Shown here piece by piece: positions 1 to 64,000 of a stretch of 64,000 nt of DNA. The notes under the pieces are model-generated. The model did no database searches, had not been told where the DNA came from, and saw nothing but the letters and a program-made list of their open reading frames with translations. This DNA comes from Polychytrium aggregatum (lineage: Eukaryota > Chytridiomycota > Chytridiomycetes > Polychytriales): positions 65,001 to 129,000 of the forward strand of contig NW_026516239.1 in the NCBI RefSeq assembly GCF_025602895.1, written 5' to 3'. The position numbers and the translations under genes were made by a program. Each line of letters starts with the position of its first letter. The first letter of the stretch is position 1.

Positions 1-233
1 GCTACCACTTTGGATTTGGAGTCGCCAAGAACGACACCAAGGCAGCCGAGTGGTTCCGCAAGTCGGGCGAGCAGGGTAACCGATACGGCGAGTACTCAAT
101 CGGCAACTGCTACCACAATGGCTGGGGTGTCGCCAAGAACATCGACACAGCTCTTTTTTGGTATCGCCAGTCCGCCGGCCATGGTCACGGAGGTGCCATC
201 AACAGTCTCTTGGCTCTTGGTTCTTGGCCCTGA
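1..233 (+). CDS. Sel1-repeat protein, C-terminal end (partial at 5' edge)
   Basis: The frame opening at base 3 runs without interruption to a TGA at 231-233 and gives 76 residues. They form two Sel1-like (TPR-related) repeats: the pattern G-x-GVAKN-x-x-x-A-x-x-W(F/Y)-(R)-x-SA/SG is seen twice (GFGVAKNDTKAAEWFRKSG and GWGVAKNIDTALFWYRQSA). Sel1 repeats are short helical hairpins that scaffold protein complexes; in fungi they occur in chitin-synthase activators and ER-degradation factors. The upstream part of the gene lies outside the window, so the specific family cannot be named. No intron is visible in this piece. Confidence 0.75.
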   Translation, partial: YHFGFGVAKNDTKAAEWFRKSGEQGNRYGEYSIGNCYHNGWGVAKNIDTALFWYRQSAGHGHGGAINSLLALGSWP

Positions 234-850
234 TTCCCGAGATACACTCGCGTTTCACTCACGAACTATCCAGTTGCAGCACCGAACATGCAACGACCCA
301 GCTGAGCGATCGCGCCGCTAACACCACCAAAAACACGATCCCGATGAAGCGACAGTTGCTGGCTGTGTCGTATGTGCCATTCCGTGTATTCCAATACACC
401 AAAAAGCACCGCACTTTCCTCATTCATGGATACCAATTGTCCAGATCAGCATCGGCATTACATTTGCCACTGCGAACATCTGTCGCAGACCCCGGCTCTC
501 CTTCGTCAACACAGCTGCGGATGCTCCATGAAGGCCATCGCCGAGATACTCGGCCTGCATCGAGCGAGTATGTTCCCGACAGCCGTGTGGCTCTGTTTTC
601 AATCGCAATGTGCCTGCAACAATCTCTTGGATTTCTCACCGAAGAGTCAACGTGCCCATGAACTCGACGAATTTCAAATAAAGGCTTTCCCCTTTCCTAT
701 ATTTCGGCAATGCTGCTAGCAGCGACAGACTGAATCGTGATACTATATTCCCCTCGCACCGATCACTCATAGAATTTGACCTGAAACGCACCATATGAGA
801 CCCACATCCGAGGAAGCTCAGTCATGTCGGATGAAAGGGAAGCGATTCCC
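234..850. other. intergenic, convergent 3' flanks
   Basis: This stretch lies between the end of the Sel1 gene (+) and the end of the secreted Thr-rich gene (-). Short open frames are present on both strands, but none has recognisable motifs or a splice context. I see nothing definite in it. Confidence 0.5.
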
Positions 851-2163
851 TCAGCCACAGTAATAGTAGCCCTCAATGCAGCTGGTGCCGCTGGAGCAAA
901 CCTCGAGCTGGAACCAAGTTCCCAGACAGTAGAGAATGTCGTTCTCGTCTCCACAGGCGTATTCACCTTCGTAATCGCAAGCATCACCTTCGTGGGGCAG
1001 GCCAGTGGGGGTGGGAGCAACGGTGGTCGTGGTAGTCGTTGTGGTCTTGGTCTTGGTGGACTTGGTGGACTTGGTGGTAGTTTTGGCCGTGGTGGTGGTC
1101 GTGGTAGTTTTGGCAGGTGTAGTCGTCGTGGTCGTTGTGGTCTTGGAGGGACCGCCGGTAGTCTTGGAGGGCTGGACACCGGTGGGTGCATAGCAGCCGT
1201 TGTGGGAGTTGGACCATTGCTTCTGGACGACATAGGTCTTGCCGTCGGTGCCGTAGACGGTGGCCTGCTGGGCATTGCAGAGATCACCGATCTCGCCGTT
1301 GGCCGAGTTGTACCAGGCGATGGGTGCAGCAATGGTGCTGCCGGTGGCGACACCGACAGCAGCATCAGTCAGAGCCTCGACGAGTTCGTGGGACGAGACG
1401 GACTGGAGGTTGTTGAGGGTCGAGGGATCGCTGCCACAGCCGCCAGCGCAGGAACCACCCTGGTCGGGCATGATGCCGTAGTAGAGGTACTTGGTCGAGC
1501 TGATGTCGGAGACATCGATGGTGCCGTGGTAGGCGCAGAACTGGACACAGGACGAGTCGCCGCCCATGGTGATGGAATATCCAGGGGCAAAGTGGATGGG
1601 GTAGTAGGTGTTGGTGGTGGGCTTGAGGGTGCCGCTCTGGACAAGGCCGCGGAGCCAGGTCTGCAATGAACAGGGGTATATGCAAGCCAGTTAGTAACAG
1701 CGTGTGAGATGTCGCTGGAACTGTCACAGGCAGAGCATACCTGGATGGAAGCATCGCTGGTGGAGGTGCTGAGGCCAGAGTTCTGGGTGATCGAGCCCGA
1801 GAAGGTACCGGTGCCGATGTTCTGGGTGGGGGTGTTGTACTCGGAGAGCCAGCTGATGTAGGGAGAGCCAACGATGGCACCATAGAAGGTATCCATCTGG
1901 CTCTGGTAGTTGACGTTGCCGCCGTAGTAGATGGGGTGGACGTCGATGTTGGCGATGACCGGGCCGCCGTAGTAGGTCAGGCCGTTGGAGGAGGCAGCAG
2001 CGAGCTCCTCGACCTTGGGGGCAGGGAAGATGCCGTCCTTGTAGTGGACACCCTTCTGGCGAATGGCAGGCTTGGTGGGGACGGTGTTCTTGCGCTTGGG
2101 AGCAGCCGAAGCAGCTCCGGCGAGGGCAAGGAGCAGGACAACAGAGGACTTGAGTGAGAGCAT
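851..2163 (-). CDS. secreted HExxE-motif protein with Thr-rich linker and C-terminal Cys-rich (CBM19-like) module
   Basis: Two exons, 1741-2163 and 851-1660 on the minus strand, encode 410 aa. The intron 1661-1740 (80 nt) starts GTATGC, has a perfect TACTAAC branch site (1690-1696) and ends TTGCAG; both exons join in phase 0. The chosen ATG gives a clean signal peptide (MLSLKSSVVLLLALAGAASA). The body (about residues 40-280) has VHPIYYGG, a conserved SHELVEALTD stretch and GEIGDLCN, which resemble secreted phosphate-induced/EXORDIUM-like and related HE-containing proteins; a peptidase role is only a guess. A linker of roughly 70 residues is mostly Thr with Lys. The C-terminal 45 residues hold six cysteines with YCLGTWFQLEVCSSGTSC, like a chitin-binding CBM19 module. 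The overall picture is a cell-wall or substrate-attached secreted protein. Confidence 0.75.
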
Positions 2164-2274
2164 GGCTGGAGAAGGGTTGGTGAGAGTAGTGGAGAGGCGG
2201 GTGTTGCTCCAAGAGGCGGCTGGTCGAGCTCGGCGAATGTGGTGCTGGTCGAAGGAGGCTGGGAACTGCATCTG

Positions 2275-2283
2275 TATTTATGA
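2275..2283 (-). promoter_or_regulatory. TATA-like box of the secreted Thr-rich gene
   Basis: TCATAAATA on the minus strand, about 112 bp before the ATG at 2163. Spacing and orientation fit a core promoter; no experimental support. Confidence 0.4.
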
Positions 2284-3432
2284 CCCTCGGAACCCCATGC
2301 GGCACGCAGAATGCGAGATGGATCCAGTTGGTCATGCGGGAGTGCAACGGAGTGGAGGGATCACGCCCCAAGTGGAGATGGTGCCGCTTCGGGAGTTGTT
2401 TGTTTCTGGGCCGTCAATTTACACAATGTCGATTCTGGAATGGGACGAATGTGGAGGCGACTGGAGGAAGTCATACATCGGGTCGCGGCTCAACTCGGAC
2501 AGAATGGACCGCATCGACAGCGGGTAACCTCGAATGACAAACGACAGACAGAGAGCATGCAGGGATCCGAGCCGGAGCGCAGCGCATGACTGGGCTGGTG
2601 AGAAGGACGGGTCTGGCGGATCACGAGAAGGCACCGCCCTTACAAACGGGAAAGGCATGCGGCGCTGAGGACCCCTCAGAAGAACATGGTGCCTCCCGAA
2701 GCAGACATGTGACGAGGGAGGCCTGCGCTTGGTCCATGGTTCGGTGCCCCCGATACCTCGCCCATGGTTCGGTGCCGCCGATACCTCGGCTCGTGACACG
2801 GCGCTTTGCCGATTGTCTCCGAGTTGTTAGTGCAAGTGCTCCCTCGGAAGCGTCACCGGAAGGACGGTGCCACTTGAAGCGGCTCTGGCCGTGCTGCACT
2901 CAGCATTGCGGCCATGGCTCAACCCACTGTTGAGGAGACAGAGCGTCGTTGCTGAGCGAGGCCCGCGTCGCATTGATTTATTGCGTGAGGCACCACTCCG
3001 CTGCTCTCGGTGCACCTGACAGGCAGTGGGGCACCCTCCATGCGCCCATGCCCAGCGCTCCGAATCCAAGTTGAATAGAGTTGCAGGCCCCATGTCGGAG
3101 TGCGACTGGCCGAGAGCCTCGATCGTCATCGCCGCTTGACACACAAACTTGACTTGCAGCATATACCGATGATGTTCCACGGTAGCTGGCGCTACGATGG
3201 CATCAGAGAGGCCCCACGACACTCGTTTGCGCAATCAACCTGCCAGAGTCTTGACCGGAGTGGCATTGTCGGAAGAGGCAATTTATTCCAAAACGTGCTT
3301 CATTCCATCGGAAAATACTGTGGCAAGCGTTCATTCAATACACCCATGTCAATCATCTTCCAGCCCTTCATCGTATTCGGTTCAAGAACGCAATCGTTAT
3401 ATATGATAGAAGCGTAACCGTGTTGGCAGGGC
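2284..3432. other. intergenic with a 28-bp direct repeat
   Basis: No coding region was recognised. A 27-bp unit beginning CCATGGTTCGGTGCC and ending GATACCTCG occurs twice in tandem at 2734-2760 and 2762-2788 with one difference. A minus-strand AATAAA at 3282-3287 may be the poly(A) signal of the next gene. Confidence 0.45.
3282..3287 (-). terminator. possible poly(A) signal AATAAA
   Basis: AATAAA on the minus strand, about 145 nt beyond the stop codon of the Ala/Lys/Pro-rich gene ending at 3433. Confidence 0.35.
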
Positions 3433-6053
3433 CTACTTGCTTCCGGAGATGGCTCGTTTCTGCGCCGCCTTGCGCTCGTTTTGAGACTTTTGAGCCAGAC
3501 GATCGTCCCTGGCACGACCAGAGCGGTCGCCGAACTTGGAGCCATCGTTTTCCTCAAGCAAATGAGCCTCTTGCAGCATATGGCGAGTATTCTCCGCAGC
3601 CAGCTCCTTCTCGGCTCGTCTCTGGGCGCGAGCCAGCTGCTTCTCTGCCTCCATCTTGGCCGCAACGGCAGCCATTTGCTTGGGGTCGATGCGCTCAACC
3701 AGGCCACTGGGCTTGGTGCTGGGCTTGGGCGACTTGGCAGCGCTGTCGTTGGCCTGTGAGGGGCGGGAGCATAAGTGATCGGCATTGTACAAAGCATCAA
3801 GTCTAGTCCCCACGAGGGATTACAAGGGCACCTACCTTGGCGGGAAGGCTTGGGGTTTGAGCTCGCGAATGGGTAGCCGAGGATGCATTGGAAGTGGCCT
3901 TGCTAGCCTTGGGCTGGGGAGTTTGCGCCCGAGAATGGGTGGCGGAAGAACTAGCCGAGGCAGGCTTGCTGGTCTGCTGCTTGGGGGCCAAGGATTGTGC
4001 TGAAGGTGCAGCCTTGCTGGTGGGAGCAGCAGCCTTGTTGGTGGGAGAAGCCGGACGCTGGACGGGGGCAGCCTTGGCGGGAGAAGCAGCCTTGGCAGGG
4101 GTGGTTGCCTTCACTGGAGCAGCAGCCTTCACCGGAGCAGCAGCCTTCGCAGGGGCCTGGGCAGCCTTGTTAGTGGGCGAAACAGGACGCTGGGCGGGAG
4201 TCGCCTTCGACGGGGACGACGGCGTCTGCGAGCGAGAGTGGGGAGCCGAGCTCGAAGGGGACGAGGCCTTCGAAGCCTGCTTGGGAGCAGCAAGCTTGTT
4301 GGATGCCTGGGAAGGAGAAGCTTGTTGGGTCTTGGAAGCCTGTTGGACCTTGGCGGCGGCAATCATCGCAGGCGTGGCAGCCTTCGGAACATTCAAGGAA
4401 GTGGCCGGAGCAGGCGCCTTGGTCACAGACTTGGTGGGAGAGGAAGGAGTCTGGGAACGCGAGTGGTTGGCCGACGACGAGGCAGATGCTCTGGCGGAAG
4501 AGGCATTTGAGGCGGGCTTGACGGCGAGTTGCTGCTGAGGCTTTGCTGAAGCAGACGACGGGCGTGCAGAGTGGACCTTGGACGGGCGACAGGCAGCAAG
4601 GAAGGAAGCGGGTTCATTAAACAGCTCGGCAACAAAGTAGGTCTCGTTCACAGCAGGCCAGGTGTGAGTGGATCCAGCTGGCGTTGCCCCGGTCTTGGCA
4701 GACTTGATCAAGCCGCCACGGGAAGAGGAGCCTACCGCTTTCTGAGCAGCCGGCTTGACATCAGTCTTGGCAACAGCCGGCTTTGGAGTCACAGAGGCCT
4801 TTTGAGCAGCAGCTTGTTGAGCCTTAGCAGCTGCGATCATGATCGGGGTAGCCGCTTTGGGCGAGGTGGTCGAAGGAGCAGCCTTGTTGGTGGGAGAAGC
4901 CGGACGCTGGACGGGGGCAGCCTTGGCGGGAGAAGCAGCCTTGGCAGGGGTGGTTGCCTTCACTGGAGCAGCAGCCTTCACCGGAGCAGCAGCCTTCGCA
5001 GGGGTCTGGGCAGCCTTGTTAGTGGGCGAAGCAGGACGCTGGGCGGGAGTCGCCTTCGACGGGGACGACGGCGTCTGCGAGCGAGAGTGGGGAGCCGAGC
5101 TCGAAGGGGACGAGGCCTTCGAAGCCTGCTTGGGAGCGGTAAGCTTGGTAGCGGCATTTTGAGCCTGGCTGTGATTTACCAGCGAAGTCAGCAGAGAGGT
5201 GCCCTGTGCCGATGACTTGAATTCCGGAGCAGTGGCTCGGAGAGTAGGGGACTTTGCCGAAGGGGAAGAAGCCCTCTGTGCCGGACTGGCACTCTTTTGA
5301 GCAGGAGCCGCAGCCCTGGGGGCCGGGGAAGCAGCCTTGGCGGGAGCGGCAGCCTTGTTGGTAGGAGTAGCAGCCTTGTTGGTGGGAGAAGCCGGACGCT
5401 GGACGGGGGCAGCCTTGGCGGGAGAAGCAGCCTTGGCAGGGGTGGTTGCCTTCACTGGAGCAGCAGCCTTCACCGGAGCAGCAGCCTTCGCAGGGGCCTG
5501 GGCAGCCTTGTTAGTGGGCGAAACAGGACGCTGGGCGGGAGTCGCCTTCGACGGGGACGACGGCGTCTGCGAGCGAGAGTGGGGAGCCGAGCTCCCGGGA
5601 GACGAGGCCTTCGAAGCCTGGGACGGGGCACTCAGCTGCTTCTGCTAAGACGACCAGGAAAGGCGGATCAGCAACACGGATGGATCAGTACCACGGATGG
5701 AATCAGTACCTCGGATGGAATCAGCATGCGGAGAGGAAATTTATCAGGTCATCGCAGACACTCTTACGTTTTGATTTTGGGCTGTCTTGGCAGGGGCAGC
5801 CTGTGCATTCGTTCCGCCGCGGTCACAAAGACAATACAGCAGTGTCATGAGGGATCTTATCGGTGCGGCAACTGTGCCATGTTGTACAATGGCGTGTCCC
5901 TGAGCACATCTACCTTTCATCTACATTGATGGCGGCCTGTCTTACCTGGGCCTTCTTGTTGTTCAGGGGCGCCTTGTTGGCGCCGGCCTGGGCCTGGGCA
6001 GCGTTGGCAGGGCTGACGACGGCAGCAGCAGCTTTGGAAGGACCGCGAACCAT
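3433..6053 (-). CDS. Ala/Lys/Pro/Ser-rich repeat protein with charged coiled-coil-like C-terminus
   Basis: Four minus-strand exons, 5946-6053, 5768-5800, 3836-5641 and 3433-3753, all phase 0, encode 755 aa. Donors are GTAAGA, GTAAGA and GTAGGT; acceptors are CAG. The protein begins MVRGPSKAAAAVV. Most of exon 3 is low-complexity sequence built from motifs such as PTNKAA, SPAKAAP and SQTPSSPSKATPAQR. A module of about 80 residues is present three times and is nearly identical at DNA level (about 5372-5619, 4879-5142 and 4031-4295). One ordered-looking island, ETYFVAELFNEPASF, lies between repeats. The last about 70 residues are highly charged and helical (KQLARAQRRAEKELAAEN). Composition recalls linker-histone tails or Pro/Ala-rich cytoskeletal proteins, but no family can be assigned. 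It is transcribed divergently from the Cys-rich gene at 6729. Confidence 0.7.
4031..5619 (-). repeat. three near-identical about 250-bp coding repeats
   Basis: Copies lie at about 5372-5619, 4879-5142 and 4031-4295 inside exon 3 of the Ala/Lys/Pro-rich gene, in the same orientation and frame. Differences are single bases, which suggests recent duplication or ongoing homogenisation. Confidence 0.8.
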
Positions 6054-6161
6054 TGTTGGCAAAGAGACTGGGCTGGGATGGAGAAAACAGAGGTATCGTG
6101 CGCTTGGCGAGTGAGAGAGTCGAATGGCGATTTGACCAGTCGAGCGAGTTCGAAAGTCCAT

Positions 6162-6168
6162 TTATACC
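6162..6168 (-). promoter_or_regulatory. TATA box of the Ala/Lys/Pro-rich gene
   Basis: TATAAAT on the minus strand (GGGTATAAAT context), about 110 bp upstream of the ATG at 6053. Confidence 0.5.
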
Positions 6169-6728
6169 CGCGCAGGTCTCGTCCCGCCCGTGGCCGCCAC
6201 TGTTTGGAAACAATCCGGCTGGAAGAATGGAAATCGCAGCGGCAGTGATTGGCTGTTGCACTCCACTCCCACGGCAGCCAGCCACTGCAGTAGTGCGTTG
6301 CGAAAGCCGCGGCGGTTGGAAGATTGGTTTGTTGTTGGCAGCCGGCCTACAAAGAATTTCCTGCTGGCGAGAGATGACCCGAATCCATTTCGACTCGGCA
6401 GTGGTCCTGGCACTTGCGAAATGCTGACTCCTATCAGCAACCACGAGGGAGACTGGAAGGTCCGCTTGGATGCTTTCGGAGGCGGCGAGACAGTCAATCA
6501 AAAACCTTGCGCATCGGTCTTGCGACTTTGGGCGCTGCGGCCTCTGTCTGCAACCACCGCCTTGAGATCCTCCGGGAGATGAATTCGCCACTGCTTCTCG
6601 CTTGATCTTGGTTCAGAGGTCAGCCTGCAGAGAACGGTGGAAGTGAGGGCAAGGCGGGGACTCCGACAGAATCACCTGTGTTCTAACCGGCCGTCGACTT
6701 GGTCACATTACCGCAGCGCAAAACGATC
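6169..6728. other. divergent promoter region
   Basis: Non-coding stretch between the Ala/Lys/Pro-rich gene (-) and the modular Cys-rich gene (+). Overlapping short frames lack motifs. No repeat stands out. Confidence 0.5.
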
Positions 6729-9700
6729 ATGTCCGCCGAAGCAGGCCATCCAGCAGTCGCAGACGATGACGTCCCTCTCAGCGTCCTGGAAGCGGACGCT
6801 GTACAGGCACATCACACCCCGGCCTCGCTCAAGGAGTTGCGCGACGTCGACATCCCAGGCCCACCACGCATCCAAACCAACCGCGAGGATGCTGACGACG
6901 ATGACGTGCCGTTGACAGACCACCCGTTGCTGGCGACCACCCACTCGGCGGCAATCGTTGCGCCATCTCGACCGGGCGGGTCGCCCCAACAATACGCCGC
7001 GGGGACCGGGCCAACAAGCCCTTTGGGAGACGACACACCCTTGAGCGAGAAGTTTGGACGGATCGGTAGGGCCGGTCGAGCAATGACAATACCGCTGTGC
7101 GGCTCATTGCTTTCTCTGTTTGACCGTCAAAGAGTGCCCAACGGCGATGCAGTCGAGCCACAAGACTGCCTATTGACTGACAACGAGCCTCTGTTGTCCC
7201 CATCCAGTCGCAGCCAGCACACGACATGGGTCGTCGACACCCTCGCAGCATCTAGCCAGCCCAGTGGCCTCAAGATCGGCATATGCACCCTCGGTTGTGT
7301 CTCGGTCCACGATGGGGTCGAATCCACAAGCCATCTCCGAGCTCGCTATGAATGTGGCCAATCTCGTGCTCAGTCGCTTGGAGCCCATGGTCCTCGAAAC
7401 AATGGCCTCGGTTCAAAAGCTAGAGTTCACCGTCAAGCTGATGCAGAAAAAGATCGACAGCCTCCTGGAATCTGGTGGAATCGCCAACACCAAGACAACC
7501 ATCCCAATCCTGGACGAATCCGACATTACCAAAGGCAGGGCACTCTGCCCGCGGTGCGAAGGTCGAGTGCTTGATGTCCTATGTACCTGCATCGCAGCCG
7601 TCGCCACATCTTACTAGATGCGCATCACAACAACGCTGGCACTAAAGCATTGCTGCTTCAACCTGAAACCAAGCAGGCCGGGGATGGAGACACGATTCCG
7701 GCGTCAAACACAGCCAAAAACATGACCAGAGGTGTCCTGGCTGCTCGTCGTGCAGGGGTAAAGTCCAGCGCCGCTCGTTTGGAGCGGATGATTGCTGATA
7801 TCCTCGAGTGCATTCCTGTTGACCGCTGAGCGGACCCTGACGGGACCCAGGTAAATGTCCGGGCATGAATCTGATCTTGGCATGCTCCTGTCCAATCTCA
7901 GCCTGCTATGGAGTCGGCGTGGTCACCAACAAGAAGCTTTGCCAGACTTGTCGCGGTGAGTTCATAAGTTGTCGCTGGACTTGATATCCAACTATATAGC
8001 ACACTGGCAGCGACAAACGAGACTGCTTGGATCAATCCGCAGCACTCAACCCTCTTGAAGTGCAATACAGCAGGCCACGTCCATCGTGTCCTGTGTTGAC
8101 GAACAGAGTGGACTTAGCTGCTTGCGCTCGTTACATTCAACAGCTCGCGGATTCGTCCATTTGAACATCGAAAGGAGTCACGACGCTTCGCCCAGTCTCC
8201 GCTGCGGTTTTTGCGTCGACTGCCCCGACTGCGACTCGGTTGGAGTAGTTGACCAAGATTGTCCGCTGGTGTCACTCCGGGTAAAGGCCGGCCAACAGCG
8301 ATCTACTGGCAAGGCGGGATCGATATCCGAGATGGGAGGAAGTATGGATTTTGTCGGGGCACTGTTGTGCCCTCGATGCGCAGGTGGGACCTTTGACTGT
8401 TCTTGAACGAAATCCCATCGCGCCAAATGGTTGCTGGAGAGCAGAGATTCCATGCCCAGTCGCCATACAGGACAGCGAAACTCACTCGTGGTTCTTGTTC
8501 GAAAGGCAAGGGCTGGAGTCATGAGTCCGGAGGGAAGCACGATACTCAAAGCAACACAAAGTGTAGTCTCTGTCGAGATTGCATCGGTAAGCGTGGCTGA
8601 TGTGAGCAGCGCCGAGAGCAGCATGTGTCTATGACCACAGCGCGACAAGTGACAGTTCTGACCCCGGTCTGTCCGCTCCAGCTTGTGCCGGGAGTGGCAT
8701 CGTATCCAACAAGCGGGCATGTCCTGTGTGCCATGGTATGCGATGGTAGTGAAGGACAGCAAGAGGGTCAAGTGGATCCCGGATGGGTGAATGGCCAGTC
8801 GGTGATGGGATGATTCCTCATCGCACCGACTATTGTCTGATCACCGAAGCCCTTAACCGGGTCAAAGTCTCTGGCGTGTCGAGACTATCCTCTATCTGAA
8901 GCGTGCTCCATCAATCGATCTTCCCTGCAGCACGAGGATTCGTTCACGAATCAACCCGAGACGCACACACCACGGTCGAGTCCCTACAGTGCCCGCATTG
9001 CATTCCATGTGGTCACTGCTCGAGTCTAGGAGTCGTCGATGTCGATACGACCCTGATCAAGTGCATCCGAACCAGCCAGACGAGCGACCCGCTGCATTCA
9101 CAGCGCGCAATGTGCCTGAACTGTCAAGGTATGCCGTGGCACTATCCGCCGATCAAGTCAGCCAAGGTTACTCGTCCTGACCGCCTGTCTCTTTAACTGG
9201 ACATGATCGCGTCCCAGGTCGCGGATGGAAGCATGAAAACAAAGCAGCACACAGCAAAACGCCGAGCATACGATGCAAGCTCTGTTCCGAATGCAGCGGT
9301 AAGCCAGGATTGGCAAACACCACAATTCGAGCAGCCCCATCACGCACCTGGCGGGGGCGAGTGAACGGTGACTCGATATCTGGGACTGACCTGCTGGCCC
9401 AACATCGACCCCATACACATCACGCCTTTGCAAGTTTGCAACGGCACCGGCGTCGTTACAGCAAAGAAAAACTGCCGCGAGTGCCAAGGTCAGCACAGCC
9501 TCCTCTCCAGCCCCGTTTCCGTTGCCCACACACCGAGGAAGGTTCGCGGGCGAACATCACTATATGGATGTACATTGACCCCACTCTGCGGACACCCACA
9601 GGTCTCGGCTTCCTCCACCCAAGCCAGGCGCAAGTGTCGCATCCAGCCGATTCGAAAGCCAGATGTTCGGGATGCGTGGATTGCGTCGCCTGCAACGGTG

Positions 9701-9747
9701 TGGGTGCCACCTCGACAAGCACTGTGGCCTCCGCTCGAACAATATGA
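6729..9747 (+). CDS. modular Cys-rich (CxxCxxCxxCxGxG) putative zinc-binding protein of repeated exon cassettes
   Basis: Exons proposed: 6729-7561, 7677-7757, 7902-7955, 8144-8383, 8506-8586, 8681-8734, 8931-9128, 9218-9298, 9435-9488 and 9602-9747 (TGA). Every intron after the first exon is phase 1. The N-terminal region is acidic and repeats D-D-x-P-L-S/T (DDDVPLS, DDDVPLT, DDTPLS), then has a helical stretch (LVLSRLEPMVLETMASVQKL). A three-exon cassette recurs: an 81-nt exon (GxGW...H... CxxCxxC), a 54-nt exon (CxGxGVVxNKKxCxxCxG) and a longer exon (ARGFVH... CxxCxxCxxCxSxGVVDxD... CPRC). Across splice junctions the consensus is CxxCxxCxxCxGxG(V/I)V followed by CxxC, similar in spirit to DnaJ-type zinc modules. 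Function unknown. The reading frame changes inside exon 1 between about 7175 and 7264, so a small missed intron or a frameshift remains there. Confidence 0.65.
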
Positions 9748-10678
9748 ATGGCATCGACACAAGACAGGAGGATATGCCAAATCAAGCACCAGCAATATCA
9801 AAGAGCAATCCGACTGGCGCAAGTGCTAGCAAGTGCTAGCAAGCGACAGCGACGCTGCGACAGGGCTCATCAACCGAAACAGGAGATTGAGCCAGAGGCG
9901 AGCAGCCACAGGTTTCTGAATCACAAAGGCACATTCCCTGTCGCTGATCGGGTCGGTGCACAATCATGTCGCACCTTGATTGCGGCGATGAAGTGGTGCG
10001 CTCTCATGGACGAGCCACCCGAATACACGCAGCAGATACTGAAGCCAACGAGCGGACCGTTTCATTTTATGACATAAAACACGCTCTAAATGGTTCGTGA
10101 GATGTAGGAGGTGAGAGGCAAAGTGCGCGTCAAGCAAGATCCCATACCCAGAGCACACAGAGTCTCCGAGACAAAGCTGAAGAAATACAATAAAGCTATC
10201 AGATCGAAAGGAGGCCGACACACAGTCGCGACACAAACATCAGAGTGTGAGACAAAATGCAGGATTGGTGGTGCGAGAGGGTGGGGGCATGACCGGCGCA
10301 GCGCGTGTGGCATGAGATGCAATCTTTTGTTGTAAAGGGAAAGGGAGGCATGAGGCAGGTGAACTTGGGAAAGGGAAGCGGGAGGACGTACAACCGATCG
10401 AAACAATTGACTCAGTCGGCGTGGCCACAGCGAACCAACGGCGGGATCGTCTTGGCCGAATACTGGCGGCCCTTCGGTCGGCCGCTGTTCAGCGGCGATA
10501 ACGCCTGACCATCCGCAGGCGGCAGATGGCATCGATAAACCCGAATGGCGGGCTTGCGTTGCATGTGACACAGCCGTTATCGACGAATGAGGCGATTGAG
10601 CATCGGAGATCGGACGATCATCGTAAAAGACGGGACCAGAAACAACCAGCCAGCGACCCCGGATAGTCAACGGGACAG
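9748..10678. other. convergent intergenic region
   Basis: Between the stop of the Cys-rich gene (+) and the stop of the kinase gene (-). AATAAA occurs on the plus strand at 10189-10194 and could end the Cys-rich transcript, although it is about 440 nt past the stop. A direct repeat CAAGTGCTAG lies near 9825-9842. No gene is seen. Confidence 0.45.
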
Positions 10679-14042
<3,364 letters not shown>

Positions 14043-14450
14043 TTGGCAGCAGCGGTTGCGGGGGAAGGTGTGGGCAGACAGGGCCTTGGACAGGACCTCG
14101 GTTTTTGGACCGGCGGGTTCTCGGCACACATCTCGGCGCGCTTCTCGGAGGCTCTCGGCCTCTCTCGGCTGCATTTGGTTGTCGCTGTTTGTTCCAATGA
14201 CGAGGACCGGAACAGACTGAGCGGCCTCGCAACGAACAGAGACAAGGCTGCATGGTGTAGAGCGGACTGCATCGCCAAAGGTGGATATTATGGCGGAGAG
14301 TCTATCGCACGGCCGAGAATGGCTGGGCGTCAGCGAGCGAGAATAAAGAAGATAACATGGCCGAGGGCGGATTGCAAGCAGGACGATGTTCCGGAACCGT
14401 TCTCTGGCCGATTCGACGCTGATTCGATGCTGATACGATGCCGATACGAC

Positions 14451-14555
14451 CAATGCATCGATTGCCAGATATTCCCAATGCATCGATTGCCAGATGTTAC
14501 CAATGCATCGATTGCCAGATGTTACCAAGCCATCGATTGCCAGATGCTACCAAAG
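14451..14555. repeat. 25-bp tandem repeat, four copies
   Basis: CATCGATTGCCAGAT recurs at 14456, 14481, 14506 and 14531, each followed by a variable TTACCAA-like spacer. Confidence 0.85.
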
Positions 14556-14663
14556 CACCCCTGCCATTGCTGCACACTCCGTGCGGAAGTGTCCTGCGAG
14601 CGCGGGAGAATCCGCCCGAGCGCCCCGCCACCTTCTTGGCTTCCATCCCGGGCTGTCACTATC

Positions 14664-14743
14664 GCCGTCTCGGTTGCCGTCTTGGTTGCCGTCTTGGTCG
14701 CCATCTTGGTCGCCGTCTTGGTCGCCGTCTTGTTTGCCGTTTT
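14664..14743. repeat. 12-bp tandem repeat, about six to seven copies
   Basis: Units of the form CTTGGTTGCCGT / CTTGGTCGCCGT follow each other directly. On the plus strand, in frame with base 14016, the array reads as a purely hydrophobic (VAVL) run. Confidence 0.8.
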
Positions 14744-14824
14744 GCTCCCACGGGCTTTGGCTTTGTCTGCACCCATTCGCTTCTGCTTCCTGGCCGGCCG
14801 TCGCCCTGCTCGACCCCCATCGTC

Positions 14825-16797
14825 ATGAACCAGTCCAACGCCTGCTACAACTGCAACACCCAGGTGCGTCCGTCCTCGAGGCTGCTTCAGTCCGCTGCTC
14901 TTTCCTCTTCCTTCTGCTCCTGGCGCTGAGCCCCCTCCCTCTTGTCTCCACAGCCTTGCACCAACTTTGGCTCCTGTGACAACAATCTCTGCTCCTGTCC
15001 TGTTGGCTTTGGCGGCCAAAGCTGTGCTTCACCAGGTAAACCAACAGCCTCCATGTTCCTTCCCTCGCTCTGTTGTCCCTCGAAACTCCCCTTGGGCCTG
15101 GCGCCGTTCCGCCGCCGCCTCGACCCCACAGCCGCAGCACGACCTTCGAAGCCGACCCCGCCCCTTTCATGTCTTCGTTTCCTCCTTTCATGGCTTCCTT
15201 CCTTCCTTCCTTCCTTCTTTTCGTTTGTACATACATGTGCTGACGGCACTGCCTCGGCCCTCCAGCCTGTGGATCGCCCAATACCAAGAATGCCCTGCGC
15301 CCGCTCTTGTCATCGCCATCGTCGGTGTGCGCATGCGACGATGGCTTTGCGGGCCTGAACTGTAACGGTGAGCCTGCTGGCTCGTTGCCCCTGTCTGTCG
15401 TGCTGGAAGTCGTCGGGGCCCTGGCCCAACCTGGGGGTAGGGAACCCCCAAAGCTCACCAATCCCATCATCGATCCTGTGGCTATGACCGCCTTGCGCCA
15501 GTGTGTCTGCGGGATAACGTATGCGTCCCCCCTGCTCTCGGAAGCAACGTCGTCTGCAACAGCGGGCCCAGAGGCTGGCAGCGAATCTATTCGTCCTGCC
15601 AGGTTATCGGTGAGACCCTGCTGGCTCCCCTGAGCACCACCACGATGCAGTTTGTTGCAGCAACAGAGTTCATGGCCACAGCGCCCCGTCGCTGCCCCGG
15701 TTTTGTTTGATGGCTTTGGCTGCTCGATCGCATCCGTTGGCGATCATGCACTCATCGGCATCGTCACCGCTGGACAGAGCCCATGTTGGAAAACCTCTAT
15801 CCGCTAAACTCCCAGGCAACGATCGAGCGATACATCTCCAACAGCTCGGCGTTCCTTTCGCGTGAGTCCCCGTCGCCTGTGCTGCTTGGTTCAAGTGGGA
15901 TTGCTTGATATGTGACCCGCAACCACACCAGCATTTCGTCTGATCTCACAGCCACGGAATTAACCTGGATCCGCTGATACAACTGACTGCGTGGACCTGT
16001 GTCTGCCTCCTCTCAAAGTCTGGTACCAAAACCAAGAGCAGTTCTTTTGCTCGGTTTGGAACTGCAATCAAGTCCGGAATGGTAGGAGCTCGCTGTGACC
16101 AACTGCGTCGTCATCGTCATCACCCACAGGACCGCATCGAGATTGCACGCTTGGCCGGGAGTGGCGGAAGACTCATCCATGAGGGGTGCCAAGGGCATTG
16201 TGATTAGTCATGGCTCTCCATCTGCATCCGCCCTGACATCAACTCTATCGCCGACATCCACAACCGTGCGCACTCACAGGCACACTCATCCGCTACGACT
16301 GCCCATCGGTTCAGTGCGGATGCTATCCTGGCGCGGCTTTCTGCGGCGGACCCGGTACCAAGTTTGATCTGACGTCGCTGATTGCCCAGGCATCCAATGG
16401 ACAGTTCTACATGACCTGCCCACTCAGCAGTCCCGCAAACTGTTCGGTTGGATGTAAGTTGTCGTGTGGCGCAGATTCTGGCCCGCTCACACACATATGC
16501 CCCAACAGACTCTGCCGATGACGGGTGCTGTCTGGACCAGCCAAAGGATCTCCCACTGACTCTCGGATCGACGATGCAGTCAGCGTCTTTGATGTCTTCT
16601 TTCCCAACGGATTCACCCTCAAGCAATGTGTCCACGGAGAATGCGGCGATCCGTCCACTGCTCCTCCAGACGTTGATGTGGCTACCGTGAATCAACTCAC
16701 TGCTGGCCAGATTGCGGGCTTTGCCGTTGGTGGAGCCCTGCTTCTAGCCATCATCGCGGGTACGCATACACGCGCAGAGCAGGCTCAGTCCTTTGCC

Positions 16798-16856
<59 letters not shown>

Positions 16857-19801
16857 CGTTGCGAAAGTATCCTAGTGCGAGTCCACCAGCATACACTGTC
16901 CAGGTGGACAATCCAAGCACCAGCGGCCTGTAATCAATCGGCGCTGAAACTTTGATCATGCACATTCCACTGTGCTGACACCGTTTGTCGGCTGCAGGAC
17001 TCCTCATCGGCTTCCGCAGCAGGGCGATCAAGAAGAAGGAGCCCCTTGCCCCTCCGTCCAAGGGATGCAATCTGACTTTCAGCAATGTTTATTACACCGT
17101 CGGTAAGATTCAGATTCCATCGCGCGTCATGGAAGCGGGTCTCTTTGCTGCTCGGCAAAAGTTGTCGCTCGACAGGTGCCGATGGATTCCCCCGACAGCA
17201 ATCGATGAATTCCGCTGACATGACGACGATCCCCGAGCCGAGCCGAGCCGAGCCGAGCCGAGCCGAGCCGAGCCGAGCCGAGCCGAGCCGAGCCGATGGA
17301 GCGGGCCCTTGTTTCGGATGATACTTGGAGAGCCCCGCACCCGGTCGTGCTCGCGAGGCATGTTGCCGAAACTGCGGCAGTGCAGCACAAACTCGAGGTG
17401 ACTCACATCTGCCCATCCAACGCTCCTGACCACCTCTCGCTTGCCTATCGACACCAAACAGGCAGCAAAATGCCTCTGAAGGGTATCAACGGACAAGCGC
17501 TTCCTGGCCGCCTGCTCGCCATCATGGGCCCCAGCGGCTCGGGCAAATCGACGCTGTTGGACATACTCGGCGGAAAGCGCAAGTCCGGCTCGGTCAGTGC
17601 CTCGATAAGCGTGGACAACGCTCTCTTGGGCGCGTACACCGACATCCCCGAGGTCGCCACGATCGGATTTGTCGACCAAGATGACGCCCTGATGGAAACG
17701 CTGACTGTGCGCGAGACCCTCGAGTTTTCGGCCAATCTGCGGCTCCCCGAGTCGATTCCGTGGGACACGAAGAAATCCATGATTGACGACGTTCTCCGCG
17801 ACCTCGGGCTTGAGTCCGTGGCCCATTCCCGAATTGGAGGGGCGTATGGGCGGTCGATCTCTGGCGGCGAGAAGCGCAGGGTCTCGATCGGCGTCGAGCT
17901 CGTAACGTCGCCCGGAATTCTCTTCTTGGACGAGCCCACGAGCGGCCTGGACTCGTACAACGCCCATCTGGTGGTGCAAACACTCCACAACCTCGCCGTC
18001 AACCACGGCAAGACAATTGTCTTTAGTATCCACCAGCCTCGCAGCGACATCTACAAGCTCTTTCACGACGTGCTGATCCTGGCGGCCGGCGACTGTGTCT
18101 ATTTCGGACCAGCGGACCGAGCCGAGGCGCATTTTGAGACCCCGTGTCCTGAGGGGTACAATGTCGCCGACCACCTGCTCGACCTTGCCATTGCCCATTC
18201 CTCGAGTGAGGTGCCGAGCACCATCTCGACTGAACAGGACGGAAGCACCCGCGCCATTAGCACTTTGTTTCTCAAACTACGAAAGCCCACGACATCGAAT
18301 GGGCGCCAGCTCGAGCTCAAACCAGCAGCCGCAGCCGCGACAACAGCCGAGTCGAACCCGATCGTGCACAGTGCCCCAAAGAACGCTGGTGCGGTACCCA
18401 AGGGACACCTGGCCAAGACGTCGTTCCTGACCCAGTGGATCGTCCTGCTGGAGCGGTCGATGAAAAACCTCATCCGCCGTCCTTGGCTTTGTGCCGCACA
18501 TATCCTCGTGGCCGCTGTGCTTGGAAGTAAGTCCGAGACTTACCGAGTGACATGGCGTTCGTCGCCAACAACGCTCTCGGTCCCCCTGAGCGACGCATGA
18601 CGATGGTGGAAGACTGTTTGTGGCAATGAAAGTTGGCGTGCAAACTCCCTTGCTCGTTTGGAGTTCATGGATCCTCGCTCGATCGCCGTGGCGTTGAGGG
18701 TATCCGCTTTCAGAGAGACGACGGCCCGCAATCTGTGTACACACATGGCTATATCATGTCCATATCGCACACTCACTGAATTCCCTCCCTCTCTCAATCT
18801 CAAGCCTTTATTGGCGGTCTCTACTACAAGTCCCAATTCGACTTGGCCGGCATCCAGAACCGCATCGGCTCCATCTTCTTCCTCATGGCCCTCGTGGGAT
18901 TCTCGTCTCTCTCGGCGATCGGTAGCTTTGCCGACGAGCGCCTGCTCTACATCCGCGAGCGCGCCAACGGATTCTATGGTGCCCTGCCCTTCTTCCTGAC
19001 CAAGATGGTGATGGATCTGATTCCTCTCCGAATCATCCCGGTGCTGATCATGGGCACGATCGCGTACTTTATGATGGGCTTCCAGACAACGGCCGACCAC
19101 TTTGGCCGGTACACGGTGATCATGGTGCTGCTCTCGGCAGAATGCGCACTCTTCTGCCTGATCATTGCGGTGTTGATGAGCGACGTGGGCATGGCCAATC
19201 TGGTCGGGGCGATTCTGATGCTCTTTGAGCTGATGTTCACGGGATCGCTGCTCAACCAAAGTAAGTCAGGCCGGACTATGCCTCTCGATGCAAGATTCGG
19301 CTGCCGGCGAGCCGGGCGTGTGCGCACTGTGATCGACATTGCGGTCTTGATGAACTTGGAACCACGGCTGTCTGCTCTTCACCGGCGCAATCTGGCGACG
19401 ACAGCAGCGCAGCATCAGCTGCAGATCAAGACTGGCGTCGTTGGCTGCTAGTGAGCGGATAGAACAAAGGTGGCAAGGCCTTGATGGTGCAAACGGCTGC
19501 TAATGCCATGTCGGCTCCGCTCCACTCAGCGGAAATCCCAGGCTCGTTGGGCTGGATCCGTTTCCTGTCGATCTTCAAGTATGCCTACGAAGCTCTCGCT
19601 GTGAACGAAATCGCTGGTCTCCAAATCCAGGACAACATCTCGGGAGCCAACATCAACGTCAGCGCCTCTGTCGTTTTGATCAAGTTTGGCTTCGACATCA
19701 ACTCGTACTACACAAACCTGATTGTCGGCATCGGCGTCACAGCGGCCTTCCTGGCCATCCTGGCCGTCTTGTTCCGATATGCTCTGCAGCAAAAGAAGTA
19801 G
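14825..19801 (+). CDS. Adp1-like ABCG transporter with EGF-like Cys-rich N-terminal region
   Basis: Twelve exons: 14825-14863, 14954-15035, 15266-15367, 15502-15609, 15778-15861, 16019-16081, 16280-16453, 16541-16759, 16998-17102, 17462-18526, 18805-19260 and 19470-19801, giving 942 aa with matching phases. The first about 290 residues are Cys-rich with two EGF-like units (CSCPVGFGGQSC, CACDDGFAGLNC) and CGCYPGAAFCGG, matching the lumenal region of yeast Adp1. A transmembrane helix (IAGFAVGGALLLAIIAGLLIG) precedes one ABC domain: Walker A GPSGSGKST, signature SGGEKRR, Walker B ILFLDEPTSGLD and H-loop SIHQPR. At least five membrane helices follow, with the ABC2 order typical of White/ABCG half-transporters. 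The ATP-driven substrate is unknown. No signal peptide is seen at the chosen ATG, so a 5' exon may be missing; the exact 5' end of the last exon is the least certain splice site. Confidence 0.85.
16796..16860. repeat. (GTTGCT)n hexanucleotide array in transporter intron
   Basis: About ten direct copies of GTTGCT inside the intron 16760-16997, before the exon that completes the transmembrane helix. Confidence 0.85.
17234..17295. repeat. (CCGAG)n pentanucleotide array in transporter intron
   Basis: About twelve direct copies of CCGAG within intron 17103-17461. Confidence 0.85.
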
Positions 19802-20037
19802 GACGAGCCCTGCTTGGCTGTATGTCTCGAAGGGCTGTTGTTGCTATCATCATTGTTGTTGCCGTTGCCCTTGCTGTTTCTGTTTCTGTTGCGATTGCCA
19901 TTTCATTTGGAGGTATCAACCTTGGAATGCTTTTGATTTTGTATCACTATCGTCTGTTTGAATTGTCGCTGCTTGTTTGATTCGCTATGGCGTCGATCAC
20001 TCCGCGTGAGTCGCCTCGAGTTTTCCTTTTTACAGTC

Positions 20038-20039
20038 TA
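20038..20039. repeat. left TA target-site duplication
   Basis: TA immediately outside the left inverted repeat, matching the TA at 23658-23659. Confidence 0.75.
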
Positions 20040-20058
20040 TCCAATAAAAAACGGGACA
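20040..20058 (+). repeat. left terminal inverted repeat (19 bp)
   Basis: TCCAATAAAAAACGGGACA; pairs with 23639-23657 in inverted orientation with three mismatches. Confidence 0.85.
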
Positions 20059-20116
20059 CCCGGGCTTTTGACCATTCATCGAATATTTTGTTACCCAATG
20101 TTATCGCGCGCTGGCC

Positions 20117-20923
20117 ATGACCATTCGCCACACATCCGACTTTCGCACCGCCGCATTGCGATGCTACGCCCTCATCCATAGCCTGCGTAAGGTCGCCTCC
20201 ATATTCAGTGTATCCAAGAGCACCATCCATCGATGGCACCGAGGATGCAAGCTGGATGACCCATCCCGAGTCACAGCTCGCAGATCCACTTTCTTCGAGC
20301 AGGCATGTCCAGTCATTCGCACCCTGATTGAACAGGACCCGTTCCAGACTGGTCCTGTGTTGCGATGCAAGCTCGAGTCCATCCTCCAGAGGAAAGTATC
20401 ACTCTCACTCTGCCACACTGCCATCCACCGAGCAGGTCTCTCACACAAGAGGGCAACACACCTCTACAAGTCCAAGCGACTGGATGAGCGAGTGGCACAG
20501 TTCAGGGACCAGGTCCGCTCCATCGACCCGCGGCGATTCGTTTTTGTCGACGAGACAGGGATCAGGAGATCCATTTTCCCTCTCTACGGATACTCACCGA
20601 AGGGTGCTCCGCTTCGCCAGCGCAATCACATGAAACACAAGTCTGTCTCGGCTGCATTTGCCATCAACCACTCTGGTGTGCTGCATCGTATGTACATCCC
20701 CACATCATTCAAGACACACTCGATGGTCGAGTTCTTTGAGCGAGCGGCCTTCCCAGACGACTCTGTGATTGTGATGGACAATGTCAGCATGCACAAGACA
20801 AGGGCTGTCCTGGACTGCATCGAGCGCCGAGGATGGTCAGTGATCTTCACCCCACCTGCTTCACCCGACTTCAATCCCATCGAGAACTTCTTTGGGGTTG
20901 AGTCCCCACCGATTTGGGGTTGA
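20117..20923 (+). CDS. IS630/Tc1-mariner DD34E transposase, C-terminally truncated
   Basis: A single exon of 268 codons starts at ATG 20117, 58 bp inside the left inverted repeat. An N-terminal helix-turn-helix (SLRKVASIFSVSKSTIHRWH) would bind the ends. The RNase H-like core shows FVDETGIRRS (first Asp), VIVMDNVSMHK (second Asp) and SPDFNPIEN (Glu); 34 residues separate the second Asp from the Glu, the DD34E spacing of the IS630/Tc1 group. Complete members of the family carry some tens of residues after the Glu. Here the frame runs from ENFFG into a TTTGGGG repeat and stops, so the C-terminus has been lost. All three catalytic residues remain, but activity is doubtful. Confidence 0.85.
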   Translation: MTIRHTSDFRTAALRCYALIHSLRKVASIFSVSKSTIHRWHRGCKLDDPSRVTARRSTFFEQACPVIRTLIEQDPFQTGPVLRCKLESILQRKVSLSLCHTAIHRAGLSHKRATHLYKSKRLDERVAQFRDQVRSIDPRRFVFVDETGIRRSIFPLYGYSPKGAPLRQRNHMKHKSVSAAFAINHSGVLHRMYIPTSFKTHSMVEFFERAAFPDDSVIVMDNVSMHKTRAVLDCIERRGWSVIFTPPASPDFNPIENFFGVESPPIWG

Positions 20924-20953
20924 GTTCCTCCAATTTGGGGTTTAGTCCCCCAA
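20891..20953. repeat. three short hairpin-like repeats at the transposase/Fanzor junction
   Basis: Units starting TTTGGGGTTGAGTCCCC (20891), TTTGGGGTTGAGTTCC (20913) and TTTGGGGTTTAGTCCCCC (20934) follow each other every 20-22 bp. Units one and three have GGGG and CCCC arms around a six-base loop. They mark the exact point where the transposase frame breaks off. Confidence 0.8.
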
Positions 20954-21059
20954 TCACGCCGCCATTTTCACGCTCAAATCCCTGGCTTGAACCTCTCGGC
21001 GATTTTTGAACAGGGTCACTTCCCCAACCAGCCCGCAAAGACGGGTTCCTGCTCTCGGG

Positions 21060-21066
21060 TATAAAT
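21060..21066 (+). promoter_or_regulatory. TATA box of the Fanzor gene
   Basis: TATAAAT in the context CTCGGGTATAAATGCC, 129 bp before the Fanzor ATG at 21195, inside the transposon. This suggests the gene carries its own promoter. Confidence 0.55.
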
Positions 21067-21194
21067 GCCACACCTTCGTCCTGCTGCTTTCTTCCCTCAT
21101 CTCGCCTTGATCTGATCATCGCGCTATTGTACGATAAAAAAAAGTCTCTCCTCTGACCAGTACCACTGGCAGGCATCCAGCATCCTCTGTCCCC

Positions 21195-23566
21195 ATGCCT
21201 CCGAAGCGCAAGGGTACCGGTGATGGCCAGCCTCGGCCACCCAGGCCCAAGAAAGCCAAGTCACAGTCGGAGCCTGTCTCTGGTTCGTATTCTGATCCCA
21301 CGCATGCTTGTTCGTCTGTTGCTCCGTTGCTCACCACCACTGCTTCTGCAGATCCAATGGATGTCGATCCCACCGAGCCTGGTCCATCTACTTCCTCGAG
21401 TACCGGCAAGCGATGTCCCAAGTGCGACGGCACCGATCACGAACGTTGCAACACCAGCAAATGTCCCAAATACCGGCCCCTCAAGAGTTCTGTCGTCCCT
21501 CTCGTGGATGGAAGGTCATCCGCCCCTCAGTTCAGCTGCTTCAAGCAGACGATGGATGGCTGTTGTCTCAATCCCGCTCTCCGCGACAAGATCCAGGCCA
21601 CCGTCGAGGCCATGACCCAGATCCAGTTCGAGGTATCCAGGCCGCTCAACCTACATATCCTCCGGTGCATCGAGCAGGATCTTCCCGTCCCCGTCATCTC
21701 CAAGTCCACCCCTGCTTTCATCCGCCAATGCTTCACGATTGTCGAGGCCGGTGCCCTCTCGCCGACCGGGGACAATGAGAAATACAACGAGCATCTGGTC
21801 GCTTCCTTTCGCGACTACCAGACCACTCGGCACGCAGACCTGCCTCCGGCCCTCGTCTGCCTGATGGTGCTCACAGTCAGCTTCTCACCCTGGCTGTCAA
21901 TGCCTATGCTACCAACTGCACCACCCACCTCGACCTGGCCTACTGGCGACTCCTTCGCCGCTTCTGCGCTGCCGTCTTCCCAGCCAACAAGCGTAAGCAC
22001 GAAGCCATCGAGGCCTGTCTCGAGCTCTTCGAGAAACCAGGGCAGACTCCACCCAAGGCCGATCTCGAGTTCCTCTATCCAGACTTTGGCCACGTCCTGG
22101 ACGAGTTTCGGTACAGCAACGACCAGGACCGCTTCCGGGCCCTCCATCGCCTCTCACACCATGTGAGAATCCTCGCCCGGGACAAGATGGTCGACGATGT
22201 CCACAAGTGGATCGACTGTGACATGCCCGCCCTCCGAGTCACCGAGCTGCAGCGCCAGGCCAAGCTGGACGAGCTCACTGCCCGAGGCATTCCCTCCGAC
22301 GACAAGAGGTTCACCACGGCCAAGTCTGAGCTCGGCACCACCAAGTCCAAGATCAACAAGCTGGCCGCCAGGATCAACTGGGCGCTCAAGCAGCTCGCTC
22401 TCGACACTCCTCCGGCCGTGTGCACGATGGTTCCTCTATGCACTGCCACGGCCAAGTATGTCAAGATTGACACGGTCACTCTCTGGCAACTCCTTGACAC
22501 CGAACATCGTCTTAGACTCACCAGGGACAAGCTCAAGGATGAAGGCAAGGACGGTGTCAACAACCAGGATCGTCTCTGGCGCAGTTGCTTCAAGCTGCGT
22601 AGTTCCCTCTTCCAAGAGCGAGACGTGAACAAGAAGCTGTTCAACTACGAGATCAGCACCGATGGCATTGGATGCACCATCGGCCTCGTCAAGTTTCTGC
22701 CTCGAACCGATCACACCGAGACCATCGAGCCTCCTCCGACTGCCGAGCAGCGCATCCAGGCCCACATCGGCGACCCAGACCCCGACAAGACCACTTGGAT
22801 TGGCATCGATCCTGGAGTCGGCTCCATCTTCACGGCGGTCATCCAAGCACCGGGCCACCGAGACGAGGTGGTCTCGTTCTCCAATGGCCACTACCAGCAC
22901 ATGTGTGGCCATACGTCCAACACCAAGTGGCACAATATCATGAAGTATCGACTCAGCATCGAGACCTGGATGTCGACCACTCCCTCGCCCAAGGTGTCGT
23001 CCTCGGAGGCTTTCAAGGTCCATCTCACCCATGTCCTGCGACCGGAGCTGCGAGTGCAGCTCGACTTCCACCTTGGCAAGAAGGCCCGTCACCATCGATT
23101 CACAGGCCACAAGAGGCGCCAAGTGGCCGTCGACAGGATGTGCAAGGCCGTCCTGAAGCACGCCCCGATACGGACCGATGTGGTGATCGCCTTTGGCAAT
23201 GCGTCATGGCGACAGGGCAAGGGCTATGCATCCAGCCCTCGGAGGCAGCGGTTTGCTCGGTACTTTGAGCAATTCGAGCACCACCGACGCCGTCCCAATC
23301 ACCATCATGGAAGCGTCAAGGTGGCCTCGACGAACGAGTTCAACACCTCACAGGTGTGCTCCAAGTGCCTGGAGCCAGTTCGGTTGGAAGGACTCGATGC
23401 GCCCAGTGTTGCGAATTCCCACTTTGTCAGGAGCTGCAAGAATCCCAGCTGCCGGACAGTGTGGAATCGCGACGTCAATGCGGCGCGCAACATGATCGCA
23501 GTCTGCAAGTCGATTGTGGAGATTGGAGAGCGACCGGCGGTCTTCACTCGGAGGCTGCCAAAGTGA
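21195..23566 (+). CDS. Fanzor (eukaryotic TnpB-like) RNA-guided nuclease, with one apparent frameshift
   Basis: The span is about 790 codons. The N-terminus is basic and NLS-like (PPKRKG, RPKKAK), followed by a Cys/His cluster (CPKCDGTDHERC...CPKY). The reading frame from 21195 remains family-like to about 21865; from about 21878 the family-like sequence (LLTLAVNAYATN) continues in another frame, so a one-base indel or a very short unrecognised intron lies between. The C-terminal half carries the split RuvC nuclease: WIGIDPGVGS (Asp, RuvC-I), VVIAFGNASW at the RuvC-II strand where TnpB has Glu but this protein has Gly, an alternative Glu 47 residues further on (STNEFNTS), a zinc finger CSKC...CKNPSC and NRDVNAARNM (Asp, RuvC-III). 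The displaced Glu is a hallmark of Fanzors. Catalytic parts look intact; full-length expression is uncertain because of the frame break. Confidence 0.88.
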
Positions 23567-23657
23567 TCTGTTTTATTTCTTGTGGCTTTGCTTGACGCAA
23601 GCACAGCACATACTACATGTTCATGGAAACGGCTATATTGTCCCGTTTTTTTCTGAA
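23450..23657 (+). ncRNA. predicted Fanzor guide-RNA (omega-RNA) scaffold region
   Basis: In TnpB and Fanzor elements the guide RNA scaffold overlaps the 3' end of the nuclease gene and runs to the right transposon end, with the guide read from flanking DNA. Only 91 bp separate the Fanzor stop from the right end here, so the scaffold should lie about here. The position is inferred from family knowledge, not seen as a defined structure. Confidence 0.3.
23639..23657 (-). repeat. right terminal inverted repeat (19 bp)
   Basis: TGTCCCGTTTTTTTCTGAA on the plus strand; inverted partner of 20040-20058. It is followed by the TA duplication at 23658-23659. Confidence 0.85.
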
Positions 23658-23661
23658 TAAA
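23656..23661 (+). terminator. AATAAA po­ly(A) signal spanning the transposon right junction
   Basis: The last two bases of the right inverted repeat, the TA duplication and two host bases together read AATAAA, 90 nt after the Fanzor stop. Confidence 0.4.
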
Positions 23662-25321
23662 GTGTACTTCCAGTCCGCTCCCCTCGCCTCTCACGCTCCG
23701 CGGCGATTCGGCTCAGGGTCGAATCCACGACTTGGAGGCAGCCCGGCTCAGCTTGCCACCCATGACAGTCTTTCGCTTTCCTGCTCCCCCCCCCCGCCAC
23801 AGCGATCGAATCGCAAAATTGCGCATTGGAAGCAAACATGGGCCGAGAGCCACCACCCACACACTAGACCACCCTGTTTTGACTGGGCGATGGAGCAACG
23901 GCCCCACAGCACACGCGGCCGGTTCATGTGGGCGGCTGGTCTGTCGACGGACGCGAAGAGAGATGGCGCCTCGACTGAGGCGGGAGCCCAAGGCCGATCA
24001 AGAGTGAGTCAGGGTCGTGACGGTGAGTCAAGCAGGGACAGCCAAGGGGGGGGGGGCAGCCACAAATGACCCAACCCGTCACTCGAAGGAAGGTACATGG
24101 AGACGATGTCGCTCCGGCAAGACTTGCTTGGGCTGGCGGCGGTGCCGAAGCATCATTCCGTTCGTTGGACATGGAGAGACCTTGTGCTTTTTTTTTCCTC
24201 GCAAACCCAATCCGATGCTTTGGATGTGGCGTCCGCACTCTGAGCCGGCTGGTTGCCCGCACCAAGCGGACGCAGCAGGGATACGGGTTGGCAGCATGGA
24301 CTTGGTGGACCGGTGGAGACTGGCGAAGCGTACGAATCAATGGGTGGCTCAGGGACGGAGGCAACGATGGCAGCACCAGCAGTACCAGCAGCAGCATGGG
24401 CAGCAGCAACGGCAGCAGCAGCTTGCATCCCAGGGCAGCCAGAGTCGTCCCAGGCCCAGTTGGAAGGCGTCAGCAGGGAACGCTGGGAAAGACCCGTCCC
24501 CAGGAGACGCGGGTTGATGGACGGGCGCGTGCGGGTGGTGGCGCTGTGCAACCGCCGCGGAGGGCGGCGTGGGGTGCTCCAGAATTGCGATTGGCGCAGG
24601 GCCGGCCGCCGCAAGTTTGCGAGGCGGCAGAGGCTCGGCTTGTGGCCCGGCGTGTGGCCCGCGAAGGACAAGGACGCTGCTGGCAAGAGGGACAGGCCGG
24701 GACGGCGGTGCGACGCAAAGAGGCAAGGGCCTCGCCACTGGGACTGTGCCGGACCCGCGACGCGCGTACGCGGCTGTGGCGCTCAGCAACTGTACGGCTG
24801 TGTGCGAGCCGAGCGCGCTGTATGACAACAAGGACCCACCGCATGTGCCTCGGGTGCGGCTTGACGCGCGGCGTCGGCCTTATTCTGCCGCGGTGGCCGC
24901 GCTTGTGCAACCGATGCTCGCGCCGCATACTCTTGCTGTGCCAGCACAGGTAGCCCACAGCACAACAACGCAACGGACCCAGTCGTTACTCGTAACCGCA
25001 ACGCAGCAGCACCGACTATCTGCGATGTGCCTGCGATGCGTCTGCCAGAGAGCAATCTCGGGCACTAGCGTATCCACCGGCCTTGGTTGGGCGGCGATGA
25101 GTGCCGTCCTCCTGCATCCACCCAACAGCCACCCATCCATCCAGCCATCCACTCACGCGTACAGTCAGCGACACTGGGCTCCGCAGCCGCCCTCACAGGA
25201 AAAACGATGGCATCCTTGTGGCCCCCCACTCCTTTCTCATTTGGGAGGCGGTTCCGCGGCCAGCCGTTCATGCAGGCGCCTCGCTTTCACCCTTCCCCCC
25301 GTGCGGTTTCCGAGCGCTGGC
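23660..25321. other. GC-rich intergenic region upstream of oxidase gene A
   Basis: Contains homopolymer runs (C near 23790, G near 24050, T near 24190) and a CAG-rich stretch at about 24370-24425. Several long overlapping frames exist on both strands but none shows a protein family, so none is called. Confidence 0.45.
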
Positions 25322-25328
25322 TATAAAG
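25322..25328 (+). promoter_or_regulatory. TATA box of trefoil-oxidase gene A
   Basis: TATAAAG, 90 bp before the ATG at 25412. Confidence 0.55.
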
Positions 25329-25411
25329 CGCCGGCCTGGCTCCAGATTGCTGACCATCGTCCCTCCCGATCCTCGCGCCGTCGCTTTCCAGAGACGCTGC
25401 TGCCCGCCGCG

Positions 25412-28400
25412 ATGAAGTCAAGCACTCTTCTCGGGGCCATTGCCCTCGTCCCTGCCGTCTGGGCCCAGTGTGCCATCGGTAAGTGCCCCATCCGTCCCAT
25501 AGGACCCCCAGCGGGTCCAGCCGGAAGCTGTGCCCTGGGGCATGAGCGGCATTGCTAGTCAATAGGAACGGACAATATCTCGCCATGGTCTAACGAATCC
25601 ATGCACATTTTCTCCCTCCCCGACCGCATGAATCGCTCTCCCAGACGCCGCAACCCGTATCGACTGTGGAAGTAAGTCAATGATCGATATTCTTCATGGA
25701 AATGCCTGCCATGGTGCCATCCATGTGCTTCCACCACAGCTGTCTGACTGCTGCTCCTCTGCTCTAGATGCCACCACCACCCAGGCCTCCTGCACGGCTA
25801 CCGGCTGCTGCTGGAACCCGCTTCCAGCTGGCCAGGCGGGCCCGGCGTAAGTCTCGATCGTCGCATGCGAGCCCCTGCCGCTATAAGGCTGGCTGATCAA
25901 CGATTCGCCCTATAACGCGACTGCATCTCGACATCCAGGTGCTTCTACTCCACCACCCAGCTCACCAACCCTGCCGGATGCCCCGCCGGCGGACAGGCCG
26001 CTGCCAACCGCATCGATTGCGGTGCCCCAGGTCAGTGTCGTGAGCAAATGAGGCTGCGACGTTGCTGAAGTTGCAACGAGCAATGGCGTGGGATTGAATG
26101 CTCGCTGTTGCCGGACCTGCAAAGAAAGGCCATGTGCCGCTGCTAACCCTTCGGTCCGTCGATTTCCATTGTTTCAGGCATGAACCAGGGCCAGTGCATC
26201 CAAAAGGGATGCTGCTGGAACCCTCTCGCCACTGGTGTCGCCGGCCCCTGGTGAGTGAGCGCCTATCTCGTAGCGATTGCCATCTGGATGCAGTGATGCA
26301 ATGATGCAAATCAAGTCGTGCGGAACACGCTTGATTTTGAGACCCGACATCCAAGGGCATTTGATGAACGGCAGTCCTTACATGTCCTCCTTGCGTATAC
26401 GCTCCCCCACACCAGGTGCTACACCGTCCCCTCCCCGGTTGTCAACCGACCAGCTGCTTGCCCCGCCACCCCTATGAGTAAGTGACTGCAGCCAACCCAG
26501 GCTTGTGTATCATCAGCTCAACCGAGCTTCATTCCGCCATTCAAACGAATGGAATGCACTATTTTTTTTGACAATCCCCTCACCATCTCGTTCTGTAGCC
26601 GGAACCCTCCGCGTGGACTGTGGCAATGCTAGTAAGTAGCAGGACCATTGGCTTTCATACCGTCACCAGAGGACAGAGGATGCTTCGATATATGAGGTGA
26701 CTTACGACATTGTTGCCGGCTTTGCCATCTACAGACAGCACTCAGAACAGCTGCTACGCCTCCGGCTGCTGCTGGGACACTCTTCCTGCTGGACAGACCG
26801 GCCCCAAGTAAGAATCGAGAGTGACTATTCCCGCCCCACCGATCGCTTCTGTTCATCGCTTGTCATCAGTTATTCACCCTCATGCCTTTGCTCTCACCCC
26901 TTTCGCCATCAGCTGCTACCAGGCCAACACTGTCCAACGCCCCGCTGCCTGCCCTGCCACTCCTCGCGATCCCACCCTTCGCACCAACTGCGGAAATGCT
27001 ACCACCACCCCTGCTTCGTGCGCTGCCCTTGGCTGCTGCTGGGATACAATCCCCGCTGGCACCGCCGGCCCGAACTGCTATACCGCCACGGCGCCTCGCC
27101 CGGCTGCATGCCCCGCCACCCCTCGCCCGGCTACCCTCCGTGTGGACTGCGGCAACGCCAACACCACTCCGGACTCTTGCGCTGCCCTTGGCTGCTGCTG
27201 GGATCCCCTCCCTGCTGGCACTGCCGGCCCCTATTGCTACAGTGCAGCCACTCCTCGCCCTCCCACCTGCCCCTTGACTCCCCTTGCCCCGGCCTATCGA
27301 TTCGACTGTGGTAATGCTACTTCCACCCCCGACTCCTGTGCTGCCTCCGGCTGCTGCTGGGACACTCTCCCCGCTGGACAAGTTGGCCCCAAGTAAGTGT
27401 CGATTCCGAAACGACGAAGTGCAAATGCATGGCAGGGCCGACCAGAATTGGCATAGGCAATCACGGAAACTAACACGACTCTATCCACAGCTGCTACAAC
27501 GCTCCCAACTACTGCCCCGTCAAGCCTACCCCCGGCAACCAGCGCATCGACTGTGGCAACGCTACCACTACCCAAGCCCAGTGCGTCACCAGCGGATGCT
27601 GCTGGAGCCCTCTTGGTCCCACCGACATTCCCGGCCCGACATGCTACAAGTTCCTGTCGCCCGTTGACACCGGTTGCCCTGTCACCCCTGTTCCCAAGTG
27701 GTACCGCATCGACTGTGGTGATGCCTCGACCACTGCGCTTGGATGTGTTCAAACTAACTGCTGCTGGGATATCACCGCCCTTGGCACTGGACCCAACTGC
27801 TACACCAAGCAATCCGGTCTCCCGGCCTCTCCTCCTCCTCCGATCCCGACTCCTCCTCCTCAAGACCCCAACACCGGCAACTACTCGGTTCTGTACATTG
27901 GCGCCACCGTCCCGATCCATCTGTACGTTGCCCCCGTCAGCAACAAGGTCATCCTCCTTGAGCGTATCTTTGGTGGCGTGTTGAATACCACTCACTCCTG
28001 TAAGTAACTTGTTACACCAAGCACCTCCGGAATTGTTACGATGATCACTGTATCTTCCCAACACAATACTGATTCCCCATCTTTCACAGATGAGCTCGAT
28101 GTCACCACCGCGACCGAGCGCCCGCTCCACGTCATCACCGACATTTTCTGCTCCGCCGGTGTCATTCTCCCTGTTCCGGCCGCAACCCTGATCAATACCG
28201 GTGGCTGGTCCGATGTTGCCCTCTACGGTGTCCGTGCCTTCAACCCCTGTGGCTCCAACGGTGTCTCGGGCACTTGCGACTGGGTCGAGAACAACCAAAT
28301 CTCCAAGCTCCAGGTTCCTCGCTGGTACCCTACTTCGATCACTCTGTCGAACGGACAGCTTGTTGTGATGGGAGGTTTGACGGCCCAGAACGTTGCCGGC

Positions 28401-29761
28401 GGTCTCAACCAGCCGACTTACGAGTTCCTGCCTCCCAACGGCCCTCACAACGGTCTCCGCACCATGCAGCTCCTTGTTGATGTAAGTGTTATCTCGTAGA
28501 CCCAAGCCTTCTCGATTCCTAATGACTTTTTCGCTGACAACCTTGCCATTCCATTTCATGCAGACCAACACCTTCAACCTGTACCCGATCGCCAATGTTA
28601 TGCCCGACGGCAAGGTCATGGTCAGCGCTCGTGATCAACACCAGCTCTTTGACCAGGACTTCAACCTCCTTTCGGCCCTCCCCAACAGCCCCCGCGAAGT
28701 CGTTCCCAACGGCGGTCGCACCTACCCGATGACCGGCATGCACGCCCTGCTCCCTCTCGATCCCGCCAACAACTACGCCGCCAAGTACCTTGTCTGCGGT
28801 GGTGGCTCGGACTTCCCCAAGACCTCGCCGGCCCTCAGTTCGTGCACCACCCTCGACTACAACTCGCAGAGCTGGTCCGCCCTTGAGACGATGCCGATTC
28901 CCCGTGTCATGGGAGACATGGTCACGCTTGCTGACGGCACTGTTCTGATGGTGAGTTGCGATTGGCATCGGTACTCAGGAGCAGACAGTGATTGCTCACC
29001 GATGACACCTGCCCTCACTCACACTCACTCACTCACTCACTCACTCACTCACTCACTCACTCACTCACTCACTCGCTCGCTCTCTTACCTCTCCCCAGAT
29101 CAACGGTGCTCAGCAGGGATCTGCTGGCTTCAACCTGTCGCAGATCTGCGCGTCCACGGCCCTCCACTACGATCCCACCAAGGCTTTCGGCCAGCGCATC
29201 ACCGTTGGCGGCACCACCAAGCTGTGCCGTCTCTACCACGCCCTTGCTGTCCTCCTTCCCGACGCTCGTGTCCTGATTGCTGGCTCGACCCCGAACACCG
29301 ACTCGAACGGTGTCCCGCCCTATGTCACCTATCCCGCCGAGAAGACTGTCGAGATCTACACCCCGGCTTACATCAACAAGGCTCCCCGTCCCGTCATCTC
29401 GCCCTTCGCCAACACCTTCCGCATCTGGAAGTACAACACCAAGTATTCGTTCGCTTCCACTCTTCCCTCTGGCAACGCCAAAACTCTCAAGGTTTCCCTC
29501 GTTCAGGATCAGTTCGTCACCCACTCTGTGCATATGGGTCAGCGCTATGTCTATCTCACGGCCACTTATGCCAACGGCGTTGTGACGATCACCACCCCTC
29601 CCAACTCGTTCGTCCTTCCTCCTGGCTGGTACATGATCTTTGTGCTCGACAACGGTGTCCCGTCTGTTGCCGAGTGGGTCCTGGTCGGCAACGAGGTCAT
29701 CGATCCCTCTGTCACCGCCTGGGTCGCTGCTCTTGACCCCAGCAACAATATTCCCCTCTAA
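25412..29761 (+). CDS. trefoil-oxidase A: secreted multi-trefoil copper-radical (glyoxal-type) oxidase
   Basis: Thirteen exons: 25412-25478, 25645-25671, 25768-25846, 25939-26030, 26178-26250, 26416-26477, 26599-26631, 26735-26807, 26913-27392, 27491-27999, 28090-28481, 28564-28950 and 29099-29761; 978 aa, phases consistent. Exon 1 is a signal peptide (MKSSTLLGAIALVPAVWA). Eight P-type trefoil domains follow, each with R(I/V)DCGN...C...GCCW...GP.CY. The C-terminal about 550 residues are a galactose/glyoxal-oxidase beta-propeller (AA5-like). Active-site residues expected of glyoxal oxidase are visible: Cys in DIFCSAG and Tyr in RWYPT (the cross-linked pair), Tyr-His in RLYHA, and His in THSVHMGQR. 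It should oxidise aldehydes or alcohols to make H2O2 outside the cell; trefoils may anchor it to glycans. Trefoils 4-6 lie in one exon without introns. Confidence 0.88.
29015..29075. repeat. (CTCA)n microsatellite in gene A intron
   Basis: Tetranucleotide array inside intron 28951-29098; the homologous introns of genes B and C carry the same repeat. Confidence 0.85.
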
Positions 29762-31611
29762 AGGATTATGTCGCGCTTATATCGAATCCGATTGCCTCAC
29801 TACCTTGGCTTGATGGACTTCTTTCACCTCCGCCGTTCTCGCTTCGCACTTTCGGTCTTAACTATGCCATTTGTCGCCCAGCTATGTGCGTCCCCCCCTG
29901 CGAATTTACTATTCCCCCTTATATTTCTATGACTATCGCTTGTCTTTGGTCACTTAGTTGTGGCCTTGCTTTCACAGCTAATCAACGTTGCCTAGAATAC
30001 ATTATCTACTAGCAAATCCGCCAAACAGGGTGATAGTCGTCCTCCATTCCGATCAGAATGCAAGAATCAAATTTGGGTCGGTACGAAATGCGCACATCGC
30101 ACTCCCGGATGCGTCCCGAGGCCATCGTCCTTTCCGGTTTGCTGGTTCTGGAGCTGTCCTTGCATCCCAAAACAGGGCTTCGAATTGCGGCGGCTGCTCC
30201 CCTCTTGACTTGCTCTGGTGGCTGCAATCACCACATCGGTTGTGTGGACATCACAACATGCCCTGCACGCGTTCCTCTGGCGCTAGCCGGCATGGGGGTT
30301 TCGCTCCAATGGAGCCATCGCTCGGCGGGTGGTCTTCCTCGCTGGTCCTGCGTCCGTTGCTCGGCAACCCGTCTCTCTCGCACAAGCCTGAACCGAGTGG
30401 CTCATCTGGCATCGATCCAGGAAGGGTGGTCGCCATGTGGGCGTTTGGGTGGCCAGGTTGCTCATTGCAATCCTGTGGCGGCAGCCCTTCATTTGGCAGG
30501 CGTGCTGGCGGCTGGCGGTTCTCCTGGCTGCTCTTTTCCTTTCTTTTCTTCCCCCGCCGCCGCCGCACCACGCAGCCGCGGCCCAGTCGCGGGGTGGTGG
30601 GGAAGGACGTTGGTGTGCGGTATTTGTGCGGCTGGTGGATGCGGGCGCTTTCGGGCTCTGTTTACTGTGGCGTCCTGTCCAGGCCATTTTGGTTGCGTTT
30701 CGGCCTTGCCGCTGCCTGGCCCAAAGGGGCCGCCTTGTGCTTCTGTGCATCCGTTGTGCCGCGGTCGTTACGCCGCCCAGCTGTCCACGCGCGCCACTGC
30801 AGGCTGGCACAAGGTGCCTCATGCCCTTGTTGCCCGATACCGTGTCTGCGCGGTTGCCCAGCTGGCCACACGGCTGGCCACACGGCTGACCCAGTGGGTT
30901 GTGCCCGGGTCGGTGGATGCTGGTGTGGCGGGGGCTTGTTCGGAGCAAGGCTGTGTGTCTTTGTGTGTCTTGAGCAGAATCATGTGTCTGCAACTGGCTG
31001 CGCGGTGCCGGTGCTGTGTCCATACACCTCTGCGTGTCGCGGGATCGGGCAGCCCCACGATCGCCGGTGGACATACTTGGGCGTGTTTGCACCAGCTTGT
31101 GGCTGTTGCATCGGCCTGGGGATATCTGCAGCGATTTGCACCCGCTGGCATCGACGCACACTTGCTGCCCAATCTTACCGCCCACACTCGTCTGCTTGCC
31201 GCCCTATCCAGCCCGCCTCGCCGCCCCCTTGAAGGGCTCTGTCGCCATGTCCCTGCTGTGACCCAGTCCTCCCGCTGGCCGTCATGCCCCAATCCTTTCA
31301 TCGTCGCCTGCGCCGTGCAACCTCGAGGATCGCACAAGCAGCGCAAGCTGCCCCTTCCCCAGCAGCCTTGTCTTCGGCTCGATGTCCCTCCCTTGCTGGC
31401 AGCCGACGCGCCCGTCCGGTGGACTGGCTCCCGTTCCTCCTTGTGCGCCCGTAATAAGGCACGGCGGGTTCGTCTATCGCGTTGCTCGTCCTGTCCTTAT
31501 TCTGGTCTCGCTGTGGGAGCCTGGCGATGTTGTCGAGCGTGCTCCGCCTGGCCGCTGTGGCGTTGCCTTCGGAAAGATCCATTTTTCAGGATGCCTTGGA
31601 GCACGGCCGGC
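29762..31611. other. intergenic between oxidase genes A and B
   Basis: Holds a long plus-strand frame (30058-31668) and others overlapping it, with odd Cys/Arg-rich composition and no family. I treat them as chance frames in GC-rich DNA. No RNA gene or mobile element was recognised. Confidence 0.45.
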
Positions 31612-31618
31612 TATATAT
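31612..31618 (+). promoter_or_regulatory. TATA box of trefoil-oxidase gene B
   Basis: TATATAT, 70 bp before the ATG at 31682. Confidence 0.55.
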
Positions 31619-31681
31619 TCCCACGGCCGCCAGCCCGCTCCAACGGCCATCGTCCGCTCTGCTCCTGATCGCTTCGTTGCC

Positions 31682-34600
31682 ATGGTCAACAGTCTCATCG
31701 GCATCAAGCCGCTCCTGCTCGGAGCGCTGTGCGTTGCTCCGCTCGCCCTCGCCAGCCCTTACAAGTGTGTGGCCTCCCCCAACGCCTGCCAGGCTGCCGG
31801 TAATGATGTCGCTGGGCTGTCAAAGCTGTCGCTGCTTCATGCGAGCCCACAAACCTAACAGTCGTTTCCCCGCCTGCTTGTCACCCAGATGCTGCTCCCC
31901 GTGTTGATTGTGGAAGTAAGTGCAAGTCGATTCGATTGCAAGTCTCATTTGACGACTGTGTTTGGCCCTGAAGTCCGCGCGCCTGCCACCCATCCTGCAC
32001 CAAACGACTCTCTCTCAGCTGCCACGAGCACTCACCCTGTGGTATCGAATGCCGTTCCCTCGTTTTGGCAGATGTCACCACCACCGTCGACGAGTGTGTC
32101 GCTTCTGGCTGCTGCTGGGGCACCCCTCCTGCCAATCAGCCCAACGGCCCCTAGTAAGTCTGCCACGATCCTGGTCCAAGCGTTTCCGTCAGCCGTGGGA
32201 TCATGGTTCCTCCCTTACTGACACACGCTTTATTCCCCAGCTGCTTCTTCTCCTCGGTCCAGCTCCTGAACCCTGCCGCCTGTCCGGCCACTCCAATCGA
32301 CGCTTCCGACCGAACCGACTGCGGGTACTTTGGTAAGCGGCGACCTTTGCTAAAGAGGAATCTCAAACACCAGTCGCTCCAAGTCCGTGGTCGACTTGAC
32401 GCACACCGAGCTCCAGCCGACATAATCGTGCGTCACCGTGACTAACGAGGATCATCAACTGTCACAGGTATCAACCAAGGCCAGTGTGTTCAAAAGGGCT
32501 GCTGCTGGGCTCCCCTGAGCAACAACGCTACCGGACCCTGGTGAGTTACTGTGGCAGCCCTGTCATTTGACGTCATGTCCTGACCGCGGAATGAGGGTGC
32601 ACAAACAACGATCCAACGAGAACCACGAAAAATGTGCGCATTATACCACATACAATCCTTGGACGATGAAGCTGGAAATTGACGCAACGTATTCGATCCA
32701 TTGCCATCAACAGGTGCTACGCTCCCTCTGCATCCTCCTCGACGGTTGTCTCCAGCGTCGTTGCCTCGGCGACCTCTGGTTCCGTTGCTGCCTCGGCTAC
32801 CAGTGCCAGTGCCAGTGCCAGTGCTAGTGCTAGTGCTAGTGCTAGTGCTAGTGCCAGTGCCAGTGCCAGTGCCAGTGCCAGTGCCAGTGCCAGTGCTAGT
32901 GCTAGTGCTAGTGCCAGTGCCAGTGCTAGTGCTAGTGCCTCAGCTTCCGACTCGGCCTCTGCATCGGCTTCGGCATCGGCTTCCGATTCAGCCTCCGTAT
33001 CTGCATCTGCATCGGCCTCTGCATCGGCTTCCGCCTCGGTCACTCCCTCCAACACCCAGTCGTCCGCCTCCAGTCCCAGCTCCAGCAGCCTTCCTGATCT
33101 CGGTGCCGCTGTTGCTTGCCCTACCACTCCCCTTGCCGGTGGTCTTCGTGTCGACTGTGGCAACACCACCACCACCCCGGCTTCGTGTACCGCTTCCGGA
33201 TGTTGCTGGAGCCCCCTGCCCGCCGGCACGGCTGGCCCCAACTGCTACTTCCCTGCGGCCATCCAACGTCCTGCTGCTTGCCCTGCCACTCCTCGTGTTG
33301 CCAACCTTCGTGTCGACTGTGGAAACACCAACACCACTTCCACCTCCTGTGCTGCCTCGGGCTGCTGCTGGGACCCGCTTCCCGCTGGCACTGCTGGCCC
33401 GAACTGCTATACCACTGCCCCTGCGCGACCTGCCGCTTGCCCGGCCACTCCTCTCACGGCTACTGGTCGAACAGACTGCGGCAATGTTAACACTACTCCG
33501 GACTCTTGCGCTGCCTCGGGCTGCTGTTGGGATCCCCTCCCTGCCGGCACTGCTGGCCCGAACTGTTACTATGCTCCCAACACACCCATTCGCCCAGCTG
33601 CATGCCCTGCCACCCCTCGCCCTGCTGCCCTTCGCATTGATTGCGGCAACGCCAACACCACTTCCACTTCCTGTGCTGCCTCGGGCTGCTGCTGGGATTC
33701 CCTCCCTGCTGGCACTGCTGGCCCCTATTGTTACACCACAGCCACCCCTCGCCCTCCCACCTGCCCCTTGACCCCGCTCACTCCGGCCTATCGATTCGAC
33801 TGTGGTAATGCCACTACTACTCCCGATTCATGCGCTGCCTCTGGCTGCTGCTGGGACCCACTCCCAGCTGGACAGGCTGGACCTTATTGTTACAACGCTC
33901 CCAACTACTGCCCCGTCAAGCCTACCCCCGGCAACCAGCGCATCGACTGTGGCAACGCTACCACTACCCAAGCCCAGTGCGTCACCAGCGGATGCTGCTG
34001 GAGCCCTCTTGGTCCCACCGACATTCCCGGCCCGACATGCTACAAGTTCCTGTCGCCCGTTGACACCGGTTGCCCCGCCACCCCTGTTGCCAAGTGGTAC
34101 CGCATCGACTGTGGTGATGCCTCGACCACCCCTCTTGGATGTATCGACAGCGGCTGCTGCTGGGATACCACCGCCCTTGGTACTGGACCCAACTGCTACA
34201 CCAAGCAATCCGGTCTCCCGGCCTCTCCTCCTCCTCCGATCCCGACTCCTCCTCCTCAAGACCCCAACACCGGCAACTACTCGGTTCTGTACATTGGCGC
34301 CACCGTCCCGATCCATCTGTACGTTGCCCCCGTCAGCAACAAGGTCATCCTCCTTGAGCGTATCTTTGGTGGCGTGTTGAATACCACTCACTCCTGTAAG
34401 TAACTTGTTACACCAAGCACCTCCGGAATTGTTACGATGATCACTGTATCTTCCCAACACAATACTGATTCCCCATCTTTCACAGATGAGCTCGATGTCA
34501 CCACCGCGACCGAGCGCCCGCTCCACGTCATCACCGACATTTTCTGCTCCGCCGGTGTCATTCTCCCTGTTCCGGCCGCAACCCTGATCAATACCGGTGG

Positions 34601-36211
34601 CTGGTCCGATGTTGCCCTCTACGGTGTCCGTGCCTTCAACCCCTGTGGCTCCAACGGTGTCTCGGGCACTTGCGACTGGGTCGAGAACAACCAAATCTCC
34701 AAGCTCCAGGTTCCTCGCTGGTACCCCGCCTCGATCACTCTGTCGAACGGACAGCTTGTTGTGATGGGAGGTTTGACGGCCCAGAACGTTGCCGGCGGTG
34801 TCAACCAACCGACCTATGAGTTCCTGCCTCCCAACGGCCCTCACAACGGTCTCCGCACCATGCAGCTCCTTGTTGATGTAAGTGTGACCAGGAGCCAACT
34901 CTTTCAATCGGGTTCTTGATGGTTGACAAGTGCTGGTTTCGAAATGCTAGGTCATGAAAGAACTTTGCCACGTTCACAATCAGCTCTGAGTCTAAATCTT
35001 ATAACATCTCTCGGTTCTACCTCGCTCATATGCAGACCAACACCTTCAACTTGTACCCCAACGCCCATATCATGCCCGACGGCAAGGTCATGGTTAGTGT
35101 CAGGGACGAGCACCAGCTCTTTGACCAGGACTTCAACCTCCTTTCGGCCCTCCCCAACAGCCCCCGCGAAGTCGTTCCCAACGGCGGTCGCACCTACCCG
35201 ATGACCGGCATGCACGCCCTGCTCCCTCTCGATCCCGCCAACAACTACGCCGCCAAGTACCTTGTCTGCGGTGGTGGCTCGGACTTCCCCAAGACCTCGC
35301 CGGCCCTCAGTTCGTGCACCACCCTCGACTACAACTCGCAGAGCTGGTCCGCCCTTGAGACGATGCCGATTCCCCGTGTCATGGGAGACATGGTCACGCT
35401 TGCTGACGGCACTGTTCTGATGGTGAGTTGCGATTGGCATCGGTACTCAGGAGCAGACAGTGATTGCTCACCGATGACACCTGCCCTCACTCGCTCACTC
35501 ACTCACTCACTCACTCACTCACTCACTCACTCGCTTCTCATTCCCCAGATCAACGGTGCCCAGCAGGGATCTGCTGGCTTCAACCTGTCGCAGATCTGCG
35601 CGTCCACGGCCCTCCACTACGATCCCACCAAGGCTTTCGGCCAGCGCATCACCGTTGGCGGCACCACCAAGCTGTGCCGTCTCTACCACGCCCTTGCTGT
35701 CCTCCTTCCCGACGCTCGTGTCCTGATTGCTGGCTCGACCCCGAACACCGACTCGAACGGTGTCCCGCCCTATGTCACCTATCCCGCCGAGAAGACTGTC
35801 GAGATCTACACCCCGGCTTACATCAACAAGGCTCCCCGTCCCGTCATCTCGCCCTTCACCAGCGACTCCCGCATCTGGAAGTACAACACCCAGTACTCGT
35901 TCGCTTCCACTCTTCCCTCCGGTAACACCGGTACATTCCGTGTTTCCCTCGTTCAGGATCAATTCGTCACCCACTCGAACCACATGGGTCAGCGCTATGT
36001 CTATCTCACGGCCACTTATGCCAACGGCGTTGTGACGATCACCACCCCTCCCAACTCGTTCGTCCTTCCTCCTGGCTGGTACATGATCTTTGTGCTCGAC
36101 AACGGTGTCCCGTCTGTTGCCGAGTGGGTCCTGGTCGGCAACGAGGTCATCGATCCCTCTGTCACCGCCTGGGTCGCTGGTCTGGATCCCAGCAACAACA
36201 TCCCCCTCTAA
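31682..36211 (+). CDS. trefoil-oxidase B: nine trefoils, Ser-Ala linker, copper-radical oxidase
   Basis: Nine exons: 31682-31799, 31889-31915, 32072-32153, 32241-32332, 32468-32540, 32714-34395, 34486-34877, 35036-35422 and 35549-36211; 1,171 aa. The signal peptide is hydrophobic (PLLLGALCVAPLALA). Two N-terminal trefoils are split by introns as in genes A and C; then comes a Ser-Ala repeat linker, followed by seven trefoils fused with the start of the oxidase domain in one 1,682-nt exon. Catalytic motifs match gene A: DIFCSAG, RWYPA, RLYHA and THSNHMGQR. The intron 34396-34485 looks identical to the corresponding intron of gene A, and the last two exons have the same lengths (387 and 663 nt). 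Secreted, glycan-associated H2O2-producing oxidase is inferred. Confidence 0.88.
32802..32944 (+). repeat. in-frame (AGTGCY)n hexamer array encoding Ser-Ala
   Basis: AGTGCC and AGTGCT alternate for about 140 bp inside exon 6 of gene B, giving an alternating Ser-Ala linker. It is followed by a degenerate Ser/Ala/Asp stretch to about 33035. Confidence 0.85.
35485..35532. repeat. (CTCA)n microsatellite in gene B intron
   Basis: Inside intron 35423-35548, the counterpart of the arrays in genes A and C but shorter. Confidence 0.85.
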
Positions 36212-36745
36212 GCGCTTGCCGTTTCATGATCCGAAGACGCGGGCTCTGCCATGTTCCATTCTTTTGCCCGGCGGCTGTTCGCATCCCATTCCCTTTCTCA
36301 CAACTGTCCCATGGACTTGTCCGCCTGCTTTACCGCACTTGATTGACAGTCGTATCTATGCCGACGTTCCTTGCCTTCTCTCCCCTTTTCCTCGCTGTCA
36401 CCGGATGGACATACTCCTTGCCTGGGTCCAGCGTCTATGACAATACTCCTGTTGTTGTGTCTCAATCTATCTTGATATGCTTAGCAAAGACTATGTCACT
36501 AAAGTTAGAAACTTTCGATGGTGTCTTCCTTCTCTTCGATCGCGTCAATACAACTTGTTCAGAACACAACTTGACAATGATGGTCCCCCTCGGCAGGATC
36601 GGGATCGAGATCAGAATCGTGCACACCGATCAACTTGCCTTCAGCACGCAGCGGATTCAGTCACATCTGCCAGCTGCTACGCAATCGTCATTCTCAGTTT
36701 GCCTGAACAGACTGTATTCACCCAATTCTTGCCGACATCCCCTGC
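36212..36745. other. convergent intergenic region
   Basis: Between the stop codons of gene B (+) and the oxysterol-binding gene (-). AT-richer than its surroundings, as expected of 3' flanks. Nothing further is recognised. Confidence 0.5.
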
Positions 36746-38786
36746 TCACCTTGCTTTCCAGCGGTCCAGCCCAACTGCCCAACCGCCTCCCCTTTGTGAC
36801 TCCCCTGCTCCAGTCCATCCACCATTGATGCTGTCGGAGCTCGTCGTGCCATTCGAACGAAGCATGTCTTGATCTCTCGGCAGCAGCGACGGTGTACATG
36901 CAACCCATGCAGGCCATTCCCTCTGTCGGCGGTGCTCCCAATACTCGCCCGTTAACCGCCAATACTCCTCCCTGGTCAGAGGGTCCCAGTCCCGCACAAA
37001 CCACCGGGGGATCCACCAGGACTCGCCAACATCGGCGACGCCTTTGCTTGTTCGAGAGCCAGCGGCGGCAACAGCACCGTACTGCTCATAGTCGCTGATG
37101 AGGCGCTTGCGGTTCTGTCGTTGACACTGCTCCAGCCGAGTCTTTTCGTGCTCGGCCAGGTCCCAGTCACCAATCTCCATGGCGCGCTGGTCGCTGCGGA
37201 GCCGAGAGTCGGTCGGTGGCAGAAACTCACCGAGCTCCCCGGGCAGATCGTTCAGGGATATCCCAAAGGGAGTAAAGTAAAAGTTGGCCGGGCTGCGGTC
37301 GGCGGTGCTGTTCCGCTGCCTCCAAATCGTCAGTGGTCGTGGAGCCGCTTGATGAACCAGAGGACGCCACGATGCCGACGCCGACACCGACATCGACGAT
37401 GATGATGTAGTGGCTGAAGAGAAACTGGATGGGAATCCAAATCTGCTGCAGGGATGCGCCCGAATCTCTTGGGTGGTGTCGCCCTCGATCGTCCAGAGCT
37501 TCTGCCCATCTGAGCTGTAAACTGCCCCGGAAAGCGCCCCGCTGCTGGCCCCTCGCAGAGGACCCGTGCGATCATTGAGCCAACCCGAGACTTGCGTGGG
37601 CTTCATGGTGACCCGGAGCTCGTCGCCTGTTCGCCAGTTGCGGACGACCATGTCGCCGTTGAACACGATGCTCAGCTTGCCAACGAGCAGGTTCTGGACA
37701 GTCAGCTTGACCTTCTTCCAGGTGTATCGCTCGGACCCAACACAGCGCATCTGGCCTGTCTCGGGGCTCTACTCAAAGCACGGCAGCGAGACATGGGTTG
37801 TGCCGAGCTGATGGATGTCGATGTGCTTTCCCCAGAACTGGCTCTGGACATGGCCCTCCGACCAGAGCGTATAGTAGGGCGATTCGCAGCACGATGCGCT
37901 AACAGGCTGGAGCGCAGGAAACAGAAGATACCAGGGTCAGAAACAGCGGGAGAAGCTCTTTGGCTGTACCTGCTTTCTTTTGTCACAGCTGCTGCTTCTG
38001 TCGTCACAACTGCTGCTTCTGTCATCACAACTACTGCGATTGAAGCCCGAGCCGTCCGCATAGAGTCTCGCTGGGCCCACCAACAATCCAAGCTTGGATA
38101 CAAACCGGATGGTGGCAGACTTGTTCGGTCAGAAACCGGAACTCCCGCTCTCGGTCGACAAACTCAAAGGTCTCGCCCAGCAGCGGGTTGAAGGGCTTGA
38201 GCGGCTTGGGCCCTCGGCTGGCGGTGCTGGAGTAGTTGGAGTAGCAGCTCATCGCAAAGGCGCCGACAAAGAGCAACCTGGCAATGCTTGCATCCCTGCC
38301 CTGGAGTCGAGTCAGGCTCTCGATATCCAGCCCATCGTAGCTCTCCTGGACGGCTTGCAAGGCTTTCCGGGCATGCGAGCCCTTCGCCGGCAGACATCCG
38401 CGGCCGATGTGCGAGGCCAAGGTCAGCAGTTCGGCATACTCCATTTCTTCGCAGTTGCGCTGCAGGCCGCTCAGTGGCTCGTTGAAGCAAACTGGGATGG
38501 TGATCCGGGTCAGATCCTTGCCAATGGCGGACTTGAGCAGCGTCCAGAGCGAAGGACTGGGCCGGGGCTCGTCATAGAGTCGATGGATGGAGTTGCGCAG
38601 GTGCTCGGGATAGCCCGCCGACGAAGCCTGCAGATCCGACGATGGGAGCGTCTGGGCCGATGTGTGGCTCTCGCCGGTGCTAGTGCTGTTTGAGATTGCG
38701 GGACTGGACGAGTCGAGGATGGATGAGTCGAGGATGGATGAGTCGAGGATGGATGAGTCGAGGATGGATGAATCGAGGATGGCCAT
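36746..38786 (-). CDS. oxysterol-binding protein (ORP/Osh-type), with an in-frame stop
   Basis: Two exons: 38106-38786 and 36746-37906, phase 0, intron GTTTGT...CTCCAG. The protein starts with five ILDSS repeats, then a Ser/Thr-rich leader. The sterol/phospholipid-binding ORD domain starts at about residue 85: TRITIPVCFNEPLSGLQ, FNPLLGETFEF and EQVCHH|PPVSA (the family EQVSHHPP signature, split by the intron), LWSEGHVQSQFWGK, ERYTWKKV, LPPTDSRLRSDQR, and a C-terminal WIPRWF...YWEHRRQREW. It would shuttle lipids at membrane contacts. A TAG at 37769-37771 interrupts the frame between HVSLPCFE and the next conserved block, with the same frame continuing after it. Either a small intron is missed, or the gene is newly broken. 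A Ser-rich insertion precedes NFYFTPFG. Confidence 0.8.
38710..38782 (-). repeat. 15-bp coding minisatellite (ILDSS x5)
   Basis: GAGGATGGATGAGTC on the plus strand repeats five times at the very start of the oxysterol-binding protein gene, in frame. Confidence 0.85.
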
Positions 38787-39676
38787 CGATCACAAAACTT
38801 GATTGAGCACACAGTCGAATGAGCAAGTGAGCGTATTGGTTCAGAAATGAGGTGCGAGGAAACCCGGGCGGGCGATGAGGTCAGGGTGGCGGATCTTGTC
38901 GGGATATGGGCCTCGGCACTGAGAGATCCGCTGGCCAGACGGTCAGACGGTCAGGACCAAGGGCTGCCGGGGGTGGAAGCCGACGGAACGTGGGGATGGG
39001 GCCTGTCCGAGCCGAAGGAAGTGGTCCTGTGGGAAGCGTATGGGAGCATGGGCAAGTCCGAGAGGGAGGTCTCAGGGATATTTGCGGGGCATCGGACAAG
39101 ACAGACCAGCGGCATGGTGCGAAATCAGTGTATCGTACCATGCCGCACGGATCCGGGCGGTAAAATGATATGCGGCTGTTGGGGAAATCGGGCGTCTCTC
39201 CTGGGTCTGGAAGTCATGAATGCCCATTCGGTGTCAACAAGGCCGAGCACCAACCACTCGTTGCAAAAGCCGCCCATGAGTGTCGACTAGATGAAATGCT
39301 CGTTGAAGTAACCGTATATTGACATGCCGGACAACAGCCCCTGTGCTCGGCGACAGAGCGAGCCGGTGCCAAAGAACAAAAGCCGTCCCACTGGCACAAT
39401 CACAAGAACCCTGACTCCTCGATCTCATCCTGGAGATCCGAGTGCGACTGCGAGGAGGCTGCAGGCGGCCCCCATGTCGAAGCGCCGTTGCCTGGACCAG
39501 GTCGGGCATATGCGTTGGTGGGCTGACGGCCGCCTGGGACTCGAAGGCTCTTAGCCAGCCGAGCGACCTGGAATGCAAACGGCCCGAGAGGGGTGAGTCA
39601 AAGGGAGCGATGCAGCTGCGGCAGGAAGGCAGTTGGGCAGGAATCATCATCGCTTGGAGCTACGGGATAGCAAGGA
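38787..39676. other. intergenic, promoter of the oxysterol-binding gene
   Basis: Lies between the ATG of the oxysterol-binding gene (-) and the stop of gamma-SNAP (-). No gene or clear repeat was found. Confidence 0.5.
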
Positions 39677-41551
39677 TCAATCGACCAGCAGCACGATAGT
39701 GCGTGTTTGCAAAGTCAGTCCGCGGATGCTCACATCGTTGTCCAGGAAAGTGATGACCATCCTCTGCAGAGCCTTGGACAGGAGCTCGTCGTCGCCTGCA
39801 TCGAATGCCTGGAGCATGTCCGTCGCTGCCTCGTTTTCTTCGGAAGGAGAGAATCCACCGAGTCTTTGGGAAGCAAACACAGAGGGGGACGATGGATCGT
39901 TGGCGTCGAGAAGCACGGAGCTGGATCGTTGGCGTCGGGAAGCATGGAGCTGGATCGCTGGCGTCGAGAGGCACAGAGCTGGATCCTCTGAAGGATTGTC
40001 GGGCAAGCAAAGGGCACTCTGACGTCGTCCGCCTCGAAAGAGCATCGGGGAGGTGGGGGATTTTGCACTTACTCGCAGGCCGAGTTGAATCGTTTGGTGG
40101 CCTCGACCTCATCGCCCATCGCAAGGGCAATGATGATCGTTGCCAGACTTTGCTTGCAAAAGCCTGGGCGGTTGTTGAGTTTGGCAAATCCCTCAGCAAG
40201 CTTCTGCGAGAGGATGAGAGCCTTGTCGAGTCTGCAGAGAAGGGGATGGTTCCATGTCAGTGCTGAATTGTAGGTACGACGCTTGCTGCGAGGCATCGAG
40301 TTGATGGTGCCCGCACATCGAGCACAATGCAGCAGCAGAACATTGCAATCCCGACCTCTGTAGCCGGATGCATGTTGCGATGGCCCGGCGGAAGGTCTCG
40401 GCGCCCGTGCGAATGCGATCTTCGTTTTCGTAGACGGCGCACGACTCAAAGTAGAGCTCGATGCATTGGTTGGGATCCAGAGATTCGAGTGCCCTGGACG
40501 CCCAAGGGGGACAGCAGTTGCAGTTGCAGAGATCGAGGGTCAATATCGCAGGACCGACAAAGGGAATGCCGACTCTCCGCTACCTCCCGTCCGATAGCAC
40601 CCCTGCTCGATGAGGATTGGAGCAGCCGAGAAACCCACTTGGCAGCCTTTTCCAGCGATTCAGCCGCACGGTCGGGCGAGTTGTTGGCCGAGAGAAAGTC
40701 GGCCGTCTGGCGATAGAGCTGGGCAGCCAGCGCATACTGGCGAGTGTTCTGAACCGCAATCGTGGCGGCACCCTCATACTGCTTTGCGGCGAGTGCGAAT
40801 CTGGTTGCCAAAGGGAAGGGCCGCAGGGCAGAGGCCGCGAAGCAGATGCGTTAATTGGATGTCTGCGAGTATAGAAATTGGCTGATCGATCGATCGAGAA
40901 CGCGCACGGTCGAGATCATCCGATGCGAGAACAGGGGGGCTGGGTGAGCAAGGCGAGGAGTCGATCCGATTCTTCCAGATGAGACAGGAAGACCCATGTA
41001 GAAGTCGTCCCCCCCCCATGGTATCGGCAACGCCCTCGCCGTTCATCGCAATCAACGGTCAATACGCACGAGTCCAGATGGCGATAGGCGTCACCGGCTT
41101 TCTGGAATGCATCGATGGCCTGCTCGTTTGCCTTGGCAATCTTGAAGCAGGTCGCTGGAGCAGAGAGTGGAAGAAGGAAGGAGTGAGCAATCCAGCAGCC
41201 GCCCAGATTCCAGGGGTCACGGACAGAGCAATGAGCCTGATACTCGGGGAGAAGCTCAGGCCGGTGTCAAATGCGCCGATGCTGGCAGCAAGATGCCGTT
41301 AAGCGAAGCCACATTCACCTGCTCGCTCGTAGCTATTCGCAGCGGTGTCCCAGTCCGGGGTTCGCTTTCCAAAGAATGACTTGGAGTTCTCGCTGAAGAC
41401 GACATGAGAGTGTCAGGATCGGGGTGCAGGCGAGCTGCGGAAGCGACTCGGATCCAGGTGGATGCGGTGCGGGAATGGGGAACTCATCGTACGCCTTCTG
41501 GCCGACAGCCATAAGGTCCATGCCCTCCTTGATCTTGTGGCTCGAGGCCAT
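39677..41551 (-). CDS. gamma-SNAP-like soluble NSF attachment protein
   Basis: Seven minus-strand exons, 41493-41551, 41319-41392, 41070-41154, 40639-40800, 40356-40493, 40073-40231 and 39677-39863, give 287 aa with every phase matching (human gamma-SNAP is 312). The N-terminus KIKEGMDLMAVGQKA and KRTPDWDTAANSYERAA align with the gamma-SNAP start. Later blocks are TPR-like helical pairs: NEQAIDAFQKAGDAYRHL, SPDRAAESLEKAAK, DPNQCIELYFESCAVYENED and ENEAATDMLQAFDAGDDE. The gamma class is suggested by the N-terminal block and the EExEAxxxLLxAFD region. SNAPs bridge SNARE complexes to the NSF ATPase during vesicle fusion. All seven exons carry recognisable sequence, so the gene looks intact. Confidence 0.82.
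39893..39980. repeat. 29-bp tandem repeat x3 in a gamma-SNAP intron
   Basis: TGGATCG(T/C)TGGCGTCG units start at 39893, 39922 and 39951 inside intron 39864-40072. Confidence 0.8.
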
Positions 41552-43378
41552 TATAGCTCGTAGGGGGGGGGAGCGAGAGGGCGGTGGTGGAGGAGATGGA
41601 GGCGAAGGAATGCCAAAGGGCAGACGCCAAGATGTCCGTGCTTTGACCCAGGGTCTGCCATGCCAAGCAACCGGCGCTCCATCGACACGCAGAATGACAT
41701 TGCATGCTCCTCTCCTCAGTCACCGGCGGATCTGTGGAATGGTTGCTGCAGTCCCGCAGCACCAGATGAGCACCAGATGGACGTGAGGTCGGCAGCGCTC
41801 AAGTCCCGACCACACAACCACCGCGGCCTCTTCGCTGGAGCTGGAGCTGGAGCTGGAGCTGGAGCTGGAGCTGGAGCTGGAGCAGTTCAGTTGCGACATC
41901 GCTTGCGCTGCTTGTTCCGCAATGCATGTTCGTCTCCGCCCAGTCTCGGGCAAGACAGGGCAACCCGCCCTGGGCGATCGCCTTTCCTCCAGCTCTGTGG
42001 CGGAGGCATCGAAGCCCAAGCCGGACGCCTCTTTTTTCGCATTTGCCGTGGAGCCGACCGTGGTGGGGGGTGCTTCTGCATTCCATGGACAAACGCCGCC
42101 CCTTTCTTCTCCAGACGACGAAGCCAGCCGACGTGGGGGGAAGGAGGCGGTCGCTGGGGGTGGATTGCACGAAGGCTGGTGATCGAACAGGTCTGGCGAC
42201 TGAGCGGGTCTGGCGATTAAGCGGGTCTGGCCGTCGACTGAGTTGCAGGGATAGCCCCGATCGCGGGAATAGCCCGGATTGCAGGACCAGCCCGGATCGC
42301 AGACCGGAACGGCGTTGGATGGACGGCCGTGGCGCCTCTGCTCGGGCAGGACCATGCGGGTCACACGGCGCTGATTGCGAGTGCAGAGCCTTGACAAGGC
42401 GTATCCCTCGCAGGACACTGCTCTGAGCCGCCACAGAGTCGGCGTTGGATGATGACTTTGCGACGATCCAGTCCGGTTACTTTACCATCCAGTTCATTAC
42501 CTACTTTATCCAGTTCATTACCTACTCTATAGTTCATCATCCACTTACTCCATCTCATTCCTCATCCACTTGCTCCATCCCATTCATCCATCACCACCGC
42601 AGATCCACCCGATCTATCCCCCACCGCCGCGACGCTCGTGCGGCATTTTTGCCTGGCCTGTGGCTCCCGCGGCCCCCTTGCGCCGGTGTTCCTTTGGACC
42701 AGCCCGCTTGCCTGCCTTGGTCCGTTACTTGCCTGTACGGGGCCAGTCGAAGGCGACCGCCGAAGTGGTGGATGATCTCGACGCCGCTGCTCGGAATGGG
42801 CCCACCGATGCCGCCCGAGTTACATGGCTTGCCCATCTCGACCGTCTTGCCCTTCATGACCATGGCACCCATCTCGACCGAATCGACTTGCCTGGCAGAT
42901 GGAGCTCACCCCCGCTTTCTCGCGCCGCTGCATTCGCCCTTTCCCTCCCGCACTGCCAACACGCACAGGATCAGCGCTGGTCTTGTGCTGCCGGACTGGG
43001 CCGTTCCACCCGCCAGTCTCTGCGGTGCCAGGCTGCCCAGCTGCCCGAGCGGCCTGGGCTGGTGGGACTTGTCCGTGGGGCCGCGGTGTCCCTTGCTCCC
43101 TTGTTGCTCGCCTGCCTTGCCTGGCTTGCGCGCACAGAATGCCGCCTCCTGGTGCTCGCCCTGACCCAGCCGGCCCGCGACCACTCGCACCAGCAGCCTC
43201 CCTGCGATTGATGGGCCTTGCCAGATTCCCCGAGTTTGTTCATCGGCCTAAGGCCACACCAAACTCCTCCGGCTCGTTGTGCTCGATGGGTGGCGGCACA
43301 CAGCCCGTCCGCCCACGGCCATTCGTCGCCACCATGTTCCTTCTCGGCACATGAGGTGGCCGAGGCTGCCTGAGCAGG
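41552..43378. other. long intergenic region upstream of oxidase gene C
   Basis: Contains a (GCTGGA)n array (41834-41883), short degenerate repeats of TCTGGCGA near 42190-42230 and CCAGTTCATTACCTACT repeated at about 42490-42525. Open frames here overlap on both strands and have no recognised domains. Confidence 0.45.
41834..41883. repeat. (GCTGGA)n hexamer array
   Basis: Eight direct copies in the promoter-side flank of gamma-SNAP. Confidence 0.85.
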
Positions 43379-43384
43379 ATAAAA
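43379..43384 (+). promoter_or_regulatory. TATA-like box of trefoil-oxidase gene C
   Basis: ATAAAA, about 55 bp before the ATG at 43439. Confidence 0.4.
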
Positions 43385-43438
43385 CGCCCGGCCCTGCCTC
43401 CAAACTCTATCCCGCCACTCCTTTTCGCAACGGCAAAA

Positions 43439-46400
43439 ATGAAGACCGCTGTCCTCCTTGGAGCCCTGGGCCTGCTTTCGCTGGCCTCGGCACAAACAGC
43501 CCAGTGCCCGACCAGTAACCGTCGTATCCAGTTGATGCACTCTGCCGTTGGCCACTGCCCGCCCTTGCCACTGATTCGTACTGGTCCGTACTGATCTTCG
43601 CGCCGGTCCCCGTTTGCCCTTTCCCCACACCGTCTTCGTCAACCCGATCAAACGTCGATCCTATGACCCACATGTCAACTCCTGTCTCGGTCGATTCTTC
43701 CCGGGTTGCTGGGCGCTCCTCCACCAGGCGGAAACCGCATCGACTGTGGCAGTAAGTGTTCGCACCGCATGAACACCGCGCAATCCCAAACCATACCTCT
43801 CTAACCCAATCAAACTGCTGTCTCAGACGCCAATACCACCCAGACCTCGTGCACTGCCTCGGGCTGCTGCTGGTCTCCCCTCCCTGCTGGCCAAAATGGA
43901 CCTTTGTAAGTATCCTGCTGATGCTGATGCTGATGCTGATGCTGATGCTGATGCTGATGCTGATGCTGATGCTGATGCTGATGCTGATGCTGATGCTGAT
44001 GCTGATGCTGATTGGATATGGCGCTGGATCCCACCTGTCTTGTGTCGCTTGCTCGCTCCTCTCATCTTGTTCTAACTGGCACCCTCCACCTTGCCTTCCC
44101 AACCGCCATTCCACAGCTGCTTCTACTCCACGACCCAGTTGACCAATCCTGCTGCCTGCCCTGCCGGTGGTCTTGATCCCTCCCTTCGCGTGGACTGCGG
44201 TGTCTCTGGTGCGTATTGTCCCCTGTGCTGCTTCCATTGGTGTGCATCTGTCACAACACCCCTCCCTCCTGTTCTCATCATACTCCCTTGTCTTCTGTTT
44301 GATCGCTTGTCTCACTAGGTACCAACCAGGGACAGTGCATCAGCAAGGGCTGCTGCTGGAACCCCCTGGCTTCTGGTGTGGCCGGTCCTTGGTACGTGTA
44401 CCAAACGCCCTCGCTTAGCGGCAGATTGAACTGGGCAACTCGACACTCGTTACTGCATCAGGCTTCTGTGGCATGGGCAAAGGCATCGATGCTATCGCTT
44501 GATCTCTGCACGAGGGCGCATGGCATTGATCGCTCCGTCTCTTTCGTCCATCAGGTGCTACAACACTCCCAAGCTCACCATCCCCAGACCCGCCACCTGC
44601 CCCGCCACCCCAGCCCGTATGTATCGATCACGACCGCTGCACTGTGTCGCAAACTACATCAAGTGCACTCCTCTCGCTCCTGTAGTTCATCCGGGGACAA
44701 TGTTGTTTCTACCTGACCAACTCACCGCTGTTTCTGACCCTTTCTTTCGTCTCCTCGATCAGCCGCCACCTCCCGTGTTGATTGTGGAAATGCCAGTGAG
44801 TAGCAACTCGGCGCCATCCTCCTTCTACATCGCCATTCTGTGCCATCATTTTACATCATGCCCAGCCTGTTGCTCACGACAATCCTCCACTGCATCTAGC
44901 CACCACCCAGGACAGCTGCTACAGCAGCGGATGCTGTTGGGACCCTCTCCCTGCCGGCACCACTGGCCCATAGTACGTATCGGTACCAGCGAGATCGGTC
45001 GCAATGATGCCGACGACGAGTGCCAAATGTCGACTCACGCCTAACCCCCTCAATCCCTTCACACACGCAGCTGCTACAACTCGAACATCGTCCCGCGCCC
45101 GCCTTCGTGCCCTACGAGTCCCCGTCGTAAGCCTCGATCTCCCTTCTCCTTTCGCATTAGAATCGCAGGGCTGATCGCACAGCCCGAGTTCTATGCACTG
45201 TCTTGATTCAGTCTCGTGCAATTACTAAATGCATTCAACATGTTTGCCTCGTTCCAGCTGCCAGTCTTCGCCAGGACTGTGGTAATGCGTGTAAGTAGCT
45301 CAACCATTGGCCTCACGTTTTGGATACATCCAGATGCCGCATCTGATCAGAGTCTTACGTCTCCCATCGCACATCTCATATCTCACATCTCCCGTTTTGA
45401 CTCTTCGACTTTGGTTTCTAGCCACGACTGCCACTTCGTGCGCTGCCGCTGGCTGCTGCTGGGATCCTCTCCCTTCCGGCACCCCCGGTCCCTAGTAAGC
45501 CAGTCCATTCGCTTTCGATCATGGCTTGAGTTGGGTAACGTTCTCTCGTGAGATGAGGGCTATGTCTGGTTCTGACCCATAACCTTGCTTTCGTTTCCAG
45601 CTGTTATACTTCAGCTGTCCCTCGCCCTGCCACTTGCCCCAGCACTCCCCTGAGTATGTTGTTGGATCAGTGTCCATGCTACTTTGCACATGCCTGATCG
45701 GCTGCCAGCTAATGCGGTTGCTACTTTCCTCAGACACGACCCTCAGAGTCACCTGTGGAGAGGCCAGTAAGTACCACCCCTCGGCAGCCTTTGTAGTGGT
45801 CATCTGTCATCGATATCCTGACCCGCCCTGGCTTGTTCTGATTCCTCTGGCTCACTGTTTTTATCCGAATTTAGTCTCCGATGCCGACACTTGCGCCTCC
45901 AACGGATGCTGCTGGGACCTTGTGCCTACCGGAAGCACCGCCCCCAGGCATGTAATCACGGACGTCATTTCGATCGCTCCCACGGATGGTGGCTTTGTCA
46001 TCCGCAATCGGTCCTAACTGAGGCACTGTCTCGATTGCATTTCCAGCTGCTACACCGCTCCGAACTACTGTCCCGCTGTGCCTGTGGCTTCGAACCTGAG
46101 AATCGACTGTGGCACCTCCAGTGAGTATCCTGCGACCGTCCAGTTAGCCCACAAGGGTTACTACATTTCCAGATGCTTGACGCTGCATGGTTTTGGGACC
46201 TGGGCCTCGATCTAACGCCGCGGCCATGACAGACACCACTCAGGCAAGCTGCGGCAACAGCGGCTGCTGCTGGAGCCCTCCTGCTCCCACCGATCCTCCT
46301 GGACCCTCGTGCTACCTGAACCTCAACTCCACCAGCATTGGCTGTCCGGCCGGTGAGTTTACCGATGTGCATTCCGCAGCTGCGAGGACCTCTCGGCCCA

Positions 46401-48851
46401 TTGGTTCGCACGTGATATATACATACTCACAAAGCACTCGGGTTGGTCTGGCCTAGTTCCTGTTGCCAAATGGTATCGCCTGGAGTGTGGCAACCCCACG
46501 ACCACCCCGCTCGGTTGTATCAGCATGGGCTGCTGCTGGGATGCCAGCGTGCTTGGCGATGGTCCCAAGTAAGTTGCCGCCGCATGGCACACGTCGCCCG
46601 AAACTACTCCCCGTTGGCGGCAAACTGTGAATCGTGCCATTATCGCGCGTCGTTACAAAGTCTCGCCTCGCCGCTATCGCTCGACTCACCGTCTCCCGAT
46701 TATCCTTCCCATGCTCCGCCGCATACGCTCCTCGATCAACCACCATCGCTCACAGCTGCTACACCAAGCAGTCTGGTCTCCCGGCTCCACTTCCCCCTTC
46801 GATCCCGACCCCTCCTCCTCAGGATCCCAACACCGGCGACTATTCGATTCTCTTCATCGGTCTTACGGCCCCTGTCCATATGTTCGTTGCTCCCGTTTCC
46901 GGCAAGGTCATCCTCCTTGAGCGCATCTACGGCGGTGTCTTGAACACCACCCACTCCTGTGAGTTGCCGCTCGGGGTTCTTTGCTGCCGCACACAGAGAG
47001 TTGTCCGCACGTCAAACGCAAGCATTGGTCGCATGATGTCCTTGATGTATCGCACCCCCATCGCAGCCCGCCCGAATCGCTCACTCACTCTCTCTTACTC
47101 CTTCCATGCTTCCAGACGAGATCGACGTCACCACCGCTACCGAGCGCCCTCTCCACATCCTCAGTGACATCTTCTGCTCCGCCGGCGCCATTCTCCCTGT
47201 GCCTTCGGCCACCCTGATCAACACTGGTGGCTGGTCCGACAATGCCCTCTACGGCATCCGTGCTTTCAACCCTTGCGGCTCCAACGGTGTCTCTGGCACC
47301 TGCGACTGGATTGAAAACAACCAGATTGCCAAGCTCCAGGTTCCCCGTTGGTACCCCAGCGCTGTGACCCTCTCGAACGGCCAGATTGCCGTCATTGGAG
47401 GTCTGACTGCCCAGACCGTCGCCGGCGGTGTCAACCAGCCGACCTACGAGTTCCTGCCTCCCAACGGCCAGCACAACGGTCTGCGCACCATGAAGCTTCT
47501 CGTCGACGTGAGTGCTGTTCCTGGAGACAGAAGGGGGGGGGAGAGGTTGCGCAAGAGCGACTTCAGTCTAATCAGTCGACGTCTTTTGTTTTTCACATCG
47601 CCCACGATATGCAGACCAACGCCGGAAACCTCTACCCGATCGCCATCGTCATGCCTGACGGCAAGGTTCTGGTTCACGTCAAGAACACCCACCAGCTCTA
47701 CGACCAGGACCTCAACTTCCTCTCGGCCCTGCCCAACAGCCCTGTTGAGCCCTCACCCCACGGCGCCCGCACCTACCCCATGACTGGAATGAACGCCCTG
47801 CTCCCTCTCGATCCCGCCAACAACTACGCCGCCAAGGTGCTCGTCTGCGGTGGTGGCTCGGACTTCCCCAAGACCTCGCCTGCTCTCAGTTCGTGCAGCA
47901 CCCTCGACTACAACTCGCAGACTTGGTCGCCTCTCGAGACGATGCCCATTCCTCGTGTGCTTGGTGATCTCGTTATCCTCGCCGATGGCACCTATTTGAT
48001 GGTGAGTTGCGACTGACATCGGTACTCAGGAGCAGACAGTGATTGCTCACCGATGACACCTGCCCTCACTCACTCACTCACTCACTCACTCACTCACTCA
48101 CTCACTCACTCACTCACTCACTCACTCACTCACTCACTCACTCACTCACTCACTCACTCACTCGCTTCTCATTCCCCAGATCAACGGTGCCCAGCAGGGA
48201 TCGTCTGGCTTCAACTTGACCCAGGTCTGCGCTTCCACGGCCCTCCACTACGATCCCACCAAGGCTTTCGGTCAGCGCATCACCGTTGGCGGCACCACTT
48301 CGATCTGCCGTCTCTACCATTCTCTGGCCCTCCTCCTTCCCGACGCCCGTGTCCTGATTGCTGGCTCGACCCCGAACCTGAACTCGAACGCCGTTCTGCC
48401 CTATGTCACCTACCCGAACGAGAAGACTATCGAGATCTACACCCCGGCTTACATCAACAAGGCTCCCCGTCCCGTCATCTCGCCCTTCACCAGCGACTTC
48501 CGCATCTGGAAGTACAACACCCAGTACTCTTTCAACGCCACCCTTCCCTCCGGTAACACTGGCACCTTCAAGGCTTCCCTCGTTCAGGATCAGTTCAGCA
48601 CCCACTCGAACCACATGGGTCAACGCTATGTCTATCTCACGGCCACTTATGCCAACGGCGTTGTGACGATCACCACCCCTCCCAATTCGTTCGTCCTTCC
48701 TCCTGGCTGGTACATGATCTTTGTGCTCGACAACGGTGTCCCGTCTGTTGCCGAGTGGGTCCTGGTCGGCAACGAGGTCATCGATCCCTCCATCAACACT
48801 TGGATCGCCAACCTGGTCAACAACGTCACCACCACCCCGACTTCGAACTAG
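43439..48851 (+). CDS. trefoil-oxidase C: intron-rich secreted multi-trefoil copper-radical oxidase
   Basis: Twenty-one exons with fully consistent phases: 43439-43514, 43728-43751, 43827-43905, 44117-44208, 44319-44391, 44555-44616, 44763-44795, 44900-44972, 45071-45126, 45258-45290, 45422-45494, 45601-45653, 45734-45766, 45875-45947, 46047-46120, 46233-46352, 46457-46568, 46756-46958, 47116-47507, 47615-48001 and 48180-48851; 930 aa. The signal peptide is MKTAVLLGALGLLSLASA. Seven trefoils follow, usually with an intron after the DCGN motif and another before the final Cys-Tyr. The oxidase domain keeps DIFCSAG, RWYPS, RLYHS and THSNHMGQR, so the Cys-Tyr radical site and copper ligands are present. 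One intron (from 45948) appears to use a GC donor. This copy probably shows the ancestral exon layout of the family. Confidence 0.88.
43917..44011. repeat. (TGATGC)n hexamer array in gene C intron
   Basis: About fifteen direct copies of TGATGC inside intron 43906-44116. Confidence 0.9.
48065..48163. repeat. (CTCA)n microsatellite in gene C intron
   Basis: The longest of the three homologous arrays (about 98 bp), inside intron 48002-48179. Confidence 0.9.
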
Positions 48852-49559
48852 AGATGGGAGTGATCTTAGAGATGTGACTTTTGGAAGTAGTCGCTCCTCT
48901 CCCAGTCCCAAACTTGCCAGACCTTGACTTCTATGGCCCCAGTCAATCTCCCCTCCCCCTCTCAACCCATATACATCCGTACCCTCCGTCTCCCGTCTAT
49001 GTATCCTCCGCCGATTAGTTCTGCTATTATCTATCGTATCCTTGTGTCCAACTATGAAATTCCAGCTGCTCCTTTGCCTTATATCTTTTCTCCGAGTTTG
49101 ATATTCCTTCCTTTTATTACGAAACGGGGCTATAACACACCATCTGAATTATCGTCAAAGGGGGAGATTCGCAACCTATATAAAAGGAATGATCCCTCGT
49201 ATCTTCTCACTCTGTGAACGTTTGCGCTTTCTGTGCCAGAGCCAGGGACAGGTATAGAATTGAAAACAATATGCATTCATCAGTTGTCTCTCATGTCTCA
49301 AGGTCCCCGCGGTGCTCCGCGGGCCACCGTTGTGGTATGTTTTGTACGTAACCAACACAGGAGAGAGCAATGCAGCGATATACGGCCAACTCACGGCGAA
49401 TGACCCGTTGTGACTGCGCCACCCGGGGTCAACGGTCTACAGCAATCCAACACGCGGGACAATCGGTTTATTCGCAATATCTGCATTTGCGGCTTCGATC
49501 AAGCCATTGTTGCCCTTCCTGTGCAAATGCATTCTGCTACGGGCGGAATGCTGTGCGCA
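48852..49559. other. convergent intergenic region
   Basis: 3' flanks of gene C (+) and of S-formylglutathione hydrolase (-). AT-rich and free of recognised genes; a short inverted GC motif (CCCCGCGGTGCTCCGCGGG) lies near 49305. Confidence 0.5.
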
Positions 49560-51719
49560 TCACTGGTTGACGAATAGCGCCTTGGCATGGAACTCGAGGT
49601 GATCATCGACTGGATCGTCATCGTGAGTCCCAGGCATTATGGAAAGCAAGCAAGACCGAAGCAACAGCCATTAGCAAGCAGTGCCCCATATGGTTCATGG
49701 ACATGCTGCACCCACTCATGGACATGCTGCTCCCACACGGCACAAAGCATGACTGACTCCAGGACTAGATCGCCGTCCGCTCCTCCCACCAACCATTCCA
49801 CCAGTCATCCTACCAGCCCAGCCAGTCGCTTCGGAATCCACTCTCCACTCACCAAAGGTCTGGATAAACCAATAACTATGATCGTAACCCGGCTGTAGTC
49901 GGTAGTTGACCTGGACATGACTCGGGTTCTCGCTCGCGGCCTTGAGCAAGCTCTCCGGACGGAGTTGGTTGTCCAGGAACGAGTCGGCCGATCCCTGGTC
50001 CACGAGAATTTCAATCTTGGGGCCTCTGTAGGTCTTGACGAGCTCGGTGGCATCGTACTGCTTCCAGGATTCGACCGAGGAACCAAGATAGCCTGTAAAG
50101 GCCTTGACGCCCCAAGGGCACTCGACCGGATTGCCTGTCGATGGCAAAACAGAGCCGGGTCAGCGGGCCATGCAGCGCCGAATTTCACATTGCTCCCTTG
50201 CATGTGCATATCCCCGCGGCAAGTTGCGAGCCTCTCTCCTCCATAGCTCCTAACCCATCGATCTACTGTTTGAATCGATCAGGTCCTTGGAGTCAAGTTG
50301 CTGTTGGAGACAGGCGATCGAGACTTACAGATTGGGGAAAATGCAGAAACAGAGCGGTATTTGCCCAAGTTCCTCAAGAACGAAACAAGGGCCCCATGGC
50401 CGCCCTGGAACGGGGAGGGGAACGGCAGCTCAGTCGTATATCCAAAATGCAGCGTCGAATCTACTGACTCGTCGGTGCGCCGGGTCATGTACATTTGGCA
50501 GAACAACATGTCCAGCAAAGCCCGAGCGTCACCTCAACAACTTGTCGGGTGCCGCATTCTGGCCAAACAGCGAGCGCAAAACAACAGAGTCTCTCCGCAA
50601 GCGAGGTCTGCCAGGCAAGGCCCACATACCATGCTGTGTCCAAATATCGACACTCGAGCAAGATCGATGGGGAGGACTTTAGGCAGAACCTCAAATAGTT
50701 CCCTGTTGACATAGCTGTCCATTTGGTAGTTCTTCCATTTGGCTTCGGTTGCGTTCTGCCCGGAGGGAGGTGAGTGGAAAGTCGGAATCGGATGGGCGGA
50801 AGGGTCAGAATTGGATGAGCGACTATCCATGGGAACAGCAGATCGCATCAGGATGGCCGAGCATACCACATAGAAGCCGGCACCGGTACCAAAGTCCCAG
50901 CCGTCTTCCTCGCCTTCGATGTTGAGACCACTGGTGTCGAGTATCAATTAGTAACGATCGCACCGATGGCACAAACCAATGTCGATCGCAGGTGCTCCCG
51001 GATCTATTCCGCTGAGCATATCCAAAGAGGGGCATCCCCTCAACATACTGGCCAGTATGCCACGCCGATACATCATCCACCAGCCAAAGCCACATCGTAG
51101 CCATGCGACACCCATACCGAGGGCTTGTGTCGGGACAGACAAGGATCAAGCCGAGTTCGCTGGCCTTCCTAATGGCCCCGGCCTTGGTGATAAAGTTGTC
51201 CTGGAGGTTGCATCGGTGGTGTCAGTTTCGTTGTGGCCGTCGAAGCGCTGCGTTGGTCGCTCAAGATCAATCCGATCCGACCGCTGCTTATTGACCAACG
51301 ATGGACCGGCACCCATGTTCCCAAGCGGAGCATCTGGAGCAGACCGATCGGCACGGCTCGGCTGGCACCCCAGAGAATGGCCTGGAGCGCATCCCACCTC
51401 GTTGCAGGTCAGACCACTGAGAAAGAACAGGGCTGGATATGCAGCGGCTTGCCCCGCCGGAACAAAGGCCGAGAACTTCATCTCGCAGCCGAGACTGGTC
51501 GACTGGTGGGCGAATCTGGGCACCGGGTTGCAGGAGCTAGCGATCAGCGGGCTGGCGCAGATTCCGGCATGACTGACGATGCCCTTTGGCGAGCAAGTGT
51601 GCAGCTGCAACTTGAGGATGTAGCTGGAGAACGTAGCTGCCCATCCCGGCTTACTTGTAGAGGCTGCCTCCATAGCACTTGGAGACAGATAGCTGTCTGG
51701 GCTCGCTGGCGGTGCTCAT
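49560..51719 (-). CDS. S-formylglutathione hydrolase (esterase D family)
   Basis: Eight minus-strand exons, 51655-51719, 51398-51494, 51118-51200, 50867-50930, 50630-50755, 50329-50404, 49853-50134 and 49560-49609, encode 280 aa, the usual size of the family (human ESD 282). It opens MSTASEPRQLSVSKCYGG, then YPALFFLSGLTCNE, ILVCPDTSPRGLNIEGEED, WDFGTGAGFYV, SIFGHSMGGHGAL (nucleophile Ser), NPVECPWGVKAFTGYLG, ILVDQGSADSF (Asp) and GYDHSYWFIQTF (His). The alpha/beta-hydrolase triad is therefore complete. It hydrolyses S-formylglutathione to formate and glutathione in cytosolic formaldehyde detoxification. The acceptor of exon 2 is the least certain splice site. The gene is divergent from the SH3 gene at 52226. 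Confidence 0.88.
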
Positions 51720-52225
51720 GGCTTCGTGAAGACGTTGCAGATGCGGGCGGGCGGCGCAATCGAGATCAAGCGAAAGTGCTGGCGATCAGAGTCGGCGTTT
51801 GCGGGGGCGAGCAACAACACGGCGCCTGCCATATCGATATCTGCTGCATCTGCCGCCCGATCCATCCCATGGTTGTCGCTCGATCTACTTGATCCAGTTG
51901 CTCAATCCATCATTCAGTTGCTCGATCCATCGTTCAGTTGCTCGATCCGTCATTCAATTGCTCGATCCGTCGTTCAGTTGCTCGAGGCCTGTGTCCCGGT
52001 GGTGGGGATGCGGGTGTCGGTGCATTCGCAACAAAGGCCGTGCTGCCAAACATCGTCCTGCCTCGCTTCTCTCTCCGACCACCATCGTCCTCATCGTCCG
52101 TCGACATCGTCCTCTTCGTCCGTCGACATCGTCCTCTGCCTCCGTCGTCTCCGAGCCCGCAGCTGCTGTCTCTCGGCTCGTCGCTGCATCTGAAACCAAC
52201 TCCGGAGCCTCGTCTGCTGCCCGAC
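51720..52225. other. divergent promoter with a 20-bp tandem repeat
   Basis: Between S-formylglutathione hydrolase (-) and the SH3 membrane protein (+). Carries about four copies of TTGCTCGATCCATCGTTCAG-type units at 51896-51985. Confidence 0.55.
51896..51985. repeat. 20-bp tandem repeat in a divergent promoter
   Basis: Units containing GTTGCTCGATCC repeat every 20 bp with single-base differences. Confidence 0.8.
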
Positions 52226-54436
52226 ATGTCCGATCCTCAGGCCCTGTTGCTGATTGCAAAATCAGCGACCTCGGTCACCCTTCCGCCACCCGACCTCTGC
52301 AACCTGACCCTGAACCAGCCATATCTCTACTCGCAGCCCAACCTGGTGGCCTCGCTGCACAACAACGTCTACAGCCTGAACGTCTGCAAGCCGCTGGCCG
52401 TGCAGAACCCAGACTCGAGCTGGTCTGCGGCATATGGCCTCCTGCGCTTCAATGTCTCGAGCACAACGACAGCCAGCCAACCCATCTTCCTGCAACAGAT
52501 CTCATGCGGAAGCGATTCGACCTGCTCGGTGAAGCAGTGCACCGCCTTGACCCTGAACTGGCCCTTCCCGCCCTCGCAAAACCGATGCGACAGCCAGTAC
52601 TACATCGTCCCGACCCTCAACCAGTACGTGCGAGACGACTTGTTGGCCTTGCCTTCCCATGCCGGCCGTGCTTGCCATTGCGCCTAGAGAGTAGCGGCGG
52701 CTGACTGGAGACCTCGGACGACCAGAACTATCGATGTGTGCTAGATGGATGGAACTGACCGCAGCCTCTGATGCCGACTGCTTCGTCCTCTGCCGCACCC
52801 CGCAGGAACGCTAGCACCGATGTGACCCTGATGGCCAGCCTCTTCATTCGGCAGCTGCAGTATCATCCCGCCGATACGTCCTGCTCCAGCGCCCCCTACG
52901 AATACTACAGCACGCCCATATTTCCCTCTTGCACCAAGCTCATGGACGGCCTCTATGCCTACTCGGCCATCATCGGCACCAGCTCCAACGGCAGCCCCAT
53001 CGTGCGCAACTATGCCTGTCCCGACAATGCCTGCAACCTCTGCCACTTTGACAACTCCAACCCGCAGAGCTCCTCGGACCAGACCGTTGACTCGACCTGC
53101 AACTTCCACACCGACACCACAGTCCAGGGCTTCGCATACAACACCAGGGCCATGCTTTTTACCGCCAGCGGATCGCAAGTGCAGATCCAAGGTGCCCTCT
53201 CGACCACGTTCCCGAATGGCACCAGCGCCCGCAGTTCCTCGGTGACAGCGACCGGCACACCGGCAGCATCAGACGCAAGCAGCGGTGCGAATGTGATGAT
53301 CATTGCAGTTGTCGCTGGAGCGATCGTGATTTCTGGTAAGCGGCCGCTCGTCAAAGTCTCGCTGGATGCTCTGCTGCACATCGGCTGTCGTACCGAAACC
53401 ACTACCGGAGTGAATGGCTGCAGTGTATTGCCATGGTGTATTGCCATGGTGTATTACCGAGGCGGGCCGTGAACACCGGGAAGCACCACCGACATGTTTC
53501 AATACTCAAGGCTCCGATATCGCCACTAACGGGCTTATTGGTCGGCGTTATGTCTCGTGTGATTCGGCACATCTTGTCGACTGGCGCTCACGCAGGATTG
53601 ATCGGCATCTTGATTGCCTTCGTTATTGTCAGCAAGCGCTCCAAACAGCAACAGCAACAAAAGTCTGGCTCGCCGTCGTCCAACGTGCCCGCCGCTCCTT
53701 TGACCGTCGATACAGGACCCACCGACTCGACCGTGGTGGCTCCACTGTATGAACAGCAACAGCGAACGGCAACGACCAGTAGCTCGGTCTTTGACCGGCT
53801 CTCGGCTGCCCGTCGTGGGCCTACAGTCTCGGACGATTCAGGCGGCGTCACGGCCGGATCGACATCGCTGATGGGACAGGTGCCGAGCCTGCCATCACCA
53901 ACCACCGGCGACCTGCCCCGCCCAGGATGGTATGTCGTGATCGAGCCGTACGAGCCCCGCATCAACGACGAGCTCCAGCTTGCCATTGGAAACAAAATAC
54001 GAATCGACTCGATCTTTACCGACGGCTGGGCAATGGTAGGCTTCAGCCTGATTGCGGAGCTATTGTTGCTGTCTTTGATGTGCTCAATGTGCTCGATGTG
54101 CTCGATGTGCTCGATGTGCTCGATGTGCTCGATGTGCTCAATGGCCGCTCGACTGCGGGTCTTCATCCGGTTTGGCGGAGCGTCTCCCGCTTCGACCGCC
54201 ATCTCCACTGACCTGCTGCTCTGTCGTTGGCGCCTACTGCATGTCTTCTCCTATCCTTGAAACAGGGTCTGAATCAAATCACCGGACACTCGGGCTATCT
54301 CCCATTCGCCAATGTCCTTCCCTTCCGCGGGCCTGTCACTCCGGACGAGCAGCGCGATGCTCTACCGACAGCATCCGGATCGTCATCAACGCCTTCATCG
54401 CGAGGGCGACAGGACAGCCTGCCGTATCCGCTCTGA
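52226..54436 (+). CDS. single-pass membrane protein with Cys-rich ectodomain and C-terminal SH3 domain
   Basis: Four exons, 52226-52623, 52806-53335, 53596-54035 and 54266-54436, encode 512 aa from the proposed ATG. The first about 310 residues contain paired cysteines and N-glycosylation-type sites (NLTL, NVSS, NASTD, NGTS) and end in a Ser/Thr-rich stalk. A transmembrane helix (VMIIAVVAGAIVISGLIGIL plus FVIVS) is completed across the exon 2/3 junction and followed by basic KRSK. The cytoplasmic part has a Gln/Ser linker and an SH3 domain (WYVVIEPYEPRINDELQLA, DGWAM|GLNQITGHSGYLPF) split by the last intron. Topology resembles fungal SH3-bearing surface sensors, but the ligand and partner are unknown. 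No clear signal peptide is seen, so an upstream first exon may exist. Confidence 0.75.
54077..54142. repeat. 9-bp tandem repeat x7 in the SH3-gene intron
   Basis: GATGTGCTC repeats directly within intron 54036-54265. Confidence 0.85.
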
Positions 54437-55401
54437 GCGGCCGACATCGTGGCCTTGTCCGTTTGGTCTGCATCGCCGGCACGGACCCTCAGAGCGCCAC
54501 TCCCCAATACATAGATTTCGTTCTCCGTGTCCCCCTATCCGAGATGAGGGTGTGCTTGTCCCAGGATCCAGCTCGAGTTCCAAATCTGGGCTGCGGACCT
54601 CGCCGCTGGTCCGGCCCCAGTCCTGGATCCGGGCAACAATGACTCACCAGCCGCCAGGCAAATGTCCCGGCCTGAGTCACCATGCATGCATGCGGCGGGT
54701 CCGGCTGGTGCCAAGCGGGTTTGAGTGTGCCGAATGAGTGCTCTGAAGCACAGGCGGCAAGGAAGGGGACCACCGGACCTTCCAGAAGAGTCGACGGCTG
54801 GGACAAGGGATGGCCGCTGTTTCGGGTCGGAGACCACTCGACTATCCCGGTGCACGGCGTCGGCCCAGTCATGGTCGGTCATGGGGTGGATCATGAGCAA
54901 GTATATTCCGGCGGCTTCCATCCCGGATCCACAGCCACTACCTTGCTTGGCCAGACTGGTCCAACGGCCCGCCGATACGCCGAGGCGACAGCGAATCGGA
55001 CGCAGCCCGCGCGCGAAACGACGGTCGAGTGGTTGGAGAAGAGCACACGAAGGGCCACCGCACAGGGGAGAGGTGAGTCACGAATGAAGGCAAAGAAGGA
55101 AAGACGGTGCGGCAAGCCGAGCCTCGTCTCGAATAGACGAAGGGTCCGGGAAGGAAACTGATTCACAACCCATGGCTACGCGAGCCTGAAGCACAAGTTG
55201 ATGGCGGAGAGAAGGAAAGGAGAAACAACAACAATAAGAACAAGAACAATAACAACAAAAAGAAGCGAATATAGAGCTGCCAGGGTCGGTGACAGAGCGG
55301 TATTGAGGAACATGCAATCGATCTTTGAGGTCAAGCGGGCGTGTCCAAAAATGGGCAGGAAGATCAAATGGAGCCTGCAAGCCAAGCACGACCCGGTCGG
55401 A
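54437..55401. other. convergent intergenic region
   Basis: Between the SH3 gene (+) and the first helix-turn-helix gene (-). An A-rich stretch (ACAACAATAAGAACAAG, about 55225-55260) lies near its right end. No gene is recognised. Confidence 0.5.
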
Positions 55402-56655
55402 TCAACTGAAATAGTAGATCGGGTTGGGGTAGTTGGCATCATATATCCCTGCCGATCTCGGAAGCGGGCTTGCTTGTGGATGAACAGGATCAAGCACAAG
55501 CTCGTACTTGGCATGGTAGGTTGGCGGATGGAATGGGCCTGGGGCTGGCGAGCGGCAGCGACAGATGCTGGGGCCGGCAGGTTGAGCAGCCAGCTGCAGC
55601 AACGGAGGCACAAAGCTCGCCGTCGACCACACCGGGACCGGAGGGATGAGGTGGACTGAGGGATCGAACAGCGGCGCTGCCGAGCTGAACAAATCCTCCA
55701 GAAGCGGCTCCTTGGACGAGGATACTGCAGGAGCAAACTGGGCAAGGGCAGAGTTGCCTCCGGCAAGACTAATGGGTGGTGAGACACCCATGGACGAGCT
55801 CGTAGAGCTCAAAGGCGAGTCCGGATCACACCAATACCACCCCGAGGATGGCTGCGAGGGAATCTGTGGCATTGGGATCATAAAGTCCGGCGAGGGCGGG
55901 AGTTCGCTTGGCGCGATCGGGTGGTCTGTAACAAGAGTCGCGGTGCCAAAAAACAGCGATAATACCGAAGCGGTTAGTATTGGGACTAGCGCACTCAGCA
56001 GCCGGTATCGACATATGGCACCGCCGATCGAGCCAACGGACCCCAACCCAAGGGACCCGCTGCACAAATCAGAGTGATGCCAGCCAAGCCTGGAAAGAGA
56101 CCCCAAGGCCGAACTGAAACCCAAGACCGAGTCGGGCATCATCGCTGCAGAACCCGGACTTGGCTGTCAGCATAAATACATGCAGTCCAGCTGTTGTCCC
56201 GCTGGTCAACTGCAACCCGACTCAAGCGCTGGATCATTCAGGAGGTAGGGAAGGGACAGAGACTATGGCTGCAGATACAGATCGGGCTGTGGGCCAAACC
56301 TGAGTACCTGGCTCATAGAGCGGATAAGGGAAGAGAATGAGACGAGAGGGAGAAGAAAAGAACGAAAGTACATACTCTGACTTGGCCCAGGATGGATCAG
56401 GGTTGGTTGTTCCTTGGGGGTAATGGGCTGCAGAGGCTTTGGGTTTTCCATCAGCTTGCTTGTCCTGGAGGGCCTGTAGATCGGAGCCCGATCGTCGTCA
56501 AAGACGATGATGTTCATCCTCTCGAGCTGCCGGAGCCAGCGCCGGATATGCTGTGGCTGCACCGTGTACTTGCGAGCGGTGGCCTTGACGTTGTTCTTGC
56601 AGGAATAGGCCTCCCGGACAATATCGCGCTTCTCGATGATTGTTTTTCTGGGCAT
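55402..56655 (-). CDS. helix-turn-helix (Psq/transposase-like) protein 1
   Basis: Two exons, 56376-56655 and 55402-56144, joined in phase 1 (donor GTATGT, acceptor CTGCAG), give 340 aa. The first about 50 residues form a compact basic HTH: EKRDIVREAYSCKNNVKATA then VQPQHIRRWLRQLER. This pattern resembles Pipsqueak/homeodomain-like DNA-binding N-termini found in transposases and derived regulators. The rest is low in recognisable domains, rich in Pro and Ser, with one hydrophobic stretch (LLSALVPILTASVLSLFFG). A paralogue with the same exon layout lies at 59457-60816. A DNA-binding regulator is inferred. Confidence 0.65.
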
Positions 56656-59456
56656 GGTGGACGACAAGGACAGATCAAGTGAATCCGCACACCTGGAGCG
56701 ATGGATAAACGAATACAAGCGGAAAATAAGCGGAAGGCTCCTGTGGAAGGCTCGAGCGGGCGATTGCCGGGAGAGGGGCGGCGGGGAGGGGCTATATGTG
56801 CGTTTTTCGTGAGGCGGCGCTTGGGTCATCGCAGGAACACGGATTCGGACCAGCACCCATCCCGTGCGCGACAACCCCGTTGAAAACGCGCGTAACCGCC
56901 TTCAGCAAGCGAGGGGGAGGTGCCATAGGCACGACATGGACCAGAAGCGGTACTCCACTGCTGATCCTGCCAGCAGTGGCGAGCAAACAGAATCCAGCGT
57001 AAGCTGCAGCCTGAGGCTACGTTGGTTGGGCCTGGGTATCGCCCAGCCCTGGGTCCAGGATGACGCGGGACGATGCCCTGGCTGAAAGGGACCACTTCCT
57101 GGTCTTTGCCCCTTTGCTGCTTATGGCTGGACACCTGGCAACACACCGCTCCAGACCGTTCGGCCAGCGAATACTCGGGCTATCCAAACAGCTGCTTCCT
57201 GTCCTGCACCTGTACCTCGACTCGCTCGCGTGCCCGAGGATGGAGCTGCTTGACGTTACGGACGTCTGGTCGGCGGTTGGGGCAGCCAGGCCAAGCTGGG
57301 AGTCGATCGGAGCGCTGCAGGCAGGGTGGGTGGATAGTCTCCGCACGCACGGGCGGACGGACTGAGGGATTACAGCGGGCTTGCTCGACAAACCAAGTGG
57401 CGATGTGTGTTGGTGTTGGGACGCCGAGCTCGCAGGGGGAATGACCGCTGTCTCCATCCCGCCAGCACAAAAGACAGTCCAAAAACGAGGCGATTCGGGC
57501 CAGCGGAGTGACCTGCAACTTCCAAAAAGGCAACGCACGCAGCCAGCCCCCCCCCGCCAGGCCGCTCCCCGCACCGCAGAATGCAAAATGGGGTCGCCAT
57601 TGTCTCGAGGCTCGAGGAGCAATGTCGCACACTCGAGAGAGTAGATGCATTGGAAAGAACGGCAAGAGAGTGCTCGAGGGGTCCGACAAACCCACTCCGC
57701 CTGACAGCCGCCGATGAGCACCACCACCCGGCGGCGGCTTGTCGATTGGCGCCAGGTTGTGGGAAGCAGGGGCGTGACATGGCATCAGCGCAGGTGGCGT
57801 TTCCTCGACCAAACAATCACCAGGCGGCGGCCGCTGCACAGGCCGGATTGGTGCGAATTCCGGCGGGATCTGGCGGCCCGTCACCACCAGCAGATAGGGC
57901 GCGGGATGCAGCAGGGACCCACCTGCCGACGACGCTGGGAGACTGTGAGGGCTGTCGGTGTGGAGCCGATGCGGGTGTTGTGGGTGGCTCTGGGTCTGGA
58001 CATTTCGCGATCGAGCACGGCTGGGGATGGATGGACATGGCTGGGCAGTGTCGCGAGTAGATCATGCCACTATTATTGACAAAGCCGGATCGCGATGCAA
58101 CCACCAGGACAAGTCTGGTCGTCAGTGGAGTGGTATTGCAGCATGGACGAGCGCACTAGCCAGCAGATGATTGCATGATTGAGTGACATGGGCCTGGACA
58201 GTGCTGGAGAGACATGTCTCCCTGCCGAATCAAGCAGTTCGGGCCATGGCACCCTATTCAGTCGGGCAGCGGTCTCCCAGCAGGGCACCGACCAGGCACC
58301 GGCAGGGACTGGCGGAGGCGGGGCGTTGCCGCCTTTCGCTGGCTGGTTCGCTGGCTGGCTGGCTGGCTGGCTGGCTCGTGCTGGGCCGGGTTCAACAATA
58401 GCACTGATCTGGCTGATGACTCTCGATACCGCCAAGCCGGCGGCTGACTTGACGCTATCTGATCCCAGCGGCACCAACCCGCGCTTTGACCCGCCGCTCC
58501 TGGCCCTCTGAGGGGTCGAGGAGGCGGGCTGGGGCGGCGGGATTGCATCAGCCGCAGGAGCAGGAGCCACACAGAGCGCACAGGACGCAAGGCAGCACCT
58601 GGCATTCGTCGATGGGAGGCCGCACGCCGGCGTCGATGGCTGCCTGGCACCCAGGGCGGACTCAACATCCAAAGGACGGGCGGCCAGCGGTTCAGTCCCG
58701 GCCAGACGGACAGAGCCCGAGCAATCCTCCTCGGACACGACGAGACGAGCGGGCCGTGAGCATCGAGAGAGGCCGGCAGGACGCCGCTGGCGCCGACTGC
58801 CGCCGAAGGTGGGTCGGCATCGAGACTCGCAGCGTGAGCGAGATAGATCGACAGCATCGCCGAGCCTGCATTTGGCTCTATCGCCAAAACAGCAAGCACG
58901 GCCATCGGGCTTTCACAGCCGAACGCACGAGAGCATAAATGCCAACACACTGATTATCGTTATCGCGCTGATCAGGCCCGGTACCCCTATCAGAGCCACC
59001 GGTGCCGATAGATGGATGCAGCACAAGTTGAAAAGCAAGGCATATGGCAATGTATTCCACATAATCAAAGCAAATGCTCCAAAACAAAAACATGGCGTGG
59101 TGAATGGGCAAGGATTGGGCTGCACTCGCCCTCGGTCGTGGGGGGGGGACAGAGAGAGAGGCAGATCCAGACAAAGAAGGGGGTAAGTTGACCAAAGGCT
59201 CAAGAACAGATTACAGATGCATATATGGCTGCTGTCGGCCAGTGCTGTGTGATAGTCATCGGAAGAGGAGGAAACGCAGATGGCACAACCAGTGCCCATG
59301 TGAATCGAGAGTGAATGGATCTCAAAACCAGGAAGGAGAAGCAGCAACTAGTGTGATGAGAGCGACTGTTGTTTGTCGCGGTATCGCATCGGGAGGTGGA
59401 TTAAGGCAGGATGGGGGGGGGCAAAACTGATTCTTGGGCAAAACTGGCTTTCGGGC
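56656..59456. other. intergenic, no supported gene
   Basis: A 2.8-kb stretch between the two helix-turn-helix genes. It includes a (GGCT)n run at 58338-58376 and several G or C homopolymers. Long frames exist on both strands but have no family motifs, codon structure or splice support. Confidence 0.45.
58338..58376. repeat. (GGCT)n tetranucleotide run
   Basis: GCTGGCTGGTTCGCTGGCTG continuing as direct GGCT copies. Confidence 0.8.
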
Positions 59457-60816
59457 TCAGCCGGACCATGGGACCGTAAGAGGCAGTTGCTGGGCTGGCG
59501 GATGTGCAGACGACGGCAGCTCGTGGCAGGGAAGCCGCCGAGAGAGACTGCTCATCGACCGTGGGTATGTGCCGGCAGCGCTTGCGAAGCGAGCGGCGGT
59601 GTGGATCTGGGAGTATGCGGGCCAGTGGGTCGAGTGCGGGGTTGTGAGTCTGGAAGCGACAGGCTCGGTGCAACAAACGTAGGAGCGGCTTGGGGTGGCA
59701 GGTGGCATCCAGGGCATCTCGGTGCAAACGAGCCGTGACTCGTAGTGGCAGCTTTGGAGGGACTCAAAGGCCGGGATAGTGTCGCAGAGAGCACTATCCT
59801 GCACATAAGGGGTGGGAAGGGGGCTCACGGACTGGTACGAGGCCGGCAAACTCGCGGGACTGCCGTCGACGAAGCAGAGCTGCTGCGAGGGATAGCCAGG
59901 GCTGATGTTGGCCTCGATTTCGTAATGGTAGTAAGGGGCCTCGATGGTCGGGAAGGTGGATCCGGGGCTGTCGCGCGAAGGAATTGGCGAGGCAAGCATG
60001 GGTTGGGCATATCCTGGATGTGCGAGTGCGAGTGGGGAGAAGCATCGAGCGGTTGGCGGAGGATCCGTCACGGAGACACATGGAAGAATGCAAGCAGGCC
60101 GAGCCGAAGCGGGAAGAGCAGGGCGACGACGGGGTATGCCGCCATCAAGGCAGATGGAGAATGGAAGGCTGGCCGGGATGGGTGGAGGATGGAGGCTGAT
60201 GACGGCGGATCAAGACCCGCTAAGGGCCAAGCACGAGCAACAGTCGGGCGGCGGTTGGTTGTGGAGGCGAAAGTAGGGGTGCGGAACATTACATAGCAGG
60301 GGGCGGACAGGGGAGAGCTGTGGAGTCATGTGTAGCAGGGGGAAAGTAGAGCAGATGTAAAGAGTGGGCGGCCAGGGAAGGAGGAGCACGAGCAAAGACA
60401 AGCCAGCCGCGACTTGAAAGGACCAACTCACGCTGGATGGGCTCTGCCCAGGTGGCGGCAGTGCCTGGGAACACGCTGGGGCTTTGATCCAAAGGAGCAT
60501 CATGGCACTGGGTCTGCAGGTCTGTCTCGTCAACGGCGACATAGACGGCCACCTCATGTTCGAAGCGCTGGCCCAAGCGAGGACTCAACTGCCGCACAGC
60601 GGGCACATCGGCCACATCGGCAGAGTTCGAAGCGGGGCTGGTCAAGGCCATCACAGACTCGTACTCGGGCCCGTAGATCCGCTGCAGCTGGCGCTTCCAG
60701 CGCCGGATGTGTTGTGGCTGGATCTGGTGCCGCCTTGCGGTGGCCTTCACGTTGAGGCGCTTGGAGTATGCCTCGTAGACAATGTGTCGCTTCTCGGGGA
60801 TGGTTCGGCGCACCAT
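59457..60816 (-). CDS. helix-turn-helix (Psq/transposase-like) protein 2
   Basis: Two exons, 60432-60816 and 59457-60013, joined in phase 1 (donor GTGAGT, acceptor ATCCAG), give 313 aa. The N-terminal HTH (EKRHIVYEAYSKRLNVKATA, IQPQHIRRWKRQLQR) is closely similar to that of protein 1, and the intron has the same phase, so the two genes are duplicates. The C-terminal half is Pro/Ser/Tyr-rich and unlike that of protein 1. A DNA-binding role is inferred from the HTH only. Confidence 0.65.
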
Positions 60817-63800
60817 GTTGCTGGCGGGAGGTGAGGAAGAGCGCCGGGGTGGGAATGCAAGTTGGAGAGGGCAACGCGAGGAGGGGGGGGGAGACCACAC
60901 CGCCCTTTTGAGCACCGGCGGCCAAGAGCCGCCCCAGCGCCAGGACAGTCCAAGTCGGCGGCGACAAGCAATGCAGTCGCTCGGCTAAAACAGAGGTGGC
61001 AGCAACATTCGAGCGCACCAACCAGCGCCTGGGAGTTGGACCGTGGCCGGGAAATACGTGACCCGACTCGACGGCAGCCAGCGTGGCGGGCAAGCAGCCG
61101 CTCGCAGACGACAGCGCTGCTTTCGAAAGGGCGGCTGGATCGATAGGAGCGAGGCGGGGCTCGGTACATCCGCCACAGACCGTGGTGCCAGCACATTGCA
61201 TTCGGGGTGCCGAGGCCGAGGTAGATCGATGAGATCGATGCTCTCGCCTGCAGCACTGCACCCAAAGCTGCGTTGCGGAGAGCCCCGCGGAAACAGGATG
61301 GCGCTGCTGCTGGATATTGGACAGGTGGCAGATGCCTGGCAATGATAGAGTGGAGTACACGCGGTGGAGGATCGCCCAGAGCCTGCATCTGTCCAGCGAC
61401 AAGCCCCGGCACAGATCTCGAAGAGATTTGGCACGACGCGGATGCCGATGGCTCTATGATCGTCACCATCGGTGGGGCCACTGGCAGCCCATACGATCTA
61501 GGGCACCAAGCTCTTCCTTTGATCGTGGAGAGTATGCAGCAGCTCAAGCTCGTGGGGTTGTCTGCAACAAGAAGCCCCGTTGCTCGGCTGGCCGACGAGC
61601 GTCAAGTTGACTCGGTATTTCGCCGACCCGAGCCAGGTTGCCGCCCAATCAGGGATCGCGCGTCGATGGACTGCGGGGAATCATATCTCCGAGGGAAAAA
61701 ATGGATCGGCCTCGGCGGGATGATCGAATATCCGCAGCGATGCAAGTGGCACATTGGCGCTCCTGCCAGCCGGGGGTGCCTGGCGAGCGAAGAATGGTGC
61801 GAGCCAAGTGTTCGAGCATCCGTGGTATCGAGCGGCCTCGCTGGTGTCGGGGGGGGGAAGACGGCGGCCTGGCGGGCTGGGGAGACCGGCGGGCGGACAC
61901 GGCGGAGCCCGGGCAAACCCGGGACAAGCAGGGCTGGGTGTCATCATCGGGCCGACTGCCCAGCGCCCATTGGTCCAAACGGGTGCCTGGGGTCACCGAC
62001 GGTGTTCGCCGCGCCGATGCGGAGTTGACAGCGGCCAATGGCAGGCAAGGGAGCCCAATCGCGGCCTGTCCATGGCAGTCCGGCAAAACTGCCCTGGCGC
62101 GCCAGATCAGTGCCGCTGCCGCTGCACACGCCTTCCAAAAATGACAACCCGGCAGACCCCCCCTTGCGCGGGCGACACCCCTGGTCACATGCGCACCGCG
62201 CCAACCAATCCCGGGCTGTCGGAGATGCCAAAGCGCGCCAGCCAGCAGCCCGCCGCTGGGTGCCATTGCGTCGCACCGCACCCTCGACTCCACGACCAGG
62301 CTCCGAGCCGGTCTGGACCGCAGAGTTTGTGTGCTGTCTGGCCTCGGGGCAGCGTGCGGGCGAGCAACAGCCGGGCACGTTTGGCTGGTGCAGGACAGAC
62401 GAGAACTCGCGGCAAGTACCGTGTTCCCTCCAGGCATGTCGGCGGACATATTAAAGCAAGTGCCGGGGAGAGAGTGCTGAGAGAGTGCCGGGGAGCAAGC
62501 CAGCCAGGCCGATTGGTGTTTCCTCTGGGCATGGCTCACCACCAACGGTGCACAGCGCGATCGACTGACCAACTGTCGTTCGCCGTGGCTCCCTCTGGAG
62601 CCACTCTGTGGTGTAGCCTCTAGTTGGGGGTCAACCATCCTTCACACACACCCCCTCGCTGCGTTGGTCAGTTGCATGCTTGTTGCGCATGCCCAGCAAC
62701 CCGGCTGACTCTCTGGCCCTCCACCCAACGCCCGCAACCGCGACTGCGTGCCCAATCCGGCGGCTCGCGGGTTGCGGTTGGTGGCCGGCTTGTCTTTGCT
62801 CGAGCGAGTTGACACATGCCTTCCCTTGGCGGCAAGGGCGGTCGTCGCCAGGCGTCTGTTTCTGCCATACCACTCGATTGGACAGATCTCATGTGATCGA
62901 CCTTGGATGCACGATTGCTGGTCAGGCTGATTCCGCCGGCGGTCCGAGCATGTTCTTCACAGCTCGCGCCGAGGGTGCCTGATCATCGTCGACATTGTGA
63001 TGCTGCGATGCCAGCTGCTATTCGGGGTGGAATCGGGGCCGATGTATTCACTCGGAGACTGCTGGGATGGTCACTTTGACTGTATATCGCCTGTTGTTGT
63101 CCGCACGCAGAACACTCACACAGAATATCCACACCCAAGCGAGGAAAAATGGAATATCCCATCGACTGTCTTCCGCCGCCGCAGGCTGCCTCTGCCCATA
63201 TCTCTGACTCACTGTCCGCCGAGGAGGCGAAGAAAAAAAATAAAGGTTTCCTATCTAAAATCACAGCTGTCTCGACGGCATCCGCCATCGGTCGAGAAAA
63301 AAAAAATTGTTGAGCGAGGGAGAAAAAAAAAACTTGTGCCGCGCGACGGTGGCGAGGCGGCGGAGCGGAGCGGCGCGCACAGCGTCACACAACGCAAAGT
63401 ACTGCGGCCGACACGGAAAAAAGTGCAGCACAGAAGCGACATGGCCGCAGTATAATGTGCCGTTTGTGCTGCGTGGATGCTGTGGCGCGGGCGCCCCCTT
63501 CGGCCCCAACAAGGACCGTGGGCAGTGAACCCTGCCGCTGCCACCGAAACCACCGCCGCCACCGCCGCAAAGGCCGCTCGCACGGGTCCGGAGTAACCCT
63601 GGTTCGCTCGGGGGAGAGAGAGAGAGGGAGCCAGGACGAGAGAGAGAGAAAAAAAAGATCCGGGTCGCAGGCAGGACCCGGCCCGGCAAGGGAGGGATAG
63701 CTGTTGCTCCGGCCGAGTTGCTGCTGTCGATTGGTGCAGTGCACTCTCATTGTCGATGTGGTACCACCCCTCCGCGAAGCCCCGGTGGTGTAGTGGCTCG

Positions 63801-63860
63801 ATGCAATCGCAATTGAAATTCCAGCAGCAGTCGCGAAATTAGCCGTGGAAATCTCGTCAC
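60817..63860. other. intergenic, no supported gene
   Basis: Three kilobases without a recognisable gene, tRNA or element. Frames of up to 329 codons on both strands overlap each other in this GC-rich DNA and lack motifs. Poly-A/GA-rich tracts occur at about 63230-63330 and 63610-63660. Confidence 0.45.
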
Positions 63861-64000
63861 ATGGATGATGCCCTGGTCATTGCGTCTGTCTGTGCGATGG
63901 TCCTTGCTTTGGCCACTTTCTCGGTTGGTGTGTTGCCCTTTCCCACCGATTGAGTTCGTCGTCGCACTGGCCCGTGTGATCGATGCTGCAACGTCCCGAG
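63861..64000 (+). CDS. possible first exon of a ZIP-family metal transporter (partial at 3' edge)
   Basis: ATG at 63861 opens a short frame starting MDDALVIASVCAMVLA and continuing LATFSVGVLPF before a TGA at 63951-63953. An acidic MDD start followed by one hydrophobic helix ending in G-x-(L/I)-P resembles the first segment of SLC39A9/Atx2-type ZIP transporters. A splice donor would have to lie near the LPF codons, and the rest of the gene would be beyond the window. Weak evidence from one helix only. Confidence 0.25.

What the first reader, a model, noticed from the sequence alone, without database searches (positions are those of the whole stretch)
20040..23657. Complete Fanzor-bearing Tc1/IS630 transposon with both ends and TA duplication
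Seen directly: 19-bp inverted repeats (16/19 identical, 13-bp perfect core) flanked by TA on each side enclose a DD34E transposase and a Fanzor gene. Fanzors are programmable eukaryotic nucleases, and few are described with defined ends together with their partner transposase. The boundaries give an immediate empty-site prediction (ACAGTC-TA-AAGTGT) and a family signature for finding relatives.
Basis: partly seen in the sequence, partly recalled or inferred. Interest (0 to 1): 0.9.

Follow-up and report, generated by a model that had tools for sequence, protein, structure and literature searches.

The report
Fanzor-carrying Tc1 transposon family, shuffled inside
The window holds a damaged copy of a large family of cut-and-paste DNA transposons that carry an RNA-guided nuclease (Fanzor); the copies studied sit beside a fixed short sequence tag on one side, more often keep the nuclease than the transposase, and often differ inside between the two haplotypes of the same site, which makes the unknown job of Fanzor testable.

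Summary
In 40 of 40 copies compared, similarity runs 7-8 bp past both reported ends. The element is 20033-23664 (3,632 bp), with TA at 20031-20032 and 23665-23666, so the proposed empty site is wrong. It holds an IS630/Tc1 DD34E transposase (C-terminus lost here) and a Fanzor gene (frameshifted here).
The family is large: 150 of 150 scored Fanzor C-terminal matches are complete; of 149 rows transcribed, 97 have a full open frame. Of 40 copies, 29 keep the Fanzor ORF and 10 the transposase. The Fanzor-less derivatives read keep at least 159 bp of the right end, where a guide RNA would be encoded.
All 34 unique loci have TTA on the left only, 27 with A/T before it. In Spizellomyces Fanzor elements a conserved CA plus TA equals the measured CATA motif.
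Of 40 sites tested, 23 have a second haplotype: none empty, 12 with element versions differing by more than 100 bp.
Best reading: a known kind of element in which Fanzor helps keep sites occupied while interiors are rewritten by ectopic repair. RNA, cleavage, excision and host identity are untested.

The parts
20030..20032 (+). left target tag TTA; TA at 20031-20032 is the left half of the presumed target-site duplication
   Evidence: TTA in 40 of 40 copies; letters checked
   Evidence: conservation across 40 copies
20033..20058 (+). left terminal inverted repeat, 26 bp
20117..20923 (+). IS630/Tc1 DD34E transposase ORF, 268 aa; sequence after the catalytic E deleted or replaced (intact form 310 aa)
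21195..22166 (+). first open piece of the Fanzor gene; leaves the family frame near 21850
22163..23566 (+). second open piece of the Fanzor gene (open in this frame from 21779), with RuvC and zinc-finger motifs
23499..23666 (+). right-end stretch kept by the shortened derivatives that were read; presumed guide-RNA scaffold (inferred)
   Evidence: fold not exceptional, z -1.49
23639..23664 (+). right terminal inverted repeat, 26 bp
23665..23666 (+). right TA
   Evidence: TA in 39 of 40 copies, TG in one
23667..23686 (+). right flank, the presumed guide sequence of this copy (inferred by analogy)
   Evidence: no sequence preference on the right of 34 loci; analogy to Saito 2023

Best explanation
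A high-copy Fanzor-bearing Tc1/IS630 DNA transposon family. Shown here by sequence: the anatomy; the left-only TTA tag; retention of the right end by the shortened derivatives that were read; a Fanzor ORF intact more often than the transposase in the same copies; no empty haplotype at the sites tested; and different element versions at the same site on two haplotypes that share end variants. Inferred: the transposase cuts the element out; the right end and adjoining flank are transcribed into a guide RNA; Fanzor with that guide cuts the rejoined empty site next to (A/T)TTA but not the right junction, which reads GTA; the break is repaired from an element-bearing template. Repair that switches to other copies restores the insertion but replaces or deletes its interior, giving transposase-less, Fanzor-less and miniature forms that keep both ends.
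For: Tag: TTA in 40 of 40 copies; 172 exact consensus left ends follow T and 6 follow another base; A/T at -4 in 27 of 34 loci, right flank flat (p 3e-5). Fanzor fingerprint DPG and ExxxxxxCxxC. Of 40 copies 29 keep the Fanzor ORF, 10 the transposase, 8 both; Fanzor only 21, transposase only 2. Fanzor four-fold-site diversity 0.0764 against 0.025 at second positions; 0.0244 at 37 sites from 3420 on against 0.0815 at 372 earlier sites, p 0.011. Six derivatives keep left 90-656 and right 159-440 bp. 40 sites searched: 23 with a second haplotype, 0 empty, 12 differing by more than 100 bp (with 28). End variants shared by both haplotypes while interiors differ. Three large transposase deletions occur in all four combinations for all three pairs among 34 loci.
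Against: No RNA, cleavage or excision data. Insertions may be older than the haplotype split (flanks 0-2 mismatches per 600 bp in six pairs; random copies differ by 4.0%), so a lack of empty sites does not require Fanzor. Conversion in a high-copy family can occur without Fanzor. The left T could be a transposase preference: Fanzor-less derivatives show it too. The transposase also shows constraint. 11 of the 23 double sites differ by less than 100 bp, and one pair is identical but for one base. Loss of linkage within 50 bp may partly be an assembly effect. The right-end fold is not exceptional (z -1.49), and the drop in four-fold diversity fades with later cut points (p 0.06 and 0.36).
Confidence: 0.58

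Rival explanations
1. An old Tc1/Fanzor family, with ordinary ectopic gene conversion. The insertions predate the two haplotypes, so both carry them. High copy number and near identity let interiors convert; Fanzor is a passenger or serves something else.
For: Flanks of shared sites are nearly identical (0-2 mismatches per 600 bp in six pairs) while random copies differ by 4.0%. Clustered differences and loss of linkage fit conversion.
Against: Does not explain the one-sided TTA tag, the kept right end, or the better preservation of Fanzor than transposase in the same copies.
Confidence: 0.3
2. The tag is the transposase's own asymmetric target preference: the two ends differ in sequence, and the left end is joined only on the T side of TA. 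Fanzor does not select sites.
For: TTA also precedes the Fanzor-less derivatives read. Left and right arms differ (21/26 identical).
Against: In Spizellomyces the conserved CA before the left repeat, in full and ghost elements, plus TA equals the Fanzor motif measured in vitro. The derivatives keep the presumed guide-RNA end, so they do not separate the two ideas.
Confidence: 0.35
3. The differing interiors of haplotypes are largely assembly errors in a repeat family.
For: SNP linkage is at background within 25-50 bp, shorter than usual conversion tracts; raw reads were not available.
Against: Differences are of 100 bp to 3.3 kb at 12 of 23 sites, with end variants shared; the L053/L069 difference lies inside an element of about 280-310 bp; differences are clustered in 5 of 6 pairs; one pair is identical but for one base; 0 N in 287,830 bases of loci.
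Confidence: 0.12

Closest known systems
SPu-1 / SpuFz1 of Spizellomyces punctatus (Bao and Jurka 2013; Saito 2023)
   Same: Fanzor1 between inverted repeats with TA; a conserved tag just left of the left end in full and ghost copies; right-end RNA region similar in ghost copies (section 7). C-terminal tail alike; SpuFz1 is the only PDB profile hit, E 0.13, not significant.
   Different: Left tag (A/T)TTA here, CATA there; a transposase lies within the same ends here, none was found there; 790 aa against 633; more copies here (19 full-length loci reported there; 150 scored places here).
Mariner-type Fanzor1 elements PUl-1 and PGv-1 (Bao and Jurka 2013)
   Same: Mariner/Tc1 transposase plus Fanzor1; TA duplications (section 7).
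   Different: PGv-1 is single-copy and has a further nuclease gene. Their sequences were not compared with this family.
IS200/IS605 elements with TnpB
   Same: Target motif shared by transposase and nuclease; flank-encoded guide; proposed retention and drive role (PMC11870625, passages read).
   Different: TnpA with single-strand transposition there (recalled); DD34E cut-and-paste type transposase here. No drive is shown here.

Membership tests
Tc1/mariner-IS630 superfamily | IS630-type DDE transposase, DD34E-type spacing | tested here: met
   IS630 model 111.3 bits over cut-off 100 for L034; spacing 34 in 10 of 10 intact ORFs
Tc1/mariner-IS630 superfamily | terminal inverted repeats flanked by a TA duplication | tested here: inconclusive
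   Arms 21/26 identical; TA on both sides in 39 of 40 copies. No empty site found at 40 sites. In L026, L042 and L044 a 7-8 bp direct repeat beginning with TA flanks the element, so TA is duplicated target there
Fanzor (any) | DPG at RuvC-I and E six residues upstream of the zinc finger (definition from PMC10711439 passages) | tested here: met
   D539-P-G and E715 followed by six residues and CxxC. 22 of 29 intact ORFs pass all three strict motif checks. Of the other 7: L032 has K for E; L038/L039 lose a zinc-finger cysteine; L029 and L036 change only next to the kept RD; L018/L019 differ within the FNTS stretch, not examined further
Fanzor1 | carried by a eukaryotic non-IS607 transposon; larger protein | tested here: met
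   790 aa within Tc1/IS630 ends; the genome is given by the tool as not prokaryotic only in that it has no relatives held and 64.7 Mb, so 'eukaryotic' is inferred
Fanzor1 | place in the Fanzor1 clade; characteristic REC2 helices | not tested
OMEGA system | guide RNA from the right end reaching into the flank | not testable with these tools
   No RNA data; indirect signs only
OMEGA system | RNA-guided cleavage beside a TAM | not testable with these tools
   (A/T)TTA is a prediction from flanks

The most novel reading that the evidence does not exclude
A natural eukaryotic case of RNA-guided site retention acting on a cut-and-paste transposon: Fanzor of this family re-cuts any emptied site at (A/T)TTA, including sites held by Fanzor-less derivatives that still encode the guide RNA, so insertions stay on both haplotypes while their contents are rewritten from other copies.
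Probability: 0.38. Interest if true: 0.85.

Novelty: new member of a known kind. Interest (0 to 1): 0.62.

Why it matters
Saito 2023 states that the biological role of Fanzor is unknown and found no transposase inside the ends of its best-studied element (section 11). This genome offers a Fanzor family with intact transposase copies, on the order of a hundred full Fanzor frames each beside its own potential guide, Fanzor-less derivatives that keep the presumed guide-RNA region, a predicted motif and a self-sparing rule (left TTA, right GTA). That makes 'does Fanzor keep its transposon in place?' directly testable.

Tried and rejected
Empty sites in the same genome: none at 34 plus 6 sites. Viral relatives of the Fanzor: none confirmed (the tool chose two N-terminal patterns, so this is a weak test). 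Rfam: 0 matches at E 0.1 in 3,801 bases. PDB by sequence: only weak hits. NCBIfam TnpB models: matches below their cut-offs. Retrotransposons as a control for linkage: unsuitable; the six loci fall into different families or are nearly identical, so no control transposon family was obtained. Structure: not obtained.

Selection and dropped rows. The 40 copies are the 40 scored of 1,221 candidates, chosen by total match, so copies lacking much of the Fanzor are under-represented in 29 of 40. In one search the first 100 listed left ends were paired with the listed right ends on contigs up to C79; 51 paired, 49 did not (a variant right end or other family is possible). In one search, 149 values of 150 rows were transcribed. 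L030 was left out of the 23 double sites because only its left half was found on a second contig. For the second allele, 12 of the 23 were read in full, 10 (L015, L021, L022, L027, L034, L035, L036, L040, L046, L054) were judged only by the spacing of half-sites, and for L049 only the two ends were read. One search stopped with an error and was repeated.

The frameshift is near 21850, not 21870.
Full report
Observation. The arms, the DDE transposase and the Fanzor-like gene are in the sequence. The host genome (unnamed, 64.7 Mb in 418 contigs) holds many copies; 40 were scored of 1,221 candidates, and these 40 were fetched with 600-bp flanks. The family typically begins TTA|CAGGCAATCCAATAAAAAACGGGACA and ends TGTCCCGTTTTTTTCTGAATAAAGTG|TA. 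The window element is therefore 20033-23664, 3,632 bp, with 26-bp arms (21/26 identical).

Genes. The intact transposase is 310 aa, IS630 family, DD34E. The window copy is of a class in which about 105 bp after the catalytic E are deleted or replaced. The intact Fanzor is 790 aa; in the window the reading frame is lost near 21850. The intact protein has the fingerprint given for Fanzors in PMC10711439 (passages read): DPG, and E six residues before CxxC. Sequence similarity to solved structures is weak; the only profile hit at E up to 10 is SpuFz1 (8gkh), E 0.13, over the C-terminal tail.

Copy number and integrity. A 251-aa C-terminal query gave 150 scored places of 1,283 candidates, each covering the whole query at 94-100% identity. 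Of 149 transcribed rows, 97 have an open frame of at least 790 codons without a stop; haplotypes are counted apart. Among the 40 copies, 29 keep the Fanzor ORF, 10 the transposase, 8 both; Fanzor only 21, transposase only 2. Counting one per shared site: 24 and 7 of 34. The sample favours copies with a full Fanzor region, so the within-copy comparison is biased in the same direction; large Fanzor deletions, as in the derivatives below, exist outside the sample. Third codon positions vary more than first and second in both genes, so both have been under constraint.

Derivatives. Pairing listed exact ends gave 41 elements of 3.4-3.8 kb, 4 of 1.1 kb and 6 of 279-380 bp among 51 paired of 100 left ends. 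Two more miniatures (L057, L069) were read later. A diverged miniature beside L022 matches the last 168 bp at 83%, and by my reading its 10-bp hairpin over the Fanzor stop codon stays paired despite substitutions. Four-fold-site diversity is 0.0244 at 37 sites from 3420 on against 0.0815 at 372 earlier sites (p 0.011); with cuts at 3520 and 3560 p is 0.06 and 0.36. These are indirect signs of a guide-RNA scaffold; the fold is not exceptional (z -1.49).

Target tag. With corrected ends, 34 of 34 loci have TTA on the left, 27 of 34 A or T before it, and the 20 bases on the right show no preference. Across the genome 172 exact consensus left ends follow T and 6 another base; one of the six (L060) is the second haplotype of a site whose other haplotype has T. 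The base before the right TA is G in 34 of 34. In Spizellomyces, full and ghost elements have a conserved CA before the left repeat, and the motif measured in vitro is CATA (sections 7 and 8 read). By analogy the motif here should be (A/T)TTA and the right junction GTA should be spared. This is a prediction; a transposase preference is the rival.

Haplotypes. Many sites occur on two contigs. Joined flanks of 34 sites and 6 derivative sites were searched; no empty site was found. 23 of these 40 have a second occupied copy with both halves found, and 12 of the 23 differ by more than 100 bp inside. Examples: L042 (3,587 bp) against L057 (293 bp), both with left end GTGGCAA; a 1.1-kb element (L049) against one of Fanzor-bearing size, both with GAGGTAA; L044 against L070, both with TCCCGCAA; L053 against L069, miniatures with the same bases on both sides of a swapped internal tract. 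In six pairs with 600-bp flanks, flank mismatches were 0-2 per side (with gaps of 50 and 42 columns in two flanks) while the elements differed by 0.03-3.4%; random copies differ by 4.0% on average. In four pairs with shorter flanks, flank mismatches were 0-4 per side. Differences are clustered in 5 of the 6 pairs; the sixth has one difference.

Exchange between copies. Three large deletions in the transposase occur in all four combinations for each of the three pairs among 34 loci. Linkage among 188 common SNPs is near background beyond 25-50 bp. The SNP result could be inflated by assembly; the structural results are harder to explain that way, but raw reads were not available and no control transposon family was obtained.

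Reading. The simplest joint account is repair-driven rewriting of element interiors at sites that stay occupied. Whether Fanzor causes the repair is not shown: old insertions plus ordinary gene conversion would also leave no empty sites. What speaks for a Fanzor role is the one-sided tag, the kept right end and the better preservation of Fanzor than of transposase.

Literature. Searches: Fanzor+transposon, Fanzor+gene drive (50), TnpB+retention/homing (51), Fanzor+terminal inverted repeat+transposase+fungi, 3 of 4 terms (60), Fanzor+chytrid (82), Fanzor+gene conversion (83). I saw the listings; none showed a report of this family or of differing allele contents in Fanzor elements. The library lacks most subscription papers and the host has no name here, so the family may be described elsewhere. 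Read: PMC3627910 passages and section 7; PMC10432273 passages and sections 7, 8, 11; PMC10711439 passages and section 27; PMC11870625 and PMC12633428 passages.

Odds. The check changed two facts (frameshift place, number of E-to-K copies); confidence was lowered slightly, from 0.60 to 0.58 for the best reading and from 0.40 to 0.38 for the novel case, because the derivatives also carry the T, so the tag does not separate the two readings.

Noticed in passing
left ends of L026, L042/L057, L044/L070: The first 5-6 bases of the element equal the first bases of the right flank, giving 7-8 bp direct repeats in place of TA; each ends in GC, shared with the usual CAGGC end. Suggests a left junction made by microhomology repair.
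   Followed up: partly
L030 right flank (last 600 bases of the locus): A miniature element of a related family lies directly beside the copy; it is bounded by the same 8-10 bases on both sides.
   Followed up: no
L035 right flank, L030 right flank, L055: Signs of a second, diverged Fanzor family (69% DNA identity over about 380 bp in L035's flank), with miniatures that seem to keep its own right end.
   Followed up: no
L021, L032, L047 right flanks: Copies that sit at or near ends of other elements with similar repeats; their predicted guides would lie on those ends.
   Followed up: no
Fanzor ORFs of L032, L038/L039: Full-length frames with a changed key residue: K for the likely catalytic E in L032, R for a zinc-finger C in L038/L039.
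   Followed up: partly
window 25768-27405, 33109-33901, 43827-45507: Repeated cysteine-rich coding units at about 159-bp spacing, and a gene region repeated three times at about 28-29, 35 and 48 kb.
   Followed up: no
host genome contigs C11, C115, C201, C366 and others: Clusters of reverse-transcriptase elements with long open frames (150 scored places of 1,671 candidates).
   Followed up: no
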